In this document: positions 1-64,000 of the stretch, piece after piece
Position numbering within the stretch: the stretch's first letter is position 1
Layout: the number at the start of each line of letters is the position of its first letter
Origin: Arenicola marina
Lineage: Eukaryota; Annelida; Polychaeta; Arenicolidae
Reading direction: 5' to 3'
Length of the DNA: 64,000 nt
Assembly: GCA_964019135.1 (NCBI GenBank)
Contig: OZ025255.1
Location: 6,510,001-6,574,000 of the forward strand
Translations under genes and position numbers: made by a program
The notes under the pieces: generated by a model
Seen by the model: only the letters and a program-made list of their open reading frames with translations
Told to the model about the DNA's origin: nothing
Databases searched by the model: none

Positions 1-1093
1 AGCATTACACAACCAAAACACTCGGTTCTAGCGATATGCTACTCGAAACACCCGATGTTAGTTATGTCCCACACAAAACACTCGATTTTACGGATATAAT
101 ACACAACACGCTCGGTTCTATCAACATGCTGTACGAAACAGTCGCTTTAAGCAATGTACTACAGTAACACACCATATTTCACTATTACACTTCTCAAAAA
201 ACTCGGCACGAGCGATATAATACTCAACCCAGTCGGCTCTTGAGATATACCATATAAACACTCGGTTCTAGCAATATACAAAACAAACAAACATGATTTG
301 ATCATTTTATTAACAAAAAACCCGGTTCTACTGACAAAGTACGTAAACACACCTGATTGTAGTATTACACTACCAAAAACATTCGGTTCTGGTGATATGC
401 TACTGAAAACAACCTGTTTTAGCGATATACTATACAAAACCCACGGGTGTAGCGACAAACTACAAACACTCGGTTTTAGCGATATACCAGGGTAACACAC
501 ACAATTCCAGTATTACACTTATCAAAACGCTCGTGCGATACACTACTAAAAACAGTCGGCTCTGGCGATATACTATATGAAACACTCGGTTCCAACGATA
601 TACAACACAAACAAACATGATTTGATCATTTTATTAACCAAAACACTGAGTTCTACCAACATAGTACGTAAACACACCCGATTCCAGCATTACACAACCA
701 AAACACTCGGTTCTAGCGATATACTACTCAAAACACTCGGGTTTAGTTATATCCCACACAAAACACTCGGTTTTACGGATATACTACACAACACGCTCGG
801 TGGTATCGACATGCTGTACAAAAAACTCGCTTTTAGCAATATACAACGGTAACAGACCATCTTCCAGCATTACTCTTTCCGAAACACTCGGTCCGGCCGA
901 TATGCTACTCAAAACAGTCGACTCTTTTGATATGCTACCACCCACTTACCGCCCAAAGCACTCCAATTGAACGATATGCTACACGAAACACCCGATTTTA
1001 GTTATATCCCACACAAAACACTCGGTTTTACGGATATAATACACAACACGCTCGGTTCTATCAACATGCTGTACGAAACACTCGCTTTTAGCA
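1..1093 (+). repeat. Partial block plus one 940-bp block, related to 22,565-23,657
   Basis: This holds the tail of one block and the full interval from landmark 154 to 1,094. It matches 22,565-23,657 at a constant offset of 22,564 bases and 33,317 to about 34,350 at offset 33,316. Shared private variants are CCCACGGG at about 441 (most blocks have CCCCCGGG), TTGAGATATACC at about 240, and CTTTCCGAAACACTCGGTCC at about 872. These mark a lineage of the block scattered through the arm. Confidence 0.85.
293..305. other. Left-arm dyad element, ATGAT-TTG-ATCAT (example)
   Basis: A perfect 5-bp inverted repeat with a 3-bp centre sits in a monomer that departs from the canonical core. It recurs throughout the left arm, for example at about 617, 1,231, 1,564, 2,504, 3,525 and 4,140, usually twice per block. 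Some copies read ATGGTTTGATCAT (2,864, 3,194), which breaks one arm. No known binding protein can be named. Confidence 0.85.
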
Positions 1094-1429
1094 ATGTACT
1101 ACAGTAACACACCATACTTCACTATTACACTTCTCAAAACACTCGGCACGAGCGATATAATACTCAAAACAGTCTGCTCTTGCGATATGCCATATAAACA
1201 CTCGGTTCTAGCAATATACAACACAAACAAACATGATTTGATCATTTTATTAACAAAAACACCCGGTTCTACTGACAAAGTACGTGAACACACCTGATTG
1301 TAGTATTACACTACCAAAAACATTCGGTTCTGGTGATATGCTACTGAAAACAACCAGTTTTAGCGATATACTATACAAAACCCCCGGGTGTAGCGATAAA
1401 CTACAGAACACTCGGTTTTAGCGATATAC

Positions 1430-1472
1430 CAGGGTAACACACAAAATTCCAGCATTACACTTATTAAAACGC
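1430..1472 (+). repeat. Divergent monomer class in the left arm (example)
   Basis: The stretch runs ATACCAGGGTAACACACA, then ATTCCAGCATTACACTTA. It lacks CTCGG and GCGATATAC but keeps the monomer spacing. Related monomers in the same arm read CCCGATTCCAGCATTACAC, CCATATTTCACTATTACAC, CCTGATTGTAGTATTACAC and CCATCTTCCAGCATTACTC. Together they form a second monomer class that punctuates each block. Confidence 0.85.
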
Positions 1473-2805
1473 TCGTTACGAGCGATACACTACTAAAAAC
1501 AGTCGGCTCTTGCGATGTACTATATGAAACACTCGGTTCCAACGATATACAACACAAACAAACATGATTTGATCATTTTATTAACCAAAACACTGAGTTC
1601 TACCAACATAGTACGTAAACACACCCGCTTCCAGCATTACACAACCAAAACACTCGGTTCTAGCGATATACTACTCAAAACACTCGGGTTTAGTTATATC
1701 CCACACAAAACACTCGGTTTTACGGATATACTACACAACACGCTCGGTTGTATCGACATGCTGTACAAACAACTCCATTTTGGCAATATACAACGGTAAC
1801 AGACCATCTTCTAGCATTACTCTTCCCGAAACACTCGGTACGGCCGATATGCTACTCAAAACAGTCGACTCTTTCGATATGCTACGACCCACTTACCACC
1901 CAAAGCACTCCGATCTAACGATATGCTACACGAAACACCCGATTTTAGTTATATCCAACACAAAACACTCGGTTTTATGGATATAATACACAACACGCTC
2001 GGTTCTATCAACATGCTGTACGAAACACTCGCTTTTAGCAATGTACCACAGTAACACACCATATTTCAATATTACACTTCTCAAAACACTCGGCACGAGC
2101 GATATAATACTCAAAACAGTCGCCTCTTGCGATATAACATATAAACACTCGGTTCTAGCAATATACAACACCAACAAACATGATTTTATCATTTTATTAA
2201 CAAAAACACCCGGTTCTACTGACAAAGTACGTAAACACACCTGATTGTAGTATTACACTACCAAAACATTCGGTTCTGGTGATATGCTACTGAAAACAAC
2301 CTGTTTTAGCGATATGCTATACAACACCCCCGGGTGTAGCGACAAACTACAAACACTCGGTTTTAGCGATATACCAGGGTAACACACAAAATTCCAGTAT
2401 TACACTTATCAAAACGCTCGTGCGATACACTACTAAAAACAGTCGGCTCTGGCGGTATACTATATAAAACACTCGGTTCCAACGATATACAACACAAACA
2501 AACATGATTTGATCATTTTATTAACTAAAACACTGACTTCTACCAACATAGTACGTAAACACACCCGATTCCAGCATTACACAACCAAAACACTCGGTTC
2601 TAGCGATATGCTACACGAAACACCCGATTTTAGTTATATCCCACACAAAACACTCGATTTTACGGATATAATACACAACACGCTCGGTTGTATCAACATG
2701 CTGTACGAAACACTCGCTTTTAGCAATGTACTACAGTAACACACCATATTTCAATATTACACTTCTCAAAACACTCGGCACGAGCGATATAATACTCAAA
2801 ACAGT

Positions 2806-3465
2806 CGGCTCTTGCGATATACCATATAAACACTCGGTTCTAGCAATATACAACACAAACAAACATGGTTTGATCATTTTATTAACAAAAACACCCGGTT
2901 CCACTGACAAAGAACGTGAACACACCTGATTGTAGTATTACACTACCAAAAACATTCGGTTCTGGTGAGATGCTACTGAAAACAACCTGTTTTAGCGATA
3001 TACTATACAAAACCCCCGGGTGTAGCGACAAACTACAGAACACTCGGTTTTAGCGATATACCAGGGTAACACACAAAATTCCAGCATTACACTTATTAAA
3101 ACGCTCGTTACGAGCGATACACTACTAAAAACAGTCGGCTCTTGCGATATACTATATAAACACTCGGTTCTAGCAATATACAACACAAACAAACATGGTT
3201 TGATCATTTTATTAACAAAAACACCCGGTTCCACTGACAAAGAACGTGAACACACCTGATTGTAGTATTACACTACCAAAAACATTCGGTTCTGGTGAGA
3301 TGCCACTGAAAACAACCTGTTTTAGCGATATACTATACAAAACCCCCGGGTGTAGCGACAAACTACAGAACACTCGGTTTTAGCGATATACCAGGGTAAC
3401 ACACAAAATTCCAGCATTACACTTATTAAAACGCTCGTTACGAGCGATACACTACTAAAAACAGT
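2806..3465 (+). repeat. 330-bp internal tandem duplication (11 monomers), first instance
   Basis: The stretch from CAGTCGGCTCTTGCGATATA at about 2,806 repeats 330 bases later; for example CCCCCGGGTGTAGCGAC lies at about 3,013 and again at about 3,343. The joint monomer near 3,150 is a hybrid: it starts like the monomer reading TACTATATAAA and continues like the one reading CATATAAACACTCGG. That pattern fits unequal crossover between two similar monomers. The copies differ at about 3,303 (GATGCCACTG against GATGCTACTG). Confidence 0.92.
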
Positions 3466-4694
3466 CGGCTCTTGCGATATACTATATAAAACACGCGGTT
3501 CCAAAGATATACAACACAAACAAACATGATTTGATCATTTTATTAACCAAAACACTGAGTTCTACCGACATAGTACGTAAACACACCCGATTCCAGCATT
3601 ACACAACCAAAACACTCGGTTCTAGCGATATACTACTCAAAACACTCGGGTTTAGTTATACCCCACACAAAACACTCGGTTTTACTCATATACTGCACAA
3701 CACGCTCGGTTGTATCGACATGCTGTACAAACAACTCCATTTTGGCAATATACAACGGTAACAGACCATCTTCCAGCATTACTCTTCCCGAAACACTCGG
3801 TACTGCCGATATGCTGCTCAAAACAGTCGACTATTTCGATATGCTACCACCCACTTACCACCCAAAGCACTCCGATCTAACGATATGCTACACGAAACAC
3901 CCGATTTTAGTTATATCCCACACAAAACACTCGGTTTTACGGATATAATACACAACACGCTCGGTTCTATCAACATGCTGTACGAAACACTCGCTTTTAG
4001 CAATGTACTACAGTAACACACCATATTTCACTATTACACCTCTCAAAACACTCGGCACGAGCGATATAATACTCAAAACAGTCGGCTCTTGCGATATGCC
4101 ATATAAACACTCGGTTCTAGCAATATACAACACAAACAAACATGATTTGATCATTTTATTAACAAAAACACCCGGTTCTACTGACAAAGTACGTGAACAC
4201 ACCTGATTGTAGTATTACACTACCAAAAACATTCGGTTCTGGTGATATGCTACTGAGAACAACCTGTTTTAGCGATATACTATACAAAACCCCCGGGTGT
4301 AGCGACAAACTACAAAACACTCGGTTTTAGCGATATACCAGGGTGACACACAAAATTCCAGCATTACACTTATCAAAACGCTCGTTACGAGCGATACACT
4401 ACTAAAAACAGTCGGCTCTGGCGATATACTATATAAAACACTCGGCTCCAACGATATACAACACAAACAAACATGATTTGATCATTTTATTAACCAAAAC
4501 ACTGAGTTCTACCAACATAGTACGTAAACACACCCGATTCCAGCATTACACAACCAAAACACTCGGTTCTAGCGATATGCTACTCGAAACACCCGATGTT
4601 AGTTATGTCCCACACAAAACACTCGATTTTACGGATATAATACACAACACGCTCGGTTCTATCAACATGCTGTACGAAACAGTCGCTTTAAGCA

Positions 4695-7600
4695 ATGTAC
4701 TACAGTAACACACCATATTTCACTATTACACTTCTCAAAAAACTCGGCACGAGCGATATAATACTCAACCCAGTCGGCTCTTGCGATATACCATATAAAC
4801 ACTCGGTTCTAGCAATATACAACACAAACAAACATGATTTGATCATTTTATTAACAAAAACACCCGGTTCTACTGACAAAGTACGTGAACACACCTGATT
4901 GTAGTATTACACTACCAAAAACATTCGGTTCTGGTGATATGCTACTGAAAACAACCAGTTTTAGCGATATACTATACAAAACCCCCGGGTGTAGCGACAA
5001 ACTACAGAACACTCGGTTTTAGCGATATACCAGGGTAACACACAAAATTCCAGCATTACACTTATTAAAACGCTCGTTACGAGCGATACACTACTAAAAA
5101 CAGTCGGCTCTTGCGATGTACTATATGAAACACTCGGTTCCAACGATATACAACACAAACAAACATGATTTGATCATTTTATTAACCAAAACACTGAGTT
5201 CTACCAACATAGTACGTAAACACACCCGATTCCAGCATTACACAACCAAAACACTCGGTTCTAGCGATATACTACTCAAAACACTCGGGTTTAGTTATAT
5301 CCCACACAAAACACTCGGTTTTACGGATATACTACACAACACGCTCGGTTGTATCGACATGCTGTACAAACAACTCCATTTTGGCAATATACAACGGTAA
5401 CAGACCATCTTCTAGCATTACTCTTCCCGAAACACTCGGTACGGCCGATATGCTACTCAAAACAGTCGACTCTTTCGATATGCTACGACCCACTTACCAC
5501 CCAAAGCACTCCGATCTAACGATATGCTACACGAAACACCCGATTTTAGTTATATCCAACACAAAACACTCGGTTTTACGGATATAATACACAACACGCT
5601 CGGTTCTATCAACATGCTGTACGAAACACTCGCTTTTAGCAATGTACTACAGTAAGACACCATATTTCAATATTACACTTCTCAAAACACTCGGCACGAG
5701 CGATATAATACTCAAAACAGTCGCCTCTTGCGATATAACATATAAACACTCGGTTCTAGCAATATACAACACCAACAAACATGATTTGATCATTTTATTA
5801 ACAAAAACACCCGGTTCTACTGACAAAGTACGTAAACACACCTGATTGTAGTATTACACTACCAAAACATTCGGTTCTGGTGATATGCTACTGAAAACAA
5901 CCTGTTTTAGCGATATACTAGAGAGCACCCCCGGGTGTAGCGACAAACTACAAACACTCGGTTTTAGCGATATACCAGGGTAACACACAAAATTCCAGTA
6001 TTACACTTATCAAAACGCTCGTGCGATACACTACTAAAAACAGTCGGCTCTGGCGGTATACTATATAAAACACTCGGTTCCAACGATATACAACACAAAC
6101 AAACATGATTTGATCATTTTATTAACTAAAACACTGACTTCTACCAACATAGTACGTAAACACACCCGATTCCAGCATTACACAACCAAAACACTCGGTT
6201 CTAGCGATATGCTACACGAAACACCCGATTTTAGTTATATCCCACACAAAACACTCGATTTTACGGATATAATACACAACACGCTCGGTTGTATCAACAT
6301 GCTGTACGAAACACTCGCTTTTAGCAATGTACTACAGTAACACACCATATTTCAATATTACACTTCTCAAAACACTCGGCACGAGCGATATAATACTCAA
6401 AACAGTCGGCTCTTGCGATATACCATATAAACACTCGGTTCTAGCAATATACAACACAAACAAACATGGTTTGATCATTTTATTAACAAAAACACCCGGT
6501 TCCACTGACAAAGAACGTGAACACACCTGATTGTAGTATTACACTACCAAAAACATTCGGTTCTGGTGAGATGCTACTGAAAACAACCTGTTTTAGCGAT
6601 ATACTATACAAAACCCCCGGGTGTAGCGACAAACTACAGAACACTCGGTTTTAGCGATATACCAGGGTAACACACAAAATTCCAGCATTACACTTATTAA
6701 AACGCTCGTTACGAGCGATACACTACTAAAAACAGTCGGCTCTTGCGATATACTATATAAACACTCGGTTCTAGCAATATACAACACAAACAAACATGGT
6801 TTGATCATTTTATTAACAAAAACACCCGGTTCCACTGACAAAGAACGTGAACACACCTGATTGTAGTATTACACTACCAAAAACATTCGGTTCTGGTGAG
6901 ATGCCACTGAAAACAACCTGTTTTAGCGATATACTATACAAAACCCCCGGGTGTAGCGACAAACTACAGAACACTCGGTTTTAGCGATATACCAGGGTAA
7001 CACACAAAATTCCAGCATTACACTTATTAAAACGCTCGTTACGAGCGATACACTACTAAAAACAGTCGGCTCTTGCGATATACTATATAAAACACGCGGT
7101 TCCAAAGATATACAACACAAACAAACATGATTTGATCATTTTATTAACCAAAACACTGAGTTCTACCGACATAGTACGTAAACACACCCGATTCCAGCAT
7201 TACACAACCAAAACACTCGGTTCTAGCGATATACTACTCAAAACACTCGGGTTTAGTTATACCCCACACAAAACACTCGGTTTTACTCATATACTGCACA
7301 ACACGCTCGGTTGTATCGACATGCTGTACAAACAACTCCATTTTGGCAATATACAACGGTAACAGACCATCTTCCAGCATTACTCTTCCCGAAACACTCG
7401 GTACGGCCGATATGCTGCTCAAAACAGTCGACTATTTCGATATGCTACCACCCACTTACCACCCAAAGCACTCCGATCTAACGATATGCTACACGAAACA
7501 CCCGATTTTAGTTATATCCCACACAAAACACTCGGTTTTACGGATATAATACACAACACGCTCGGTTCTATCAACATGCTGTACGAAACACTCGCTTTTA

Positions 7601-8295
7601 GCAATGTACTACAGTAACACACCATATTTCACTATTACACCTCTCAAAACACTCGGCACGAGCGATATAATACTCAAAACAGTCGGCTCTTGCGATATGC
7701 CATATAAACACTCGGTTCTAGCAATATACAACACAAACAAACATGATTTGATCATTTTATTAACAAAAACACCCGGTTCTACTGACAAAGTACGTGAACA
7801 CACCTGATTGTAGTATTACACTACCAAAAACATTCGGTTCTGGTGATATGCTACTGAGAACAACCTGTTTTAGCGATATACTATACAAAACCCCCGGGTG
7901 TAGCGACAAACTACAAAACACTCGGTTTTAGCGATATACCAGGGTAACACACAAAATTCCAGCATTACACTTATCAAAACGCTCGTTACGAGCGATACAC
8001 TACTAAAAACAGTCGGCTCTGGCGATATACTATATAAAACACTCGGCTCCAACGATATACAACACAAACAAACATGATTTGATCATTTTATTAACCAAAA
8101 CACTGAGTTCTACCAACATAGTACGTAAACACACCCGATTCCAGCATTACACAACCAAAACACTCGGTTCTAGCGATATGCTACTCGAAACACCCGATGT
8201 TAGTTATGTCCCACACAAAACACTCGATTTTACGGATATAATACACAACACGCTCGGTTCTATCAACATGCTGTACGAAACAGTCGCTTTAAGCA
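4695..8295 (+). repeat. 3,601-bp higher-order repeat, copy 2
   Basis: Same order of blocks (947, 685, 1,277, 692) as copy 1 with only scattered substitutions by eye, such as GGTACTGCC at about 3,802 against GGTACGGCC at about 7,403. One clustered change, CTAGAGAGCACC at about 5,928, replaces the CTATACAACACC of copies 1 and 3 and is shared only with about 13,459. Confidence 0.92.
6407..7066 (+). repeat. 330-bp internal tandem duplication, second instance
   Basis: This is the exact counterpart, 3,601 bases downstream, of the duplication at 2,806-3,465, including the hybrid joint monomer and the GATGCCACTG variant in its second half. The duplication therefore predates amplification of the 3,601-bp unit that carries it. 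Confidence 0.92.
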
Positions 8296-10540
8296 ATGTA
8301 CTACAGTAACACACCATATTTCACTATTACACTTCTCAAAAAACTCGGCACGAGCGATATAATACTCAACCCAGTCGGCTCTTGCGATATACCATATAAA
8401 CACTCGGTTCTAGCAATATACAACACAAACAAACATGATTTGATCATTTTATTAACAAAAACACCCGGTTCTACTGACAAAGTACGTGAACACACCTGAT
8501 TGTAGTATTACACTACCAAAAACATTCGGTTCTGGTGATATGCTACTGAAAACAACCAGTTTTAGCGATATACTATACAAAACCCCCGGGTGTAGCGACA
8601 AACTACAGAACACTCGGTTTTAGCGATATACCAGGGTAACACACAAAATTCCAGCATTACACTTATTAAAACGCTCGTTACGAGCAATACACTACTAAAA
8701 ACAGTCGGCTCTTGCGATGTACTATATGAAACACTCGGTTCCAACGATATACAACACAAACAAACATGATTTGATCATTTTATTAACCAAAACACTGAGT
8801 TCTACCAACATAGTACGTAAACACACCTGCTTCCAGCATTACACAACCAAAACACTCGGTTCTAGCGATATACTACTCAAAACACTCGGGTTTAGTTATA
8901 TCCCACACAAAACACTCGGTTTTACGGATATACTACACAACACGCTCGGTTGTATCGACATGCTGTACAAACAACTCCATTTTGGCAATATACAACGGTA
9001 ACAGACCATCTTCTAGCATTACTCTTCCCGAAACACTCGGTACGGCCGATATGCTACTCAAAACAGTCGACTCTTTCGATATGCTACGACCCACTTACCA
9101 CCCAAAGCACTCCGATCTAACGATATGCTACACGAAACACCCGATTTTAGTTATATCCAACACAAAACACTCGGTTTTACGGATATAATACACAACACGC
9201 TCGGTTCTATCAACATGCTGTACGAAACACTCGCTTTTAGCAATGTACTACAGTAAGACACCATATTTCAATATTACACTTCTCAAAACACTCGGCACGA
9301 GCGATATAATACTCAAAACAGTCGCCTCTTGCGATATAACATATAAACACTCGGTTCTAGCAATATACAACACCAACAAACATGATTTTATCATTTTATT
9401 AACAAAAACACCCGGTTCTACTGACAAAGTACGTAAACACACCTGATTGTAGTATTACACTACCAAAACATTCGGTTCTGGTGATATGCTACTGAAAACA
9501 ACCTGTTTTAGCGATATACTATACAACACCCCCGGGTGTAGCGACAAACTACAAACACTCGGTTTTAGCGATATACCAGGGTAACACACAAAATTCCAGT
9601 ATTACACTTATCAAAACGCTCGTGCGATACACTACTAAAAACAGTCGGCTCTGGCGGTATACTATATAAAACACTCGGTTCCAACGATATACAACACAAA
9701 CAAACATGATTTGATCATTTTATTAACTAAAACACTGACTTCTACCAACATAGTACGTAAACACACCCGATTCCAGCATTACACAACCAAAACACTCGGT
9801 TCTAGCGATATGCTACACGAAACACCCGATTTTAGTTATATCCCACACAAAACACTCGATTTTACGGATATAATACACAACACGCTCGGTTGTATCAACA
9901 TGCTGTACGAAACACTCGCTTTTAGCAATGTACTACAGTAACACACCATATTTCAATATTACACTTCTCAAAACACTCGGCACGAGCGATATAATACTCA
10001 AAACAGTCGGCTCTTGCGATATACCATATAAACACTCGGTTCTAGCAATATACAACACAAACAAACATGGTTTGATCATTTTATTAACAAAAACACCCGG
10101 TTCCACTGACAAAGAACGTGAACACACCTGATTGTAGTATTACACTACCAAAAACATTCGGTTCTGGTGAGATGCTACTGAAAACAACCTGTTTTAGCGA
10201 TATACTATACAAAACCCCCGGGTGTAGCGACAAACTACAGAACACTCGGTTTTAGCGATATACCAGGGTAACACACAAAATTCCAGCATTACACTTATTA
10301 AAACGCTCGTTACGAGCGATACACTACTAAAAACAGTCGGCTCTTGCGATATACTATATAAAACACGCGGTTCCAAAGATATACAACACAAACAAACATG
10401 ATTTGATCATTTTATTAACCAAAACACTGAGTTCTACCGACATAGTACGTAAACACACCCGATTCCAGCATTACACAACCAAAACACTCGGTTCTAGCGA
10501 TATACTACTCAAAACACTCGGGTTTAGTTATATCCCACAC
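8296..10540 (+). repeat. 3,601-bp higher-order repeat, copy 3, partial and lacking the 330-bp duplication
   Basis: Landmarks 8,296, 9,243 and 9,928 continue the 3,601-bp register. The third block is only 946 bp (9,928 to 10,874), so the 330-bp internal duplication present in copies 1 and 2 is absent. After about 10,540 the monomer variants switch to those of the 5,580-bp repeat, so the copy ends inside the block. Confidence 0.85.
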
Positions 10541-13500
10541 AAAACACTCGGTTTTACGGATATACTACACAACACGCTCGGTTGTATCGACATGCTGTAC
10601 AAAAAACTCGCTTTTAGCAACATACAACGGTAACAGAGCATCTTCCAGCATTACTCTTCCCGAAACACTCGGTACGGCCGATATGCTACTCAAACAGTCG
10701 GCTCGTTCGATATGCTACCACCCACTTACCGCCCAAAGCACACCGATCTAACGATATGCTACACGCAACACCCGATTTTAGTTATATCACACACAAAACA
10801 GTCGGTTTTACAGATATAATACACAACACGCTCGGTTCTATCAACATGCAGCGCGAAACACTCGAGTTTAGCAATGTACTACAGTAACACACCATATTTC
10901 ACTATTACACTTCTCAAAACACTCGGCACGAGCGATATAATGCTCAACCCAGTCGGCTCTTGAGATATACCATATAAACCCGCGGTTCTAGCAATATACA
11001 ACACAAACAAACATGATTTGATCATTTTATTAACAAAAGCACCCGGTTCTACTGACAAAGTACGCAGACACACCTGATTGTAGTATTACACAACTAAAAC
11101 ACTCGGTTCTAGCGATATAGTACTCAAAACACTTGGGTTTAGTTATATCCCACACAAAACACTCGGTTTTAGTTATATCCCACACAAAATACTCGGTTTT
11201 AGTTATATCCCACACAAAACACTCGGTTTTACGGATATACTACACAACACGCTCGGTTGTATCGACATGCTGTACAAAAAACTCGCTTTTACCAATATAC
11301 AACGGCAACACACCATCTTTCAGCATTATTCTTCCCGAAACACTCGGTACGGCCGATATGCTACTCAAAACAGTCGACTCTTTTGATATGCTACCACCCA
11401 CTTACCGTCCAAAGCACTCCGATCTAACGATATGCTACACGAAACACCCGATTTTAGCTATGTCCCACACAAAATACTCGGTTTTACGGATCGAATACAC
11501 AACACGCTCGCTTCTATCAACATGATGTACGAAACACTCGCTTTTAGCAATGTACTACAGTAACACACCATATTTCACTATTACACTTCTCAAAACACTC
11601 GGCACGAGCGATATAATACTCAAAACAGTCGGCTCTTGCGATATGCCATATAAACACTCGGTTCTAGCAATATACAACACAAACAAACATTATTTGATCA
11701 TTTTATTAACAAAAACACCCGGTTCTACTGACAAAGTACGTGAACACACCTGATTGTAGTATTACACTACCAAAAACATTCGGTTCTGGTGATATGCTAC
11801 TGAGAACAACCTGTTTTAGCGATATACTATACAAAACCCCCGGGTGTAGCGACAAACTACAAAACACTCGGTTTTAGCGATATACCAGGGTAACACACAA
11901 AATTCCAGCATTACACTTATCAAAACGCTCGTTACGAGCGATACACTACTAAAAACAGTCGGCTCTGGCGATATACTATATAAAACACTCGGCTCCAACG
12001 ATATACAACACAAACAAACATGATTTGATCATTTTATTAACCAAAACACTGAGTTCTACCAACATAGTACGTAAACACACCCGATTCCAGCATTACACAA
12101 CCAAAACACTCGGTTCTAGCGATATGCTACTCGAAACACCCGATGTTAGTTATGTCCCACACAAAACACTCGATTTTACGGATATAATACACAACACGCT
12201 CGGTTCTATCAACATGCTGTACGAAACAGTCGCTTTAAGCAATGTACTACAGTAACACACCATATTTCACTATTACACTTCTCAAAAAACTCGGCACGAG
12301 CGATATAATACTCAACCCAGTCGGCTCTTGAGATATACCATATAAACACTCGGTTCTAGCAATATACAAAACAAACAAACATGATTTGATCATTTTATTA
12401 ACAAAAAACCCGGTTCTACTGACAAAGTACGTAAACACACCTGATTGTAGTATTACACTACCAAAAACATTCGGTTCTGGTGATATGCTACTGAAAACAA
12501 CCAGTTTTAGCGATATACAATACAAAACCCCCGGGTGTAGCGACAAACTACAAACACTCGGTTTTAGCGATATACCAGGGTAACACACACAATTCCAGTA
12601 TTACACTTATCAAAACGCTCGTGCGATACACTACTAAAAACAGTCGGCTCTGGCGATATACTATATGAAACACTCGGTTCCAACGATATACAACACAAAC
12701 AAACATGATTTGATCATTTTATTAACCAAAACACTGAGTTCTACCAACATAGTACGTAAACACACCCGCTTCCAGCATTACACAACCAAAACACTCGGTT
12801 CTAGCGATATACTACTCAAAACACTCGGGTTTAGTTATATCCCACACAAAACACTCGGTTTTACGGATATACTACACAACACGCTCGGTTGTATCGACAT
12901 GCTGTACAAACAACTCCATTTTGGCAATATACAACGGTAACAGACCATCTTCTAGCATTACTCTTCCCGAAACACTCGGTACGGCCGATATGCTACTCAA
13001 AACAGTCGACTCTTTCGATATGCTACGACCCACTTACCACCCAAAGCACTCCGATCTAACGATATGCTACACGAAACACCCGATTTTAGTTATATCCAAC
13101 ACAAAACACTCGGTTTTACGGATATAATACACAACACGCTCGGTTCTATCAACATGCTGTACGAAACACTCGCTTTTAGCAATGTACTACAGTAAGACAC
13201 CATATTTCAATATTACACTTCTCAAAACACTCGGCACGAGCGATATAATACTCAAAACAGTCGCCTCTTGCGATATAACATATAAACACTCGGTTCTAGC
13301 AATATACAACACCAACAAACATGATTTGATCATTTTATTAACAAAAACACCCGGTTCTACTGACAAAGTACGTAAACACACCTGATTGTAGTATTACACT
13401 ACCAAAACATTCGGTTCTGGTGATATGCTACTGAAAACAACCTGTTTTAGCGATATACTAGAGAGCACCCCCGGGTGTAGCGACAAACTACAAACACTCG

Positions 13501-14460
13501 GTTTTAGCGATATACCAGGGTAACACACAAAATTCCAGTATTACACTTATCAAAACGCTCGTGCGATACACTACTAAAAACAGTCGGCTCTGGCGGTATA
13601 CTATATAAAACACTCGGTTCCAACGATATACAACACAAACAAACATGATTTGATCATTTTATTAACTAAAACACTGACTTCTACCAACATAGTACGTAAA
13701 CACACCCGATTCCAGCATTACACAACCAAAACACTCGGTTCTAGCGATATGCTACACGAAACACCCGATTTTAGTTATATCCCACACAAAACACTCGATT
13801 TTACGGATATAATACACAACACGCTCGGTTGTATCAACATGCTGTACGAAACACTCGCTTTTAGCAATGTACTACAGTAACACACCATATTTCAATATTA
13901 CACTTCTCAAAACACTCGGCACGAGCGATATAATACTCAAAACAGTCGGCTCTTGCGATATACCATATAAACACTCGGTTCTAGCAATATACAACACAAA
14001 CAAACATGGTTTGATCATTTTATTAACAAAAACACCCGGTTCCACTGACAAAGAACGTGAACACACCTGATTGTAGTATTACACTACCAAAAACATTCGG
14101 TTCTGGTGAGATGCTACTGAAAACAACCTGTTTTAGCGATATACTATACAAAACCCCCGGGTGTAGCGACAAACTACAGAACACTCGGTTTTAGCGATAT
14201 ACCAGGATAACACACAAAATTCCAGCATTACACTTATTAAAACGCTCGTTACGAGCGATACACTACTAAAAACAGTCGGCTCTTGCGATATACTATATAA
14301 AACACGCGGTTCCAAAGATATACAACACAAACAAACATGATTTGATCATTTTATTAACCAAAACACTGAGTTCTACCAACATAGTACGTAAACACACCCG
14401 ATTCCAGCATTACACAACCAAAACACTCGGTTCTAGCGATATACTACTCAAAACACTCGG
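10334..14460 (+). repeat. 5,580-bp offset repeat, copy 1
   Basis: Landmarks 10,874, 11,550, 12,242, 13,182 and 13,867 recur at 16,455, 17,131, 17,823, 18,762 and 19,447, offset 5,581 then 5,580. The 676-bp block starting at 10,874 is specific to this unit, with private variants ATGCAGCGCGAAACACTCGA at about 10,846, CCCGCGGTTC at about 10,979 and a 30-bp triplication at 11,131. Near 14,464 the copies diverge (TTATACCCC against TTATATCCC), which sets the end. Confidence 0.85.
11131..11220 (+). repeat. Local triplication of one 30-bp monomer
   Basis: Three consecutive 30-mers at 11,131, 11,161 and 11,191 each read through TTTAGTTATATCCCACAC. Elsewhere in the arm this monomer type occurs singly, flanked by other types. 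The three copies differ at single bases (CTTGGG, CTCGGT, and AAAATACT against AAAACACT). This is expansion at the monomer level, rare in an arm that otherwise expands by whole blocks. Confidence 0.95.
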
Positions 14461-15914
14461 GTTTAGTTATACCCCACACAAAACACTCGGTTTTACTCAT
14501 ATACTGCACAACACGCTCGGTTGTATCGACATGCTGTACAAACAACTCCATTTTGGCAATATACAACGGTAACAGACCATCTTCCAGCATTACTCTTCCC
14601 GAAACACTCGGTACGGCCGATATGCTGCTCAAAACAGTCGACTATTTCGATATGCTACCACCCACTTACCACCCAAAGCACTCCGATCTAACGATATGCT
14701 ACACGAAACACCCGATTTTAGTTATATCACACACAAAACAGTCGGTTTTACAGATATAATACACAACACGCTCGGTTCTATCAACATGCTGTACGAAACA
14801 CTCGCTTTTAGCAATGTACTACAGTAACACACCATATTTCACTATTACACTTCGCAAAACACTCGGCACGAGCGATATAATACTCAAAACAGTCGGCTCT
14901 TGCGATATACCATATAAACACTCGGTTCTAGCAATATACAACACAAACAAACATGATTTGATCATTTTATTAACAAAAACACCCGGTTCTACTGACAAAG
15001 TACGTAAACACACCTGAAGTAGTATTACACTACCAAAAATATTCGGTTCTGGTGATATGCTACTGAAAACAACCTGTTTCAGCGATATACTATACAACAC
15101 CCCCGGGTGTAGCGACAAACTACAAACACTCGGTTTTAGCGATATACCAGGGTAACACACAAAATTCCAGCATTACACTTATTAAAACGCTCGTTACGAG
15201 CGATACACTACTAAAAACAGTCGGCTCTTGCGATATACTATATAAAACACGCGGTTCCAAAGATATACAACACAAACAAACATGATTTGATCATTTTATT
15301 AACCAAAACACTGACTTCTACCAACATAGTACGTAAATACACCCGATCCCAGCATTGCACAACCAAAACACTCGGTTCTAGCGATATGCTACACGAAACA
15401 CCCGATTTTAGCTATATCCCACACAAAACACTCGATTTTACGGATATAATACACAACACGCTCGGTTCTATCAACATGCTGTACGAAACAGTCGCTTGTA
15501 GCAATGTACTACAGTAACACACCATATTTCACTATTACACTTCTCAAAACACTCGGCACGAGCGATATAATGCTCAAAACAGTCGGCTCTTGCGATATAC
15601 CATATAAACACTCGGTTCTAGCAATATACAACACAAACAAACATGATTTGATCATTTTATCAACAAAAACACCCGGTTCCACTGACAAAGTACGTGAACA
15701 CACCTGAATGTAGTATTACACTACCAAAAACATTCGGGGCTGGTGATATGCTACTGAAAACAACCTGTTTTAGCGATATACTATACAAAACCCCCGGGTG
15801 TAGCGACAAACTACAGAACACTCGGTTTTAGCGATATACCAGGGTAACACACAAAATTCCAGCATTACACTTATCAAAACGCTCGTTACGAGCGATACAC
15901 TACCAAAACACAAA
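14461..15914 (+). repeat. Link segment between 5,580-bp copies, paralogous to about 31,140-32,240
   Basis: Contains landmarks 14,814 and 15,504. From 14,814 onward it matches the segment from 31,140 at offsets of 16,322-16,326. Shared private variants include CAAAAATATTCGG, CTGTTTCAGCG and CCCGATCCCAGCATTGCAC. A small deletion lies at about 15,016 (CCTGAAGTAG for CCTGAATGTAG), and TTCGGGGCTGG at about 15,733 is unique. Confidence 0.8.
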
Positions 15915-18900
15915 CAGTCGGCTCTTGCGATATACTATATAAAACACTCGGTTCCAAAGATATACAACACAAACAAACATGATTTGATCATTTTATTAAC
16001 CAAAACACTCAGTTCTACCGACATAGTACGTAAACACACCCGATTCCAGCATTACACAACCAAAACACTCGGTTCTAGCGATATACTACTCAAAACACTC
16101 GGGTTTAGTTATATCCCACACAAAACACTCGGTTTTACGGATATACTACACAACACGCTCGGTTGTATCGACATGCTGTACAAAAAACTCGCTTTTAGCA
16201 ACATACAACGGTAACAGAGCATCTTCCAGCATTACTCTTCCCGAAACACTCGGTACGGCCGATATGCTACTCAAACAGTCGGCTCGTTCGATATGCTACC
16301 ACCCACTTACCGCCCAAAGCACACCGATCTAACGATATGCTACACGCAACACCCGATTTTAGTTATATCACACACAAAACAGTCGGTTTTACAGATATAA
16401 TACACAACACGCTCGGTTCTATCAACATGCAGCGCGAAACACTCGAGTTTAGCAATGTACTACAGTAACACACCATATTTCACTATTACACTTCTCAAAA
16501 CACTCGGCACGAGCGATATAATGCTCAACCCAGTCGGCTCTTGAGATATACCATATAAACCCGCGGTTCTAGCAATATACAACACAAACAAATATGATTT
16601 GATCATTTTATTAACAAAAGCACCCGGTTCTACTGACAAAGTACGCAGACACACCTGATTGTAGTATTACACAACTAAAACACTCGGTTCTAGCGATATA
16701 GTACTCAAAACACTTGGGTTTAGTTATATCCCACACAAAACACTCGGTTTTAGTTATATCCCACACAAAATACTCGGTTTTAGTTATATCCCACACAAAA
16801 CACTCGGTTTTACGGATATACTACACAACACGCTCGGTTGTATCGACATGCTGTACAAAAAACTCGCTTTTACCAATATACAACGGCAACACACCATCTT
16901 TCAGCATTATTCTTCCCGAAACACTCGGTACGGCCGATATGCTACTCAAAACAGTCGACTCTTTTGATATGCTACCACCCACTTACCGTCCAAAGCACTC
17001 CGATCTAACGATATGCTACACGAAACACCCGATTTTAGCTATGTCCCACACAAAATACTCGGTTTTACGGATCGAATACACAACACGCTCGCTTCTATCA
17101 ACATGATGTACGAAACACTCGCTTTTAGCAATGTACTACAGTAACACACCATATTTCACTATTACACTTCTCAAAACACTCGGCACGAGCGATATAATAC
17201 TCAAAACAGTCGGCTCTTGCGATATGCCATATAAACACTCGGTTCTAGCAATATACAACACAAACAAACATGATTTGATAATTTTATTAACAAAAACACC
17301 CGGTTCTACTGACAAAGTACGTGAACACACCTGATTGTAGTATTACACTACCAAAAACATTCGGTTCTGGTGATATGCTACTGAGAACAACCTGTTTTAG
17401 CGATATACTATACAAAACCCCCGGGTGTAGCGACAAACTACAAAACACTCGGTTTTAGCGATATACCAGGGTAACACACAAAATTCCAGCATTACACTTA
17501 TCAAAACGCTCGTTACGAGCGATACACTACTAAAAACAGTCGGCTCTGGCGATATACTATATAAAACACTCGGCTCCAACGATATACAACACAAACAAAC
17601 ATGATTTGATCATTTTATTAACCAAAACACTGAGTTCTACCAACATAGTACGTAAACACACCCGATTCCAGCATTACACAACCAAAACACTCGGTTCTAG
17701 CGATATGCTACTCGAAACACCCGATGTTAGTTATGTCCCACACAAAACACTCGATTTTACGGATATAATACACAACACGCTCGGTTCTATCAACATGCTG
17801 TACGAAACAGTCGCTTTAAGCAATGTACTACAGTAACACACCATATTTCACTATTACACTTCTCAAAAAACTGGCACGAGCGATATAATACTCAACCCAG
17901 TCGGCTCTTGAGATATACCATATAAACACTCGGTTCTAGCAATATACAAAACAAACAAACCTGATTTGATCATTTTATTAACAAAAAACCCGGTTCTACT
18001 GACAAAGTACGTAAACACACCTGATTGTAGTATTACACTACCAAAAACATTCGGTTCTGGTGATATGCTACTGAAAACAACCTGTTTTAGCGATATACTA
18101 TACAAAACCCCCGGGTGTAGCGACAAACTACAAACACTCGGTTTTAGCGATATACCAGGGTAACACACACAATTCCAGTATTACACTTATCAAAACGCTC
18201 GTGCGATACACTACTAAAAACAGTCGGCTCTGGCGATATACTATATGAAACACTCGGTTCCAACGATATACAACACAAACAAACATGATTTGATCATTTT
18301 ATTAACCAAAACACTGAGTTCTACCAACATAGTACGTAAACACACCCGCTTCCAGCATTACACAACCAAAACACTCGGTTCTAGCGATATACTACTCAAA
18401 ACACTCGGGTTTAGTTATATCCCACACAAAACACTCGGTTTTACGGATATACTACACAACACGCTCGGTGGTATCGACATGCTGTACAAACAACTCCATT
18501 TTGGCAATATACAACGGTAACAGACCATCTTCCAGCATTACTCTTCCCGAAACACTCGGTACGGCCGATATGCTACTCAAAACAGTCGACTCTTTCGATA
18601 TGCTACGACCCACTTACCACCCAAAGCACTCCGATCTAACGATATGCTACACGAAACACCCGATTTTAGTTATATCCAACACAAAACACTCGGTTTTACG
18701 GATATAATACACAACACGCTCGGTTCTATCAACATGCTGTACGAAACACTCGCTTTTAGCAATGTACTACAGTAACACACCATATTTCAATATTACACTA
18801 CTCAAAACACTCGGCACGAGCGATATAATACTCAAAACAGTCGCCTCTTGCGATATAACATATAAACACTCGGTTCTAGCAATATACAACACCAACAAAC

Positions 18901-20040
18901 ATGATTTGATCATTTTATTAACAAAAACACCCGGTTCTACTGACAAAGTACGTAAACACACCTGATTGTAGTATTACACTACCAAAACATTCGGTTCTGG
19001 TGATATGCTACTGAAAACAACCTGTTTTAGCGATATACTATACAACACCCCCGGGTGTAGCGACAAACTACAAACACTCGGTTTTAGCGATATACCAGGG
19101 TAACACACAAAATTCCAGTATTACACTTATCAAAACGCTCGTGCGATACACTACTAAAAACAGTCGGCTCTGGCGGTATACTATATAAAACACTCGGTTC
19201 CAACGATATACAACACAAACAAACATGATTTGATCATTTTATTAACTAAAACACTGACTTCTACCAACATAGTACGTAAACACACCCGATTCCAGCATTA
19301 CACAACCAAAACACTCGGTTCTAGCGATATGCTACACGAAACACCCGATTTTGGTTATATCCCACACAAAACACTCGATTTTACGGATATAATACACAAC
19401 ACGCTCGGTTGTATCAACATGCTGTACGAAACACTCGCTTTTAGCAATGTACTACAGTAACACACCATATTTCAATATTACACTTCTCAAAACACTCGGC
19501 ACGAGCGATATAATACTCAAAACAGTCGGCTCTTGCGATATACCATATAAACACTCGGTTCTAGCAATATACAACACAAACAAACATGGTTTGATCATTT
19601 TATTAACAAAAACACCCGGTTCCACTGACAAAGAACGTGAACACACCTGATTGTAGTATTACACTACCAAAAACATTCGGTTCTGGTGAGATGCTACTGA
19701 AAACAACCTGTTTTAGCGATATACTATACAAAACCCCCGGGTGTAGCGACAAACTACAGAACACTCGGTTTTAGCGATATACCAGGGTAACACACAAAAT
19801 TCCAGCATTGCACTTATTAAAACGCTCGTTACGAGCGATACACTACTAAAAACAGTCGGCTCTTGCGATATACTATATAAAACACGCGGTTCCAAAGATA
19901 TACACCACAAACAAACATGATTTGATCATTTTATTAACCAAAACACTGAGTTCTATCGACATAGTACGTAAACACGCCCGATTCCAGCATTACACAACCA
20001 AAACACTCGGTTCTAGCGATATACTACTCAAAACACTCGG
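15915..20040 (+). repeat. 5,580-bp offset repeat, copy 2
   Basis: Counterpart of 10,334-14,460. It opens after CTACCAAAACACAAACAGTCGG at about 15,900, where an extra stretch makes the flanks differ from copy 1. A one-base deletion at about 17,872 (AACTGGCACG for AACTCGGCACG) shifts the offset from 5,581 to 5,580. Its last part also forms the first member of a 1,632-bp tandem pair. Confidence 0.85.
16712..16801 (+). repeat. Local triplication of one 30-bp monomer, second copy
   Basis: Counterpart of 11,131-11,220 at offset 5,581, with the same single-base differences among the three 30-mers. The triplication happened before the 5,580-bp duplication. Confidence 0.95.
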
Positions 20041-20393
20041 GTTTAGTTATATCCCACACAAAACACTCGGTTTTACGGATATACTACACAACACGCTCGG
20101 TTGTATCGACATGCTGTACAAACAACTCCATTTTGGCAATATACAACGGTAACAGACCATCTTCCAGCATTACTCTTCCCGAAACACTCGGTACGGCCGA
20201 TATGCTACTCAAAACAGTCGACTCTTTCGATATGCTACGACCCACTTACCACCCAAAGCACTCCGATCTAACGATATGCTACACGAAACACCCGATTTTA
20301 GTTATATCCAACACAAAACACTCGGTTTTACGGATATAATACACAACACGCTCGGTTCTATCAACATGCTGTACGAAACACTCGCTTTTAGCA
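18762..20393 (+). repeat. 1,632-bp tandem repeat, copy 1
   Basis: One 685-bp and one 947-bp block (landmarks 18,762, 19,447, 20,394). The pair repeats immediately at offset 1,632. This copy carries private variants such as CACTACTCAAAAC at about 18,796 and TTTGGTTATATC at about 19,350. Confidence 0.88.
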
Positions 20394-22025
20394 ATGTACT
20401 ACAGTAAGACACCATATTTCAATATTACACTTCTCAAAACACTCGGCACGAGCGATATAATACTCAAAACAGTCGCCTCTTGCGATATAACATATAAACA
20501 CTCGGTTCTAGCAATATACAACACCAACAAACATGATTTGATCATTTTATTAACAAAAACACCCGGTTCTACTGACAAAGTACGTAAACACACCTGATTG
20601 TAGTATTACACTACCAAAACATTCGGTTCTGGTGATATGCTACTGAAAACAACCTGTTTTAGCGATATACTATACAACACCCCCGGGTGTAGCGACAAAC
20701 TACAAACACTCGGTTTTAGCGATATACCAGGGTAACACACAAAATTCCAGTATTACACTTATCAAAACGCTCGTGCGATACACTACTAAAAACAGTCGGC
20801 TCTGGCAGTATACTATATAAAACACTCGGTTCCAACGATATACAACACAAACAAACCTGATTTGATCATTTTATTAACTAAAACACTGACTTCTACCAAC
20901 ATAGTACGTAAACACACCCGATTCCAGCATTACACAACCAAAACACTCGGTTCTAGCGATATGCTACACGAAACACCCGATTTTAGTTATATCCCACACA
21001 AAACACTCGATTTTACGGATATAATACACAACACGCTCGGTTGTATCAACATGCTGTACGAAACACTCGCTTTTAGCAATGTACTACAGTAACACACCAT
21101 ATTTCAATATTACACTTCTCAAAACACTCGGCACGAGCGATATAATACTCAAAACAGTCGGCTCTTGCGATATACCATATAAACACTCGGTTCTAGCAAT
21201 ATACAACACAAACAAACATGGTTTGATCATTTTATTAACAAAAACACCCGGTTCCACTGACAAAGAACGTGAACACACCTGATTGTAGTATTACACTACC
21301 AAAAACATTCGGTTCTGGTGAGATGCTACTGAAAACAACCTGTTTTAGCGATATACTATACAAAACCCCCGGGTGTAGCGACAAACTACAGAACACTCGG
21401 TTTTAGCGATATACCAGGGTAACACACAAAATTCCAGCATTACACTTATTAAAACGCTCGTTACGAGCGATACACTACTAAAAACAGTCGGCTCTTGCGA
21501 TATACTATATAAAACACGCGGTTCCAAAGATATACAACACAAACAAACATGATTTGATCATTTTATTAACCAAAACACTGAGTTCTACCGACATAGTACG
21601 TAAACACACCCGATTCCAGCATTACACAACCAAAACACTCGGTTCTAGCGATATACTACCCAAAACACTCGGGTTTAGTTATACCCCACACAAAACACTC
21701 GGTTTTACTCATATACTGCACAACACGCTCGGTTGTATCGACATGCTGTACAAACAACTCCATTTTGGCAATATACAACGGTAACAGACCATCTTCCAGC
21801 ATTACTCTTCCCGAAACACTCGGTACGGCCGATATGCTGCTCAAAACAGTCGACTATTTCGATATGCTACCACCCACTTACCACCCAAAGCACTCCGATC
21901 TAACGATATGCTACACGAAACACCCGATTTTAGTTATATCCCACACAAAACACTCGGTTTTACCGATATAATACACAACACGCTCGGTTCTATCAACATG
22001 CTGTACGAAACACTCGCTTTTAGCA
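20394..22025 (+). repeat. 1,632-bp tandem repeat, copy 2
   Basis: Landmarks 20,394, 21,079 and 22,026 repeat the 685 + 947 pattern. The 947-bp block is the variant with TTATACCCC and TTTACTCATATACTGC (about 21,680-21,720), as in the 3,601-bp units, whereas copy 1 has TTATATCCC and TTTACGGATATACTAC. The tandem pair is therefore mosaic in its second half. Confidence 0.85.
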
Positions 22026-23657
22026 ATGTACTACAGTAACACACCATATTTCACTATTACACTTCTCAAAACACTCGGCACGAGCGATATAATACTCAAA
22101 ACAGTCGGCTCTTGCGATATGCCATATAAACACTCGGTTCTAGCAATATACAACACAAACAAACATGATTTGATCATTTTATTAACAAAAACACCCGGTT
22201 CTACTGACAAAGTACGTGAACACACCTGATTGTAGTATTACACTACCAAAAACATTCGGTTCTGGTGATATGCTACTGAGAACAACCTGTTTTAGCGATA
22301 TACTATACAAAACCCCCGGGTGTAGCGACTAACTACAAAACACTCGGTTTTAGCGATATACCAGGGTAACACACAAAATTCCAGCATTACACTTATCAAA
22401 ACGCTCGTTACGAGCGATACACTACTAAAAACAGTCGGCTCTGGCGATATACTATATAAAACACTCGGCTCCAACGATATACAACACAAACAAACATGAT
22501 TTGATCATTTTATTAACCAAAACACTGAGTTCTACCAACATAGTACGTAAACACACCCGATTCCAGCATTACACAACCAAAACACTCGGTTCCAGTGATA
22601 TGCTACTCGAAACACCCGATGTTAGTTATGTCCCACACAAAACACTCGATTTTACGGATATAATACACAACACGCTCGGTTCTATCAACATGCTGTACGA
22701 AACAGTCGCTTTAAGCAATGTACTACAGTAACACACCATATTTCACTATTACACTTCTCAAAAAACTCGGCACGAGCGATATAATACTCAACCCAGTCGG
22801 CTCTTGAGATATACCATATAAACACTCGGTTCTAGCAATATACAAAACAAACAAACATGATTTGATCATTTTATTAACAAAAAACCCGGTTCTACTGACA
22901 AAGTACGTAAACACACCTGATTGTAGTATTACACTACCAAAAACATTCGGTTCTGGTGATATGCTACTGAAAACAACCTGTTTTAGCGATATACTATACA
23001 AAACCCACGGGTGTAGCGACAAACTACAAACACTCGGTTTTAGCGATATACCAGGTTAACACACACAATTCCAGTATTACACTTATCAAAACGCTCGTGC
23101 GATACACTACTAAAAACAGTCGGCTCTGGCGATATACTATATGAAACACTCGGTTCCAACGATATACAACACAAACAAACATGATTTGATCATTTTATTA
23201 ACCAAAACACTGAGTTCTACCAACATAGTACGTAAACACACCCGATTCCAGCATAACACAACCAAAACACTCGGTTCTAGCGATATACTACTCAAAACAC
23301 TCGGGTTTAGTTATATCCCACACAAAACACTCGGTTTTACGGATATACTACACAACACGCTCGGTGGTATCGACATGCTGTACAAACAACTCGCTTTTAG
23401 CAATATACAACGGTAACAGACCATCTTCCAGCATTACTCTTTCCGAAACACTCGGTCCGGCCGATATGCTACTCAAAACAGTCGACTCTTTTGATATGCT
23501 ACCACCCACTTACCGCCCAAAGCACTCCAATTGAACGATATGCTACACGAAACACCCGATTTTAGTTATATCCCACACAAAACACTCGGTTTTACGGATA
23601 TAATACACAACACGCTCGGTTCTATCAACATGCTGTACGAAACAGTCGCTTTTAGCA
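22026..23657 (+). repeat. 692 + 940-bp blocks; copy of the window start from 22,565
   Basis: Landmarks 22,026, 22,718 and 23,658. From 22,565 it tracks bases 1 onward at offset 22,564, and similarity continues to about 25,690. Beyond that the offset drops to 22,234, because the 330-bp duplication of the left copy is missing here. It carries the CCCACGGG marker at about 23,005. Confidence 0.82.
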
Positions 23658-26236
23658 ATGTACTACAGTAACACACCATATTTCACTATTACACTTCTCA
23701 AAACACTCGGCACGAGCGATATAATACTCAAAACAGTCGGCTCTTGCGATATACCATATAAACACTCGGTTCTAGCAATACACAACACAAACAAACATGG
23801 TTTGATCATTTTATTAACAAAAACACCCGGTTCTACTGACAAAGTACGTGAACACACCTGATTGTAGTATTACACTACCAAAAACATTCGGTTCTGGTGA
23901 TATGCTACTGAAAACAACCAGTTTTAGCGATATACTATACAAAACCCCCGGGTGTAGCGACAAACTACAGAACACTCGGTTTTAGCGATATACCAGGGTA
24001 ACACACAAAATTCCAGCATTACACTTATTAAAACGCTCGTTACGAGCGATACACTACTAAAAACAGTCGGCTCTTGCGATGTACTATATGAAACACTCGG
24101 TTCCAACGATATACAACACAAACAAACATGATTTGATCATTTTATTAACCAAAACACTGAGTTCTACCAACATAGTACGTAAACACACCCGATTCCAGCA
24201 TTACACAACCAAAACACTCGGTTCTAGCGATATACTACTCAAAACACTCGGGTTTAGTTATATCCCACACAAAACACTCGGTTTTACGGATATACTACAC
24301 AACACGCTCGGTTGTATCGACATGCTGTACAAACAACTCCATTTTGGCAATATACAACGGTAACAGACCATCTTCTAGCATTACTCTTCCCGAAACACTC
24401 GGTACGGCCGATATGCTACTCAAAACAGTCGACTCTTTCGATATGCTACGACCCACTTACCACCCAAAGCACTCCGATCTAACGATATGCTACACGAAAC
24501 ACCCGATTTTAGTTATATCCAACACAAAACACTCGGTTTTACGGATATAATACACAACACGCTCGGTTCTATCAACATGCTGTACGAAACACTCGCTTTT
24601 AGCAATGTACTACAGTAACACACCATATTTCAATATTACACTTCTCAAAACACTCGGCACGAGCGATATAATACTCAAAACAGTCGCCTCTTGCGATATA
24701 ACATATAAACACTCGGTTCTAGCAATATACAACACCAACAAACATGATTTGATCATTTTATTAACAAAAACACCCGGTTCTACTGACAAAGTACGTAAAC
24801 ACACCTGATTGTAGTATTACACTACCAAAACATTCGGTTCTGGTGATATGCTACTGAAAACAACCTGTTTTAGCGATATACTATACAACACCCCCGGGTG
24901 TAGCGACAAACTACAAACACTCGGTTTTAGCGATATACCAGGGTAACACACAAAATTCCAGTATTACACTTATCAAAACGCTCGTGCGATACACTACTAA
25001 AAACAGTCGGCTCTGGCGGTATACTATATAAAACACTCGGTTCCAACGATATACAACACAAACAAACATGATTTGATCATTTTATTAACTAAAACACTGA
25101 CTTCTACCAACATAGTACGTAAACACACCCGATTCCAGCATTACACAACCGAAACACTCGGTTCTAGCGATATGCTACACGAAACACCCGATTTTAGTTA
25201 TGTCCCACACAAAACACTCGATTTTACGGATATAATACACAACACGCTCGGTTGTATCAACATGCTGTACGAAACACTCGCTTTTAGCAATGTACTACAG
25301 TAACACATCATATTTCAATATTACACTTCTCAAAACACTCGGCACGAGCGATATAATACTCAAAACAGTCGGCTCTTGCCATATACCATATAAACACTCG
25401 GTTCTAGCAATATACAACACAAACAAACATGGTTTGATCATTTTATTAACAAAAACACCCGGTTCCACTGACAAAGAACGTGAACACACCTGATTGTAGT
25501 ATTACACTACCAAAAACATTCGGTTCTGGTGAGATGCTACTGAAAACAACCTGTTTTAGCGATATACTATACAAAACCCCCGGGTGTAGCGACAAACTAC
25601 AGAACACTCGGTTTTAGCGATATACCAGGGTAACACACAAAATTCCAGCATTACACTTATTAAAACGCTCGTTACGAGCGATACACTACTAAAAACAGTC
25701 GGCTCTTGCGATATACTATATAAAACACGCGGTTCCAAAGATATACACCACAAACAAACATGATTTGATCATTTTATTAACCAAAACACTGAGTTCTACC
25801 GACATAGTACGTAAACACACCCGATTCCAGCATTACACAACCAAAACACTCGGTTCTAGCGATATACTACTCAAAACACTCGGGTTTAGTTATACCCCAC
25901 ACAAAACACTCGGTTTTACTCATATACTGCACAACACGCTCGGTTGTATCGACATGCTGTACAAACAACTCCATTTTGGCAATATACAACGGTAACAGAC
26001 CATCTTCCAGCATTACTCTTCCCGAAACACTCGGTACGGCCGATATGCTGCTCAAAACAGTCGACTATTTCGATATGCTACCACCCACTTACCACCCAAA
26101 GCACTCCGATCTAACGATATGCTACACGAAACACCCGATTTTAGTTATATCCCACACAAAACACTCGGTTTTACGGATATAATACACAACACGCTCGGTT
26201 CTATCAACATGCTGTACGAAACACTCGCTTTTAGCA
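23658..26236 (+). repeat. 2,579-bp tandem repeat, copy 1
   Basis: Three blocks of 947, 685 and 947 bp (landmarks 23,658, 24,605, 25,290, 26,237). Every landmark recurs 2,579 bases later. Private substitutions include CTTGCCATATACC at about 25,376 and AACACATCATATTT at about 25,302. Confidence 0.9.
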
Positions 26237-28815
26237 ATGTACTACAGTAACACACCATATTTCACTATTACACTTCTCAAAACACTCGGCACGAGCGATA
26301 TAATACTCAAAACAGTCGGCTCTTGCGATATACCATATAAACACTCGGTTCTAGCAATATACAACACAAACAAACATGGTTTGATCATTTTATTAACAAA
26401 AACACCCGGTTCTACTGACAAAGTACGTGAACACACCTGATTGTAGTATTACACTACCAAAAACATTCGGTTCTGGTGATATGCTACTGAAAACAACCAG
26501 TTTTAGCGATATACTATACAAAACCCCCGGGTGTAGCGACAAACTACAGAACACTCGGTTTTAGCGATATACCAGGGTAACACACAAAATTCCAGCATTA
26601 CACTTATTAAAACGCTCGTTACGAGCGATACACTACTAAAAACAGTCGGCTCTTGCGATGTACTATATGAAACACTCGGTTCCAACGATATACAACACAA
26701 ACAAACATGATTTGATCATTTTATTAACCAAAACACTGAGTTCTACCAACATAGTACGTAAACACACCCGCTTCCAGCATTACACAACCAAAACACTCGG
26801 TTCTAGCGATATACTACTCAAAACACTCGGGTTTAGTTATATCCCACACAAAACACTCGGTTTTACGGATATACTACACAACACGCTCGGTTGTATCGAC
26901 ATGCTGTACAAACAACTCCATTTTGGCAATATACAACGGTAACAGACCATCTTCCAGCATTACTCTTCCCGAAACACTCGGTACGGCCGATATGCTACTC
27001 AAAACAGTCGACTCTTTCGATATGCTACGACCCACTTACCACCCAAAGCACTCCGATCTAACGATATGCTACACGAAACACCCGATTTTAGTTATATCCA
27101 ACGCAAAACACTCGGTTTTACGGATATAATACACAACACGCTCGGTTCTATCAACATGCTGTACGAAACACTCGCTTTTAGCAATGTACTACAGTAACAC
27201 ACCATATTTCAATATTACACTTCTCAAAACACTCGGCACGAGCGATATAATACTCAAAACAGTCGCCTCTTGCGATATAACATATAAACACTCGGTTCTA
27301 GCAATATACAACACCAACAAACATGATTTGATCATTTTATTAACAAAAACACCCGGTTCTACTGACAAAGTACGTAAACACACCTGATTGTAGTATTACA
27401 CTACCAAAACATTCGGTTCTGGTGATATGCTACTGAAAACAACCTGTTTTAGCGACATACTATACAACACCCCCGGGTGTAGCGACAAACTACAAACACT
27501 CGGTTTTAGCAATATACCAGGGTAACACACAAAATTCCAGTATTACACTTATCAAAACGCTCGTGCGATACACTACTAAAAACAGTCGGCTCTGGCAGTA
27601 TACTATATAAAACACTCGGTTCCAACGATATACAACACAAACAAACATGATTTGATCATTTTATTAACTAAAACACTGACTTCTACCAACATAGTACGTA
27701 AACACACCCGATTCCAGCATTACACAACCAAAACACTCGGTTCTAGCGATATGCTACACGAAACACCCGATTTTAGTTATATCCCACACAAAACACTCGA
27801 TTTTACGGATATAATACACAACACGCTCGGTTGTATCAACATGCTGTACGAAACACTCGCTTTTAGCAATGTACTACAGTAACACACCATATTTCAATAT
27901 TACACTTCTCAAAACACTCGGCACGAGCGATATAATACTCAAAACAGTCGGCTCTTGCGATATACCATATAAACACTCGGTTCTAGCAATATACAACACA
28001 AACAAACATGGTTTGATCATTTTATTAACAAAAACACCCGGTTCCACTGACAAAGAACGTGAACACACCTGATTGTAGTATTACACTACCAAAAACATTC
28101 GGTTCTGGTGAGATGCTACTGAAAACAACCTGTTTTAGCGATATACTATACAAAACCCCCGGGTGTAGCGACAAACTACAGAACACTCGGTTTTAGCGAT
28201 ATACCAGGGTAACACACAAAATTCCAGCATTACACTTATTAAAACGCTCGTTACGAGCGATACACTACTAAAAACAGTCGGCTCTTGCGATATACTATAT
28301 AAAACACGCGGTTCCAAAGATATACAACACAAACAAACATGATTTGATCATTTTATTAACCAAAACACTGAGTTCTACCGACATAGTACGTAAACACACC
28401 CGATTCCAGCATTACACAACCAAAACACTCGGTTCTAGCGATATACTACTCAAAACACTCGGGTTTAGTTATACCCCACACAAAACACTCGGTTTTACTC
28501 ATATACTGCACAACACGCTCGGTTGTATCGACATGCTGTACAAACAACTCCATTTTGGCAATATACAACGGTAACAGACCATCTTCCAGCATTACTCTTC
28601 CCGAAACACTCGGTACGGCCGATATGCTGCTCAAAACAGTCGACTATTTCGATATGCTACCACCCACTTACCACCCAAAGCACTCCGATCTAACGATATG
28701 CTACACGAAACACCCGATTTTAGTTATATCCCACACAAAACACTCGGTTTTACGGATATAATACACAACACGCTCGGTTCTATCAACATGCTGTACGAAA
28801 CACTCGCTTTTAGCA
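26237..28815 (+). repeat. 2,579-bp tandem repeat, copy 2
   Basis: Blocks of 947, 685 and 947 bp (landmarks 26,237, 27,184, 27,869, 28,816), in the same order as copy 1. Private variants are AACGCAAAACACTC at about 27,101 and TTTTAGCAATATACC at about 27,505. Confidence 0.9.
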
Positions 28816-31139
28816 ATGTACTACAGTAACACACCATATTTCACTATTACACTTCTCAAAACACTCGGCACGAGCGATATAATACTCAAAACAGTCGGCT
28901 CTTGCGATATGCCATATAAACACTCGGTTCTAGCAATATACAACACAAACAAACATGATTTGATCATTTTATTAACAAAAACACCCGGTTCTACTGACAA
29001 AGTACGTGAACACACCTGATTGTAGTATTACACTACCAAAAACATTCGGTTCTGGTGATATGCTACTGAGAAAAACCTGTTTTAGCGATATACTATACAA
29101 AACCCCCGGGTGTAGCGACAAACTACAAAACACTCGGTTTTAGCGATATACCAGGGTAACACACAAAATTCCAGCATTACACTTATCAAAACGCTCGTTA
29201 CGAGCGATACACTACTAAAAACAGTCGGCTCTGGCGATATACTATATAAAACACTCGGCTCCAACGATATACAACACAAACAAACATGATTTGATCATTT
29301 TATTAACCAAAACACTGAGTTCTACCAACATAGTACGTAAACACACCCGATTCCAGCATTACACAACCAAAACACTCGGTTCTAGCGATATGCTACTCGA
29401 AACACCCGATGTTAGTTATGTCCCACACAAAACACTCGATTTTACGGATATAATACACAACACGCTCGGTTCTATCAACATGCTGTACGAAACAGTCGCT
29501 TTAAGCAATGTACTACAGTAACACACCATATTTCACTATTACACTTCTCAAAAAACTCGGCACGAGCGATATAATACTCAACCCAGTCGGCTCTTGAGAT
29601 ATACCATATAAACACTCGGTTCTAGCAATATACAAAACAAACAAACATGATTTGATCATTTTATTAACAAAAAACCCGGTTCTACTGACAAAGTACGTAA
29701 ACACACCTGATTGTAGTATTACACTACCAAAAACATTCGGTTCTGGTGATATGCTACTGAAAACAACCTGTTTTAGCGATATACTATACAACACCCACGG
29801 GTGTAGCGACAAACTACAAACACTCGGTTTTAGCGATATACCAGGGTAACACACAAAATTCCAGTATTACACTTATCAAAACGCTCGTGCGATACACTAC
29901 TAAAAACAGTCGGCTCTGGCGGTATACTATATAAAACACTCGGTTCCAACGATATACAACACAAACAAACATGATTTGATCATTTTATTAACTAAAACAC
30001 TGACTTCTACCAACATAGTACGTAAACACACCCGATTCCAGCATTACACAACCAAAACACTCGGTTCTAGCGATATGCTACACGAAACACCCGATTTTAG
30101 TTATGTCCCACACAAAACACTCGATTTTACGGATATAATACACAACACGCTCGGTTGTATCAACATGCTGTACGAAACACTCGCTTTTAGCAATGTACTA
30201 CAGTAACACACCATATTTCAATATTACACTTCTCAAAACACTCGGCACGAGCGATATAATACTCAAAACAGTCGGCTCTTGCGATATACCATATAAACAC
30301 TCGGTTCTAGCAATATACAACACAAACAAACATGGTTTGATCATTTTATTAACAAAAACACCCGGTTCCACTGACAAAGAACGTGAACACACCTGATTGT
30401 AGTATTACACTACCAAAAACATTCGGTTCTGGTGAGATGCTACTGAAAACAACCTGTTTTAGCGATATACTATACAAAACCCCCGGGTGTAGCGACAAAC
30501 TACAGAACACTCGGTTTTAGCGATATACCAGGGTAACACACAAAATTCCAGCATTACACTTATTAAAACGCTCGTTACGAGCGATACACTACTAAAAACA
30601 GTCGGCTCTTGCGATATACTATATAAAACACGCGGTTCCAAAGATATACAACACAAACAAACATGATTTGATCATTTTATTAACCAAAACACTGAGTTCT
30701 ACCGACATAGTACGTAAACACACCCGATTCCAGCATTACACAACCAAAACACTCGGTTCTAGCGATATACTACTCAAAACACTCGGGTTTAGTTATACCC
30801 CACACAAAACACTCGGTTTTACTCATATACTGCACAACACGCTCGGTTGTATCGACATGCTGTACAAACAACTCCATTTTGGCAATATACAACGGTAACA
30901 GACCATCTTCCAGCATTACTCTTCCCGAAACACTCGGTACGGCCGATATGCTGCTCAAAACAGTCGACTATTTCGATATGCTACCACCCACTTACCACCC
31001 AAAGCACTCCGATCTAACGATATGCTACACGAAACACCCGATTTTAGTTATATCCCACACAAAACACTCGGTTTTACGGATATAATACACAACACGCTCG
31101 GTTCTATCAACATGCTGTACGAAACACTCGCTTTTAGCA
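28816..31139 (+). repeat. 692 + 685 + 947-bp blocks; 2,324-bp offset repeat
   Basis: Landmarks 28,816, 29,508, 30,193 and 31,140. The interval 30,193-31,140 repeats 27,869-28,816 at offset 2,324. The 29,508 block carries the CCCACGGG marker at about 29,791. It is followed directly by a short 685-bp block instead of the 940-bp block that follows the marker at 1, 22,718 and 33,470, which indicates a deletion or crossover at the block boundary. Confidence 0.82.
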
Positions 31140-33469
31140 ATGTACTACAGTAACACACCATATTTCAATATTACACTTCTCAAAACACTCGGCACGAGCG
31201 ATATAATACTCAAAACAGTCGGCTCTTGCGATATACCATATAAACACTCGGTTCTAGCAATATACAACACAAACAAACATGATTTGATCATTTTATTAAC
31301 AAAAACACCCGATTCTACTGACAAAGTACGTAAACACACCTGAATGTAGTATTACACTACCAAAAATATTCGGTTCTGGTGATATGCTACTGAAAACAAC
31401 CTGTTTCAGCGATATACTATACAACACCCCCGGGTGTAGCGACAAACTACAAACACTCGGTTTTAGCGATATACCAGGGTAACACACAAAATTCCAGTAT
31501 TACACTTATCAAAACGCTCGTGCGATACACTACTAAAAACAGTCGGCTCTGGCGGTATACTATATAAAACACTCGGTTCCAGCGATATACAACACAAACA
31601 AACATGATTTGATCATTTTATTAACCAAAACACTGACTTCTATCAACATAGTACGTAAACACACCCGATCCCAGCATTGCACAACCAAAACACTCGGTTC
31701 TAGCGATATGCTACACGAAACACCCGATTTTAGCTATATCCCACACAAAACACTCGATTTTACGGATATAATACACAACACGCTCGGTTCTATCAACATG
31801 CTGTACGAAACAGTCGCTTGTAGCAATGTACTACAGTAACACACCATATTTCACTATTACACTTCTCAAAACACTCTGCACGAGCGATATAATACTCAAA
31901 ACAGTCGGCTCTTGGGATATACCATATAAACACTCGGTTCTAGCAATATACAACACAAACAAACATGATTTGATCATTTTATTAACAAAAACACCCGGTT
32001 CCACTGACAAAGTACGTGAACACACCTGAATGTAGTATTACACTACCAAAAACATTCGGTTCTGGTGAGATGCTACTGAAAACAACCTGTTTTAGCGATA
32101 TACTATACAAAACCCCCGGGTGTAGCGACAAACAACAGAACACTCGGTTTTAGAGATATACCAGGGTAACACACAAAATTCCAGCATTACACTTATCAAA
32201 ACGCTCGTTACGAGCGATACACTGCCAAAACAAAAACAGTCGGCTCTTGCGATATACTATATGAAACACTCGGTTCCAAAGATATACAACACAAACAAAC
32301 ATGATTTGATCATTTTATTAACCAAAACACTCAGTTCTACCGACATAGTACGTAAACACACCCGATTCCAGGATTACACAACCAAAACACTCCTTTCTAG
32401 CGATATACTACTCAAAACACTCGGGTTCAGTTATATCCCACACAAAACACTCGGTTTTACGGATATACTACACAACACGCTCGGTTGTATCGACATGCTG
32501 TACAAAAAACTCGCTTTTAGCAATATACAACGGTAACAGACCATCTTCCAGCATTACTCTTTCCGAAACACTCGGTCCGGCCGATATGCTACTCAAAACA
32601 GTCGACTCTTTTGATATGCTACCACCCACTTACCGCCCAAAGCACTCCAATTGAACGATATGCTACACGAAACACCCGATTTTAGTTATATCCCACACAA
32701 AACACTCGGTTTTACGGATATAATACACAACACGCTCGGTTCTATCAACATGCTGTACGAAACAGTCGCTTTTAGCAATCTACTACAGTAACACACCATA
32801 TTTCAATACTACACTTCCCAAAACACTCGGCACGAGCGATATAATACTCAAAACAGTCGGCTCTTGCGATATACCATATAAACACTCGGTTCTAGCAATA
32901 TACAACACAAACAAACATGGTTTGATCATTTTATTAACAAAAACACCCGGTTCTACTGACAAAGTACGTAAACGCACCTGATTGTAGTATTACACTACCA
33001 AAAACATTCGGTTCTGGTGATATGCTACTGAGAACAACCTGTTTTAGCGATATACTATACAAAACCCCCGGGTGTACCGACAAACTACAAAACACTCGGT
33101 TTTAGCGATATACCAGGGTAACACACAAAATTCCAGCATTACACTTATCAAAACGCTCGTTACGAGCGATACACTACTAAAAACAGTCGGCTCTGGCGAT
33201 ATACTATATAAAACACTCGGCTCCAACGATATACAACACAAACAAACATGATTTGATCATTTTATTAACCAAAACACTGAGTTCTACCAACATAGTACGT
33301 AAACACACCCGATTCCAGCATTACACAACCAAAACACTCGGTTCTAGCGATATGCTACTCGAAACACCCGATGTTAGTTATGTCCCACACAAAACACTCG
33401 ATTTTACGGATATAATACACAACACGCTCGGTTCTATCAACATGCTGTACGAAACAGTCGCTTTAAGCA
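31140..33469 (+). repeat. 686 + 952 + 692-bp blocks, paralogous to 14,814 onward
   Basis: Landmarks 31,140, 31,826, 32,778 (degenerate, AATCTACTACAG) and 33,470. The first part mirrors 14,814 to about 16,200 at offset about 16,323. The segment around 32,558 has the CTTTCCGAAACACTCGGTCC variant shared with 872, 23,436 and 34,189. Private changes here include TAGAGATATACC at about 32,151 and CTCCTTTCTAG at about 32,390, giving a slightly more diverged look than the central arm. Confidence 0.8.
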
Positions 33470-34672
33470 ATGTACTACAGTAACACACCATATTTCACTA
33501 TTACACTTCTCAAAAAACTCGGCACGAGCGATATAATACTCAACCCAGTCGGCTCTTGAGATATACCATATAAACACTCGGTTCTAGCAATATACAAAAC
33601 AAACAAACATGATTTGATCATTTTATTAACAAAAAACCCGGTTCTACTGACAAAGTACGTAAACACACCTGATTGTAGTATTACACTACCAAAAACATTC
33701 GGTTCTGGTGATATGCTACTGAAAACAACCTGTTTTAGCGATATACTATACAAAACCCACGGGTGTAGCGACAAACTACAAACACTCGGTTTTAGCGATA
33801 TACCAGGGTAACACACACAATTCCAGTATTACACTTATCAAAACGCTCGTGCGATACACTACTAAAAACAGTCGGCTCTGGCGATATACTATATGAAACA
33901 CTCGGTTCCAACGATATACAACACAAACAAACATGATTTGATCATTTTATTAACCAAAACACTGAGTTCTACCAACATAGTACGTAAACACACCCGATTC
34001 CAGCATTACACAACCAAAACACTCGGTTCTAGCGATATACTACTCAAAACACTCGGGTTTAGTTATATCCCACACAAAACACTCGGTTTTACGGATATAC
34101 TACACAACACGCTCGGTGGTATCGACATGCTGTACAAAAAACTCGCTTTTAGCAATATACAACGGTAACAGACCATCTTCCAGCATTACTCTTTCCGAAA
34201 CACTCGGTCCGGCCGATATGCTACTCAAAACAGTCGACTCTTTTGATATGCTACCACCCACTTACCGCCCAAAGCACTCCAATTGAACGATATGCTACAC
34301 GAAACACCCGATTTTAGTTATATCCCACACAAAACACTCGGTTTTACGGATATACTACACAACACGCTCGGTGGTATCGACATGCTGTACAAAAAACTCG
34401 CTTTTAGCAATATACAACGGTAACAGACCATCTTCTAGCATTACTCTTCCCGAAACACTCGGTACGGCCGATATGCTACTCAAAACAGTCGACTCTTTCG
34501 ATATGCTACGACCCACTTACCACCCAAAGCACTCCGACCTAACGATATGCTACACGAAACACCCGATTTTAGTTATATCCAACACAAAACACTCGGTTTT
34601 ACGGATATAATACACAACACGCTCGGTTCTATCAACATGCTGTACGAAACACTCGCTTTTAGCAATGTACTA
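33470..34672 (+). repeat. Terminal left-arm block (1,195 bp) abutting the orientation switch
   Basis: The interval from landmark 33,470 to 34,665 equals a 940-bp block plus a 255-bp duplicated cassette. It carries the CCCACGGG marker at about 33,756. The last landmark is cut after ATGTACTA by the junction. Confidence 0.88.
34111..34620 (+). repeat. 255-bp cassette duplication next to the junction, chimeric
   Basis: GCTCGGTGGTATCGACATGC begins at 34,111 and again at 34,366. The first copy continues with the CTTTCCG / GGTCCGG / CAATTGAACG variant. The second continues with the CTTCCCG / GGTACGG / CGACCTAACG variant that is typical of other 947-bp blocks. The duplication therefore joins two subtypes of the same cassette, as expected from unequal crossover between different blocks. 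Confidence 0.9.
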
Positions 34673-34690
34673 TCATTATAACAGAGTGTG
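34660..34690. other. Orientation-switch junction between the two arms
   Basis: The left arm is canonical through AGCAATGTACTA, ending at 34,672, where every other block continues CAGTAACAC. Here it is followed by TCATTATAAC (34,673-34,682) and then right-arm monomers (GAGTGTGTTGTAGAATATG). About eight bases, 34,673-34,680, cannot be assigned cleanly to either arm. The flanks are not mirror images of each other: the monomer types on the two sides differ, so this is not a simple palindrome or fold-back duplication. It is either an inversion breakpoint inside a formerly uniform array, a join of two separately evolved arrays, or an assembly join. Confidence 0.9.
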
Positions 34691-34755
34691 TTGTAGAATA
34701 TGTCGCTATTACCGAGTGTTTTGTACAGTATATTCCTATAACCGAGTGCTTCGTG
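34673..34755 (-). repeat. First right-arm monomers after the switch
   Basis: Three monomers between the junction and the start of the 4,634-bp repeat. They match the run at about 36,515-36,580 (TTGTAGAATATG, CGCTATTACCGAG, GTACAGTATAT, GTGCTTCGTG) with changes (TGTGTTGTAG, TATGTCGC, TATTCC). The array was therefore cut inside a larger right-arm unit. Confidence 0.8.
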
Positions 34756-35020
34756 TAGTATATCCCTAAAAGCGAGTGTTTTGAGTAGCATATCGGTAGA
34801 ACCGAGTGTTTTGGTCAAGAAAATGATCGAATCATTAATTTTTTGTGTTGTATATCGCTAAAGCCGAGTGTTTTGTACCGTATGACGCTATACCCGAGAG
34901 TTAGGTGTAATATATCCCTAAAAGCAAGTGTTTTGAATAATATATCGCTAAAACCGTCTGTTTTTTGGGCAGTATGTCGCTATGACCGGGTTTTTTAGCA
35001 GTATATCGTTCTTACCGAGT

Positions 35021-35066
35021 GTTTTGGGAAGTGGAATACTTGAATCTGGTGTGCTTCCCTAGTATG
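35021..35066 (-). repeat. Divergent monomer class in the right arm (example)
   Basis: GGGAAGTGGAATACTTGAAT followed by CTGGTGTGCTTCCCTAGTATG. Read in the left-arm sense this is ACTAGGGAAGCACACC then AGATTCAAGTATTCC, clearly homologous to the left-arm example at 1,430-1,472. It recurs about every 0.2-1.4 kb in the right arm, typically as GGAATCTGGTGTGTTTCCC. Confidence 0.85.
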
Positions 35067-35216
35067 TCGCTAAAACCGAGTGTTTTGTACAATATTTCGC
35101 TATAACCGAGTGTTTTTAACAGTGTATCGCTATAATTGAGTGTTATATGCACTAAATCCTTAAAACAGAGTGTTTTGAGTAGTATATCGTTAAAAGCGAG
35201 TGTTTTCGTTAATAAA

Positions 35217-35229
35217 ATGATCGAATCAT
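35217..35229. other. Right-arm dyad element, ATGAT-CGA-ATCAT (example)
   Basis: The homologous monomer of the right arm carries the same inverted repeat with a different centre. In left-arm sense it is ATGAT-TCG-ATCAT, so the arms differ by one C/T change at a CpG. It is repeated many times across 34.8-64 kb. Variants with one damaged arm exist (ATGATCGAACCAT at about 36,099; ATTATCGAACCAT at about 44,787). Confidence 0.85.
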
Positions 35230-35348
35230 GTCTGTTTGTGTTGTATATCGCTAAAGCCGAGTGATTTGTACAGGATGTCGCTATAACTGAGTGTTGGGTG
35301 AAGTATATCCCTAAAAGCGGGTGTCTTGAATAGTAGTATATCGCTAAA

Positions 35349-38300
35349 ACCGAGTGTGGTTTGTGCAGTATGTCGCTATAACCGAGCGTTTTGCGTAGTA
35401 TGTCAATAAAACCGACTGTTTGAGCAGTATATCGCTCGTACCGAATGCTTTGAGCAGTATGTCGCTCGTACCGATTGTTTTGGGAAGTGGGATACTGGAA
35501 TCTGGTATGTTTCCCTAGTATGTCGCTAAAACCGAGTGTTTTTTTACGGTATATCGGTATAACCGAGTGTTATGTGTAGTAAATCCTTAAAACAGAGTGT
35601 TTTGAGTAGTATATCGTTAGAACCGAGTGTTTTCGTTAATGAAATGATCCAAACATGTGTGTTTGGGTTCTATTTCGCTAAAGCCGAGTGTTTTGTACCG
35701 TATGTCGTTATAACCGAGTGTTTTGTATAGTAAATCCCTCAAACCCAGTGTTTTGAGCAGTATATCGGTAGAACCGAGTGATTTGTACAGGATGTCGCTA
35801 TAACTGAGTGTTTGGTGTAGTATATCCCTAAAAGCGAGTGTCTTGAATAGTATATCACTAAAACCGAGTGTGGTTTGTGCAGTATGTCGGTAGAACCGAG
35901 TGTTTTGTTCAAGAAAATGATCGAATCATGTTTGTTTGTGTTCTATATCACTACAGATGAGTGTTTTGTACCGTGTGGCGCTATACCTGAGTGTTTGGTG
36001 TAATATATCCCTAAAAGCGAGTGTCTTGAATAGTATATCGCTAAAACCGAGTGTGGTTTGTGCAGTATGTCGTTAGAACCGAGTGTTTTGCTTAATAAAA
36101 TGATCGAACCATGTGTGTTTGTGTTGTATATCGCTAAAGCCGAGTGATTTGTAGAGCATGCCGCTATAACTAAGTGTTTGATGTGGTATATCCCTAAAAG
36201 CGAGTGTTTTAAGTAATATATCGCTAAAACCGCGTGTTTTATACAGTATGTCGCTTGAACCGAATGTTTTGTGTACTTTGTACCTAAAATCGGGTGTTTT
36301 TAGCAGTATATCCCTTGTACCGAGTGTTTTGGTTAATACAATGATCGAATCATGTCTGTTTGTGTTGTATATCGCTCAAGCCGAGTGATTTGTACAGGAT
36401 GTCGCTATAACTGAGTGTTGGGTGAAGTATATCCCTAAAAGCGAATGTTTTTAGTAGTATGTCCCTAAAAGCGAGTGTTTTGAGCAGTATATCGGTAGAA
36501 CCGAGTGATTTGTAGAATATGCCGCTATTACCGAGTGTTTTGTACAGTATATCCCTATAACCGAGTGCTTCGTGTAGTATATCCCTGAAAGCGAGTGTTT
36601 TGAGTAGCATATCGGTAGAACCGAGTGGTTTGGTCAAGAAAATGATCGAATCATGTCTGCTTGTGTCGTATATCGCTAAAGCCGAGTGTTTTGCACCGTA
36701 TGTCGCTATAACTGTTTTTGGTGTGTTTGGTGTAATATATCCCTAAAAACGAGTGTCTTGAATAGTATATCCCTAAAACCGACTGTGGTTTGTGCAGTAT
36801 GTCGCTATAACCGAGCGTTTTGCGTAGTATGTCAATAAAACCGCTGTTTGAGCAGTATGTCGCTCTTACCGATTGTTTTGGGCAGTGGGATACTGGAATC
36901 TGGTGTGTTTCCCTAGTATATCGCTAAAACCGAATGTTTTTTTACAGTTTATCGCTATACCCGAGGGTTATGTGTAGTAAATCCTTAAAACAGAGTGGTT
37001 TGAATAGTATGTCGTTAGAACCGAGTGTTTTGCTTAATAAAATGATCGAACCATGTGTGTTTGTGTTGTATATCGCTAAAGCCGAGTGATTTGTAGAGTA
37101 TGCCGCTATAACTAAGTGTTTGATTTAGTACATTCTTAAAAGCGAGTGTTTTAAGTAGTATATCGCTAAAACCGCGTGTTTTATACAGTATGTCGCTTGA
37201 ACCGATGTTTTGTGTACTTTGTACCTAAAACCGGGTGTTTTTAGCAGTATATCGCTTTTACCGAGTGTTTTGGTTAATAAAATGATCGAATCATGTCTGT
37301 TTGTGTTGTATATCGCTAAAGCCGAGTGATTTGTACAGGATGTCGCTATAACTGAGTGTTGGGTGAAGAATATGCCTAAAAGCGAATGTTTTTAGTAGTA
37401 TGTCCCTAAAAGCGAGTGTTTTGAGCAGTATATCGGTAGAACCGAGTGATTTGTAGAGTATGCCGCTATTACCGAGTGTTTTGTACAGTATATCCCTATA
37501 ACCGAGCGCTTCGTGTAGTATATCCCTAAAAGCGAGTGTGTTGAGTAGCATATCGGTAGAACCGAGTGTTTTGGTCAAGAAAATGATCGAATCATGTCTG
37601 TTTGTGTCGTATATCGCTAAAGCCGAGTGTTTTGTACCGTATATCGTTATAACCGCGTGTTTTGTATAATAAATCCCTAAAACCGAGTGTTTTGAGCAGT
37701 ATATCGGTAGAACCGAGTGTTTTGGTCAAGAAAATGATCGAATCATGTTTGTTTGTGTCGTATATCGCTAAAGCCGAGTGTTTGGTACCGTATGTCGCTA
37801 TAACTGAGTGTTTGGTGTAATATATGCCTAAAAACGAGTGTCTTGAATAGTATATCGCTAAAACCGAGTGTGGTTTGTGCAGTAAGTATGTCGCTATAAC
37901 CGAGCGTTTTGCGTAGTATGTCAATAAAACCGACTGTTTGAGCAGTGTGTCGCTCGTACCGATTGTTTTGGGAAGTGGGATACTGGAATCTGGTGTGTTT
38001 CCCTAGTATGTCACTAAAACCGAATGTTTTTTACAGTATATCGCTATACCCGAGTGTTATGTGTAGTAAATCCTTAAAACAGAGTGTTTTGAGTAGCATA
38101 TCAGTAGAACCGAGTGTGTTGGTCAAGAAAATGATCGAATCATGTCTGTTTGTGTCGTATATCGCTAAAGCCGAGTGTTTTGTACCATATGTCGTTAGAA
38201 CCGAGTGTTTTGCGTAGTATGTCAATAAAACCGACTGTTTGAGCAGTATATCGCTCGTACCGAGTGTTTTGAGCAGTATGTCGCTCGTACCGAGTGTTTT

Positions 38301-41300
38301 GGGAAATGGGATATTGGAATCTGGGGTGTTTCCCTAGTATGTCGCTAAAACCGAGTGTTTTTTACAGTATATCGCTATAACCGAGTGCTTCGTGTAGTAT
38401 ATCCCTAAAAGCGAGTGTTTTGAGTAGCATATCGGTAGAACCGAGTGTTTTTGTCAAGAAAATGATCGAATCATGTCTGTTTGTGTCGTATATCGCTAAA
38501 GCCGAGTGTTTTGTGCCGTATGTCGTTATAACCGCGTGTTTTGTATAGTAAATCCCTAAAACCGAGTGTTTTGAGCAGTATATCGGTAGAACCGAGTGTT
38601 TTGTTCAAGGACATGATCGAATCATGTTTGTTTGTGTTCTATATCACTACAGCCGAGTGTTTTGTGCAGTATGTCGCTATAACCGAGCGTTTTGCGCAGT
38701 ATGTCAATAAAACCGACTGTTTGAGCAGTATGTCGCTCGTACCGATTGTTTTGGGAAATGGGATACTGGAATCTGGTGAGTTTCCCTAGTATGTCGCTAA
38801 AACCGAGTGTTTTTTACAGTATATCGCTATAGCCGAGTGTTATGTGTAGTAAATCCTTAAAACATTGTTTTGAGTAGTATATCGTTAGAACCGAGTGTTT
38901 TGTTCAAGAAAATGATCGAATCATGTTTGTTTGTGTTCTATATCACTACAGCCGAGTGTTTTGTACCGTATGTCGCTATAACTGAGTGTTTGGTGTAATA
39001 TATCCCTAAAACCGAGTGTGGTTTGTGCAGTATGTCGCTATAACCGAGCGTTTTGCGTATTATGTCAATAAAACCGAGTGTTTTGAGCAGTATGTCGCTC
39101 GTACCGATTGTTTTGGGAAATGGGATACTGGAATCTGGTGTGTTTCCCTAGTATGTCGCTAAAACCGAGTGTTTTTTACAGTATATCACTATAACCGAGT
39201 GTTATGTGTAGTAAATCCTTAAAACAGATTGTTTTGAATAGTATATCGTTAGAACCGAGTGTTTTGTTCAAGAAAATGATCGAATCATGTTTGTTTGTGT
39301 TCTATATCACTACAGCCGAGTGATTTGTACAGGATGTCGCTATAACTGAGTGTTGGGTGAAGTATATCCCTAAAAGCGAATGTTTTTAGTAGTATATCCC
39401 TAAAAGCGAGTGTTTTGAGTAGCATATCGGTAGAACCGAGTGTTTTGGTCAAGAAAATGATCGAATCATTAATTTTTTGTGTTGTATATCGCTAAAGCCG
39501 AGTGTTTTGTACCGTATGACGCTATACCCGAGAGTTAGGTGTAATATATCCCTAAAAGCAAGTGTTTTGAATAATATATCGCTAAAACCGTCTGTTTTTT
39601 GGGCAGTATGTCGCTATGACCGGGTTTTTTAGCAGTATATCGTTCTTACCGAGTGTTTTGGGAAGTGGAATACTTGAATCTGGTGTGCTTCCCTAGTATG
39701 TCGCTAAAACCGAGTGTTTTGTACAATATTTCGCTATAACCGAGTGTTTTTAACAGTGTATCGCTATAATTGAGTGTTATATGCACTAAATCCTTAAAAC
39801 AGAGTGTTTTGAGTAGTATATCGTTAAAAGCGAGTGTTTTCGTTAATAAAATGATCGAATCATGTCTGTTTGTGTTGTATATCGCTAAAGCCGAGTGATT
39901 TGTACAGGATGTCGCTATAACTGAGTGTTGGGTGAAGTATATCCCTAAAAGCGGGTGTCTTGAATAGTAGTATATCGCTAAAACCGAGTGTGGTTTGTGC
40001 AGTATGTCGCTATAACCGAGCGTTTTGCGTAGTATGTCAATAAAACCGACTGTTTGAGCAGTATATCGCTCGTACCGAATGCTTTGAGCAGTATGTCGCT
40101 CGTACCGATTGTTTTGGGAAGTGGGATACTGGAATCTGGTATGTTTCCCTAGTATGTCGCTAAAACCGAGTGTTTTTTTACGGTATATCGGTATAACCGA
40201 GTGTTATGTGTAGTAAATCCTTAAAACAGAGTGTTTTGAGTAGTATATCGTTAGAACCGAGTGTTTTCGTTAATGAAATGATCCAAACATGTGTGTTTGG
40301 GTTCTATTTCGCTAAAGCCGAGTGTTTTGTACCGTATGTCGTTATAACCGAGTGTTTTGTATAGTAAATCCCTCAAACCCAGTGTTTTGAGCAGTATATC
40401 GGTAGAACCGAGTGATTTGTACAGGATGTCGCTATAACTGAGTGTTTGGTGTAGTATATCCCTAAAAGCGAGTGTCTTGAATAGTATATCACTAAAACCG
40501 AGTGTGGTTTGTGCAGTATGTCGGTAGAACCGAGTGTTTTGTTCAAGAAAATGATCGAATCATGTTTGTTTGTGTGCTATATCACTACAGATGAGTGTTT
40601 TGTACCGTGTGGCGCTATACCTGAGTGTTTGGTGTAATATATCCCTAAAAGCGAGTGTCTTGAATAGTATATCGCTAAAACCGAGTGTGGTTTGTGCAGT
40701 ATGTCGTTAGAACCGAGTGTTTTGCTTAATAAAATGATCGAACCATGTGTGTTTGTGTTGTATATCGCTAAAGCCGAGTGATTTGTAGAGCATGCCGCTA
40801 TAACTAAGTGTTTGATGTGGTATATCCCTAAAAGCGAGTGTTTTAAGTAATATATCGCTAAAACCGCGTGTTTTATACAGTATGTCGCTTGAACCGAATG
40901 TTTTGTGTACTTTGTACCTAAAATCGGGTGTTTTTAGCAGTATATCCCTTGTACCGAGTGTTTTGGTTAATACAATGATCGAATCATGTCTGTTTGTGTT
41001 GTATATCGCTCAAGCCGAGTGATTTGTACAGGATGTCGCTATAACTGAGTGTTGGGTGAAGTATATCCCTAAAAGCGAATGTTTTTAGTAGTATGTCCCT
41101 AAAAGCGAGTGTTTTGAGCAGTATATCGGTAGAACCGAGTGATTTGTAGAATATGCCGCTATTACCGAGTGTTTTGTACAGTATATCCCTATAACCGAGT
41201 GCTTCGTGTAGTATATCCCTGAAAGCGAGTGTTTTGAGTAGCATATCGGTAGAACCGAGTGGTTTGGTCAAGAAAATGATCGAATCATGTCTGCTTGTGT

Positions 41301-44300
41301 CGTATATCGCTAAAGCCGAGTGTTTTGCACCGTATGTCGCTATAACTGTTTTTGGTGTGTTTGGTGTAATATATCCCTAAAAACGAGTGTCTTGAATAGT
41401 ATATCCCTAAAACCGACTGTGGTTTGTGCAGTATGTCGCTATAACCGAGCGTTTTGCGTAGTATGTCAATAAAACCGCTGTTTGAGCAGTATGTCGCTCT
41501 TACCGATTGTTTTGGGCAGTGGGATACTGGAATCTGGTGTGTTTCCCTAGTATATCGCTAAAACCGAATGTTTTTTTACAGTTTATCGCTATACCCGAGG
41601 GTTATGTGTAGTAAATCCTTAAAACAGAGTGGTTTGAATAGTATGTCGTTAGAACCGAGTGTTTTGCTTAATAAAATGATCGAACCATGTGTGTTTGTGT
41701 TGTATATCGCTAAAGCCGAGTGATTTGTAGAGTATGCCGCTATAACTAAGTGTTTGATTTAGTACATTCTTAAAAGCGAGTGTTTTAAGTAGTATATCGC
41801 TAAAACCGCGTGTTTTATACAGTATGTCGCTTGAACCGATGTTTTGTGTACTTTGTACCTAAAACCGGGTGTTTTTAGCAGTATATCGCTTTTACCGAGT
41901 GTTTTGGTTAATAAAATGCTCGAATCATGTCTGTTTGTGTTGTATATCGCTAAAGCCGAGTGATTTGTACAGGATGTCGCTATAACTGAGTGTTGGGTGA
42001 AGTATATGCCTAAAAGCGAATGTTTTTAGTAGTATGTCCCTAAAAGCGAGTGTTTTGAGCAGTATATCGGTAGAACCGAGTGATTTGTAGAGTATGCCGC
42101 TATTACCGAGTGTTTTGTACAGTATATCCCTATAACCGAGTGCTTCGTGTAGTATATCCCTAAAAGCGAGTGTGTTGAGTAGCATATCGGTAGAACCGAG
42201 TGTTTTGGTCAAGAAAATGATCGAATCATGTCTGTTTGTGTCGTATATCGCTAAAGCCGAGTGTTTTGTACCGTATATCGTTATAACCGCGTGTTTTGTA
42301 TAATAAATCCCTAAAACCGAGTGTTTTGAGCAGTATATCGGTAGAACCGAGTGTTTTGGTCAAGAAAATGATCGAATCATGTTTGTTTGTGTCGTATATC
42401 GCTAAAGCCGAGTGTTTTGTACCGTATGTCGCTATAACTGAGTGTTTGGTGTAATATATGCCTAAAAACGAGTGTCTTGAATAGTATATCGCTAAAACCG
42501 AGTGTGGTTTGTGCAGTAAGTATGTCGCTATAACCGAGCGTTTTGCGTAGTATGTCAATAAAACCGACTGTTTGAGCAGTGTGTCGCTCGTACCGATTGT
42601 TTTGGGAAGTGGGATACTGGAATCTGGTGTGTTTCCCTAGTATGTCGCTAAAACCGAATGTTTTTTACAGTATATCGCTATACCCGAGTGTTATGTGTAG
42701 TAAATCCTTAAAACAGAGTGTTTTGAGTAGCATATCAGTAGAACCGAGTGTGTTGGTCAAGAAAATGATCGAATCATGTCTGTTTGTGTCGTATATCGCT
42801 AAAGCCGAGTGTTTTGTACCATATGTCGTTAGAACCGAGTGTTTTGCGTAGTATGTCAATAAAACCGACTGTTTGAGCAGTATATCGCTCGTACCGAGTG
42901 TTTTGAGCAGTATGTCGCTCGTACCGAGTGTTTTGGGAAATGGGATATTGGAATCTGGTGTGTTTCCCTAGTATGTCGCTAAAACCGAGTGTTTTTTTAC
43001 AGTATATCGCTATAACCGAGTGCTTCGTGTAGTATATCCCTAAAAGCGAGTGTTTTGAGTAGCATATCGGTAGAACCGAGTGTTTTTGTCAAGAAAATGA
43101 TCGAATCATGTCTGTTTGTGTCGTATATCGCTAAAGCCGAGTGTTTTGTGCCGTATGTCGTTATAACCGCGTGTTTTGTATAGTAAATCCCTAAAACCGA
43201 GTGTTTTGAGCAGTATATCGGTAGAACCGAGTGTTTTGTTCAAGGACATGATCGAATCATGTTTGTTTGTGTTCTATATCACTACAGCCGAGTGTTTTGT
43301 ACCGGATGTCGCTATAACTGAGTGTTTGGTGTAATATATTCCTAAAACCGAGTGTGGTTTGTGCAGTATGTCGCTATAACCGAGCGTTTTGCGCAGTATG
43401 TCAATAAAACCGACTGTTTGAGCAGTATGTCGCTCGTACCGATTGTTTTGGGAAATGGGATACTGGAATCTGGTGAGTTTCCCTAGTATGTCGCTAAAAC
43501 CGAGTGTTTTTTACAGTATATCGCTATAGCCGAGTGTTATGTGTAGTAAATCCTTAAAACATTGTTTTGAGTAGTATATCGTTAGAACCGAGTGTTTTGT
43601 TCAAGAAAATGATCGAATCATGTTTGTTTGTGTTCTATATCACTACAGCCGAGTGTTTTGTACCGTATGTCGCTATAACCGAGCGTTTTGCGCAGTATGT
43701 CAATAAAACCGAGTGTTTTGAGCAGTATGTCGCTCGTACCGATTGTTTTGGGAAATGGAATACTGGAATCTGGTGTGTTTCCCTAGTATGTCGCTAAAAC
43801 CGAGTGTTTTTTACAGTATATCACTATAACCGAGTGTTATGTGTAGTAAATCCTTAAAACAGATTGTTTTGAATAGTATATCGTTAGAACCGAGTGTTTT
43901 GTTCAAGAAAATGATCGAATCATGTTTGTTTGTGTTCTATATCACTACAGCCGAGTGATTTGTACAGGATGTCGCTATAACTGAGTGTTGGGTGAAGTAT
44001 ATCTCTAAAAGCGAATGTTTTTAGTAGTATGTCCCTAAGAGCGAGTGTTTTGAGCAATATATCGGTAGAACCGAGTGATTTGTAGAGTATGCCGCTATTA
44101 CCGAGTGTTTTGTACAGTATATCCCTATAACCGAGTGCTTCGTGTAGTATATCCCTAAAAGCGAGTGTTTTGAGTAGCATATCAGTAGAACCGAGTCTTT
44201 TGAGTAGCATATCAGTAGAATCGAGTGTTTTGGTCAGGAAAATGATCGAATCATGTCTGTTTGTGTCGTATATCGCTAAAGCCGAGTGTTTTGTACCGTA

Positions 44301-45708
44301 TGTCGTTATAACCGCGTGTTTTGTATAGTAAATCTCTAACAGCGAGTGTTTTGAACAGTATATCGGTAGAACCGAATGTTTTGTTCAAGCAAATGATCGA
44401 ATCGTGTTTGTTTGGGTTCTATATCACTACAGCCGAGTGTTTTGTACCGTATGTCGCTATAACTGAGTGTTTGGTGTAATATATCCCTAAAAGCGAGTGT
44501 CTTGAATAGTATATCGCTAAAACCGAGTGTGGTTTGTGCAGTATGTCGCTATAACCGAGCCTTTTGCGTAGTATGTCAATAAAACCGACTGTTTGAGCAG
44601 TATGTCGCTCGTACCGATTGTTTTGGGAAATGGGATACTGGAATCTGGTGTGTTTCCCTAGTATGTCGCTAAAACCGAGTGTTTTTTACAGTATATCGCT
44701 ATACCCGAGTGTTATGTGTAGTAAATCCTTAAAACAGAGTGTTTTGAGTAGTATGTCGTTAGAACCGAGTGTTTTGCTTAATCAAATTATCGAACCATGT
44801 GTGTTTGTGTTTTATATCGCTAAAGCCGAGTGATTTATACAGTATGTCGCTTGAACCGAATGTTTTGTGTATTTTGTACCTAAAACCGGGTATTTTTAGC
44901 ACTATATCGCTTGTACCGAGTGTTTTGGTTAATAAAATGATCGAATCATGTCTGTTTGTGTTGTATATCGCTAAAGCCGAGTGATTTGTACAGGATGTTG
45001 CTATAACTGAGTGTTAGGTGTAATATATCCCTAAAAGCGAGTGTCTTGAATAGTATATCGCTGAAACCGAATGTGGTTTGTGCAGTATGTCGCTATAACC
45101 GAGCGTTTTGCGTATTATGTCAATAAAACCGACTGTTTGAGCAGTATGTCGCTCGTACCGATTGTTTTGGAAAGTGGGATACTGGAATCTGGTGTGTTTC
45201 CCTGGTATGTCGCTAAAACCGAGTGTGGTTTGTGCAGTATGTCGCTATAACCGAGCGTTTTGCGTAGTATGTCAATAAAACCGACTGTTTGAGCAGTATA
45301 TCGCTCGTACCGAGTGCTTTGAGCAGTATGTCGCTCGTACCGATTGTTTTGGGAAGTGGGATACTGGAATCTGGTGTCTTTCCCTAGTATGTCGCTAAAA
45401 TCGAGTGTTTTTTACAGTATATCGCTATAACCGATTGTTATGTGTAGTAAATCCTTAAAACAGAGTGTTTTGAGTATTATATCGTTAGAACCGAGTGTTT
45501 TGGTTAATAAAACGATCGAAACATGTGTGTTTGTGTTGTATATCGCTAAAGCCGAGTGATTTGTAGAGCATGCCGCTATAACTAAGTGTTTGATGTAGTA
45601 TATCCCTAAAAGCGAGTGTTTTAAGTAGTATATCGCTAAAACCGCGTGTTTTATACAGTATGTCGCTGGAACCGAATGTTTTGTGTACTTTGTACCTAAA
45701 ACCGGGTG
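35349..45708 (-). repeat. 18,293-bp offset segmental repeat, copy 1
   Basis: From CCGAGTGTGGTTTG at 35,349 the sequence recurs at 53,642, offset 18,293, changing to 18,292 after a one-T difference in a T run near 42,991 (7 T against 6 T). The segment contains the whole of 4,634-bp copy 2, most of copy 1, and the start of the 2,457-bp repeat. Only scattered single-base differences were seen by eye, for example GTGTTTGGTACC at about 37,782 against GTGTTTTGTACC at about 56,075. Confidence 0.93.
39390..44024 (-). repeat. 4,634-bp tandem repeat, copy 2
   Basis: Follows copy 1 directly. Distinguishing bases are AAATGCTCGAATC at about 41,916 (copy 1 ATGATCG), GTGAAGTATATGCC at about 41,997 (copy 1 GAAGAATATG), and CGAGTGCTTCG at about 42,137 (copy 1 CGAGCGCTTCG). 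A 62-bp stretch is present at about 43,300 and absent at about 43,670. The end is set where TATGTCCCTAAGAGCG departs from the next expected unit. Confidence 0.9.
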
Positions 45709-46262
45709 TTTTTAGCAGTATATCGCTTGTACCGAGTGTTTTGGTTAATACAATGATCGAATCATGTCTGTTTGTGTTGTATTTGTACAGGATGTCGCTA
45801 TAACTGAGTGTTGGGTGAAGTATATCCCTCAAAGCGAATGTATTTAGTAGTATGTCCCTAGGTACGAGTGTTTTGAGCAGTATATCGGTGATTTGTAGAG
45901 TATGCCGCTATTACCGAGTGTTTTGTACAGTATATCCCTATAACCGAGTGCTTCGTGTAGTATATCCGTAAAAGCGAGTGTTTTGCATATCGGTAGAACC
46001 GAGTGTTTTGGTCAAGCAAATGATCGAATCATGTCTGTTTGTGTCGCATATCGCTAAAGCCGAGTGTTTTGTGCCGTATGTCGTTATAACCGCGTGTTTT
46101 GTATAGTAAATCCCTAAAACCGAGTGTTTTGAGCAGTATATCGGTAGAACCGAGTGTTTTGTTCAAGGACATGTCCGAATCATGTTTGTTTGTGTTCTAT
46201 ATCACTACAGCCGAGTGTTTTGTACCGTATGTCGCTATAACTGAGTGTTTGGTGTAATATAT
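44706..46262 (-). repeat. 2,457-bp offset repeat, copy 1
   Basis: CGAGTGTTATGTGTAGTAAA at about 44,706 and the following 1.55 kb recur at offset 2,457. It includes the altered dyad AAATTATCGAACC, the monomer with CCTAGGTACGAGTG at about 45,856, and a monomer fusion TTGTGTTGTATTTGTACAGG at about 45,773 that has lost about one monomer. Confidence 0.9.
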
Positions 46263-47162
46263 CCCTAAAACCGAGCGTGGTTTGTGCAGTATGTCGCTAT
46301 AACCGAGCGTTTTGCGTAGTATGTCAATAAAACCGACTGTTTGAGCAGTATGTCGCTCGTACCGATTGTTTTGGGAAGTGGGATACTGGAATCTGGTGTG
46401 TTTCCCTAGTATGTCGCTAAAACCGAGTGTTTGTTTACAGTATATCGCTATACCCGAGTATTATGTGTAGCAAATCCTTAAAACAGAGCGTTGTGAGTAG
46501 TATGTCGTTAGAACCGAGTGTTTTGGTTAATAAAATGATCGAACCATGTGTGTTTGTGTTGTATATCGCTAAAGCCGAGTGATTTGTAGAGCATGTTGCT
46601 ATAACTAAGTGTTTGATGTAGTATATCCCTAAAAGCGAGTGTTTTAAGTAGTATATCGCTAAAACCGCGTGTTTTATACAGTATGTCGCTTGAGCCGAAT
46701 GTTTTGTGTACTTTGTACCTAAAACCGGGTGTTTTTAGCAGTACATCCCTTGTACCGAGTGTTTTGGTTAATAAAATGATCGAATCATGTCTGTTTGTGT
46801 TGTATATCGCTAAAGCCGAGTGATTTGTACAGGATGTTGCTATAACTGAGTGTTTGGTGTAATATATCCCTAAAAGCGAGTGTCTTGAATAGTATATCGC
46901 TAAAACCGAGTGTGGTTTGTGCAGTATATCGCTATAACCGAGTGTTATGTCTAGTAAATCCTTAAAACAGAGTGTTTTGAGTATTATATCGTTAGAACCG
47001 AGTGTTTTGGTTAATAAAACGATCGAATCGTGTCTGTTTGTGTTGTATTTGTACAGGATGTTGCTATAACTGAGTGTTTGGTGTAATATATCCCTAAAAG
47101 CGAGTGTCTTGAATAGTATATCGCTAAAACCGAGTGTGGTTTGTGCAGTATATCGCTATAAC
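46263..47162 (-). repeat. Spacer between 2,457-bp copies with a 224-bp local duplication
   Basis: Ordinary right-arm monomers. AGGATGTTGCTATAACTGAG occurs at 46,831 and again at 47,055 with the same following order of monomers, giving a 224-bp tandem duplication. The first copy carries TATGTCTAGTAAATCC (about 46,946), also found near 48,798. The second has the usual TATGTGTAG. Confidence 0.8.
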
Positions 47163-48719
47163 CGAGTGTTATGTGTAGTAAATCCTTAAAACAGAGTGTT
47201 TTGAGTAGTATGTCGTTAGAACCGAGTGTTTTGCTTAATCAAATTATCGAACCATGTGTGTTTGTGTTTTATATCGCTAAAGCCGAGTGATTTATACAGT
47301 ATGTCGCTTGAACCGAATGTTTTGTGTATTTTGTACCTAAAACCGGGTGTTTTTAGCACTATATCGCTTGTACCGAGTGTTTTGGTTAATAAAATGATCG
47401 AATCATGTCTGTTTGTGTTGTATATCGCTAAAGCCGAGTGATTTGTACAGGATGTTGCTATAACTGAGTGTTAGGTGTAATATATCCCTAAAAGCGAGTG
47501 TCTTGAATAGTATATCGCTGAAACCGAATGTGGTTTGTGCAGTATGTCGCTATAACCGAGCGTTTTGCGTATTATGTCAATAAAACCGACTGTTTGAGCA
47601 GTATGTCGCTCGTACCGATTGTTTTGGAAAGTGGGATACTGGAATCTGGTGTGTTTCCCTGGTATGTCGCTAAAACCGAGTGTGGTTTGTGCAGTATGTC
47701 GCTATAACCGAGCGTTTTGCGTAGTATGTCAATAAAACCGACTGTTTGAGCAGTATATCGCTCGTACCGAGTGCTTTGAGCAGTATGTCGCTCGTACCGA
47801 TTGTTTTGGGAAGTGGGATACTGGAATCTGGTGTCTTTCCCTAGTATGTCGCTAAAATCGAGTGTTTTTTACAGTATATCGCTATAACCGATTGTTATGT
47901 GTAGTAAATCCTTAAAACAGAGTGTTTTGAGTATTATATCGTTAGAACCGAGTGTTTTGGTTAATAAAACGATCGAAACATGTGTGTTTGTGTTGTATAT
48001 CGCTAAAGCCGAGTGATTTGTAGAGCATGCCGCTATAACTAAGTGTTTGATGTAGTATATCCCTAAAAGCGAGTGTTTTAAGTAGTATATCGCTAAAACC
48101 GCGTGTTTTATACAGTATGTCGCTTGAACCGAATGTTTTGTGTACTTTGTACCTAAAACCGGGTGTTTTTAGCAGTATATCGCTTGTACCGAGTGTTTTG
48201 GTTAATACAATGATCGAATCATGTCTGTTTGTGTTGTATTTGTACAGGATGTCGCTATAACTGAGTGTTGGGCGAAGTATATCCCTCAAAGCGAATGTAT
48301 TTAGTAGTATGTCCCTAGGTACGAGTGTTTTGAGCAGTATATCGGTGATTTGTAGAGTATGCCGCTATTACCGAGTGTTTTGTACAGTATATCCCTATAA
48401 CCGAGTGCTTCGTGTAGTATATCCGTAAAAGCGAGTGTTTTGCATATCGGTAGAACCGAGTGTTTTGGTCAAGCAAATGATCGAATCATGTCTGTTTGTG
48501 TCGCATATCGCTAAAGCCGAGTGTTTTGTGCCGTATGTCGTTATAACCGCGTGTTTTGTATAGTAAATCCCTAAAACCGAGTGTTTTGAGCAGTATATCG
48601 GTAGAACCGAGTGTTTTGTTCAAGGACATGTCCGAATCATGTTTGTTTGTGTTCTATATCACTACAGCCGAGTGTTTTGTACCGTATGTCGCTATAACTG
48701 AGTGTTTGGTGTAATATAT
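47163..48719 (-). repeat. 2,457-bp offset repeat, copy 2
   Basis: Counterpart of 44,706-46,262. Differences seen are few: GGGTGTTTTTAGC at about 47,345 against GGGTATTTTTAGC at about 44,888, and GTTGGGCGAAG at about 48,267 against GTTGGGTGAAG. The match ends near 48,719, where CCCTCAAAGCGAG replaces CCCTAAAACCGAG. Confidence 0.9.
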
Positions 48720-50186
48720 CCCTCAAAGCGAGTGTCTTGAATAGTATATCGCTAAAACCGAGTGTGGTTTGTGCAGTATATCGCTATAACCGAGTGTTAT
48801 GTCTAGTAAATCCTTAAAACAGAGTGTTTTGAGTATTATATCGTTAGAACCGAGTGTTTTGGTTAATAAAACGATCGAATCGGGTCTGTTTGTGTTGTAT
48901 TTGTACAGGATGTCGCTATAACTGAGTGTTGGGTGAAGTATATCCCTCAAAGCGAATGTATTTAGTAGTATGTCCCTAGGTACGAGTGTTTTGAGCAGTA
49001 TATCGGTAGAACCGAGTGATTTGTAGAGTATGCCGCTATTACCGAGTGTGTTGTACAGTATATCCCTATAACCGAGAGCTTCGTGTAGTATATCCCAAAA
49101 AGCGAGTGTTTTGAGTAGCATATCGGTAGAACCGAGTGTTTTGGTCAAGAAAATGATCGAATCACGTCTGTTTGTGTCGTATATCGCTAAAGCCGAGTGT
49201 TTTGTGCCGTATGTCGTTATAACCGCGTGTTTTGTATAGTAAATCCCTAAAACCGAGTGTTTTGAGCAGTATGTCGGTAGAACCGAGTGTTTTGTTCAAG
49301 GACATGATCGAATCATGTTTGTTTGTGTTCTATATCACTACAGCCGAGTGTTTTGTACCGTATGTCGCTATAACTGAGTGTTTGGTGTAATATATTCCTA
49401 AAACCGAGTGTGGTTTGTGCAGTATGTCGCTATAACCGAGCGTTTTGCGTAGTATGTCAATGAAACCGACTGTTTGAGCAGTATGTCGCTCGTACCGATT
49501 GTTTTGGAAAGTGGGATACTCCCTAGTATGTCGCTAAAACCGAGTGTTTGTTTACAGTATATCGCTATACCCGAGTGTTATGTGTAGTAAATCCTTAAAA
49601 CAGAGTGTTTGGAGTATTATATCGTTAGAACCGAGTGTTTTGGTTAATAAAATGATCGAACCATGTGTGTTTGTGTTGTATATCGCTAAAGCCGAGTGAT
49701 TTGTAGAGCATGCCGCTATAACTAAGTGTTTGATGTAGTATATCCCTAAAAGCGAGTGTTTTAAGTAGTATATCGTTAAAACCGCGTGTTTTATACAGTA
49801 TGTCGCTTGAGCCGAATGTTTTGTGTACTTTGTACCTAAAACCGGGTGATTTTAGCAGTATATCCCTTGTACCGAGTGTTTTGGTTAATAAAATGATCGA
49901 ATCATGTCTGTTTGTCTTGTATATCGCTAAAGCGAGTGATTTGTACAGGATGTCGCTATAACTGTGTGTTGGGTGAAGTATATTTCTAAAAGCGAATGTT
50001 TTTAGTAGTATGTCCCTAAAAGCGAGTGTTTTGAGCAGTATATCGGTAGAACCGAGTGATTTGTAGAGTATGCCGCTATTACCGAGTGTTTTGTACAGTA
50101 TATCCCTATAACCGAGTGCTTCGTGTAGTATATCCATAAAAGCGAGTGTTATGAGTAGCATATCGGTAGAATCGAGTGTTTTGGTC
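48720..50186 (-). repeat. Right-arm segment with no second long copy in the window
   Basis: About 1.5 kb of right-arm monomers that I cannot pair with another long copy, although each monomer type occurs elsewhere. It includes a deletion in the divergent monomer at 49,511-49,525 and the longest uninterrupted reading frame of the window (49,625-50,188, minus strand). Private changes include GAATCGGGTCTG at about 48,886 and GTTTGTCTTGTATATCG at about 49,910. Confidence 0.75.
49501..49530 (-). repeat. Divergent monomer with an internal deletion of about 16 bp
   Basis: Reads GTGGGATACTCCCTAGTATG where other copies have GATACT, then GGAATCTGGTGTGTTT, then CCCTAG. The missing piece is about 16 bases. 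No other copy in the window shows it. Confidence 0.85.
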
Positions 50187-50188
50187 AA
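49625..50188 (-). other. Longest open frame (187 codons), decapeptide repeat; probably not a gene
   Basis: This minus-strand frame runs through about 18 successive monomers without a stop. It would give a near-perfect decapeptide periodicity of the form KTLGFSDILL with variants KTLAFRDILL and KTLGYRDILY. The same phase is open for 60-140 codons at many other places in both arms. The consensus monomer lacks stops in four of its six frames, so long open stretches are expected without selection. No conserved start context, signal sequence, intron signals or unique domain is visible. I list it because it is the only frame near 190 codons; its close relatives in the 18.3-kb and 4.6-kb repeats are broken earlier. 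Confidence 0.3.
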
Positions 50189-51846
50189 GAAAATGATCGA
50201 ATCATGTCTGTTTGTGTCGTATATCGCTAAAGCCGAGTGTTTTGTACCGTATGTCGTTATAACCGCGTGTTTTGCATAGTAAATTGCTAAAACCGAGTGT
50301 TTTGAGCAGTATATCGGTAGAACCGAGTGTTTTGTTCAAGAAAATGATCGAATCATGTTTGTTTGTGTTCTATATCACTACAGCCGAGTGTTTTTTACCG
50401 TATGTCGCTATAACTGAGTGTTGGGCGAAGTATGTCCCTAAAAGCGAGTGTCTTGATTAGTATATCGCTAAAACCGAGTGTGGTTTGTGCAGTATGTCGC
50501 TATAACCGAGCGTTTTGCGTAGTATATCAATAAAACCGACTGTTTGAGCAGTATATCGCTCGTACCGAGTGTTTTGAGCAGTATGTCGCTCGTACCGATT
50601 GTTTTGGGAAATGGGATACTGGAATCTGGTGTGTTTCCCTAGTATGTCGCTAAAACCGAGTGTTTTTTACAGTATATCGCTATAACCGAGTGTTATGTGT
50701 AGTGAATCCTTAAAACAGATTGTTTTGAGTAGTATATCGTTAGAACCGAGTGTTTTTTTCAAGAAAATGATCGAATCATGTTTGTTTGTGTTCTATATCA
50801 CTACAGCTGAGTGATTTGTACAGGATGTCGCTATAACTGAGTGTTGGGTGAAGTATATCCCTAAAAGCGAATGTTTTTAGTAGAATGTCCCTACGAGCGA
50901 GTGTTTTGAGCAGTATATCGGTAGAACCGAGTGATTTGTAGAGTATGCCGCTATTACCGAGTGTTTTGTACAGTATATCCCTATAACCGAGTGTTTCGTG
51001 TAGTATATCCCTAAAAGCGAGTGTTTTGAGTAGAATATCAGTAGAACCGAGTGTTTTGGTCAAGAAAATGATCGAATCATGTCTGTTTGTGTCGTATATC
51101 GCTAAAGCCGAGTGTTTTGTGCCGTATGTCGTTATAACCGCGTGTTTTGTAAAGTAAATCTCTAAAAGCGAGTGTTTTGAGCAGTATATCGGTAGAACCG
51201 AGTGTTTTGTTCAATCAAATGATCGAATCGTGTTTGTTTGTGTTCTATATCACTACAGCCGAGTGTTTTGTACCGTATGTCGCTATAACTGAGTGTTTGG
51301 TGTAATATATCCCTAAAAGCGAGTGTCTTGAATAGTATATCGCTAAAACCGAGCGTGGTTTGTGCAGTATGTCGCTATAACCGAGCCTTTTGCGTAGTAT
51401 GTCAATAAAACCGACTGTTTGAGCAGTATGTCGCTCGTACCGATTGTTTTGGGTAGTGGGATACTGGAATCTGGTGTGTTTCCCTAGTATGTCTCTAAAA
51501 CCGAATGTTTTTTACAGTATATCGCTATACCCGAGTGTTATGTGTTGTAAATCCTTAAAACAGAGTGTTTTGAGTAGTATGTCGTTAGAACCGAGTGTTT
51601 TGCTTAATCAAATTATCGAACCATGTGTGTTTGTGTTTTATATCGCTAAAGCCGAGTGATTTGTAGAGTATGCCGCTATAACTAAGTGTTTGATGTAGTA
51701 TATCCCTAAAAGCGAGTGTTTTAAGTAGTATATCGCGAAAACCGCGTGTTTTATACAGTATGTCGCTTGAACGGAATTTTTTGTGTATTTTGTGCCTAAA
51801 ACCGGGTGTTTTTAGCAGTATATCGCTTGTACCGAGTGTTTTGGTT
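50187..51846 (-). repeat. 1,660-bp tandem repeat, copy 1
   Basis: From CAAGAAAATGATCG at about 50,187, followed by TGTTTGTGTCGTATATCGC. The next 1.66 kb recurs immediately. Markers are GCATAGTAAATTGC at about 50,272, TGTTTTTTTCAAGAAAATG at about 50,751, and GAACGGAATTTTTTGTG at about 51,769. Confidence 0.92.
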
Positions 51847-53506
51847 AATAAAATGATCGAATCATGTCTGTTTGTGTCGTATATCGCTAAAGCCGAGTGT
51901 TTTGTACCGTATGTCGTTATAACCGCGTGTTTTGCATAGTAAATTGCTAAAACCGAGTGTTTTGAGCAGTATATCGGTAGAACCGAGTGTTTTGTTCAAG
52001 AAAATGATCGAATCATGTTTGTTTGTGTTCTATATCACTACAGCCGAGTGTTTTTTACCGTATGTCGCTATAACTGAGTGTTGGGCGAAGTATGTCCCTA
52101 AAAGCGAGTGTCTTGATTAGTATATCGCTAAAACCGAGTGTGGTTTGTGCAGTATGTCGCTATAACCGAGCGTTTTGCGTAGTATATCAATAAAACCGAC
52201 TGTTTGAGCAGTATATCGCTCGTACCGAGTGTTTTGAGCAGTATGTCGCTCGTACCGATTGTTTTGGGAAATGGGATACTGGAATCTGGTGTGTTTCCCT
52301 AGTATGTCGCTAAAACCGAGTGTTTTTTACAGTATATCGCTATAACCGAGTGTTATGTGTAGTGAATCCTTAAAACAGATTGTTTTGAGTAGTATATCGT
52401 TAGAACCGAGTGTTTTTTTCAAGAAAATGATCGAATCATGTTTGTTTGTGTTCTATATCACTACAGCTGAGTGATTTGTACAGGATGTCGCTATAACTGA
52501 GTGTTGGGTGAAGTATATCCCTAAAAGCGAATGTTTTTAGTAGAATGTCCCTACGAGCGAGTGTTTTGAGCAGTATATCGGTAGAACCGAGTGATTTGTA
52601 GAGTATGCCGCTATTACCGAGTGTTTTGTACAGTATATCCCTATAACCGAGTGTTTCGTGTAGTATATCCCTAAAAGCGAGTGTTTTGAGTAGAATATCA
52701 GTAGAACCGAGTGTTTTGGTCAAGAAAATGATCGAATCATGTCTGTTTGTGTCGTATATCGCTAAAGCCGAGTGTTTTGTGCCGTATGTCGTTATAACCG
52801 CGTGTTTTGTAAAGTAAATCTCTAAAAGCGAGTGTTTTGAGCAGTATATCGGTAGAACCGAGTGTTTTGTTCAATCAAATGATCGAATCGTGTTTGTTTG
52901 TGTTCTATCTCACTACAGCCGAGTGTTTTGTACCGTATGTCGCTATAACTGAGTGTTTGGTGTAATATATCCCTAAAAGCGAGTGTCTTGAATAGTATAT
53001 CGCTAAAACCGAGCGTGGTTTGTGCAGTATGTCGCTATAACCGAGCCTTTTGCGTAGTATGTCAATAAAACCGACTGTTTGAGCAGTATGTCGCTCGTAC
53101 CGATTGTTTTGGGTAGTGGGATACTGGAATCTGGTGTGTTTCCCTAGTATGTCTCTAAAACCGAATGTTTTTTACAGTATATCGCTATACCGGAGTGTTA
53201 TGTGTTGTAAATCCTTAAAACAGAGTGTTTTGAGTAGTATGTCGTTAGAACCGAGTGTTTTGCTTAATCAAATTATCGAACCATGTGTGTTTGTGTTTTA
53301 TATCGCTAAAGCCGAGTGATTTGTAGAGTATGCCGCTATAACTAAGTGTTTGATGTAGTATATCCCTAAAAGCGAGTGTTTTAAGTAGTATATCGCGAAA
53401 ACCGCGTGTTTTATACAGTATGTCGCTTGAACGGAATTTTTTGTGTATTTTGTGCCTAAAACCGGGTGTTTTTAGCAGTATATCGCTTGTACCGAGTGTT
53501 TTGGTT
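51847..53506 (-). repeat. 1,660-bp tandem repeat, copy 2
   Basis: Direct continuation of copy 1 with all three markers. Two substitutions were noticed: TTCTATCTCACTAC at about 52,903 (copy 1 TTCTATATCACTAC) and ATACCGGAGTG at about 53,188 (copy 1 ATACCCGAGTG). Near-identity points to a recent event. Confidence 0.92.
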
Positions 53507-53641
53507 AATAAAATGATCGAATCATGTCTGTTTGTGTTGTATATCGCTAAAGCCGAGTGATTTGTACAGGATGTTGCTATAACTGAGTGTTTGGTGTAAT
53601 ATATCCCTAAAAGCGAGTGTCTTGAATAGTATATCGCTAAC
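53507..53641 (-). repeat. Short link between the 1,660-bp pair and the second 18.3-kb copy
   Basis: Four to five ordinary monomers ending in CGCTAACACCGAG. The segment resembles 46,790-46,910 (AGGATGTTGC and TTTGGTGTAATATATCCC) more than the 35.2-kb flank of the first 18.3-kb copy, so the breakpoint of the large duplication lies at about 53,642. Confidence 0.75.
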
Positions 53642-56600
53642 ACCGAGTGTGGTTTGTGCAGTATGTCGCTATAACCGAGCGTTTTGCGTAGTATGTCAAT
53701 AAAACCGACTGTTTGAGCAGTATATCGCTCGTACCGAATGCTTTGAGCAGTATGTCGCTCGTACCGATTGTTTTGGGAAGTGGGATACTGGAATCTGGTA
53801 TGTTTCCCTAGTATGTCGCTAAAACCGAGTGTTTTTTTACGGTATATCGGTATAACCGAGTGTTATGTGTAGTAAATCCTTAAAACAGAGTGTTTTGAGT
53901 AGTATATCGTTAGAACCGAGTGTTTTCGTTAATGAAATGATCCAAACATGTGTGTTTGGGTTCTATTTCGCTAAAGCCGAGTGTTTTGTACCGTATGTCG
54001 TTATAACCGAGTGTTTTGTATAGTAAATCCCTCAAACCCAGTGTTTTGAGCAGTATATCGGTAGAACCGAGTGATTTGTACAGGATGTCGCTATAACTGA
54101 GTGTTTGGTGTAGTATATCCCTAAAAGCGAGTGTCTTGAATAGTATATCACTAAAACCGAGTGTGGTTTGTGCAGTATGTCGGTAGAACCGAGTGTTTTG
54201 TTCAAGAAAATGATCGAATCATGTTTGTTTGTGTTCTATATCACTACAGATGAGTGTTTTGTACCGTGTGGCGCTATACCTGAGTGTTTGGTGTAATATA
54301 TCCCTAAAAGCGAGTGTCTTGAATAGTATATCGCTAAAACCGAGTGTGGTTTGTGCAGTATGTCGTTAGAACCGAGTGTTTTGCTTAATAAAATGATCGA
54401 ACCATGTGTGTTTGTGTTGTATATCGCTAAAGCCGAGTGATTTGTAGAGCATGCCGCTATAACTAAGTGTTTGATGTGGTATATCCCTAAAAGCGAGTGT
54501 TTTAAGTAATATATCGCTAAAACCGCGTGTTTTATACAGTATGTCGCTTGAACCGAATGTTTTGTGTACTTTGTACCTAAAATCGGGTGTTTTTAGCAGT
54601 ATATCCCTTGTACCGAGTGTTTTGGTTAATACAATGATCGAATCATGTCTGTTTGTGTTGTATATCGCTCAAGCCGAGTGATTTGTACAGGATGTCGCTA
54701 TAACTGAGTGTTGGGTGAAGTATATCCCTAAAAGCGAATGTTTTTAGTAGTATGTCCCTAAAAGCGAGTGTTTTGAGCAGTATATCGGTAGAACCGAGTG
54801 ATTTGTAGAATATGCCGCTATTACCGAGTGTTTTGTACAGTATATCCCTATAACCGAGTGCTTCGTCTAGTATATCCCTGAAAGCGAGTGTTTTGAGTAG
54901 CATATCGGTAGAACCGAGTGGTTTGGTCAAGAAAATGATCGAATCATGTCTGCTTGTGTCGTATATCGCTAAAGCCGAGTGTTTTGCACCGTATGTCGCT
55001 ATAACTGTTTTTGGTGTGTTTGGTGTAATATATCCCTAAAAACGAGTGTCTTGAATAGTATATCCCTAAAACCGACTGTGGTTTGTGCAGTATGTCGCTA
55101 TAACCGAGCGTTTTGCGTAGTATGTCAATAAAACCGCTGTTTGAGCAGTATGTCGCTCTTACCGATTGTTTTGGGCAGTGGGATACTGGAATCTGGTGTG
55201 TTTCCCTAGTATATCGCTAAAACCGAATGTTTTTTTACAGTTTATCGCTATACCCGAGGGTTATGTGTAGTAAATCCTTAAAACAGAGTGGTTTGAATAG
55301 TATGTCGTTAGAACCGAGTGTTTTGCTTAATAAAATGATCGAACCATGTGTGTTTGTGTTGTATATCGCTAAAGCCGAGTGATTTGTAGAGTATGCCGCT
55401 ATAACTAAGTGTTTGATTTAGTACATTCTTAAAAGCGAGTGTTTTAAGTAGTATATCGCTAAAACCGCGTGTTTTATACAGTATGTCGCTTGAACCGATG
55501 TTTTGTGTACTTTGTACCTAAAACCGGGTGTTTTTAGCAGTATATCGCTTTTACCGAGTGTTTTGGTTAATAAAATGATCGAATCATGTCTGTTTGTGTT
55601 GTATATCGCTAAAGCCGAGTGATTTGTACAGGATGTCGCTATAACTGAGTGTTGGGTGAAGAATATGCCTAAAAGCGAATGTTTTTAGTAGTATGTCCCT
55701 AAAAGCGAGTGTTTTGAGCAGTATATCGGTAGAACCGAGTGATTTGTAGAGTATGCCGCTATTACCGAGTGTTTTGTACAGTATATCCCTATAACCGAGC
55801 GCTTCGTGTAGTATATCCCTAAAAGCGAGTGTGTTGAGTAGCATATCGGTAGAACCGAGTGTTTTGGTCAAGAAAATGATCGAATCATGTCTGTTTGTGT
55901 CGTATATCGCTAAAGCCGAGTGTTTTGTACCGTATATCGTTATAACCGCGTGTTTTGTATAATAAATCCCTAAAACCGAGTGTTTTGAGCAGTATATCGG
56001 TAGAACCGAGTGTTTTGGTCAAGAAAATGATCGAATCATGTTTGTTTGTGTCGTATATCGCTAAAGCCGAGTGTTTTGTACCGTATGTCGCTATAACTGA
56101 GTGTTTGGTGTAATATATGCCTAAAAACGAGTGTCTTGAATAGTATATCGCTAAAACCGAGTGTGGTTTGTGCAGTAAGTATGTCGCTATAACCGAGCGT
56201 TTTGCGTAGTATGTCAATAAAACCGACTGTTTGAGCAGTGTGTCGCTCGTACCGATTGTTTTGGGAAGTGGGATACTGGAATCTGGTGTGTTTCCCTAGT
56301 ATGTCGCTAAAACCGAATGTTTTTTACAGTATATCGCTATACCCGAGTGTTATGTGTAGTAAATCCTTAAAACAGAGTGTTTTGAGTAGCATATCAGTAG
56401 AACCGAGTGTGTTGGTCAAGAAAATGATCGAATCATGTCTGTTTGTGTCGTATATCGCTAAAGCCGAGTGTTTTGTACCATATGTCGTTACAACCGAGTG
56501 TTTTGCGTAGTATGTCAATAAAACCGACTGTTTGAGCAGTATATCGCTCGTACCGAGTGTTTTGAGCAGTATGTCGCTCGTACCGAGTGTTTTGGGAAAT

Positions 56601-59600
56601 GGGATATTGGAATCTGGTGTGTTTCCCTAGTATGTCGCTAAAACCGAGTGTTTTTTACAGTATATCGCTATAACCGAGTGCTTCGTGTAGTATATCCCTA
56701 AAAGCGAGTGTTTTGAGTAGCATATCGGTAGAACCGAGTGTTTTTGTCAAGAAAATGATCGAATCATGTCTGTTTGTGTCGTATATCGCTAAAGCCGAGT
56801 GTTTTGTGCCGTATGTCGTTATAACCGCGTGTTTTGTATAGTAAATCCCTAAAACCGAGTGTTTTGAGCAGTATATCGGTAGAACCGAGTGTTTTGTTCA
56901 AGGACATGATCGAATCATGTTTGTTTGTGTTCTATATCACTACAGCCGAGTGTTTTGTGCAGTATGTCGCTATAACCGAGCGTTTTGCGCAGTATGTCAA
57001 TAAAACCGACTGTTTGAGCAGTATGTCGCTCGTACCGATTGTTTTGGGAAATGGGATACTGGAATCTGGTGAGTTTCCCTAGTATGTCGCTAAAACCGAG
57101 TGTTTTTTACAGTATATCGCTATAGCCGAGTGTTATGTGTAGTAAATCCTTAAAACATTGTTTTGAGTAGTATATCGTTAGAACCGAGTGTTTTGTTCAA
57201 GAAAATGATCGAATCATGTTTGTTTGTGTTCTATATCACTACAGCCGAGTGTTTTGTACCGTATGTCGCTATAACTGAGTGTTTGGTGTAATATATCCCT
57301 AAAACCGAGTGTGGTTTGTGCAGTATGTCGCTATAACCGAGCGTTTTGCGTATTATGTCAATAAAACCGAGTGTTTTGAGCAGTATGTCGCTCGTACCGA
57401 TTGTTTTGGGAAATGGGATACTGGAATCTGGTGTGTTTCCCTAGTATGTCGCTAAAACCGAGTGTTTTTTACAGTATATCACTATAACCGAGTGTTATGT
57501 GTAGTAAATCCTTAAAACAGATTGTTTTGAATAGTATATCGTTAGAACCGAGTGTTTTGTTCAAGAAAATGATCGAATCATGTTTGTTTGTGTTCTATAT
57601 CACTACAGCCGAGTGATTTGTACAGGATGTCGCTATAACTGAGTGTTGGGTGAAGTATATCCCTAAAAGCGAATGTTTTTAGTAGTATATCCCTAAAAGC
57701 GAGTGTTTTGAGTAGCATATCGGTAGAACCGAGTGTTTTGGTCAAGAAAATGATCGAATCATTAATTTTTTGTGTTGTATATCGCTAAAGCCGAGTGTTT
57801 TGTACCGTATGACGCTATACCCGAGAGTTAGGTGTAATATATCCCTAAAAGCAAGTGTTTTGAATAATATATCGCTAAAACCGTCTGTTTTTTGGGCAGT
57901 ATGTCGCTATGACCGGGTTTTTTAGCAGTATATCGTTCTTACCGAGTGTTTTGGGAAGTGGAATACTTGAATCTGGTGTGCTTCCCTAGTATGTCGCTAA
58001 AACCGAGTGTTTTGTACAATATTTCGCTATAACCGAGTGTTTTTAACAGTGTATCGCTATAATTGAGTGTTATATGCACTAAATCCTTAAAACAGAGTGT
58101 TTTGAGTAGTATATCGTTAAAAGCGAGTGTTTTCGTTAATAAAATGATCGAATCATGTCTGTTTGTGTTGTATATCGCTAAAGCCGAGTGATTTGTACAG
58201 GATGTCGCTATAACTGAGTGTTGGGTGAAGTATATCCCTAAAAGCGGGTGTCTTGAATAGTAGTATATCGCTAAAACCGAGTGTGGTTTGTGCAGTATGT
58301 CGCTATAACCGAGCGTTTTGCGTAGTATGTCAATAAAACCGACTGTTTGAGCAGTATATCGCTCGTACCGAATGCTTTGAGCAGTATGTCGCTCGTACCG
58401 ATTGTTTTGGGAAGTGGGATACTGGAATCTGGTATGTTTCCCTAGTATGTCGCTAAAACCGAGTGTTTTTTTACGGTATATCGGTATAACCGAGTGTTAT
58501 GTGTAGTAAATCCTTAAAACAGAGTGTTTTGAGTAGTATATCGTTAGAACCGAGTGTTTTCGTTAATGAAATGATCCAAACATGTGTGTTTGGGTTCTAT
58601 TTCGCTAAAGCCGAGTGTTTTGTACCGTATGTCGTTATAACCGAGTGTTTTGTATAGTAAATCCCTCAAACCCAGTGTTTTGAGCAGTATATCGGTAGAA
58701 CCGAGTGATTTGTACAGGATGTCGCTATAACTGAGTGTTTGGTGTAGTATATCCCTAAAAGCGAGTGTCTTGAATAGTATATCACTAAAACCGAGTGTGG
58801 TTTGTGCAGTATGTCGGTAGAACCGAGTGTTTTGTTCAAGAAAATGATCGAATCATGTTTGTTTGTGTTCTATATCACTACAGATGAGTGTTTTGTACCG
58901 TGTGGCGCTATACCTGAGTGTTTGGTGTAATATATCCCTAAAAGCGAGTGTCTTGAATAGTATATCGCTAAAACCGAGTGTGGTTTGTGCAGTATGTCGT
59001 TAGAACCGAGTGTTTTGCTTAATAAAATGATCGAACCATGTGTGTTTGTGTTGTATATCGCTAAAGCCGAGTGATTTGTAGAGCATGCCGCTATAACTAA
59101 GTGTTTGATGTGGTATATCCCTAAAAGCGAGTGTTTTAAGTAATATATCGCTAAAACCGCGTGTTTTATACAGTATGTCGCTTGAACCGAATGTTTTGTG
59201 TACTTTGTACCTAAAATCGGGTGTTTTTAGCAGTATATCCCTTGTACCGAGTGTTTTGGTTAATACAATGATCGAATCATGTCTGTTTGTGTTGTATATC
59301 GCTCAAGCCGAGTGATTTGTACAGGATGTCGCTATAACTGAGTGTTGGGTGAAGTATATCCCTAAAAGCGAATGTTTTTAGTAGTATGTCCCTAAAAGCG
59401 AGTGTTTTGAGCAGTATATCGGTAGAACCGAGTGATTTGTAGAATATGCCGCTATTACCGAGTGTTTTGTACAGTATATCCCTATAACCGAGTGCTTCGT
59501 GTAGTATATCCCTGAAAGCGAGTGTTTTGAGTAGCATATCGGTAGAACCGAGTGGTTTGGTCAAGAAAATGATCGAATCATGTCTGCTTGTGTCGTATAT

Positions 59601-62600
59601 CGCTAAAGCCGAGTGTTTTGCACCGTATGTCGCTATAACTGTTTTTGGTGTGTTTGGTGTAATATATCCCTAAAAACGAGTGTCTTGAATAGTATATCCC
59701 TAAAACCGACTGTGGTTTGTGCAGTATGTCGCTATAACCGAGCGTTTTGCGTAGTATGTCAATAAAACCGCTGTTTGAGCAGTATGTCGCTCTTACCGAT
59801 TGTTTTGGGCAGTGGGATACTGGAATCTGGTGTGTTTCCCTAGTATATCGCTAAAACCGAATGTTTTTTTACAGTTTATCGCTATACCCGAGGGTTATGT
59901 GTAGTAAATCCTTAAAACAGAGTGGTTTGAATAGTATGTCGTTAGAACCGAGTGTTTTGCTTAATAAAATGATCGAACCATGTGTGTTTGTGTTGTATAT
60001 CGCTAAAGCCGAGTGATTTGTAGAGTATGCCGCTATAACTAAGTGTTTGATTTAGTACATTCTTAAAAGCGAGTGTTTTAAGTAGTATATCGCTAAAACC
60101 GCGTGTTTTATACAGTATGTCGCTTGAACCGATGTTTTGTGTACTTTGTACCTAAAACCGGGTGTTTTTAGCAGTATATCGCTTTTACCGAGTGTTTTGG
60201 TTAATAAAATGCTCGAATCATGTCTGTTTGTGTTGTATATCGCTAAAGCCGAGTGATTTGTACAGGATGTCGCTATAACTGAGTGTTGGGTGAAGTATAT
60301 GCCTAAAAGCGAATGTTTTTAGTAGTATGTCCCTAAAAGCGAGTGTTTTGAGCAGTATATCGGTAGAACCGAGTGATTTGTAGAGTATGCCGCTATTACC
60401 GAGTGTTTTGTACAGTATATCCCTATAACCGAGTGCTTCGTGTAGTATATCCCTAAAAGCGAGTGTGTTGAGTAGCATATCGGTAGAACCGAGTGTTTTG
60501 GTCAAGAAAATGATCGAATCATGTCTGTTTGTGTCGTATATCGCTAAAGCCGAGTGTTTTGTACCGTATATCGTTATAACCGCGTGTTTTGTATAATAAA
60601 TCCCTAAAACCGAGTGTTTTGAGCAGTATATCGGTAGAACCGAGTGTTTTGGTCAAGAAAATGATCGAATCATGTTTGTTTGTGTCGTATATCGCTAAAG
60701 CCGAGTGTTTTGTACCGTATGTCGCTATAACTGAGTGTTTGGTGTAATATATGCCTAAAAACGAGTGTCTTGAATAGTATATCGCTAAAACCGAGTGTGG
60801 TTTGTGCAGTAAGTATGTCGCTATAACCGAGCGTTTTGCGTAGTATGTCAATAAAACCGACTGTTTGAGCAGTGTGTCGCTCGTACCGATTGTTTTGGGA
60901 AGTGGGATACTGGAATCTGGTGTGTTTCCCTAGTATGTCGCTAAAACCGAATGTTTTTTACAGTATATCGCTATACCCGAGTGTTATGTGTAGTAAATCC
61001 TTAAAACAGAGTGTTTTGAGTAGCATATCAGTAGAACCGAGTGTGTTGGTCAAGAAAATGATCGAATCATGTCTGTTTGTGTCGTATATCGCTAAAGCCG
61101 AGTGTTTTGTACCATATGTCGTTAGAACCGAGTGTTTTGCGTAGTATGTCAATAAAACCGACTGTTTGAGCAGTATATCGCTCGTACCGAGTGTTTTGAG
61201 CAGTATGTCGCTCGTACCGAGTGTTTTGGGAAATGGGATATTGGAATCTGGTGTGTTTCCCTAGTATGTCGCTAAAACCGAGTGTTTTTTACAGTATATC
61301 GCTATAACCGAGTGCTTCGTGTAGTATATCCCTAAAAGCGAGTGTTTTGAGTAGCATATCGGTAGAACCGAGTGTTTTTGTCAAGAAAATGATCGAATCA
61401 TGTCTGTTTGTGTCGTATATCGCTAAAGCCGAGTGTTTTGTGCCGTATGTCGTTATAACCGCGTGTTTTGTATAGTAAATCCCTAAAACCGAGTGTTTTG
61501 AGCAGTATATCGGTAGAACCGAGTGTTTTGTTCAAGGACATGATCGAATCATGTTTGTTTGTGTTCTATATCACTACAGCCGAGTGTTTTGTACCGGATG
61601 TCGCTATAACTGAGTGTTTGGTGTAATATATTCCTAAAACCGAGTGTGGTTTGTGCAGTATGTCGCTATAACCGAGCGTTTTGCGCAGTATGTCAATAAA
61701 ACCGACTGTTTGAGCAGTATGTCGCTCGTACCGATTGTTTTGGGAAATGGGATACTGGAATCTGGTGAGTTTCCCTAGTATGTCGCTAAAACCGAGTGTT
61801 TTTTACAGTATATCGCTATAGCCGAGTGTTATGTGTAGTAAATCCTTAAAACATTGTTTTGAGTAGTATATCGTTAGAACCGAGTGTTTTGTTCAAGAAA
61901 ATGATCGAATCATGTTTGTTTGTGTTCTATATCACTACAGCCGAGTGTTTTGTACCGTATGTCGCTATAACCGAGCGTTTTGCGCAGTATGTCAATAAAA
62001 CCGAGTGTTTTGAGCAGTATGTCGCTCGTACCGATTGTTTTGGGAAATGGAATACTGGAATCTGGTGTGTTTCCCTAGTATGTCGCTAAAACCGAGTGTT
62101 TTTTACAGTATATCACTATAACCGAGTGTTATGTGTAGTAAATCCTTAAAACAGATTGTTTTGAATAGTATATCGTTAGAACCGAGTGTTTTGTTCAAGA
62201 AAATGATCGAATCATGTTTGTTTGTGTTCTATATCACTACAGCCGAGTGATTTGTACAGGATGTCGCTATAACTGAGTGTTGGGTGAAGTATATCCCTAA
62301 AAGCGAATGTTTTTAGTAGTATGTCCCTAAGAGCGAGTGTTTTGAGCAATATATCGGTAGAACCGAGTGATTTGTAGAGTATGCCGCTATTACCGAGTGT
62401 TTTGTACAGTATATCCCTATAACCGAGTGCTTCGTGTAGTATATCCCTAAAAGCGAGTGTTTTGAGTAGCATATCAGTAGAACCGAGTCTTTTGAGTAGC
62501 ATATCAGTAGAATCGAGTGTTTTGGTCAGGAAAATGATCGAATCATGTCTGTTTGTGTCGTATATCGCTAAAGCCGAGTGTTTTGTACCGTATGTCGTTA

Positions 62601-64000
62601 TAACCGCGTGTTTTGTATAGTAAATCTCTAACAGCGAGTGTTTTGAACAGTATATCGGTAGAACCGAATGTTTTGTTCAAGCAAATGATCGAATCGTGTT
62701 TGTTTGGGTTCTATATCACTACAGCCGAGTGTTTTGTACCGTATGTCGCTATAACTGAGTGTTTGGTGTAATATATCCCTAAAAGCGAGTGTCTTGAATA
62801 GTATATCGCTAAAACCGAGTGTGGTTTGTGCAGTATGTCGCTATAACCGAGCCTTTTGCGTAGTATGTCAATAAAACCGACTGTTTGAGCAGTATGTCGC
62901 TCGTACCGATTGTTTTGGGAAATGGGATACTGGAATCTGGTGTGTTTCCCTAGTATGTCGCTAAAACCGAGTGTTTTTTACAGTATATCGCTATACCCGA
63001 GTGTTATGTGTAGTAAATCCTTAAAACAGAGTGTTTTGAGTAGTATGTCGTTAGAACCGAGTGTTTTGCTTAATCAAATTATCGAACCATGTGTGTTTGT
63101 GTTTTATATCGCTAAAGCCGAGTGATTTATACAGTATGTCGCTTGAACCGAATGTTTTGTGTATTTTGTACCTAAAACCGGGTATTTTTAGCACTATATC
63201 GCTTGTACCGAGTGTTTTGGTTAATAAAATGATCGAATCATGTCTGTTTGTGTTGTATATCGCTAAAGCCGAGTGATTTGTACAGGATGTTGCTATAACT
63301 GAGTGTTAGGTGTAATATATCCCTAAAAGCGAGTGTCTTGAATAGTATATCGCTGAAACCGAATGTGGTTTGTGCAGTATGTCGCTATAACCGAGCGTTT
63401 TGCGTATTATGTCAATAAAACCGACTGTTTGAGCAGTATGTCGCTCGTACCGATTGTTTTGGAAAGTGGGATACTGGAATCTGGTGTGTTTCCCTGGTAT
63501 GTCGCTAAAACCGAGTGTGGTTTGTGCAGTATGTCGCTATAACCGAGCGTTTTGCGTAGTATGTCAATAAAACCGACTGTTTGAGCAGTATATCGCTCGT
63601 ACCGAGTGCTTTGAGCAGTATGTCGCTCGTACCGATTGTTTTGGGAAGTGGGATACTGGAATCTGGTGTCTTTCCCTAGTATGTCGCTAAAATCGAGTGT
63701 TTTTTACAGTATATCGCTATAACCGATTGTTATGTGTAGTAAATCCTTAAAACAGAGTGTTTTGAGTATTATATCGTTAGAACCGAGTGTTTTGGTTAAT
63801 AAAACGATCGAAACATGTGTGTTTGTGTTGTATATCGCTAAAGCCGAGTGATTTGTAGAGCATGCCGCTATAACTAAGTGTTTGATGTAGTATATCCCTA
63901 AAAGCGAGTGTTTTAAGTAGTATATCGCTAAAACCGCGTGTTTTATACAGTATGTCGCTGGAACCGAATGTTTTGTGTACTTTGTACCTAAAACCGGGTG
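53642..64000 (-). repeat. 18,293-bp offset segmental repeat, copy 2, cut by the window end
   Basis: Counterpart of 35,349-45,708, including its internal 4,634-bp pair (53,642-57,682 truncated at the start, and 57,683 to about 62,316). Every base that separates the two 4,634-bp copies in the first segment and that I checked has the same state here: GCTCG at about 60,209, GAAGAATATG at about 55,660 and GAAGTATATG at about 60,290. The match is still running at 64,000. Confidence 0.93.

Follow-up and report, generated by a model that had tools for sequence, protein, structure and literature searches.

A bare joint between two opposed domains of a 30-bp satellite, and its probable origin as a rearrangement breakpoint

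The window, i.e., the whole 64-kb stretch of DNA that was analysed, consists from end to end of a single satellite with a monomer of roughly 30 bp, the orientation of which changes once, at a bare joint between two arrays with separate higher-order families. This joint is probably a rearrangement breakpoint within a eukaryote-type satellite block, where two already homogenised domains would have been joined end to end, most likely by an inversion. The switch is present in the sequence as given, and is more probably a true chromosome breakpoint than an assembly error.

One satellite with a single change of orientation

Segmentation with a cyclic profile divided the left array (positions 1–34,672, + strand, consensus AAAACACTCGGTTCTAGCGATATACTACAC) into 1,162 pieces, including partial ones, and the right array (34,673–64,000, − strand, reverse-strand consensus AAAACACTCGGTTTTAGCGATATACTACAC) into 970. 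Pieces of exactly 30 bp made up 850 of the former and 701 of the latter, and the two consensus monomers are unlike at only one of 30 positions. Both arrays have a long-range order: among lags above 1 kb, the strongest was 1,632 bp on the left and 4,634 bp on the right, the latter scoring slightly below the lags of 30 and 151 bp of the same array. Long repeats are present on both sides, with an identity of 98.2–99.9% on the left and at least 99.8% on the right among the matches listed. One of them, the right-array stretch 34,755–38,324 (− strand), is 99.8% identical to 39,389–42,958 at the lag of 4,634 bp. When 150-bp segments were sampled every 300 bp, their mean best identity to other copies was 0.996 on the left and 0.995 on the right. 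Apart from the joint, the least-matching sampled segments were 15,001–15,150, 46,373–46,522 and 46,973–47,122 (91–93%), which are perhaps older unit boundaries.

The same repeat family runs in opposed orientation on the two sides of the joint. Allowing up to two mismatches, the core ACACTCGGTT was found 676 times on the + strand and never on the − strand to the left, and 805 times on the − strand and never on the + strand to the right. The shorter core GATATAC with one mismatch gave a less clean separation (564 + and 51 − on the left, 21 + and 692 − on the right), whereby the 51 and 21 off-strand cases are put down to chance or to variants, the word being short and partly self-complementary. 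Moreover, the 2,745 and 3,166 distinct 12-mers of the left and right arrays had none in common in direct orientation and 206 in inverted orientation. The GC skew also changes sign at the joint, from about −0.3 to +0.22.

A two-strand cyclic profile placed only one switch, at 34,671, with penalties of −25, −30 and −60. With a penalty of −20, there were 21 switches (20 of the 21 listed), and with −15 there were 59: besides that at 34,671, they made up 29 excursions, each 1–11 bases long and returning to the same strand. Since the low-penalty excursions are brief and come back to the strand they left, the window has one sustained change of orientation. No second sustained switch was found by this model within the 64-kb window, and no reciprocal breakpoint lies there. 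The strand flip and its position, both part of the original prediction, are thus confirmed by the core counts and by the single switch at 34,671. A 15-bp partial monomer occurs at 34,511–34,525 and at 14 further places of the left array (15 segmented pieces in all), and 15 of the 24 left-array excursions at low penalty begin no more than 15 bases from one of these.

The joint at base level

The left array remains identical to its own internal copies over 34,561–34,672 (four copies shown). Its last monomer (34,646–34,672, + strand) is cut after profile column 27, and these 27 bases recur exactly at 26 other places on the left. Beyond 34,672, following the left copies for six more bases, to 34,678, takes both a gap and a mismatch. 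The right array is in phase with internal right copies, gap-free but with mismatches, from TATC at 34,671, and its alignment starts from GTA at 34,667 if a one-base gap is allowed. Its first monomer (34,673–34,692, − strand) is cut as well, retaining columns 1–20, or 1–22 if the dinucleotide TA is counted, and is nearest to monomers of the right array. The TA at 34,671–34,672 fits both arrays without a gap, so the joint is sharp, with an overlap of 2 bp and no unrelated sequence between the arrays.

Even the first monomers to the right of the joint are those of the right-hand family. Over 34,671–34,692, the best match in the right array was 19 of 22 positions, compared with 17 of 22 in the reversed left array, and over 34,671–34,722 the respective values were 45 and 39 of 52. 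This is at odds with the earlier proposal that about eight bases at the joint (taken as 34,673–34,680) belong to neither side; judged by the match to the right array, they would then belong to a right monomer of slightly unusual sequence. Taken by themselves, these eight bases are undiscriminating, as seven of the eight match somewhere in both arrays on both strands.

No other copy of the joint’s 16 bases was found in the window within three mismatches, the chance expectation being 1.9. The surrounding 34,654–34,722 forms a 69-bp tag that is unique in the window, being its second longest run of window-unique 20-mers. On the right, the edge 34,673–34,754 (− strand) precedes the well-copied unit: the 150-bp segments starting at 34,673, 34,698 and 34,723 matched other right copies at 92–93%, and those starting at 34,248–34,398 on the left matched at 94–98%. 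The two whole monomers before 34,755 each match 29 of 30 positions elsewhere, so part of the drop at the right edge comes from the monomer order changing at 34,755. No age of the joint is drawn from the lower copy identity near it.

Two domains of one satellite

Despite the nearly identical consensus, the two sides have separate repertoires. Not one of the 194 distinct monomer strings of the left array was identical to any of the 228 of the right array, and only 0.5% and 0.4% of them, respectively, were nearer to the other side. The mean nearest-neighbour identity was 0.95 within a side and 0.80–0.83 across. The average monomer behaves differently: mean pairwise identity was 0.618 across the joint, 0.605 within the left array and 0.674 within the right, and since the value across the joint is not below that within the left array, the difference sits in the higher-order families. 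The prediction of two subfamilies separated by the joint therefore holds for the sorting of individual monomers, with the caveat that the consensus sequences and the average identities hardly set them apart. Its companion claim, that the flanking monomers are of different types and the site is not a simple mirror, was borne out, as the two sides have no identical monomer strings, only two inverted 24-mers and no inverted 28-mers in common.

Two unusual variants, searched for with the loose patterns GATTTGATCATTTT (variant D, up to three mismatches) and CCAGATTCCAGTAT (variant E, up to four mismatches), occur on both sides with different spacings: D was found 82 times on the left and 95 times on the right, and E 188 and 42 times. 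Variant D has side-specific letters, TG in 80 and TT in two cases on the left (n = 82), and CG in 96 and GG in four cases on the right (n = 100). The presence of both variants on both sides with unlike spacing, together with the side-specific letters of D, points to a common origin followed by separate reshuffling. Judged from sequence, we read this as one satellite whose two domains appear to have been reshuffled and homogenised apart. Within D, the motif TGATT-T/C-GATCA has T in the middle in all 82 left cases and C in 96 of 100 right cases; kept on both sides, it is a possible protein-binding site.

A shared ancestral order of monomers was considered and rejected. Thirty blocks of 11 monomers, taken from about 3.9 kb in the first part of the left array, had a mean score of 131.1 against the right array, compared with 124.8 for 60 order-shuffled blocks; the shuffled maximum of 159.5 exceeded the observed one of 154.0, so any trace is weak at most. 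Over its last 640 bp (34,033–34,670), the left array is a local tandem of 255 bp with 2.5 copies and 93% matches, which ends at the joint. The 255-bp spacing of E variants is also seen 21 times across the left array, so this coincidence may mean nothing.

Origin of the joint and comparison with known switches

The proposed course of events starts from two domains of the 30-bp satellite that had been homogenised before, each into higher-order repeats of its own. Breaks inside a monomer on both sides would then have been joined tail to tail, through end joining with an overlap of about 2 bp. We infer a chromosome event, most likely an inversion of which one or both breakpoints lay in the satellite; afterwards, each side could have been homogenised only with repeats of the same orientation, so that the domains stay distinct. 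The left array ends in a truncated unit of which there are many copies further inside, and the unit therefore predates the cut. The bareness of the joint, its two-base overlap and the mid-monomer cuts on both sides fit the end joining of two breaks, although an overlap of 2 bp is common by chance. The original prediction had taken the switch point as a sign of inversion. A clean switch between separately homogenised domains is supported and has precedents in print; its origin by inversion is a likely reading, with no second switch in the window. Inversion is the simplest event, but the distinct families are accounted for just as well by a fusion of arrays from different chromosomes, and either such a fusion or a misassembly would look the same here.

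An artificial joint, made by an assembler or a library from two unlinked arrays (misassembly or a chimeric molecule), is unlikely, albeit both sides are highly repetitive (the mean best identities of 0.996 and 0.995 given above) and hence of the kind hardest to assemble. Overlap assemblers join on long shared stretches, unlike the overlap of just 2 bp seen at the joint. Chimeras that come from hairpins or inverted amplification are reversals of the same or a nearby molecule, whereas the right array is not the reversed left one, no inverted 28-mer being common to both sides of the window.

It is slightly less probable that the joint is a base-level scar of a chromosome fusion. In that case, the satellite versions of two chromosomes would have run in one and the same direction with respect to the chromosome end, namely towards it, and end joining with the 2-bp overlap would have made one opposed block of two chromosome-specific arrays. 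Such a fusion would account together for the flip, for the unlike higher-order families and for the absence of a mirror image. A search of the window for 12 short motifs in tandem, mostly of telomere types, found none; fusions often lose chromosome ends. A sister-chromatid bridge would give a mirror, and none was seen. For the minisatellite BvMSat05 of beet, where such joints are head to head, breakage–fusion–bridge cycles or double-strand break repair have been proposed (PMC2820488), and in the commonest human Robertsonian forms a shared acrocentric region is reported to be inverted at the fusion site.

Very improbable is a fold-back, in which replication would have reversed at a hairpin within one monomer and gone on to copy the array in the opposite direction, with later divergence. 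On a reading of the consensus monomers, a 3-base loop would bring the two sides into phase at the joint, and the flanks do form imperfect inverted repeats (e.g., one of 87 nt at 72% and another of 67 nt at 78%). The similarity of the four whole monomers on each side was 0.750 compared with the average of 0.618, a value reached by 1.25% of 400 random pairs and, against distinct blocks, by 1.1% of 450 and 4.2% of 479. This excess is what a fold-back predicts and counts against a breakpoint between two separate domains. With the cut end monomers included, none of 406 left three-monomer blocks was as similar to the right flank, a test that favours the two shortened blocks, and in the reverse comparison 57% of 419 were as high. 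Blocks of 1, 2, 8, 11 and 16 monomers had no clear excess (25.5, 10.5, 61, 40.5 and 91.5% of 400 pairs as high, respectively). As several block sizes were tried and most were without excess, the similarities of the four-monomer and cut-monomer flanks are not compelling. The end monomers themselves are not mirror images of one another from the joint outwards, and of 200 random joins of left and right sequence, 47, 35, 6 and 29.5% folded as well as the joint at 60, 100, 150 and 200 bp per side. The unmirrored end monomers and the folding, ordinary among such joins, disfavour a recent fold-back. The hairpin was also considered as a signal of its own and rejected: it stood out against shuffled sequence (z = −5.15, 0 of 200) but was ordinary against random joins of left and right.

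That the opposed arrays are kept because the switch point has a function, such as placing a centromere core, is hardly credible. The GC skew does change sign there, and at all four sizes the joint folded better than any of 200 pieces from within an array, but both effects arise when copies of a strand-biased repeat are set against each other, and random joins folded similarly. We infer that the switch point has no function of its own.

The joint, which we read as a probable rearrangement breakpoint, is one more orientation switch of a kind already in print. Alpha-satellite monomers are about 171 bp long. In orangutan and macaque centromeres, alpha-satellite inversions were checked with ultra-long reads (PMC11062924, available text); the likeness is a change of orientation inside a satellite array, and the differences are the longer monomer and the 3.2-Mb inversion named there. 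In BvMSat05, the 21-bp minisatellite of beet, the head-to-head junction is described as typical (PMC2820488). It resembles the present case in being a joint between two oppositely oriented arrays of short monomers, but its monomer sequence differs, its joint is head to head while the present consensus points towards the joint on either side, and it recurs in multiple arrays beside a conserved 50-bp palindromic flank, compared with one joint here. The 30-bp beet BvMSat07, described in the same text, has GATCA-type motifs in a sequence different from the present repeat.

Strand switches are likewise described for the human satellites GAATG, hsatII, GsatII, CER and Acro in the accessible part of PMC2588610. 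These are other repeat families than the one studied here, and the likeness is at the level of the arrays (large arrays reversing within one block, homology domains and higher-order structure). The Chio1 and Chio2 satellites of Chionographis japonica, as presented in the available text of PMC10264360, have monomers of 23 and 28 bp, a higher-order repeat cluster and a mixture of forward and reverse orientations; CENH3 enrichment is shown there, and the likeness is in array layout. In the available portions of PMC12321929, PMC8052823 and PMC12058530, nothing was found on a joint of this kind. If real, the joint offers a base-exact satellite breakpoint with a 69-bp tag that could be traced in other individuals, and a case where two higher-order families of one satellite adjoin and are kept apart where their orientation differs. 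Knowledge of satellites in general is unchanged by it.

Apart from the repeat, no tRNAs were found in the window, and no RNA families at the gathering score. The exact monomer pattern had no match in viral contigs or prokaryote genome contigs, an 800-bp stretch spanning the joint had no blastn match among plasmids or phages, and six typed stretches of the repeat were not found in the literature searched. As the collections searched were those of prokaryotes, viruses, phages and plasmids, these results say little on whether the satellite is already known. Open frames of at least 100 aa numbered 116 and were spread across both arrays, probably because 30 is a multiple of 3; the longest stop-to-stop frame listed (49,625–50,335, − strand) spans 236 aa.
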